Both the position numbers and the translations under genes were made by a program. Below are positions 1 to 22,904 of a stretch of DNA of 22,904 bases, piece after piece. Numbering within the stretch: position 1 is the stretch's first letter; each line of letters begins with the position of its first letter. The stretch is from the IMG/VR virus record IMGVR_UViG_3300001419_000059, positions 1-22,904 of that record. The stretch is one strand, 5' to 3'. Source of the stretch: a virus. The notes below the pieces were generated by a model. It was not told the DNA's origin, did not search any database, and saw nothing but the letters and a program-made list of their open reading frames with translations.

Positions 1-2
1 GC

Positions 3-80
3 AGGCTTTGTAACGCCCTTGACCACCTAAGTAGAAAGAACAAACCACAATCAATTAGGTTTAAGGTAGTATGGAAATGA
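3..80 (+). CDS. C-terminal end of an unknown upstream gene (partial)
   Basis: A frame open from the window edge encodes about 25 residues (ending IRFKVVWK) and stops with TGA at 78-80. The TGA overlaps an ATG at 77 in the pattern ATGA, the kind of junction used many times later in this operon, which is the main reason to think the frame is coding. The piece is too short to assign a family. The other two frames on this strand stop at 13 and 30, so this is the longest open candidate at the edge. Confidence 0.35.
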   Translation, partial: RLCNALDHLSRKNKPQSIRFKVVWK

Positions 81-166
81 GCGATGTTATCATAAAACGC
101 TGGCAGGATTTCACGGGCAAAGAGGCCGTTCATGAGGAGAGTGGGGAGAATTTTAATGACGCGTAG
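71..166 (+). CDS. Orphan 31-aa ORF matching the C-terminal tail of DNA methyltransferases
   Basis: The ORF starts with ATG at 71, or at 77 in an ATGA overlap with the preceding frame. It encodes 31 residues, of which DVIIKRWQDFTGKEAV is the striking part. From family knowledge, phage and alphaproteobacterial DNA N6-adenine/N4-cytosine methyltransferases (often ParB-methylase fusions) end in a helix of this form, just after the last catalytic-domain motif. No catalytic motif (DPPY or FxGxG) is present here, so methylation activity is not expected. The sequence could be a relic of a deleted methyltransferase or a retained small protein. The frame overlaps the next gene's start by 11 bases. The motif match is from memory and has not been searched. 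Confidence 0.5.
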   Translation: MEMSDVIIKRWQDFTGKEAVHEESGENFNDA

Positions 167-740
167 CTTTTACGATACGCATGACCTTTTGATGCCGATT
201 GTTTACGGTATTGTTCCGATGGCTGGCGGAAGTCCAGTTTATATCGGTATGACCACGCGCCCTTCGCAGCGCATGGATAACTATAGGAATGTGCAAAGAT
301 GCACAAATGCGCGTCTTGCAAAATGGCTTACCTCGAACGAGGCTGGATTCGTCGTTCTGTACGAGGGTGATGATTACAAGGCGCAAGAGGCAGAGTTGAT
401 AGCCGCCAGCGCTGGAAGTCTATTTAATTTTGTTCGTGGCGGGGATCAAAACTGGCGGACGCATCGCAAGAAACCTTGGATGGCTAAGACTGGCATTCCA
501 TGCCCTTCTGACTTCGCGCTGAGGATGTGTGGAAAAGATGCGCGAGCTAAAGATTATCGGGCTTGGCGAGATAGCCTGTCTGATGCGGATAGGTGCTTAC
601 ATGAAGTCGGGCTGGCGTACAGTTTAAGGTGGCACAGCGCGTTTATGAAGTCATTCAAAACATGGCTTTCTTTTACGTCTGATGCTGTCAACAACGCGAT
701 GAAAACGAGTAATTTTTCCCAACCCTATAGGGCGAGTTGA
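156..740 (+). CDS. GIY-YIG family endonuclease
   Basis: This 194-residue protein carries an N-terminal GIY-YIG nuclease domain. The elements seen are YGIV at 17-20, VYIGMT at 28-33, the P-x-Q-R-M segment with R39 in the usual catalytic-arginine helix, a QEAELI helix (E78/E80) for the metal-binding glutamate, and N91 followed by GG at 95-96, as in the usual LlN...GG ending. The C-terminal 90 residues are basic and aromatic and may bind DNA. ATG at 156 is preferred because GGGGAG sits seven bases upstream; an in-frame ATG at 132 is possible. It lies directly before the small terminase gene. Proteins of this type are often homing endonucleases. A packaging role is an alternative because nuclease genes beside terminase genes can assist cos cleavage, but that is established for HNH proteins, not for this family. 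Confidence 0.75.
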   Translation: MTRSFYDTHDLLMPIVYGIVPMAGGSPVYIGMTTRPSQRMDNYRNVQRCTNARLAKWLTSNEAGFVVLYEGDDYKAQEAELIAASAGSLFNFVRGGDQNWRTHRKKPWMAKTGIPCPSDFALRMCGKDARAKDYRAWRDSLSDADRCLHEVGLAYSLRWHSAFMKSFKTWLSFTSDAVNNAMKTSNFSQPYRAS

Positions 741-742
741 CT

Positions 743-1111
743 ATGTCCCAGAAAAAAACACCAAAATCAGTGGGAAGGCCAAGGTTTCAGCCTACCGCCG
801 AGGAACGAAAAATCGTTGAGATGATGGCTGCACTTGGCACACCTCTTGATGATATGGCGCGTAATGTTCGCAAGGGTGGCATAGACGTTAAGACGCTACG
901 GAAACACTTTGATGAAGAAATTTCAACTGGCGCGACACGGGCTAATATCAAGGTCGGAGGCGCTATGTATAATAAAGCTCTCGGCGGCGATGTACAGGCT
1001 CAAAAGTATTTCTTAAGCTGTAGGGCCGGGTGGACGGAGAAAAACGCCATCGAGGTGTCAGGCGGCGTGACAATCGAATTGGTGGACTTCACCAGTGCAG
1101 ACAAGAATTAG
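743..1111 (+). CDS. terS: Terminase small subunit
   Basis: This 122-residue protein has the shape of phage small terminases. It opens with a basic N-terminus containing GRP and a helix-turn-helix region (EERKIVEMMAALG...DDMARNV...IDVKTLRKHFDEE, roughly residues 23-60). An oligomerisation helix follows, in which ANIKVGGAMYNKAL and AQKYFLSCRAGW match the common 'A..Gd..a..f.l..r.gW' pattern. It would bind the packaging site and present DNA to the large subunit. It is followed immediately by the large terminase gene, whose start overlaps its 3' end by 17 bases. ATG at 743 is chosen. An in-frame TTG at 737 overlaps the previous stop and could also serve. Confidence is high from domain pattern plus context. 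Confidence 0.82.
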   Translation: MSQKKTPKSVGRPRFQPTAEERKIVEMMAALGTPLDDMARNVRKGGIDVKTLRKHFDEEISTGATRANIKVGGAMYNKALGGDVQAQKYFLSCRAGWTEKNAIEVSGGVTIELVDFTSADKN

Positions 1112-2414
1112 AATCCCGCACAACTGGAAGCCCCGACCATACCAGCGCAATTTCTGGGCTGCAATGGCGCGAGGGTGCAAGCGTGCTGTGCTTGTGTGGC
1201 CTAGGCGTCATGGCAAAGATGACGTTTCGCTGCATTTTATGTGCTGGTCTGCATTGCAAAAAGCTGCGACGTACTGGTATATGCTCCCAGAAGCCGCTCA
1301 GGCGCGCAAAGCTATCTGGACGGCTATAAACCCGCACACAGGCCGGAAGCGCATTGATGAGGCGTTTCCACGGGGCATTGTTAAGCGCAAGAACGACCAG
1401 GAAATGTATATCGAACTGATTAATGGCTCCACGATCCAGATCGTCGGTTCGGATAACTATAACTCACTTGTTGGATCGCCTCCTTATGGCGTGGTGTTTT
1501 CTGAATGGGCTTTGGCAAACCCGTCAGCTTGGGGCTATCTGCGTCCTATCCTGCGCGAGAACGGTGGCTGGGCTATCTTCAACGGCACGCCACGAGGTCG
1601 CAACCACCATTCCACGATGTACGAGGCGGGGCTGGGTGACGACGAATGGTTCTGCGAGCTATTGACATGGAAAGACGCAGACGTTTTCACAGCCGAGGAA
1701 ATGAAAAAAGAGCGGCTTGAATACGAGCGGGAACACGGCAAGGACCAAGGAAACGCTTTGTTTCAGCAGGAATACAACTGCTCGTTTGATGCCGCTGTTA
1801 TGGGCGCGTATTACAGCGGCGAAATATCCAAGGCGGTAGAAGATGGGCGTGTGACCAAGATTGTGCATGATAAGGGATTGCGCGTTCATACCATGTGGGA
1901 CTTGGGGCGGTCTGATAGCACTGTCGTCTGGGTTTTCCAGGAAGTCGGCAATAGCTGGCACGTCCTGCGCTGCATAGCCAACAACGGCGTGAACATTGAT
2001 TGGTTTGCCAAAGAGTTGGACGGTCACGATTACACTTTTGGAAACCATTACATCCCGCACGACGGCGCACACGAACGCATTGGCATGGAAAAGAGCGTTG
2101 ATAAGCAACTTGGAGACTTGCTGGCTGGTGAGGTTGTCGTTGTTCCGTCTCCGCCAGGGTCAAGGCAAGTCGGCATCACCGAAACCCGTAAACAGATCAA
2201 TAAATGCTACTTTGACAAGGACGGGTGCCATGATGGGCTAGAGGCCTTGCGTATGTATCGCCGTGTGTGGGATGATAAGAACAAGCGGTTCCGGGATGAA
2301 CCGCTTCACGATTGGACTTCGGACTATGCAGACAGCTTCAGGTGCGGCGTAATGGGCTATGAACCAGCAAGCGACTGGGGAAAACTCGAATATCCAAAGA
2401 TGGATTATGTGTAA
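1095..2414 (+). CDS. terL: Terminase large subunit (ATPase and nuclease)
   Basis: This 439-residue DNA packaging motor begins at GTG 1095, with GGTGGA eight bases upstream. The start is supported by the conserved N-terminal PRPYQRNFW segment, which a later ATG would lose. The ATPase domain shows a Walker A-like WPRRHGKDD (35-43, K41), a Walker B ending in the catalytic acid (YGVVFSEW, E137) and the coupling motif IFNGTPRG (161-168). The C-terminal RNase H-like nuclease domain starts with MWDLGRSDS (D269, D274), and further acidic and His residues occur in the HYIPHDGAHE region. The length is typical. The gene overlaps terS and is followed by the portal gene after a 125-base gap, the standard phage order. 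Confidence 0.93.
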   Translation: MQTRIRIPHNWKPRPYQRNFWAAMARGCKRAVLVWPRRHGKDDVSLHFMCWSALQKAATYWYMLPEAAQARKAIWTAINPHTGRKRIDEAFPRGIVKRKNDQEMYIELINGSTIQIVGSDNYNSLVGSPPYGVVFSEWALANPSAWGYLRPILRENGGWAIFNGTPRGRNHHSTMYEAGLGDDEWFCELLTWKDADVFTAEEMKKERLEYEREHGKDQGNALFQQEYNCSFDAAVMGAYYSGEISKAVEDGRVTKIVHDKGLRVHTMWDLGRSDSTVVWVFQEVGNSWHVLRCIANNGVNIDWFAKELDGHDYTFGNHYIPHDGAHERIGMEKSVDKQLGDLLAGEVVVVPSPPGSRQVGITETRKQINKCYFDKDGCHDGLEALRMYRRVWDDKNKRFRDEPLHDWTSDYADSFRCGVMGYEPASDWGKLEYPKMDYV

Positions 2415-2428
2415 GGAAGGATACAGAT

Positions 2429-2479
2429 ATGGACGGAGGCATCATCGGCCTGATCCTAAAGTTGATTGGGTTGCTATAA
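2429..2479 (+). CDS. Possible 16-codon hydrophobic peptide
   Basis: ATG at 2429 opens a frame for MDGGIIGLILKLIGLL, ending at TAA 2477-2479. A strong ribosome binding site, AAGGAAGG, lies exactly eight bases upstream, which is better than at many real genes here. The peptide is almost entirely hydrophobic with one lysine and would insert in or lie on a membrane. The -35 element of the promoter at 2462 falls inside the frame. It could be a leader peptide, a small membrane-active protein or chance. No family is recognised. Confidence 0.35.
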   Translation: MDGGIIGLILKLIGLL

Positions 2480-2490
2480 CGTGTTAATAT
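2462..2490 (+). promoter_or_regulatory. Sigma70-type extended -10 promoter for the portal operon
   Basis: TTGATT at 2462-2467 is followed by a 17-base spacer and TAATAT at 2485-2490, with TG one base before the -10 box (extended -10). It lies 50 bases ahead of the portal ATG. A very similar extended -10 and leader occur at 14365. Use by the host sigma70 polymerase is inferred from the match. Confidence 0.55.
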
Positions 2491-2500
2491 TCGGCACTGA

Positions 2501-2514
2501 CCGCTGTGAAGCGG
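2501..2514 (+). promoter_or_regulatory. GNRA-loop hairpin in the portal leader
   Basis: CCGCT and AGCGG form a 5-bp stem closed by a GTGA (GNRA) tetraloop. The core CGCTGTGAAGCG begins 12 bases after the -10 box and would be at or near the 5' end of the transcript. The same 12-base core at the same distance occurs before the HNH gene. It is likely a transcript-stabilising leader; a pyrimidine-rich tract follows, so weak termination of upstream transcripts is also possible. Confidence 0.5.
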
Positions 2515-2539
2515 CCTATTTCCTTGCAAGGGATTGAAA

Positions 2540-4762
2540 ATGGACGACAGCGAAATCCTCAATATCGTGCGGCTCGAAAGCGCAGACGCCGAAAGCTATA
2601 TCAATTCGGAGATCAGCGAGGACCGCGAGGAGGCGCTTAAATCGTATCTTGGAGAGCCATACGGCGACGAGGTTGCCGGGTCTAGCCAAGTCGTTACCCG
2701 CGAAGTCATGGAAACGATTGAATGGGCCATGCCTTCCATTCTCAAGGTGTTTGCGGGCGGCGATGACGTTGTTGATTTCCAGCCCGTTGGCCCCGAAGAT
2801 GAGAAAAGCGCAGAGCAGGCCACCGATTACATCAATTACTGCTTCTACAACGACAATCCAGGCTTTTTAATCCTTAACACTTGGTTTAAGGACGCGCTCA
2901 TTGCCAAGATGGGCGTGGTCAAATCATTCTGGGAAGTCAAAGAAAAGGCATACGAAGAAGATTACAGCGGGCTTTCGCAGGCGCAGTACAATCTGTTGAC
3001 GGATAGCGACAGCGTTGAGGTTCTTGAGCATACAGCATACACGCAAGACGGCTTAGAAGTTGAAGACGGCGAGTTTGATGTGGCTGGCGTTGACGTTATG
3101 ACCGGGCAGCCTATCGAGTTCATGCACGACGTTAAGATCCGCGTGACGACTAAAGAGGGCCGTATGAAGACGGTCAACATCCCGCCCGAAGAATTTTACA
3201 TCTCACGTCAAGGCGTGGACCCTGATTCAAGCCCATATCTTGAGCACCGGGCAACAATGACGGCATCCGACCTTGTGGCGATGGGGTTTGACCGCAAGAC
3301 CGTTGAGAGCATCCCGTCAGCGTCAGAAGACGATCCCAGTGGCGAGCGTCAAATCCGCATGGGGACATCTGATGATGAGGAAACCCGCGCCGATCCTGCC
3401 ATGCGAGATATTACGGTCTATGAGAGCTATGTTTTTCTGGACAAGGACGACAGCGGGATTGCGCGCCGACACAAGGTTCTTTGGGCTGGCGAAGAAATCC
3501 TTGAAACGGAACTGTGCGAACACCAGCCTTTCTCGATTATTCAGACCATCCCAATCCCACACCGGGCGTATGGCCTGAGCCTTGCTGACATTGTGGTTGA
3601 CTTGCAGCGTATCAAGACGACAATCATGCGCCAAACCCTCAACAATCTGTATCTCAGCAACAACCCTGAGCGTGAGGTTCTTGAAGGCAAGGTAAACATC
3701 GAAGATCTGATGCAGTCGCGCCCAGGCGGGTTGAAGCGCGTCAAGCAAATGGGTTCTATTCGTGAGATTGCATATCCGTTTGTGGCGGCGCAATCGTTTA
3801 CCATGCTCGACGGTATCGACAGCATGATTTCGAAGCGGACTGGCATCTCAAACGCGGTGACGGGCATTGATGCAGACGTGCTCCAGAATGAGACAGCTAC
3901 GGCGTCAAACAACCAAGCTGCGGCTGCGAACCAGCGGTTAGAGACGATCTGCCGGATCTTTGCTGAAACTGGCGTTAAGCACCTGTTTAAGACATATCTG
4001 CGTATGATGGTCAAACACCAGGACAAACAGCGGGTTATCCGCCTGCGGAATGAATGGGTTGAAATGGACCCGCGCAGTTGGAATGCTGAAATGGACGTTT
4101 CAATTGACGTTGGCCTCGGTCACGGCAACAAAGACCAGCAAGTAGCGCACCTGATGAATTTGATGAACTGGCAGAAAGAGATGCTTGCATCTGGTGGCGT
4201 CGGCATGGTGCGCCCGAAGCATATCTATAACACGTTCTCCAAGATTGTGAAGGCGATCGGGTTTAAGTCAATCGAGCCGTTTATGGACGATCCAGGCGAC
4301 GAGCCATTGCCACAGCCAGAACAAGGGCAAGACCCGAATGCTGCACTGATCGCAGGCCAGATGCAGATAGAGCAGTTGAAAGCGCAACTGAAAATGGCTG
4401 AAACACGGGCTAAAATACAGGTTGATACTCAAAAGATACATGTCGACCACCAGCACGAAATGCACAAGCTGGGCCTTGAACGCGAAAAGCTGGACGTCGA
4501 GCGCGAGAAGATTGCTGCCCAGATGGATCAGACTGCGGCAAAGCTGGAAGTCGAAAAGGAAAAGGCCGGGGCGCAATTGGCTATGGAAGCCGACAGACTG
4601 CGGTATGACGCCGAGCAGAAAGAACGTGACCGTGGTATGAGTGCTGCTGAAAAGCGCGAAGACCGTATGCACCAAGCGGCTATTTCTGAACGCAAGTCAC
4701 AAAAGATGGTGAAAATGCAGCGCGGGCCTGATGGTTCAATGACGGGGATGGTTGAAGAATAA
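2540..4762 (+). CDS. Portal protein
   Basis: This 740-residue portal forms the dodecameric DNA channel at the capsid vertex. Its position right after terL, its length, the early segment with GSSQVVTREVMETIEWAMPS, and the stem/clip region with PHRAYGLSLADIVVDLQRIKT (about residues 338-358) fit the P22-like podovirus portal class. Residues about 604-720 form a long, highly charged coiled coil rich in Q, K, E and R, resembling the barrel extension seen in P22-type portals. ATG at 2540 is preferred, with AAGGGA seven bases upstream; TTG at 2534 is in frame but lacks a better site. It ends TAATG, coupled to the next gene. The promoter and hairpin just upstream probably drive it. Confidence 0.88.
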   Translation: MDDSEILNIVRLESADAESYINSEISEDREEALKSYLGEPYGDEVAGSSQVVTREVMETIEWAMPSILKVFAGGDDVVDFQPVGPEDEKSAEQATDYINYCFYNDNPGFLILNTWFKDALIAKMGVVKSFWEVKEKAYEEDYSGLSQAQYNLLTDSDSVEVLEHTAYTQDGLEVEDGEFDVAGVDVMTGQPIEFMHDVKIRVTTKEGRMKTVNIPPEEFYISRQGVDPDSSPYLEHRATMTASDLVAMGFDRKTVESIPSASEDDPSGERQIRMGTSDDEETRADPAMRDITVYESYVFLDKDDSGIARRHKVLWAGEEILETELCEHQPFSIIQTIPIPHRAYGLSLADIVVDLQRIKTTIMRQTLNNLYLSNNPEREVLEGKVNIEDLMQSRPGGLKRVKQMGSIREIAYPFVAAQSFTMLDGIDSMISKRTGISNAVTGIDADVLQNETATASNNQAAAANQRLETICRIFAETGVKHLFKTYLRMMVKHQDKQRVIRLRNEWVEMDPRSWNAEMDVSIDVGLGHGNKDQQVAHLMNLMNWQKEMLASGGVGMVRPKHIYNTFSKIVKAIGFKSIEPFMDDPGDEPLPQPEQGQDPNAALIAGQMQIEQLKAQLKMAETRAKIQVDTQKIHVDHQHEMHKLGLEREKLDVEREKIAAQMDQTAAKLEVEKEKAGAQLAMEADRLRYDAEQKERDRGMSAAEKREDRMHQAAISERKSQKMVKMQRGPDGSMTGMVEE

Positions 4763-6117
4763 TGGCCGATGAACAGTTCATCCCTATTGGCGGGCTTATT
4801 GGCAAGAACCTTGACGCGGTTCGGCTTAACCAGACGGACGGCACGCCCGTGCTTCGAGAAGGCGTATTTGTTGGCGACCCTGACACGTTTGCAGCTAGGG
4901 CAGGCGTAACCAATACCACCCCAGCAACAGACGCATATGGCCTTGTGACGCGGCCTATCCTTTCTAACCAGTCTCTTGGCGTCGGTGATCTGACCGTTGA
5001 CGCTTGGGGCTCGCAAAAGATGTCGCTCCCCTTCTCGCTGTTCAGCGGGATGTTTACCTTCGACATTCCACAAACCAAGTGGATGATGTACGAGAACGGA
5101 ACGCAGGTTTATACCTCCACAGATATTGTGTCTGAGAATGGCGAGGGTGTCCTTCGCACCACTGCGACTAACTCCACACTGCTTATCGAATCCCGTACTT
5201 GCCCACGATACCAGTCCAACCGTGGGCACTTGTTCTCCACAGCGGGTTGGTTCCCTTCCAAGACCAATGACGGCATCCGTGAGTGGGGTGTTGGCACGGC
5301 GGAGAACCGTGTTAATTTCAGGCTCAAATCCGACGGGTTGCTGTACGCAGTCCAGCGGAGTGGTAACGTAGAGACACATGAACAACTGATTGACACCTCT
5401 GGCGTGACAGGTTTCGATGTCGAGAAGGGCAACGTGTACGACATCCAGTATCAGTGGCGTGGTGTGGGCAATTACTACTTCTACGTCAACCTGAAGTTAG
5501 TTCATACCTTTAGCCATCTCGGTACGCTGACGGCCTTGAGTATGGAGAATCCTGCTCTGCCTGTACGCCTTGCTGCACAGAGAACTACCCAAGACGTTGA
5601 AGCGCATTTCGGCTGTGTAGATATCACATCTGAGAATGGCGCAGAAGCTAAACTGGAATACGGTTCAGCCTACGCTGCCGCAGTAGCCACTGGCACAGAT
5701 AAACCGATCATTGTGGTTAAGCAGCCGTTGTTAATAAACAGTGAGACGAATACCCGTGACTTGACGCTCACCCGTATTACCATGAACTGCACAAAGAAGG
5801 CCACGTTCAAGGTATGGAGCACGCGTGATGCTACGGCGTTCACTGGCCCTACGTTTGTTTCGGTGAACCAGGGTAGCTTTGTCGAGTCGGACTCCCCAGA
5901 CATGGCGGTAGGGGCTGTTCGTGCCACGGCTGTGGATACGGCTAAGTTGCGGTTTGTCACTGCTGTGAACGTCGAAGCAAACGTCTCTCGTGAAGTCACA
6001 AACCCTGACCCGATTGCAATTCTTTTCCCGATTGTCCGAGGCGATTACATTGTGGTAACGGTGACGGCTTCCTCTGCTACGGCAGATTGCGTTATTGAAT
6101 GGGGAGAGCACATCTAA
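4762..6117 (+). CDS. Lectin-like beta-rich structural protein, possible capsid fibre
   Basis: This 451-residue protein starts in a TAATG overlap with the portal. The N-terminal 70 residues (ending DAYGLVTRPI) look like a virion-anchoring segment of the kind seen in other phage structural proteins. Residues about 100-295 alternate hydrophobic and polar residues in a jelly-roll-like pattern, with QYQWRGVGNYYFYVN near 226-240 typical of concanavalin-like folds. The rest is beta-rich. No enzyme motif is visible. Codon choice looks richer in C-ending codons than in the neighbours. A surface-displayed head fibre or decoration protein is the best guess; a chaperone or carbohydrate-binding tail part is possible. 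Function is inferred from context only. Confidence 0.6.
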   Translation: MADEQFIPIGGLIGKNLDAVRLNQTDGTPVLREGVFVGDPDTFAARAGVTNTTPATDAYGLVTRPILSNQSLGVGDLTVDAWGSQKMSLPFSLFSGMFTFDIPQTKWMMYENGTQVYTSTDIVSENGEGVLRTTATNSTLLIESRTCPRYQSNRGHLFSTAGWFPSKTNDGIREWGVGTAENRVNFRLKSDGLLYAVQRSGNVETHEQLIDTSGVTGFDVEKGNVYDIQYQWRGVGNYYFYVNLKLVHTFSHLGTLTALSMENPALPVRLAAQRTTQDVEAHFGCVDITSENGAEAKLEYGSAYAAAVATGTDKPIIVVKQPLLINSETNTRDLTLTRITMNCTKKATFKVWSTRDATAFTGPTFVSVNQGSFVESDSPDMAVGAVRATAVDTAKLRFVTAVNVEANVSREVTNPDPIAILFPIVRGDYIVVTVTASSATADCVIEWGEHI

Positions 6118-6296
6118 TGGTATTGACTAAAATTAAAGCAATGACGGGTGAGTACGAGTACATCAACCTTGATGCTATCGAGTCCGTCGAAGTGCATGAC
6201 GACCACTACTGTATTTCTATCGGGACCGTTGGATGTATCTGTGCTGCACTGGATGACCCGACTATCAATGCTATAATCGCAGCGGCAGACGCATAA
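6117..6296 (+). CDS. Small hypothetical protein with FlbD-like pattern
   Basis: This 59-residue protein starts at ATG 6117 in a TAATG overlap, with GGGGAGAG eight bases upstream; an earlier in-frame ATG at 6099 is less likely. The sequence reads as a short strand, a turn with EYINLDAIESVEV, another strand, and a final helix (DPTINAIIAA). This resembles the small FlbD-type or YxIN beta-beta-alpha arrangement by eye only. No catalytic residues stand out. It is coupled on both sides by one-base overlaps, so it is made with the lectin-like protein and the next ORF. Role unknown. Confidence 0.6.
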   Translation: MVLTKIKAMTGEYEYINLDAIESVEVHDDHYCISIGTVGCICAALDDPTINAIIAAADA

Positions 6297-6661
6297 TGCT
6301 GGCGTCTCTTCTGCTCAACAACGCCTACGCGGGCCACGGGAAGCCGAAGCGGGACTATGTTTCAAATGATCGGTTTATCCATTATCAGGGGGTGACGTAT
6401 GACACAGACGACAAGCCCGAAAAAGAAACCGTTAGGCGCATTGTCAAAGCCGTCGCCAAGATCAACGTACCAAAAGAAGTTCGAACTGAGATTAATGCCC
6501 TATCCCGCGTGTTGTTGGATGATGGGGCACAGCGATCTATACAGCGACAGCTTGAACGAGCAAGAGATTATCGAAGGCTTGCCGAGTTGCTAAGGGCGCA
6601 TGTTCAAGAGGTTGCCGACGCTGAAGAAGCTGCATTTATGTTGTTGCTGATGGAGTTGTGA
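6296..6661 (+). CDS. Hypothetical protein, mostly helical
   Basis: This 121-residue protein is coupled to the previous gene by TAATG. After a short hydrophobic start (MLASLLLNNAYAG) that includes a possible weak signal-like stretch, a basic segment leads to a long helical part from about residue 45 on, rich in Arg, Leu and Ala. Its end (HVQEVADAEEAAFMLLLMEL) is strongly amphipathic. No family is recognised. Location between portal and scaffold genes suggests a minor virion or assembly factor, but nothing in the sequence proves it. Confidence 0.6.
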   Translation: MLASLLLNNAYAGHGKPKRDYVSNDRFIHYQGVTYDTDDKPEKETVRRIVKAVAKINVPKEVRTEINALSRVLLDDGAQRSIQRQLERARDYRRLAELLRAHVQEVADAEEAAFMLLLMEL

Positions 6662-6662
6662 T

Positions 6663-6991
6663 ATGCCGAGCATAAAAGAATACCAACGCGGGTTCTCACA
6701 GCTAAATGACGCGAATTACAATGATTTCATGCGCGGCGGCATCCTTTACGATCCGGCTCAGACTGACGTTGGAGAGACATTGCCGTGGGTGAAAGCTGCT
6801 AAAAGTGGCGTGCTAGGCTCTTTCATCTATGACGAAATATCCAACCCGCTGCTTGACTGGCGGGGCGCAACTACGTCACCTGGGACCAGGACGTGCTAAA
6901 CCGCATGAAGCTGTTGGAACGCAATGGTGAGACGTTTGACACGTATGGGCTTCTAAACGACCCTCTAGCTGCGCCTATATTTTGCGACTAG
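6663..6991 (+). CDS. Hypothetical protein interrupted by an apparent -1 frameshift
   Basis: The frame starting at ATG 6663 stops at 6899 after 78 residues, but its last dozen (GATTSPGTRTC) look out of frame. From about 6863 the -1 frame reads smoothly as NYVTWDQDVLNRMKLLERNG and on through DTYGLLNDPLAAPIFCD to TAG at 6989-6991. Slipping back one base, or adding one G in the GGGG run at 6862-6865, joins the two halves into a protein of about 109 residues without any gap. The cause could be a missing base in the assembly, a real mutation or programmed slippage; the run lacks a canonical X_XXY_YYZ heptamer. The gene begins one base after the previous stop. No family is recognised. Confidence 0.6.
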
Positions 6992-7017
6992 ACGAACACG
7001 CAACACTGTGGCATAAT
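6989..7017 (+). promoter_or_regulatory. Candidate sigma70-type extended -10 promoter
   Basis: TAGACG at 6989-6994, a 17-base spacer, then CATAAT at 7012-7017 preceded by TG-G. It lies 30 bases before the ATG at 7048. The downstream CTGTGA at 7027 echoes the leader core seen at 2504 and 14387, but the spacing is four bases shorter and no stem forms. Confidence 0.42.
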
Positions 7018-7047
7018 TGCTCCGCACTGTGACGAAAAGGTTACACA

Positions 7048-8181
7048 ATGGCTTTCGGACTGCTAGAAGACCCGATCTGGAAGGCTCCGGCGCAACAGGC
7101 TAATGCTTGGGGTGACGATTACGGCGTGCAGCCTATCGACATTCGGCGGTATGGCATCTTGCCGGAACCGCCCGTTGCACAGGCTCCTATTGATCCCATC
7201 GCTGCGGCGCGTCAGAACCCTGTTTATACTGCGTATCCAAACGCGGGCGGCGGTGATGGTGATAGTTACAACAGCCAGAACACCAGCGCCCCGTACAGCG
7301 GTTCTTTTGACCCGGTTGGCGGGCTAACATCCGCGCTTGGTGGCGGCGGGGCGGGTTTTGGTGGATTCGGCGGGTTAGGTTCATTTACTGGAACACCAGC
7401 GGAACAAGCTCAGGCCATGGACGTGGCACAAAAGGCGCTTGGATTAGGCGGCGCATTTGTGTCGTCCCCGATGGGAATTTTAGGAACAATTGCCGGGGAA
7501 GCTGGGCGGCAGATGGCGAATACTGCATATAGCCCTTATGGGACCATCGGGTTCCTTGAAGATATAACCCGTCCCGATTTCATGTATGGCTCTCCAGAGG
7601 ATATTCTTTCTGGTCTTAAAAGTGCACAAGATACTGTTATAGGGGGCGGGATGCTTTCAAATGAGGATAAAGAAGGAATCGCCTCTTTCCTGTCAACCAA
7701 GGGATTTGACGTTGAAGCTGACGACATCACAGACTATGGGACAATCAAGGGCAGCGAGCAGACAAACATGCTGAATGCACAAGATTTCACGCCGACGCCT
7801 AATAACGTCAATGGGCCTGTAACTGGTCTAGGGTTATTGGATGCTGTTGCTTTGGAAAATATGCTCGCTGAACAAAACGCGATGATTGGAAATATCATGT
7901 CAGGTCTAGGGCGTCCAGGGCAACAAGTGTCAAGAGAATCAAGCGAAGTAGAAGCACAAAATGAGATCGCCGCTCAGGCTGCTGCTCAGGCTGCTGCTAT
8001 GGCTGCGGCGATGGCTGGCCCCCCTTCGGCGGCAAACAACTGGGGCTGGGGCGGAAACTTCGGCGGCTGGGGCGGCTTTGATGCTGGTGGGTATAGCAGC
8101 AACTCAATGTCAGACAGTAGTGGTGGCGTTGGCACTGGTAGTACTGACGATGCAAGCTCAAATTCAGGGTATGCAGGATGA
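7048..8181 (+). CDS. Gly/Ala-rich structural protein of unknown role
   Basis: This 377-residue protein has AAAAGG seven bases before its ATG. It opens with a proline-rich segment, then a Gly-rich stretch near residues 91-113 (GGGGAGFGGFGG). A more ordinary helical domain spans about 120-300, with hydrophobic Gly-rich helices that could touch membrane. An Ala/Gln/Met run at 309-325 follows (partly a 12-bp tandem DNA repeat at 7972-7995), and the C-terminal tail is rich in Gly, Trp and Ser. Such composition is common in podovirus ejection or minor head proteins, but the placement before the scaffold is not the usual one. No motif gives a function. It is coupled to the next gene by ATGA. Confidence 0.6.
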   Translation: MAFGLLEDPIWKAPAQQANAWGDDYGVQPIDIRRYGILPEPPVAQAPIDPIAAARQNPVYTAYPNAGGGDGDSYNSQNTSAPYSGSFDPVGGLTSALGGGGAGFGGFGGLGSFTGTPAEQAQAMDVAQKALGLGGAFVSSPMGILGTIAGEAGRQMANTAYSPYGTIGFLEDITRPDFMYGSPEDILSGLKSAQDTVIGGGMLSNEDKEGIASFLSTKGFDVEADDITDYGTIKGSEQTNMLNAQDFTPTPNNVNGPVTGLGLLDAVALENMLAEQNAMIGNIMSGLGRPGQQVSRESSEVEAQNEIAAQAAAQAAAMAAAMAGPPSAANNWGWGGNFGGWGGFDAGGYSSNSMSDSSGGVGTGSTDDASSNSGYAG

Positions 8182-8465
8182 CCAACGTGATTGCATTAGA
8201 GAACGAAAAACGCTCGGCTTATGAAGCGAAAAGCCTTGCAAACAACAAGATGTTAGTTGAAGCGTTTGATGAACTGGAACGCTCCTACATCGAATTGGCC
8301 CAACAGGCCGATATTAAGGACGATGAAACCCGTCGCAACGCTGTGACGGCTTCGAATGTGGTCAAGGCTGTGCGCCAACACCTCCGATCTTATATGGATA
8401 CTGGGGTACTAGCCGAGGCTGAATTAGCTCAACTGTCTGGTAAGCGGAGACGCTTTCGCTGGTAG
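8178..8465 (+). CDS. Small helical hypothetical protein before the scaffold gene
   Basis: This 95-residue protein starts in an ATGA overlap. It appears almost fully alpha-helical: a charged helix with KMLVEAFDELERSYIELAQQ, then a second with ASNVVKAVRQHLRSYM, and a basic tail ending GKRRRFRW. No enzyme signature is present. Small helical ORFs directly upstream of scaffold genes are common in podoviruses, so a role in head assembly is plausible but unproven. Confidence 0.6.
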   Translation: MTNVIALENEKRSAYEAKSLANNKMLVEAFDELERSYIELAQQADIKDDETRRNAVTASNVVKAVRQHLRSYMDTGVLAEAELAQLSGKRRRFRW

Positions 8466-8522
8466 GTGGCTTAAACTTTGAGCGTCGGATGACGGTCAGC
8501 ATCTCTACGGAGACTAAAAACC

Positions 8523-9503
8523 ATGATTGAGAACACGGGTGCGCCCACTCTCGAAATGCCGCAAACCCTTGAAGGGGCTGCGGATTTTCTCGTTGGCAAA
8601 ATGGCGGACAGCGAAAATGCTACACCCGCGCAGGCCGATAGCGAGGTAACGGAAGAAATCGAAGAAGATCCTTCCGATGACGTTGGTTCTGAACTGGAAG
8701 CCCAAGACGGCGAAGGTGATGACGAGACGGAATTAGAAGCCACTGACGAAGACAAAGAACACTCGCCCGTTGATTATATTGAAATCGACGGCGAACAAGT
8801 CTCTTTGGAAGACGTCGGCAAGTCGTACATGCGGCAGGCTTCTTATACCAAAAAGATGCAAGAACTTGCTGCACAACGCCAAGAGTTTGAGGCGATGCGC
8901 GGTCAGGAAATTGCGGCTTTAAACGCAGAGCGCGAACACATCAAAAAAGTCTTGGAAGCAGTCGGAACCCAGGAAAATAGCGAGCCTATTGACTGGACGC
9001 GACTGGCCCAAGAAGACCCCCTGGAGTACATCGCACAGAAGGCGAAGTATGACGAGGCGCAGGCACGCAAGTCTGCATTTGATGCGGAACGGCAGCGTTT
9101 GGCACAAGTGACGGCTCAACAGCAACAAGCCAAGATGCAGGAATATCTTGCTCAACAAAAGGCTAAAGTTATTGAGGCAATCCCTGAGTTGACTGGAAAG
9201 AACGGGAAAGAGTATCGGTCCGATATTCTCACCTATCTGGAAAATTCTGGGTATTCGAAGGCGGAGCTTCAGCAAATGGCTGATTCTCGTGCTGTTATAC
9301 TGGCTGATAAGGCTCGTAAATACGACGCGCTTATGGGCAAGGATGGACCCGCTTCAAAGAAAGTCACGACCACGCCAAGGGTTGTCAGGCCGAAAGCACA
9401 AACGACTTCGAAGGGTAAAGCCTCAGAGGCGAAACGTGCAGCTATTTCTCGCGCTCAAAAATCGGGCAGCATTGACGATGCCGTTAGTGCTCTTTTAGCT
9501 TAA
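8523..9503 (+). CDS. Capsid scaffolding protein
   Basis: This 326-residue protein sits directly before the major capsid gene. The N-terminal 85 residues are very acidic (many Glu and Asp). A short ordered motif follows, YIEIDGEQVSLEDV near 86-99. Residues about 100-225 form a charged coiled coil with many Gln, and the C-terminal 50 residues are basic and Ser/Lys-rich, suited to contacting the capsid protein. This acidic, helical, basic-tail plan is that of phage internal scaffolds, which guide shell assembly and then leave. GGAG lies ten bases before the ATG. No protease domain is seen here or nearby, so maturation would rely on scaffold exit or another enzyme outside the window. Confidence 0.85.
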   Translation: MIENTGAPTLEMPQTLEGAADFLVGKMADSENATPAQADSEVTEEIEEDPSDDVGSELEAQDGEGDDETELEATDEDKEHSPVDYIEIDGEQVSLEDVGKSYMRQASYTKKMQELAAQRQEFEAMRGQEIAALNAEREHIKKVLEAVGTQENSEPIDWTRLAQEDPLEYIAQKAKYDEAQARKSAFDAERQRLAQVTAQQQQAKMQEYLAQQKAKVIEAIPELTGKNGKEYRSDILTYLENSGYSKAELQQMADSRAVILADKARKYDALMGKDGPASKKVTTTPRVVRPKAQTTSKGKASEAKRAAISRAQKSGSIDDAVSALLA

Positions 9504-9527
9504 TGCCAATTTAGGAGATTTTCAATC

Positions 9528-10469
9528 ATGGCAGCCCCAACAAATACCTTTCAAACCTACGATGCAGTAGGCAACCGCGAAGACCTCGTTGACGCAATTT
9601 ACAACGTGGCCCCGTGGGAAACCCCGTTTATGTCCAAGATGGGCAAGACTTCTGCAACCGCGATTAAACACGAATGGCAGACCGATACGCTTGCCGCTGC
9701 CGCTAACAACGCCCAGATCGAAGGCAGCGATGCCACGACCTTGGCAGCTACCGCTACTGTTCGCCTGGATAACTACACGGTTATTTCGGACAAAGTTGTT
9801 CGTGTTTCCGGCACCCAGGACGCAGTGAACAAAGCTGGCCGTGCTAAAGAAATGGCGTACCAGTTGGTTAAACGCGGTCACGAACTGAAAAAAGACATCG
9901 AGTTGATGATGTTTGCCAACACTGCGAAGGCTGTTGGTACGGACACCGTGGCTCGGCAGGTTGCTGGGTTTGAAACCTACATCACCACGGCAACGTCTGC
10001 GGGTGCTGGTGGCTCTGACGCTGCGGGTACGGGCGCAGACACCCGCACCGATGGCACCCAGCGTGCATTCACCGAGTCCCTGTTGCTTGACGTTCATCAA
10101 ACTGCATGGAACGCTGGCGGCAACCCTGAAACGCTTTATGTCGGCCCGTTTAACAAGCGTGTGGCTTCCGGCTTCACGGGCGTTGCAACGAAGTTTAAGG
10201 ACGTTGACGACAAGAAAATAGTGGCGTCGGCAGACATTTATGTGTCTGACTTTGGCGAAATCAACATTGTCCCCTCTCGCCAGTGCCGTTCTCGCACGGG
10301 CTACTTGGTTGATCACAAGATGGTCAAAATGGCTACCTTGCGTAACATGACCACGGAAGACTTGGCCCGCACTGGTGACAGCGAACGCAAGCAGTTGATC
10401 TGCGAATGGACGTTGGAAGTATGCAACGAAGCCGCACACGGTTTGATTTCCGATCTGACCACGGCTTAA
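9528..10469 (+). CDS. Major capsid protein, SU10/DUF5309-type
   Basis: This 313-residue protein forms the icosahedral shell (HK97 fold expected). The N-terminal region with NREDLVDAIYNVAPWETPFMSKMG (split here: residues 16-29 and 28-39), then HEWQTDTL at 48-55 and EGSD at 65-68, matches the SU10-type major capsid family as I remember it. The C-terminal part with SRQCRSRTGYLVDHKMVKMA and DLARTGDSERKQLICEWTL is also characteristic. AGGAG lies nine bases before the ATG. A stable hairpin follows the stop codon, as expected for the most expressed gene of the operon. It is flanked by the scaffold and a probable decoration protein, which supports the call strongly. Confidence 0.9.
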   Translation: MAAPTNTFQTYDAVGNREDLVDAIYNVAPWETPFMSKMGKTSATAIKHEWQTDTLAAAANNAQIEGSDATTLAATATVRLDNYTVISDKVVRVSGTQDAVNKAGRAKEMAYQLVKRGHELKKDIELMMFANTAKAVGTDTVARQVAGFETYITTATSAGAGGSDAAGTGADTRTDGTQRAFTESLLLDVHQTAWNAGGNPETLYVGPFNKRVASGFTGVATKFKDVDDKKIVASADIYVSDFGEINIVPSRQCRSRTGYLVDHKMVKMATLRNMTTEDLARTGDSERKQLICEWTLEVCNEAAHGLISDLTTA

Positions 10470-10476
10470 TCTGGTT

Positions 10477-10500
10477 AGGGGCAGGCTTCGGCTTGCCCCT
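10477..10500 (+). terminator. UUCG-loop hairpin after the capsid gene
   Basis: A 10-bp stem (one G-U pair) at 10477-10486 and 10491-10500 is closed by a TTCG tetraloop. No T-tract follows, so it is more likely a transcript-stabilising or processing hairpin, or a leaky terminator, than a full terminator. An alternative stem pairing GTTAGGG with CCCTAAC surrounds it. Confidence 0.6.
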
Positions 10501-10526
10501 TCCCTAACATTTGAAAGGACCAGATT

Positions 10527-10892
10527 ATGAGTGACATTCTATCAATTGACCACACGACGTTGACGGTTACGGAAAGCGACATTTCGACGGCTGGCAGCGT
10601 TTGGGTGGTTTCACCTACCGACGGCAAGATTGTGTATTTTGCCTCTGTCATTGATGGCGCGATTGCCACGGCTGACGCCGCAATTACAATGGAACTTGGC
10701 GGCACGGAAGTTACTGGCGCGGCCTTGACCATTGCAACGGCTTCGTCTGCTGCTGGTGATGTGGACAGCGCGGTTCCTACCGCCTTGAACCATGTTTCCA
10801 AAGGCCAAGCAATCGAAATCATCACGGATGGCGCAAGCACAAATACCGTGTCTGCGACCTACACCGTGGTTATCAAACACACCACCAACTAA
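10527..10892 (+). CDS. Probable capsid decoration protein
   Basis: This 121-residue protein is almost all beta and rich in Thr, Ala, Ser and Val. Pieces such as GSVWVVSPTDGKIVYFASV and TVSATYTVVIKHT resemble phage head-decoration or cement proteins. It follows the major capsid gene directly, with GAAAGGA before the ATG, and is bracketed by two UUCG hairpins that would let it be translated abundantly. It has no cysteine or catalytic motif. Decoration is inferred from size, composition and position; a head fibre or spike is an alternative. Confidence 0.6.
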   Translation: MSDILSIDHTTLTVTESDISTAGSVWVVSPTDGKIVYFASVIDGAIATADAAITMELGGTEVTGAALTIATASSAAGDVDSAVPTALNHVSKGQAIEIITDGASTNTVSATYTVVIKHTTN

Positions 10893-10896
10893 GGTC

Positions 10897-10916
10897 TGGG
10901 GGGCTTCGGCTCCCCA
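10897..10916 (+). terminator. UUCG-loop hairpin after the decoration gene
   Basis: An 8-bp stem (one G-U pair) at 10897-10904 and 10909-10916 with a TTCG loop. It has the same design as the hairpin at 10477 and likewise lacks a T-tract. It probably limits or protects transcript ends around the two most abundant virion proteins. Confidence 0.58.
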
Positions 10917-10940
10917 TTCCCTTCAACAAAGGACACCGAC

Positions 10941-11126
10941 ATGGCGAAGCGAACAACGCAAACGAATGACACCGAAACTGCACAAGCAAACTATGCTGGC
11001 GTTTGCGAAGTTGAAATTATTGTCCCGAACGTCTGGGCTGGTGGCGTCAAGTATCTTTTGGGCGATAAGGTCACGTTAAGCGCGGATGTGGCGGAATTGC
11101 TTATCAAAAACGGGCAGGCAAAATGA
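10941..11126 (+). CDS. Small hypothetical head protein
   Basis: This 61-residue protein has AAAGGA upstream. The C-terminal 35 residues (GGVKYLLGDKVTLSADVAELLIKNGQAK) follow a pattern I know from small phage proteins near capsid genes: a Gly-rich turn, a strand ending 'GD.V.L', then a helix ending 'L...GqA'. It has no catalytic residues. It is coupled by ATGA to the next gene. A head-completion or capsid-associated role is inferred only from place and size. Confidence 0.62.
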   Translation: MAKRTTQTNDTETAQANYAGVCEVEIIVPNVWAGGVKYLLGDKVTLSADVAELLIKNGQAK

Positions 11127-11434
11127 AGCACTCTGAAATCTTATCCAGCACCGGGGGAATCACGACGACGCTTGGTTTCGATGAGAACAGCGGGATGTTG
11201 CTCGTTAAGAATAGCGCAGACATTCAGGCCAACCTTGACCAGAATAAAGAAATTCGTAACGACAACCTGGGGCGCGGCAAGAACATGCGGAAGGTGGCAA
11301 GCATCCCCTTGCACGTTCTTTATGAGTTGCAGGCCATGTGGAAGGCAAATGACATCGACCCGAAGGTTGGGTTGAAGAAGTTCCTCAACGATCCCGATAT
11401 GGCTTATTTCAGAACAGATGAAAGCAAGGTCTGA
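11123..11434 (+). CDS. Conserved phage hypothetical protein
   Basis: This 103-residue protein starts in an ATGA overlap. The layout is recurrent in phage head modules: an N-terminal beta part, then a segment beginning NKEIRNDNLGRGKNMR, then RKVASIPLHVLYEL and LKKFLNDPDMAYFRTDE. The last part typically reads 'wLndp....fRT'. The role of such proteins is unknown to me; a capsid- or neck-associated role is likely given the neighbours. It ends TGATG, coupled to the Rossmann-like gene. Confidence 0.65.
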   Translation: MKHSEILSSTGGITTTLGFDENSGMLLVKNSADIQANLDQNKEIRNDNLGRGKNMRKVASIPLHVLYELQAMWKANDIDPKVGLKKFLNDPDMAYFRTDESKV

Positions 11435-11946
11435 TGCGTAAAGTCGCTATCATAGGGCAAGGACCAGGGGCGGAATACGCCCCTAAAGACTGGGAACGGT
11501 GGGGCTTGCCTTGGGCAAAAGATTACAGCCTTGATAGATACTTTGAACCGCATGAAAATTGGGAAACGATGGGCGCATACGAAGACATCCCATCTGATGT
11601 GCTAAACGATTGCGGCGCTCCTGTGATGTTAATTAACGTGCACAACGCAGTTCCGAAGTCGGAGCGTTACCCTATAGAAGCCGTCATTGAAGAAGTTGGC
11701 AACTATCTTGAATGCAGCATCTCGTTTGCTTTGGCCTATGCTATACTTAAGCGCATCCCGACCATCGGCTTATACGGTGTAAGCGGTGACGACGGCTATT
11801 CTAGCCAGCGTCCTAATATTGAATACCTGATCGGCTATGCGCGGGGGTTGGGGATTGCAGTGCATGTTGACGGAGCAAGCAAGTTGCTAACAAGTGAGTT
11901 CAAGGCTGGGCGCTATGGCGTCGGCAAAAGTGAAAAAAAGGTCTAA
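11434..11946 (+). CDS. Rossmann-like protein, possible MptE/DUF115-type sugar or nucleotide enzyme
   Basis: This 170-residue protein opens with a strand-Gly-rich loop (KVAIIGQGPGAEYAP, 3-17). It continues with GLP.. and YFEPHENWE, a central helix-strand part with SISFALAYAILKRIPTIGLYGVSG near 93-116, and QRPNIEYLIGYARGLGIAV at 125-143. I know this pattern from phage proteins related in fold to motility-accessory/MptE-like domains; glycan or nucleotide-sugar handling is sometimes proposed. The mechanism and substrate are not known, and no virion role is proved. Its location between head proteins and the neck adaptor is curious for an enzyme. It overlaps the previous stop by one base. Confidence 0.6.
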   Translation: MRKVAIIGQGPGAEYAPKDWERWGLPWAKDYSLDRYFEPHENWETMGAYEDIPSDVLNDCGAPVMLINVHNAVPKSERYPIEAVIEEVGNYLECSISFALAYAILKRIPTIGLYGVSGDDGYSSQRPNIEYLIGYARGLGIAVHVDGASKLLTSEFKAGRYGVGKSEKKV

Positions 11947-11949
11947 CCA

Positions 11950-12603
11950 ATGGCGATCAGCACATATTCGGAACTTCAAACAGCAGTCCAGAACTGGCTC
12001 GCCCGTTCTGATGCTGACATTGCGTCAAGGTCTGTTGAATTTATTGCGCTGGCAGAGGCGCAGTTTAATCGTGACATGAAAAGCCGTCGCATGGAGACGC
12101 AAACGACGCTTACAACGGTGGGAGGGACTGAAACCGTTGCGTTGCCTGCTGACTTTATCGAGGCGCGTGCATTGGTTATTCAGACCACACCAACGTCGAC
12201 GCTTACTGTTGTAACGCCTTCTCAATTGGCCTCAAATTGGTCCGACGGTTCAACAGGTATTCCCATTGAATACTCAATCATTGGCGACAACATCCATTTT
12301 GGGCCGACGCCGGACAGCGCGTATGGTGCAAAATTAACCTATTATCAACGCATCCCATCGCTTACGGACGCTGCGCCAACAAACTGGCTTTTGACGTACC
12401 ACCCAGACGCTTACGTCTATGGCGCATTGTTGCAAGCTGCGCCTTATCTGATGAATGATGAGCGTGTGCCTGTCTGGGGCGCATTTTATGACCGTGCAAT
12501 CCAAGGCATCGAAAACGAAACTGCACGCGCAACATGGAACGGTGGCCCGCTTGTGGCGCGGGTTGGCATTTCGATTGATGGGGACGGACCAAGATGGCGG
12601 TAA
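11950..12603 (+). CDS. Head-tail adaptor (neck) protein, SU10-type
   Basis: This 217-residue protein has an N-terminal helical part (YSELQTAVQNWLARSDADI, then FIALAEAQFNRDMKSRRME), a strand region with LPADFIEARALVI, and LTYYQRIPSLTDAAPTNWLLTYHPDAYVYGALLQAAPYL. These match podovirus adaptor proteins that dock below the portal. AAAAAGG lies before the ATG. The gene overlaps the nozzle gene by ten bases, so the two neck parts are made together. Its place after the head genes and before the nozzle supports the call. Identification is from memory of the family pattern. Confidence 0.8.
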   Translation: MAISTYSELQTAVQNWLARSDADIASRSVEFIALAEAQFNRDMKSRRMETQTTLTTVGGTETVALPADFIEARALVIQTTPTSTLTVVTPSQLASNWSDGSTGIPIEYSIIGDNIHFGPTPDSAYGAKLTYYQRIPSLTDAAPTNWLLTYHPDAYVYGALLQAAPYLMNDERVPVWGAFYDRAIQGIENETARATWNGGPLVARVGISIDGDGPRWR

Positions 12604-14051
12604 TTGAGTGCGGCCCGTGGCGACCTGACCAGCCAGAGCTTGGATCTCCGGGCGTTACTGAGGCAATTAACTGCTACCCAGCTTCACGCGGATTTAGGCC
12701 TATGCTGGGCAAGGCTGAAATGTCAAACGCGCTCACGGCTAGGCCTTTAGGCGCGTATGCAGCTACTAGCTTGGCTGGTGTGGTGCATAATTACGCTGGG
12801 GACGCGACAAAGCTATATGACCTCAATGCAGCGACATGGACGGACATTTCCAAGGTTGGCGGCTACACAAACACGGCTACATATTGGGATTTTGCAGAGT
12901 ACGCAGGCATTTCGATTGCCACTAACTTTGCTGATAATCCTCAGTTTGTTGATATGGATGCAGGAAGCCCTGTTTTTGCTGATCTAACAACAGCGTTCAA
13001 AGCACGTTACTGCGCAGTTGTGCGGGAATTTGTCGTTTTTGGCAACACCAACGACGCAACGGATGGCAACGTTCCGGGGCGTGTTCGCTGGTCGGCTGCT
13101 GGTGATTATACGGATTACACTGTATCAGCAACAACGCAATCTGATTTTCGGGATATTCCTTTTGGTGGCGCGATCCAGCGTGTTTTTGGCGGTGAATACG
13201 GCATCATATTCTTGCGGCGTTCAATTGTTCGCATGACGTATGCAGGTCCGCCCGTTATATTCCAGCTTGATGAAATTGCGCCAGATACGGGCCTTTATGC
13301 GCCGGGTGCAGCGGCCCAAGACGGCGAAGTTATCTTTTTCCTCGACAACTCTGGCTTTTACGCACTATCTGCGGGCCAAAACGTGTCACCAATTGGCAAC
13401 GAAAAGGTAGACAATTGGTTTTGGCAGGAATTGGACGGCACACAAAAAGACCGCATTTCCTGTGCAATTGACCACAAAAACAAGATTGTTTCATGGGCGT
13501 TTCCAGCGTCAGGCAACATCAACGGCAAGCCTAACCGGGTGTTGCAGTTTGACTATGAGATTGGCGAGTGGACATATTCAGACATTGACAGCGATCTAAT
13601 TTACAGCGCTCTGACTGTTGGCTTTACGATTGACACGCTGGACACTTTAGCGGCAAATGCGGACGCACAAACCATTTCGGCTGATAGCCCTGTGCTATTT
13701 AGCGGGAATAAATACATGGGCGTCTTTGATGACTTCAAACTAAATTATTTGGCAGGCTCACAGCTTACGGCAACAATAGAAACAAAAGAAATCCAGCCCG
13801 CGCAGGGTAAACGTTCTGTAATCACTGAAGGCTGGCCCATGGTTGATGGCGGTGAAACAACAATCACAATCGGCACACGAAACCGACAGCAAGACGATGT
13901 TGTATGGGGTGCAGCGTCAGCCGTTAACACTGTTGGTTTCGCTCCGTTGCGTTCTGAGGGCCGTTACATCCGCGCACGCATGGAAGTGACGGGTTTTTGG
14001 GATGAGATCCAAGGCATCGAATTGACAGGCGCAGGTCAGGGCAGGCGATGA
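12594..14051 (+). CDS. Tail nozzle / DNA stabilisation protein
   Basis: This 485-residue protein begins ECGPWRPDQPELGSPGVTEA, then NCYPASRGFRPM, the start seen in many podovirus nozzle-type proteins (functional counterparts of P22 gp10 and T7 gp12). It then shows a repeated beta-strand pattern of propeller type, with many Trp, Tyr and Gly at regular intervals. It would form the hexameric tube under the adaptor that seals packaged DNA and carries the fibres. It starts inside the adaptor gene and ends in an ATGA overlap with the next small gene. Confidence 0.72.
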   Translation: MAVIECGPWRPDQPELGSPGVTEAINCYPASRGFRPMLGKAEMSNALTARPLGAYAATSLAGVVHNYAGDATKLYDLNAATWTDISKVGGYTNTATYWDFAEYAGISIATNFADNPQFVDMDAGSPVFADLTTAFKARYCAVVREFVVFGNTNDATDGNVPGRVRWSAAGDYTDYTVSATTQSDFRDIPFGGAIQRVFGGEYGIIFLRRSIVRMTYAGPPVIFQLDEIAPDTGLYAPGAAAQDGEVIFFLDNSGFYALSAGQNVSPIGNEKVDNWFWQELDGTQKDRISCAIDHKNKIVSWAFPASGNINGKPNRVLQFDYEIGEWTYSDIDSDLIYSALTVGFTIDTLDTLAANADAQTISADSPVLFSGNKYMGVFDDFKLNYLAGSQLTATIETKEIQPAQGKRSVITEGWPMVDGGETTITIGTRNRQQDDVVWGAASAVNTVGFAPLRSEGRYIRARMEVTGFWDEIQGIELTGAGQGRR

Positions 14052-14362
14052 GTTTTCCAACCGTAAATCAAGACGAAAAAGACCATCGCAAGGTTAATGC
14101 TGTTGTGCGAAACGTGGTCGACGGCAAGACGAACAACACGGCAAGCCTGACTTTAACTGCAAGCGTAGGCACAACGGTTGTGACTGACTTTCGGGCAGGA
14201 GCGGAAAGCTATGTTTGCTTTATGCCGTTGACGGCAAACGCGGCGGCTGAATTAGCGGCGGGAACGATGTATGTATCCAGCCAAGGCACGAATACATTTA
14301 CGATTACTCACCAAAATGCTATAACTACAGACAGAACATTCAGATATATCGTGGTCGCATAA
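14048..14362 (+). CDS. Small beta-rich tail or fibre-associated protein
   Basis: This 104-residue protein starts in an ATGA overlap with the nozzle. A short helix region (DEKDHRKVNAVVRNVVDG) comes first. A beta domain follows, with SLTLTASVGTTVVTDFR and TANAAAELAAGTMYVSSQG, ending FTITHQNAITTDRTFRYIVVA. This pattern, including 'tDRtF.Y', is frequent in small phage virion proteins next to tail genes and probably forms a trimeric beta structure. It could be a fibre tip, needle or nozzle plug; no function is proved. Confidence 0.65.
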   Translation: MSFPTVNQDEKDHRKVNAVVRNVVDGKTNNTASLTLTASVGTTVVTDFRAGAESYVCFMPLTANAAAELAAGTMYVSSQGTNTFTITHQNAITTDRTFRYIVVA

Positions 14363-14364
14363 TG

Positions 14365-14396
14365 TGTTATTATGCAACCCGGAACGCTGTGAAGCG
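14365..14396 (+). promoter_or_regulatory. Extended -10 promoter with GNRA-hairpin leader before the HNH gene
   Basis: TG-T-TATTAT (14365-14373) is an extended -10 box matching the consensus at five of six -10 positions; the -35 region is poor. Twelve bases later lies CGCTGTGAAGCG (14385-14396), a 4-bp stem with a GTGA loop, identical in core and spacing to that ahead of the portal gene. A pyrimidine tract follows. Confidence 0.52.
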
Positions 14397-14422
14397 ACCC
14401 TTTTCTTTTCGGAGACGTGACA

Positions 14423-15013
14423 ATGGGCAAGATTTATGGTGTAGCAGAGTTCGACGGGGACTACAATCCTCGCCCGTACGTTGACGGCGTTCGCCAAACA
14501 TGCTCGATTTTCCGCACATGGGTGAATATGTTGCGGCGTGTGTTTAGGCGGTCTGACGCCTCATACATTGACGCTTCTATTTGTGAGGAATGGCTGAAAT
14601 TCAGCAATTTTTCCGCATGGATGAAGTCGCAAGATTGGCAAGGTAAACACCTAGATAAAGATGTTCTGCTGCCCGGCAACTCACGTTATGCGCCTGAATT
14701 GTGCGCCTTCGTTGACCGCCAAGTGAACAATGCGCTCACGCACACAAAATCTACATCATCTATTGCTCCGGGCATTGATTATGCTCGTGACGGCAAGTCT
14801 TATCAGGTTCGAGTTTCTGATTGCGGGAAACGTAAGCAAGTGGGAACTTTTAAGAAGTTGGATGATGCGAAGTCGGCTTACGCACATGCTAAGGCTGAGA
14901 TTTTAATCAAAATGGCGAACGCTGAAAAAGACGCTCGTGTCGCCAATGGGCTTAGATTGCACGGTTTGTGTGTTCGGCACGGACTTTCAGCGTCTGAATT
15001 GCAGGAGATTTAA
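14423..15013 (+). CDS. HNH homing-type endonuclease with AP2-like DNA-binding domain
   Basis: This 196-residue protein follows the known plan of phage free-standing HNH/AP2 endonucleases. It has WVNMLRRV at 33-40, CEEWLKFSNFSAWM at 54-67, GKHLDKD at 74-80 and YAPELCAFV at 89-97. A C-terminal AP2-like part (about 117-155) has paired strands and a final helix, ending KLDDAKSAYAHAKAE. Such enzymes cut intron- or gene-less alleles and spread by repair. It interrupts the structural operon between a tail gene and the ejection genes. ATG at 14423 is chosen, with GGAG eight bases upstream; GTG at 14417 is in frame. Activity has not been shown. Confidence 0.82.
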   Translation: MGKIYGVAEFDGDYNPRPYVDGVRQTCSIFRTWVNMLRRVFRRSDASYIDASICEEWLKFSNFSAWMKSQDWQGKHLDKDVLLPGNSRYAPELCAFVDRQVNNALTHTKSTSSIAPGIDYARDGKSYQVRVSDCGKRKQVGTFKKLDDAKSAYAHAKAEILIKMANAEKDARVANGLRLHGLCVRHGLSASELQEI

Positions 15014-15016
15014 ACC

Positions 15017-15916
15017 ATGCCATTTCTTGACGGAGGCTTCTTAGGCGGGATGTTGGGCGGCGGCTCAAGCCCGGCTCAAATCCAAACGCAAACGACGTCG
15101 AGTTCCCCTTGGGCACCTCAACAGCCGTATTTAGAGGAAATTTTCAAGGGCGCACAAGATGCTTATGGATCTGCTGCCCCTAGCTTTTACCCGAACAGCA
15201 CTGTCGTCGATTTCAGCCCGCAAACGCAACAGGCGTTAGGTGGCATTGAACAACGCGCAACCGCTGGGTCGCCTTTGCAACAACAGGCCATGCAGCAAGC
15301 CCAGAACACGGTTCAGGGGGACTATCTGCAAGCGTCACCGTTCCTATCAGGAGCTTACGAGCAGGCCATGCAGCCTGTTATGCAGCAATGGCAAAACCAG
15401 ATCGCGCCGGGTATCGACGCCCAGTTCATCAATGCAGGTGCAGGCGGTATGCGCTCAGGTGCCTATGCGAATGCCCGCAACACGGCTGAAGACACTCTAG
15501 CCCGTGCAATGACTGGCACCGCTGCTGATATGGCTTACAAGGACTACTCCAAAGAGCGCGGATACCAGAACCAGATGATCGGCGCGGCTCCTGGTCTTGC
15601 ACAGTCTGATTACGCTGACTACCAGCAACTGATGAATGTTGGCGGCGCTCGTGAAGGTTTGGCACAAGCGCAATTGCAAGAGAACATTGACCGCTATCAA
15701 TTTGAACAGAACAGGCCGTGGGAACAGTTGGCCCGTTATAGCGGCATGGTTGGCGGTGGGTATGGTCAACAGACGACGCAACAAAAGCCGCTTTACAGCA
15801 ACGCGGGCATGAACTTCCTCGGCGGTGCATTGGGTGGCGCTCAACTCGGTTCGATGACTGGTATGGGTGCTGGATACGGCGCTCTTGGCGGTGGCATCTT
15901 AGGTTTGATGGGATAG
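15017..15916 (+). CDS. Probable internal virion / ejection protein
   Basis: This 299-residue protein has an N-terminal Gly-rich segment (FLGGMLGGGSS), a long Gln/Ala-rich helical middle (many QQ pairs) and a C-terminal Gly-rich stretch (NFLGGALGGAQLGS, then GAGYGALGGGILGLMG) able to insert in membranes. This composition is that of podovirus ejection proteins which exit with the DNA and help build a channel through the cell envelope. It is the first of three such genes in a row. AGGAG lies nine bases before the ATG. There is no catalytic motif. Confidence 0.68.
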   Translation: MPFLDGGFLGGMLGGGSSPAQIQTQTTSSSPWAPQQPYLEEIFKGAQDAYGSAAPSFYPNSTVVDFSPQTQQALGGIEQRATAGSPLQQQAMQQAQNTVQGDYLQASPFLSGAYEQAMQPVMQQWQNQIAPGIDAQFINAGAGGMRSGAYANARNTAEDTLARAMTGTAADMAYKDYSKERGYQNQMIGAAPGLAQSDYADYQQLMNVGGAREGLAQAQLQENIDRYQFEQNRPWEQLARYSGMVGGGYGQQTTQQKPLYSNAGMNFLGGALGGAQLGSMTGMGAGYGALGGGILGLMG

Positions 15917-15919
15917 ATC

Positions 15920-17071
15920 ATGGCAAGTATCTGGGATATGTTTGACAACAAGCCAGTGGGCGCGAACCCTGCGGTTAATCCTTACGCCAATATGTCCGGC
16001 ATGATGGGCAACCCGTACCAGAACCCTATGATGGGCGCTATGGGTGGCGCATCACGAGCTATAGCGCCTCTGATGGGGCCGCAAGAACGCCCTGTGAGCA
16101 TGGGCCAATTCCTAGCTGCTGCGGGTGGCGGCGCTATGCAAGGCGGTCAGCAAGCCCAGATGCAGAATATGCAGATGCAGGAAGTGCAACAGAAGTTTGC
16201 GGATGCGAAAACGGCTAGGGAAAGAGCGGCACAGCAGCAATCGGCGATGCAAAACTTAGCCAAGCAGTACCCGCAATATGCCCACCTGATTGCAGCAGGG
16301 AAAGGCGATGAAGTAGCGGCTGCATTAACGCGTGCACCTGTAGCAGCCAAGACTGAATGGGCAATCGGGCCAGATGGAAAGCCGGGGATGTTTTCTGAAG
16401 CAGAAATCATGCAGAAAGGCTACCAACCAATCCCAAAAACACCTCTAGTTGACATGGGCAACGACGGCCTTCCCAAGCATGTCAGCGGACGTATTAACTC
16501 GCTTTATGACACTATTCCCGTTCTCGAAAAGACGGTTGATAACGCGTCTTCTATGTACAACCTTGCGTCTCAAACCCCAACGGGCGCGGGCGCTGATTTT
16601 AAGGTGTGGGGTGCAAAGTGGGCTGATGCTCTTGGGTTTCCTGTTGACATGGACGAAATTGCCAATATGGAGCAATTCAAAGCCAAGCAAATGGATTTTG
16701 TAATGGAACGCATCGCCGGAACGAAGGGCGCAATTTCAGAAAAGGAAATGGCTGCATTCAAGGAAAGTGTGCCAAACATGGGTAATACACCTCGCGGCAA
16801 CATGATTATTGCTAAGGTTATGGAAGCACAGGCACGCCGGGAGATGGAATTAAACCTGATGGAGGCAAGCCTTCTTGAAGGTGGTGCCAGCCGTAGCGAA
16901 GCCATTAGGCAAGTTTCAAAGCGTCGTGATGAATTCCGGAAAACGCCTGTTTTGTCTGACGATGAATTGGCCGAAATTAAAGGCTTTCCCAGTAAAGCAG
17001 CTATGGGCGAAGTTGGTAAGGTGCCGTCAACTGGAGATGGATGGTCGATTCGTCCTGCTGGGGTGCAGTAA
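15920..17071 (+). CDS. Probable ejection protein
   Basis: This 383-residue protein opens with a Met/Gly/Asn-rich low-complexity region (about 1-85), followed by a Gln-rich helix and then an ordered helical domain (about 180-350) with many charged helices, such as MEAQARREMELNLMEASLLEGG. No peptidoglycan-cleaving motif is recognised. Position and composition match podovirus internal proteins. The gene starts four bases after the previous stop and ends TAATG with the next gene. Confidence 0.65.
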   Translation: MASIWDMFDNKPVGANPAVNPYANMSGMMGNPYQNPMMGAMGGASRAIAPLMGPQERPVSMGQFLAAAGGGAMQGGQQAQMQNMQMQEVQQKFADAKTARERAAQQQSAMQNLAKQYPQYAHLIAAGKGDEVAAALTRAPVAAKTEWAIGPDGKPGMFSEAEIMQKGYQPIPKTPLVDMGNDGLPKHVSGRINSLYDTIPVLEKTVDNASSMYNLASQTPTGAGADFKVWGAKWADALGFPVDMDEIANMEQFKAKQMDFVMERIAGTKGAISEKEMAAFKESVPNMGNTPRGNMIIAKVMEAQARREMELNLMEASLLEGGASRSEAIRQVSKRRDEFRKTPVLSDDELAEIKGFPSKAAMGEVGKVPSTGDGWSIRPAGVQ

Positions 17072-18387
17072 TGGGCAAGTTTATTATAACGGGGCCGGAC
17101 GGCAAAGAATATGAAGTTCACGCCCCTGATGGCGCGACAGAAGCCGACGTTTTGGCTTACGCTAAGTCACAATTTTGGAACGCTGCGCCGCCACGAAAAA
17201 CAATTCAGGACGTTTCACCATTTGACCAAAACATTGTAAACCGTGGCGATGTTTTTTATCCGTTTGGAACAGAAAAAGACACAGGCAAGGAGGTTTTGGC
17301 GTGGCCCCATGCAGTTAAAAACATTGTTGAGGGCGCGATGATGCCCGGTCACTTGCTTAGTGGTGGCACAGTCACGCCCGACGAGATGATGACTGGGGCG
17401 ATGGCGATCACGCCGGGAGGGCGTGGGATTGTTCAAAGTAAGATGCGCCCCAAAACGTCTAAAGAGGTTAAGGCTCCAGCCACTAAACTTTACGGCGAAG
17501 TCGAACAATCTCCAGCTATTCTTGCCCCGAAGGATTCTCTCGACTTATTAACTGGGCTGGAAGCTATGCTCCGCGACGAATCAATTCTTCTAAGTGGATA
17601 CCCAAAGGTGCGGACTATATTGCAGGATTTGAAGCGCTACAAGGGCAGTGAAATTCCAATGAAGCGTCTTATGGCGCATTTGCGGGTTTTAAACAAAGAC
17701 GTAGGCAAGGATGAGGCCCGCGTGGCTGGCATTGTGTCCGATTACATTAAAGAACACTTTGCTAAGAATACGGTGCCAGAAGCTATTGATGATTTTGCCA
17801 AACTAAAGCAGGCCGACACATTGTGGGCGAAGGGGAAAACGCTTAAACTGATGGAAAATTCTATTGAGAAGGCAAAACATGCACCAGTAGGCTTTGAAAG
17901 TGGGTTGCGAAATGAATTCCGAAAAATACTGAACAAGGTTATTGATGAGAAACTGTACGTTCCTGCTGATGTTAAGAAGGCAATTGAATTGGTCGTTGAC
18001 GGCAGTGCATCAACGGCGGTGTTGCGTAAGATTGGTAAACTAGGCCCAGGTATCGGGAACCAGACGAATATGCTTGTGACGGGACTGCTAGGCGGTGCTG
18101 GCGTGACAGGTATGGCAACGGGCAACCCAGCCATAGCTGCTGCTGCTGCTGCCACTTCTGTTGCTGGTGCTGCTGCACAACAGGGTGCAAGAAAAGCGAC
18201 AATTAGCGCAGCACAAGACACATTAGCGAAGCAGGGTGGGCTGACACCGACTGGACAGCACCGTGTGCCTATTGCCCCAACAAATGCGCTTCCAAAGATG
18301 TTATCCCCGCAGATGGGAGGCGGCGAATACCCACCCGGACACCCGTTGCGCGGTTTGTTGTTCGACGAATATGGTCCTTTTCTTTAG
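17071..18387 (+). CDS. Probable ejection protein with N-terminal PDG-type tag
   Basis: This 438-residue protein starts at ATG 17071 in a TAATG overlap. Its first 35 residues (KFIITGPDGKEYEVHAPDGA, then TEADVLAYAKSQF) form a small beta-plus-helix unit known from many phage internal proteins. The middle (about 150-300) is helical, of the kind found in Bcep22-like ejection proteins, with ESGLRNEFRKILNKVI. Residues about 333-370 are hydrophobic and Ala/Gly-rich (including a GCT run at 18136-18150) and could cross a membrane. No lytic transglycosylase or lysozyme residues are seen. It is the last of the three ejection-type genes before the fibre. Confidence 0.66.
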   Translation: MGKFIITGPDGKEYEVHAPDGATEADVLAYAKSQFWNAAPPRKTIQDVSPFDQNIVNRGDVFYPFGTEKDTGKEVLAWPHAVKNIVEGAMMPGHLLSGGTVTPDEMMTGAMAITPGGRGIVQSKMRPKTSKEVKAPATKLYGEVEQSPAILAPKDSLDLLTGLEAMLRDESILLSGYPKVRTILQDLKRYKGSEIPMKRLMAHLRVLNKDVGKDEARVAGIVSDYIKEHFAKNTVPEAIDDFAKLKQADTLWAKGKTLKLMENSIEKAKHAPVGFESGLRNEFRKILNKVIDEKLYVPADVKKAIELVVDGSASTAVLRKIGKLGPGIGNQTNMLVTGLLGGAGVTGMATGNPAIAAAAAATSVAGAAAQQGARKATISAAQDTLAKQGGLTPTGQHRVPIAPTNALPKMLSPQMGGGEYPPGHPLRGLLFDEYGPFL

Positions 18388-18396
18388 GAATAAAAC

Positions 18397-19791
18397 ATGG
18401 CTGAAATCAACGACTGGAATGTTAGCGCAGCGTCAAACAACGGGACGCCGCCAAATGGCGCACCTGAAGGGATGCTGGTTTCTGACTTTAACAACACCAT
18501 GCGCGAGAACATGGCTGTTTTGAAGCGGTGGTACGCGGACACGAACGCATCTATCACACCCGGCGGCACAGTTGACGCCATCACGATTGCGGCTAACCAA
18601 ACGCTTTCTGCCTACTATGATGGTCATGTGATTGCCTTTGAGGCTGCTGGGCCGAACACAGGGCCTGTGACAATCAATGTTGACAGTTTGGGTGCTAAGT
18701 CGCTCAAACACCCCGACGGCTCTGCAATGGTGGCGGGTGAGATTGTTCTGGGGCAAAAGGTTATTGCAATTTACGACGGCACAAACTACCAGATCGTTTC
18801 GTATTTCTTGGATGCGTCTGTAGGTGCGGCTGCTGCTTCTGCTGCTGCGGCGAGTGCTGCGGCTGCTTTAACGTCTGAAAACAACGCGGGAACAAGCGAA
18901 ACAAACGCTGCGGCAAGTGCAGCAGCGGCGTTGGCAGCCCAGACGGCTGCTGAGTTGGCGGAAACAAATGCGGAGACGGCGGAGACTAACGCCGAAGCGT
19001 CTGAGGTTGCGGCTGCTGCGTCTGCGGCTGCGGCCCTCGCGGCTACAGTTGGCAAGTACAAAGACGTTATTGCGCTCACTTTTGCCGACAGTCCGTATAC
19101 TCTCGCAGCCATTACCGAGAACACTCTGCTCAATGTCACCACCACTGGCGGTAATGTTGTTATCAATCTGCCAGCATCGTCTGGCTTGACAGACGGTATC
19201 CTCGTCGGTGTGAATAAGATCGGCTCCACCAACACCGTGACAGTGAACCCAAATGGGGCGGACACCATCGGCGGCGCTGCGTCGTTCGTGCAGTACGACG
19301 ACACGGAGTGGTCGGATCTGTACCTCAACAAGACGATTACAGACTGGCAGTTGGGCAACTTGTCCTTCACGTCTGCGGGCACCGGTCTGGAAAAGACTGG
19401 CTCGACAATCGGTATCGCTGCGGGCGGAGTAGACACCACCCAGCTTGCTGATGACGCCGTTACCCCAGCAAAAGCTGTCGCCGGGATTAGTGCTCAGGCA
19501 GGCACCACTTACACCTACGCCCTGACAGATAACCTTAAAGTGGTAGCTCATTCCAATGCCTCCGCCATTGCAGCGACGATCCCAACCAATGCCTCCGTTG
19601 CATTCACTGCTGATGAAGTCCGCATTGACATCATGAACGAAGGTGCTGGTGCTCTTACTGTAAGCGGGGACACAGGCGTTACTGTCAACGGCGTCTCTGC
19701 CGGGTCCTTCACGCTTACACAATACAAAGGTGCAACGATCATCAAACGCGGGACTGATACTTGGGTAGCACCTAATCAGACGGTGGCTTAA
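18397..19791 (+). CDS. Tail fibre protein
   Basis: This 464-residue protein has three parts. Residues 1-135 form the virion-binding end, with PPNGAPEGM followed by a NTMRENMAVLKRW helix, a pattern shared by many phage fibres. Residues about 141-218 are an Ala-rich repeat coiled coil with ETNAETAETNAEASE, like lambda-type side-tail-fibre repeats. Residues 219-464 are beta-rich with a short GLEKTGSTIGIAAGGV linker and a C-terminal domain of receptor-binding type. The DNA of the C-terminal part uses more C-ending codons than the first part, consistent with a swapped receptor-binding module. AGGA lies before the ATG. Confidence 0.8.
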   Translation: MAEINDWNVSAASNNGTPPNGAPEGMLVSDFNNTMRENMAVLKRWYADTNASITPGGTVDAITIAANQTLSAYYDGHVIAFEAAGPNTGPVTINVDSLGAKSLKHPDGSAMVAGEIVLGQKVIAIYDGTNYQIVSYFLDASVGAAAASAAAASAAAALTSENNAGTSETNAAASAAAALAAQTAAELAETNAETAETNAEASEVAAAASAAAALAATVGKYKDVIALTFADSPYTLAAITENTLLNVTTTGGNVVINLPASSGLTDGILVGVNKIGSTNTVTVNPNGADTIGGAASFVQYDDTEWSDLYLNKTITDWQLGNLSFTSAGTGLEKTGSTIGIAAGGVDTTQLADDAVTPAKAVAGISAQAGTTYTYALTDNLKVVAHSNASAIAATIPTNASVAFTADEVRIDIMNEGAGALTVSGDTGVTVNGVSAGSFTLTQYKGATIIKRGTDTWVAPNQTVA

Positions 19792-19792
19792 G

Positions 19793-20443
19793 ATGCTGCA
19801 TAATATCCCACTTGGAATTTTGGCCGCAAGAAAAATCACCTACTCCTTTACGGCGAGTGGAAAATCAAACGCTGATACTGCATCATACACGTTAACATCT
19901 GCATCAATAGGAACAGCTACGGCGGATAGAATTGTCGTCGTTTCAGTCGTCGGCGTTGGCGACTCGACACATTCGGTAACAATTGGTGGGAACGCTGCAA
20001 CGGAAGTTATCAGTTACGCGGGGACAAGTGGGCGGGCATCTTTGTATGCGCTATCTGTACCGACTGGTACAACCGCTAATGTTGTTGTCACCGTTGGTGG
20101 GACTGATTCGCTGGGTGTTTCTGTTTACGCCATGTATGGCGCAAGCGGAACAACCGCACATGATACGGCAACCGCCAATGCGGACCCGTTGACGACAACA
20201 ATTGACATTCCTGCTGGCGGTGTAGTTTTTGCGGTCGCTGATGCTTACAACGCTTCGGCGTTAACATTTGCGTGGACAGGCGTTGATGAGGATGTAAATT
20301 TGGGGCCTCTTAGTGCTGGTCAGGACCATGGAGCAATGGCATCACGCACCTATGCAGCACAGAGTTTATCAACGACCATTACGTGCGACCCCAGCTTAGC
20401 GGTTTCAGAACGCGCTATGGCTGTGGTGTCGTTTGGCCCGTAA
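19793..20443 (+). CDS. Beta-sandwich tail protein, possible adhesin
   Basis: This 216-residue protein starts two bases after the fibre stop (TAAGATG). It is nearly all beta strands, with repeating short Val/Thr/Ala strands and turns such as VTIGGNAATEV and YALSVPTGTTANVVVTVGG. A cell-surface-binding beta-sandwich resembling fibre-tip or spike domains fits. No enzyme motif appears. It could be an accessory fibre tip, a chaperone or a second receptor-binding protein; context supports a tail role. Confidence 0.62.
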   Translation: MLHNIPLGILAARKITYSFTASGKSNADTASYTLTSASIGTATADRIVVVSVVGVGDSTHSVTIGGNAATEVISYAGTSGRASLYALSVPTGTTANVVVTVGGTDSLGVSVYAMYGASGTTAHDTATANADPLTTTIDIPAGGVVFAVADAYNASALTFAWTGVDEDVNLGPLSAGQDHGAMASRTYAAQSLSTTITCDPSLAVSERAMAVVSFGP

Positions 20444-20493
20444 CTGAATAACATTAACGGCAAACTCAACGGCCCAACGGAGAATACAGCGCG

Positions 20494-20874
20494 ATGATCG
20501 AACTCTTTGCCATAGCATTAATGGGCTTTCTCCGTCGCTTGCAAGGGCGTAATTTGGGGACGCACAGCCTTCGTGAGTTCATGAACAAGCTGGCTATTCG
20601 GCTTGGTTACGTCGTTGTTATCGCAACTTGCTTTGAGTGGGACTACTGGTGGAACGGCGTTGTTTGGGGACTATTCGTCGGATTCGCGTATCTCAATATG
20701 TGGCATGAATACGGTAATGATGGATGGGATGCAGTTAAACGTTATGGTCCTGCTGGAATTTTCTATCCATTAGCTAATCGTTATTGGCCAGGAACTTGTT
20801 GGTCTTGTGTCGGTGAAATTGGTTTAGGCGTTGGGGTTGGCGTCTATACTTATCTTGTTTCAATAATCTTGTAA
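20494..20874 (+). CDS. Small multi-pass membrane protein
   Basis: This 126-residue protein has three hydrophobic stretches: about 34-48 (IRLGYVVVIATCF), 51-70 (YWWNGVVWGLFVGFAYLNMW) and 106-126 (VGEIGLGVGVGVYTYLVSIIL). The loop with HEYGNDGWDAVKRYGPAG between them is of a kind I have seen in small phage membrane proteins of unknown role. It begins the lysis region, so a holin or antiholin-like role is possible but not shown. A ribosome site (GGAG) is eleven bases before the ATG, a little far. The 50-base gap upstream shows no clear promoter. Confidence 0.6.
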   Translation: MIELFAIALMGFLRRLQGRNLGTHSLREFMNKLAIRLGYVVVIATCFEWDYWWNGVVWGLFVGFAYLNMWHEYGNDGWDAVKRYGPAGIFYPLANRYWPGTCWSCVGEIGLGVGVGVYTYLVSIIL

Positions 20875-20889
20875 TCCTTGGATCGGACA

Positions 20890-21231
20890 ATGCGAATGGC
20901 TTTAGACGAAATGACCATCATCAAAGGAACTCTGGCTACCATGTCCGGGGTATTCGCATGGCTGTTCAAGCGCCAGGTTGATCGTATTGATGAGCTAGAA
21001 GACTCATTGGCAAAGGCTGCGGTGATACGTGCTGAAACGCACAAAGACGTTAAACATTTAGCTGATGGTGTGGATGCTTTGCGGATAGAATTTAAAGCCC
21101 ATATTGCCCATGAGGAACACTCCGGTCGTGAGTTGTATAACGCTGTAAACATAATGAACGATAAAATGGGTGATCTTTCTAAGACTGTAGCTGTACTAAA
21201 TGACCGTATGGCCAGAGGTGATAAAGTATGA
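20890..21231 (+). CDS. Coiled-coil protein with N-terminal hydrophobic segment, lysis-region
   Basis: This 113-residue protein has a short hydrophobic stretch (GTLATMSGVFAWLF, about 13-26) followed by a long charged coiled coil (about 27-110, e.g. DRIDELEDSLAKAAV). This is the plan of an inner-membrane spanin or a holin-associated protein. No lipobox partner is visible. ATG at 20890 is preferred; TTG at 20878 is in frame. It is coupled by ATGA to a 51-residue membrane protein. Confidence 0.6.
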   Translation: MRMALDEMTIIKGTLATMSGVFAWLFKRQVDRIDELEDSLAKAAVIRAETHKDVKHLADGVDALRIEFKAHIAHEEHSGRELYNAVNIMNDKMGDLSKTVAVLNDRMARGDKV

Positions 21232-21383
21232 TTGATGAAATGTTTGCAAGCTGGCAGTTCTGGGCGGCTATCATTGTCTGGCTCGCTGGACATGCAGCGC
21301 ATAATGCAGTGCTGTCTTGGCGCATGAAAGTAACGGAGAACCGCTTACGGCGTATCGAAGATAGAATGGATGGAGCTAAGTGA
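21228..21383 (+). CDS. 51-aa single-pass membrane protein
   Basis: This small gene starts at ATG 21228 in an ATGA overlap and ends TGATG into the endolysin gene. It has one hydrophobic helix (about 9-27, with FWAAIIVWLAGHAAHNAV) followed by a charged amphipathic helix (VTENRLRRIEDRMDG). The plan is that of a small holin-like or spanin-like protein. Coupling on both sides argues it is translated. The family is not recognised. Confidence 0.6.
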   Translation: MIDEMFASWQFWAAIIVWLAGHAAHNAVLSWRMKVTENRLRRIEDRMDGAK

Positions 21384-21790
21384 TGACGTTTCATTTCGGA
21401 ACTACATCGACCAAGCGGCTTAATACCTGCCACCGAGACATTCAGGCTATTATGATTGAAGCGCTGTCCAACAGCCATGTGGACATGACGATTGTGTGTG
21501 GTGAGCGCACTGAGGAAGAGCAAGAGAGAGCATTCGACGAGGGATTTAGCAAGGCACACTATGGACAAAGCCCACACAACTTCTCACCCTCGCGGGCAGT
21601 TGACGTTGCGCCTTACCAGCACGGACAAATCCAATGGGATCATGTTGGATTGTTTGACACTATTGCAACATACATCAGGGAAGCTAACGATAAACTCCTC
21701 AGAGAGGGCATTGTGTCTATCGAACTGGAGCAGATCGGCACGTGGGACAGGCCACATTATGAAATCGTCGGGTGGAAGGATATGGACTAA
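21383..21790 (+). CDS. Endolysin, M15-type zinc peptidase
   Basis: This 135-residue enzyme is expected to cut peptidoglycan cross-links at lysis. The zinc site pattern is visible: H65 in GQSPHNFSPSRAVDV with D74 in AVDV, and H125 in DRPHYE, as in phage L-alanyl-D-glutamate/VanY-like endopeptidases. It has no signal peptide, so it needs a holin for export. ATG 21383 is chosen (TGATG overlap); GTG 21380 is in frame. It is followed directly by the 3TM holin, the usual pairing. Confidence 0.85.
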   Translation: MTFHFGTTSTKRLNTCHRDIQAIMIEALSNSHVDMTIVCGERTEEEQERAFDEGFSKAHYGQSPHNFSPSRAVDVAPYQHGQIQWDHVGLFDTIATYIREANDKLLREGIVSIELEQIGTWDRPHYEIVGWKDMD

Positions 21791-22398
21791 TGGACATTCT
21801 TGCTGGATTGCTTGGCACTGTTGCCCCTACTATTGCTACGGCCCTGCTTGGTCCTGCTGGGGGGATTGCCGTTAAGTTCCTGGGTAGCCAGTTGCTTGAT
21901 AAAGAGGACGCCCCAATTGCTAATGTGATCGAGGCTGTGAAAGCTGCGCCGGAAGAAAAACTACGTGACCTAAATAAGCAATATGAGAATGAGACTGCTC
22001 GGCTGGTTAATGAACAAGGTGAGATAACTGATACGCTCGTTGATAAGATCGACACTGTAACGGCTGGTAGGATTGCTTGGCTTCGTATGGCTACACGCCC
22101 CCGTGTGGTGTTAATGATGGCACGATACATAATGCTCCCGCTCTATGTCATGGCCATAGATGGTGCGTTGGCGTTCATTAACCTGTGGCTCGTGTTCTTC
22201 GATCATCCCAAACAGGTGGGATACCTTGCTGCCACATTCTTTGACACGAACTCGACTTACTTCTCCATGTACCAAGCAGGTGTTGCTCCAGCGGCCACCA
22301 TCGTGGTATCGTACATGACGCTTCGACAGATCGAAAAGAGCGGTAATCCGTTCTCTGGCTTGGGTGATGGTATCGCTAAACTATTTAGTAAGAAGTAA
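21790..22398 (+). CDS. Holin, gene-transfer-agent 3TM type
   Basis: This 202-residue protein starts in a TAATG overlap with the endolysin. An amphipathic Gly-rich N-terminus (ILAGLLGTVAPTIATALLGP, with GGIAVKFLG following) precedes a charged helix. Two clear membrane helices follow, at about 110-137 and about 162-178, after a TRPRV turn near 102, as in the family. This is the layout of the 3TM holin family named for gene transfer agent release. It would form membrane holes for endolysin release. It is the last + strand gene. Confidence 0.8.
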   Translation: MDILAGLLGTVAPTIATALLGPAGGIAVKFLGSQLLDKEDAPIANVIEAVKAAPEEKLRDLNKQYENETARLVNEQGEITDTLVDKIDTVTAGRIAWLRMATRPRVVLMMARYIMLPLYVMAIDGALAFINLWLVFFDHPKQVGYLAATFFDTNSTYFSMYQAGVAPAATIVVSYMTLRQIEKSGNPFSGLGDGIAKLFSKK

Positions 22399-22413
22399 GC
22401 TAAGTAGTCGGCA

Positions 22414-22623
22414 TCACTCAATACTCTCAAGCACCCCAATCACTGTATCAATGTCACTGCTAACACCCAATTCTGCTGCACTAAAGCGGGCACTTTCAGC
22501 GGCGTCGATCAATACTTGGTCGTCCAAGGCGTCACCGTTGTATGCTTCGATAGTTTCAGCAGCGCGGTTCAGTGCTACTTCTAAGTCTGATGCGAGCTTT
22601 ACGATAAGGTCACTTTTCTTCAT
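22414..22623 (-). CDS. Small acidic hypothetical protein
   Basis: This 69-residue protein is on the - strand, running toward the late genes. It is helical and acidic (DLEVALNRAAETIEAYNG; AESARFSAAELGVSSDID). It begins in an ATGA overlap with the stop of its upstream neighbour, so they are likely co-translated. Its stop is 15 bases from the end of the holin gene, a convergent pair with no visible terminator between. It resembles small early phage proteins; no family is recognised. Confidence 0.62.
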   Translation of the reverse strand: MKKSDLIVKLASDLEVALNRAAETIEAYNGDALDDQVLIDAAESARFSAAELGVSSDIDTVIGVLESIE

Positions 22624-22823
22624 TGCTTCATCCTTTCAAATTGAGTTAAGTCCACGTTCCAATACCCGCCAGTTCGTATGTCTTCAAAGACGCAGAACGT
22701 GGCGTCCTCTGGTGCACAGTCATCGCCACTGTCGTCATACCAGTTGTCGATGTGCATCATGGTGCCGTCAGTAAATAGTGCTATGCCATCTTGGCGGTGG
22801 ATTGCTTCTACTTCCTTAGTCAT
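22620..22823 (-). CDS. Small acidic hypothetical protein
   Basis: This 67-residue - strand protein is strongly acidic and aromatic (DNWYDDSGDDCAPEDATF; GGYWNVDLTQFERM). The strand pattern suggests a compact beta domain. The start ATG is at 22821-22823, with GGAGAC upstream on that strand, inside the end of the preceding gene region. Coupled by ATGA to the next - strand gene. No family or function is recognised; acidic small proteins of this kind are common in phage early regions. Confidence 0.62.
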   Translation of the reverse strand: MTKEVEAIHRQDGIALFTDGTMMHIDNWYDDSGDDCAPEDATFCVFEDIRTGGYWNVDLTQFERMKQ

Positions 22824-22826
22824 AGT

Positions 22827-22904
22827 TCAGTCTCCGTTTTCAAACTTGCCGCACCAGTCCTCATGCGTTGTGATAGGCCATGCAGAAGAGCTTGCTTCGT
22901 GGAG
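22827..22904 (-). CDS. C-terminal end of an unknown - strand gene (partial)
   Basis: The - strand frame is open from the right edge and ends with TGA at 22827-22829. It encodes about 25 residues ending AWPITTHEDWCGKFENGD. The 'WP.....dWCG.f' ending is a pattern I recall from small phage and prophage proteins, which suggests it is genuine coding. It lies three bases upstream of the next gene's start on that strand. The rest of the gene is outside the window. Confidence 0.5.
   Translation of the reverse strand, partial: LHEASSSAWPITTHEDWCGKFENGD

Follow-up and report, generated by a model that had tools for sequence, protein, structure and literature searches.

The two hairpin elements that precede the portal gene and an HNH endonuclease gene in this phage fragment probably both belong to a type of structured mRNA leader that stands before virion genes in many phages, and that would act at the ribosome-binding site. 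The whole stretch analysed, hereafter the window, is a 22.9-kb (22,904-nucleotide) IMG/VR fragment of a tailed phage. The genes tested match terminase, portal, virion structural proteins, scaffold and major capsid, making it a head, packaging and structural region. None of the named phages is close to the window at the DNA level, and by its capsid protein it is closest to other contigs in IMG/VR (63-73% identity).

Table 1. Coordinates of the leader elements and associated genes in the window
Feature	Position	Strand	Basis
Sigma70-like promoter, portal leader: TTGATT, 17 bp, TAATAT, TG extension	2462..2490	+	Consensus match, spacing
GNGA hairpin, portal leader: CCGCT-GTGA-AGCGG	2498..2515	+	Covariance model, 45.4 bits
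C/U-rich tract CCTATTTCC, then Shine-Dalgarno AAGGGA	2516..2539	+	
Portal gene, behind first leader	2540..4762	+	phrog_1216
Possible degenerate third leader before scaffold gene: GA-G-CGTC-GGAT-GACG-G-TC, then CTCTACGGAG	8480..8522	+	
Extended -10-like TG-T-TATTAT with poor -35, HNH leader	14368..14373	+	
GNGA hairpin, second leader: CGCT-GTGA-AGCG, outer GG/CC	14380..14400	+	Covariance model, 42.7 bits
C/U-rich tract CCCTTTTCTTTT, Shine-Dalgarno TCGGAG	14397..14422	+	
HNH endonuclease gene, behind second leader	14423..15013	+	phrog_953
DNA ejection protein gene; homologs in L088 and L150 directly behind leader	15017..15916	+	phrog_4287

Both copies lie where an earlier note on this DNA had placed them. 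The first consists of TGTTAATAT (2482-2490), 11 bases and CGCTGTGAAGCG (2502-2513), and the second of TGTTATTAT (14365-14373), 11 bases and again CGCTGTGAAGCG (14385-14396). The pattern common to the two is TGTTAWTAT, 11 bases, CGCTGTGAAGCG, so that the gap previously given as exactly 12 bases was off by one at both sites. A longer conserved block, ATAAYGTGTTAWTAT-N11-CGCTGTGAAGCG, is found inside a 68-nt direct repeat of 71% identity (2476-2543 and 14359-14426), of which the two hairpins are the core. Each repeat copy has the stop codon of the upstream gene at its start and an ATG at its end, with 26 nt from the end of the hairpin to the ATG in both cases (ATG at 2540 for portal, at 14423 for HNH). 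The exact 12-mer CGCTGTGAAGCG occurs at only these two places within the window; taken alone it is unremarkable, because 122 distinct 12-mers recur there. Each hairpin is more stably folded than shuffled sequences (z = -2.75 in both cases). A second 5-bp hairpin in the portal leader, UUCCU-UGCA-AGGGA within 2516..2539, could mask the Shine-Dalgarno sequence. The possible third copy (CGTC-GGAT-GACG, 8483-8494) lies 28 nt upstream of the scaffold ATG at 8523, and was not detected by the covariance model described below.

Conservation of the hairpin in relatives, on which the earlier note had staked its reading, was indeed found, together with compensatory changes. In L088, a contig whose major capsid protein (MCP) is 70% identical, hairpins CCGTTGTGAAACGG occupy both corresponding positions, ahead of the portal and ejection genes, and in L120 a hairpin CCGCTGAGAAGCGG precedes the portal gene. 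Relative to the window, the stem bases in these contigs differ on both sides while the loop remains of the GNRA type. Because the stem differs in relatives, an exact DNA search of viral contigs for the whole promoter-hairpin unit gave no match. Scanning for the hairpin together with its pyrimidine tract revealed the same layout in unrelated IMG/VR phages, in the leaders of P22-type (L142) and HK97-type (L141, L144) capsid genes and of major tail genes (L131, L135). A second scan, with GNRA loop, tract and Shine-Dalgarno fixed and with stem and start codon free, found L295 again and added new leaders (L307, L309, L310, L313, L321 and the capsid leader of L133). A complementary 4-bp stem was present in 11 of its 27 stretches, against a chance expectation of about 2% (P about 2e-12). 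When the loop was fixed as GTGA and the stem left free, the only convincing stems among the matches listed were CGYT/ARCG. The leader is thus present in many unrelated phages and is not the phage-specific unit it had been taken for. Across 2,104 gene starts scanned, GNRA hairpins peak 26-29 nt before the start codon, and other loops are flat; the bulk of this peak is made up of loci that had been fetched by pattern, which the L088 and L142 scaffold genes, L133 and L120 had not.

A core set of 20 leaders aligns without gaps over 30 columns. RNAalifold folds it into two base pairs, a 1x1 internal loop, five base pairs and a tetraloop, with two extra covarying outer pairs. All five core pairs show two-sided changes and 98% of cells are paired; none of 500 shuffles matched either the core pairing or the covariation score, and slid versions of the alignment collapse. 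Compensatory changes occur at all seven pairs in this set. The loop is invariably G-N-G-A (20 of 20), and the tract that follows the hairpin is C/U-rich, CCCUUUCCC in the alignment, although for bases set by the search patterns such conservation is in part circular, as most of the 20 sites were retrieved by partly fixed patterns. The free-stem test, the gene-start geometry scan and the later covariance-model matches are less circular. A GGA begins 16.05 +/- 1.4 nt past the hairpin, and the distance from hairpin to ATG is 25-29 nt in every one of the 20. The covariance model built from these leaders gives the window copies 45 and 43 bits, and Rfam contains no family at or above gathering score, nor at E-values up to 5. 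A second class of leader carries GNGAY pentaloops on a GCGUC/GACGC stem (L304, L305, L314, L317, L318 and L322).

Genes for virion head, tail or ejection functions, assigned by PHROGs or direct homology, lie behind 17 of the 20 aligned leaders. The three exceptions are the window HNH gene, a 253-aa gene in L307 (phrog_8234) and a 67-aa gene in L291. Major capsid genes behind leaders belong to five PHROGs (10, 283, 334, 1005 and 1328), and in unrelated Caudoviricetes the leader is also found before scaffold, portal, major tail or tube, sheath and ejection genes. Leaders found later likewise precede virion genes, and matches of the model beyond its training set comprise the scaffold genes of L150, L120, L089 and L091, the sheath and tube genes of L317, and sites in L305 and L318. 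A tandem pair of leaders stands before a single HK97-type capsid gene at L309:4208-4299, where the tandem copy is a non-training match; this contig seemingly comes from an isolate genome, judging by its IMG number. A strong leader (51 bits) precedes the 67-aa gene at L339:12545-12594, in a contig from a Proteobacteria MAG with a His_biosynth-family gene. Given that the L291/L339 contig bears a histidine-biosynthesis gene and a transposase domain, it is probably chromosomal. The leader is absent from most MCP relatives examined, and was not found in cultured MCP or portal relatives (phiM5, RHph_N3_2, RHEph18, pCB2047-A, Bjorn, Venkman and others); it is therefore not needed for this gene arrangement.

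Several matches were set aside. A hairpin before the coat gene of the ssRNA phage L143 was ascribed to chance, as four related ssRNA phages lack it. Many tract-scan matches with CGTTGTGAACCG fell inside conserved coding sequence and had no complementary stem. The chromosomal matches G078, G092 and G107 are ordinary terminators, and the model matches in L097 and L175, at 18-19 bits, are terminator-like.

Within the lineage of the window, the leader is accompanied by a promoter-like sequence. Five of six portal or ejection-type leaders carry sigma70-type hexamers, set 17 bp apart, that match at 8-9 of 12 positions. The spacing of the window portal leader recurs in L088 (TTGCCA/TAAACT and TTGAAT/TACAAT), L120 (TTTACT/TAATAT) and L150 (TTTACA/TATTGT), while the window HNH copy is weak as a promoter, with 7 of 12 matches to the sigma70 hexamers and an extended -10. 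The lineage hexamers lie 9-12 nt 5' of the hairpin. Their summed score is 50 versus 34.5 in shuffles, and none of 20,000 simulations reached 50, giving a P value that is optimistic because the distances examined were picked after the sites had been seen. The remaining 13 leaders, from other phages, showed no promoter signal (P = 0.34). A promoter-like sequence at fixed distance, as the earlier note proposed, is thus supported within the window lineage and not as part of the general unit; with leaders in other phages lacking it, the hairpin must be the wider unit of the two. With a transcription start 7-8 bases past the -10, the first base of the hairpin would fall at about +3 to +6. The predicted start in the portal leader is near 2497, and in the window lineage, the only one for which promoter placement predicts it, the hairpin would be 5'-terminal on transcripts starting some 3-6 nt before it.

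The second leader has a different gene behind it in relatives. L088 and L150 have no counterpart of the HNH gene at this place, and there the ejection gene comes immediately after the leader. Insertion of the HNH gene just behind the ejection-gene leader, which it would now be using, is the most economical explanation. The window HNH gene sits between two virion genes, and it is missing from this position in all close relatives that cover the region.

Since the distance to the Shine-Dalgarno sequence and start codon is kept with or without an adjacent promoter, the hairpin would seem to matter for the start of translation or the stability of the mRNA and not for transcription. Most likely it serves as a leader that favors translation or message stability where virion proteins are needed in abundance. 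As an RNA element at the ribosome-binding site, the hairpin could stop upstream sequence from folding onto the Shine-Dalgarno sequence and so insulate the site, with the pyrimidine tract staying open for ribosome (S1) loading. It may also shield the message from decay, which would give a high yield of virion protein, and in the window lineage the sigma70-like promoter seems to be placed so that the hairpin becomes 5'-terminal. The hairpin thus probably helps virion genes to be read at a high level. More tentatively, we propose an undescribed family of cis-acting RNA leaders in podo-, sipho- and myovirus-type phages, perhaps of proteobacterial hosts, which might serve as a portable translation and stability module through a GNGA hairpin docked beside the ribosome at a set position, or bound by a host factor of which many phages make use. 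A literature search of partial coverage found no description of such a motif. Late phage genes need strong and proportionate expression, and a recurrent covarying module points to a common solution. The leader could be used as a sequence tag with which to locate virion genes on phage contigs from dark metagenomic data, and is a candidate expression element for hosts where the common coliphage leaders bring no benefit.

Comparison with known systems shows likenesses of layout. The natural T7 gene 10 leader also begins with a hairpin. Like the present leader, it precedes a phage capsid gene and has an upstream element next to the Shine-Dalgarno sequence; T7 g10RBS reportedly gives expression 40-fold or more above that of a consensus RBS, and S1 binding has been proposed for the gene 10 enhancer (PMC8748333). 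The enhancer of T7 is a movable, A/U-rich 9-nt element, whereas here a covarying GNGA hairpin at fixed distance is followed by a C/U-rich tract; the aligned leaders have CCCUUUCCC in place of an A/U-rich 9-nt enhancer, and the comparison is one of layout and not of sequence. The enhancer of T7 proved dispensable in Agrobacterium. The stabilizer hairpins of the ompA/papA type (cited in PMC3997798, refs 92-95) lie at or near the 5' end and upstream of the RBS, as the leader hairpin would in the window lineage, where the transcript is predicted to start 3-6 nt before it. They differ from the present leaders, most of which lack an adjacent promoter and need not be 5'-terminal, and whose sequence and loop are conserved across phages. 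The lambda boxB hairpin of the nut site shares the stem of about 5 bp, the GNRA-like loop and the setting in phage RNA. Unlike boxB, the leader hairpin is tied in position to a downstream start codon, its main class has a GNGA tetraloop and its second class has pentaloops.

Four other explanations can be set against a leader acting at the ribosome-binding site. In one, the hairpin is an operator that a host or phage RNA-binding protein recognises, activating or repressing virion translation. Such an operator would suit the specific stem and invariant loop beside the Shine-Dalgarno sequence, and copies in the same genome sometimes share a stem variant (CGCT/AGCG twice in the window, CGTT/AACG in L088 and L150). 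The tract, moreover, can pair with the Shine-Dalgarno sequence in the window portal, L088 and L150 leaders, making a switch conceivable. We nevertheless regard an operator as rather unlikely: the leader precedes unrelated capsid and tail genes, which makes it unlikely that a capsid protein binds the message from which it is made, no protein emerged as a candidate binder, and the GGA of CsrA/RsmA-type sites is present in only 3 of 20 hairpin loops. It is distinctly unlikely that the element is an intrinsic terminator, perhaps a partial one, which serves the gene before it and merely happens to stand between late genes, the promoter then starting transcription anew. Proteobacterial intrinsic terminators do share the GC-rich stem followed by pyrimidines, and some chromosomal ones score with the model: the matches in L336-L338, from bacterial chromosomes (27-31 bits), have the appearance of ordinary terminators, in which a GNGA-type loop goes with a long U run. 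Among the 20 leaders, though, just six have at least five T in the eight bases after the stem, and the other 14 miss even this lax rule, their tract being CCCUUUCCC with no U run. A terminator would have no need of a fixed distance to the downstream Shine-Dalgarno sequence and ATG, and those between scaffold and MCP would cut the virion operon. Considering the similar-loop terminators of bacterial chromosomes, the leader could, speculatively, have descended from one.

The earlier note saw a promoter-leader unit in which the hairpin matters only as a 5'-terminal structure, protective or of antitermination type. The sigma70-like promoters of the lineage, with their 17-bp spacer 9-12 nt before the hairpin in five of six leaders, and the conserved hairpin itself lend partial support to the idea of a start site with a protective leader, for the window lineage. 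It does not extend to the wider family, in which 13 leaders without a promoter have kept the hairpin where it need not be 5'-terminal. Antitermination is disfavored, as no boxA site (YGCTCTTTA) with one mismatch or fewer lies near the hairpin in the 20 leaders, and the element keeps a set distance from the Shine-Dalgarno sequence and ATG that antitermination would not require. As a full account, the promoter-leader unit is therefore very improbable. Scarcely credible is chance similarity or a recent functionless duplication in one phage: the window copies are paralogous, as the 68-nt repeat attests, but compensatory changes and recurrence before the virion genes of unrelated phages speak against it.

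A few further observations concern the surroundings of the leaders. The terminase of the window (1095-2414) is nearest to that of L093 (47%), and the portal (2540-4762) to those of L088, L126, L092 and L120 (about 50-52%), marking a mosaic boundary at which the first leader sits. Between these two genes, a short ORF with a good Shine-Dalgarno sequence (2429-2479) encodes a hydrophobic 16-residue peptide, MDGGIIGLILKLIGLL, and the promoter-like -35 falls within it. A 202-aa ORF at 132-740 resembles, by eye, a GIY-YIG-type endonuclease; PHROG and Pfam searches gave no match to it. An extra UUCG-loop hairpin lies between the pyrimidine tract and the Shine-Dalgarno sequence at L120:8930-8990, in L089 and L091, and at L322:5606-5630. 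In L131, L134, L148, L141, L144, L310 and L318, a further hairpin, which contains a conserved CCTTGGGCAAGG-like sequence, is located about 10-25 nt 5' of the GNGA hairpin, and the GGG of its loop might base-pair with CCC in the tract.
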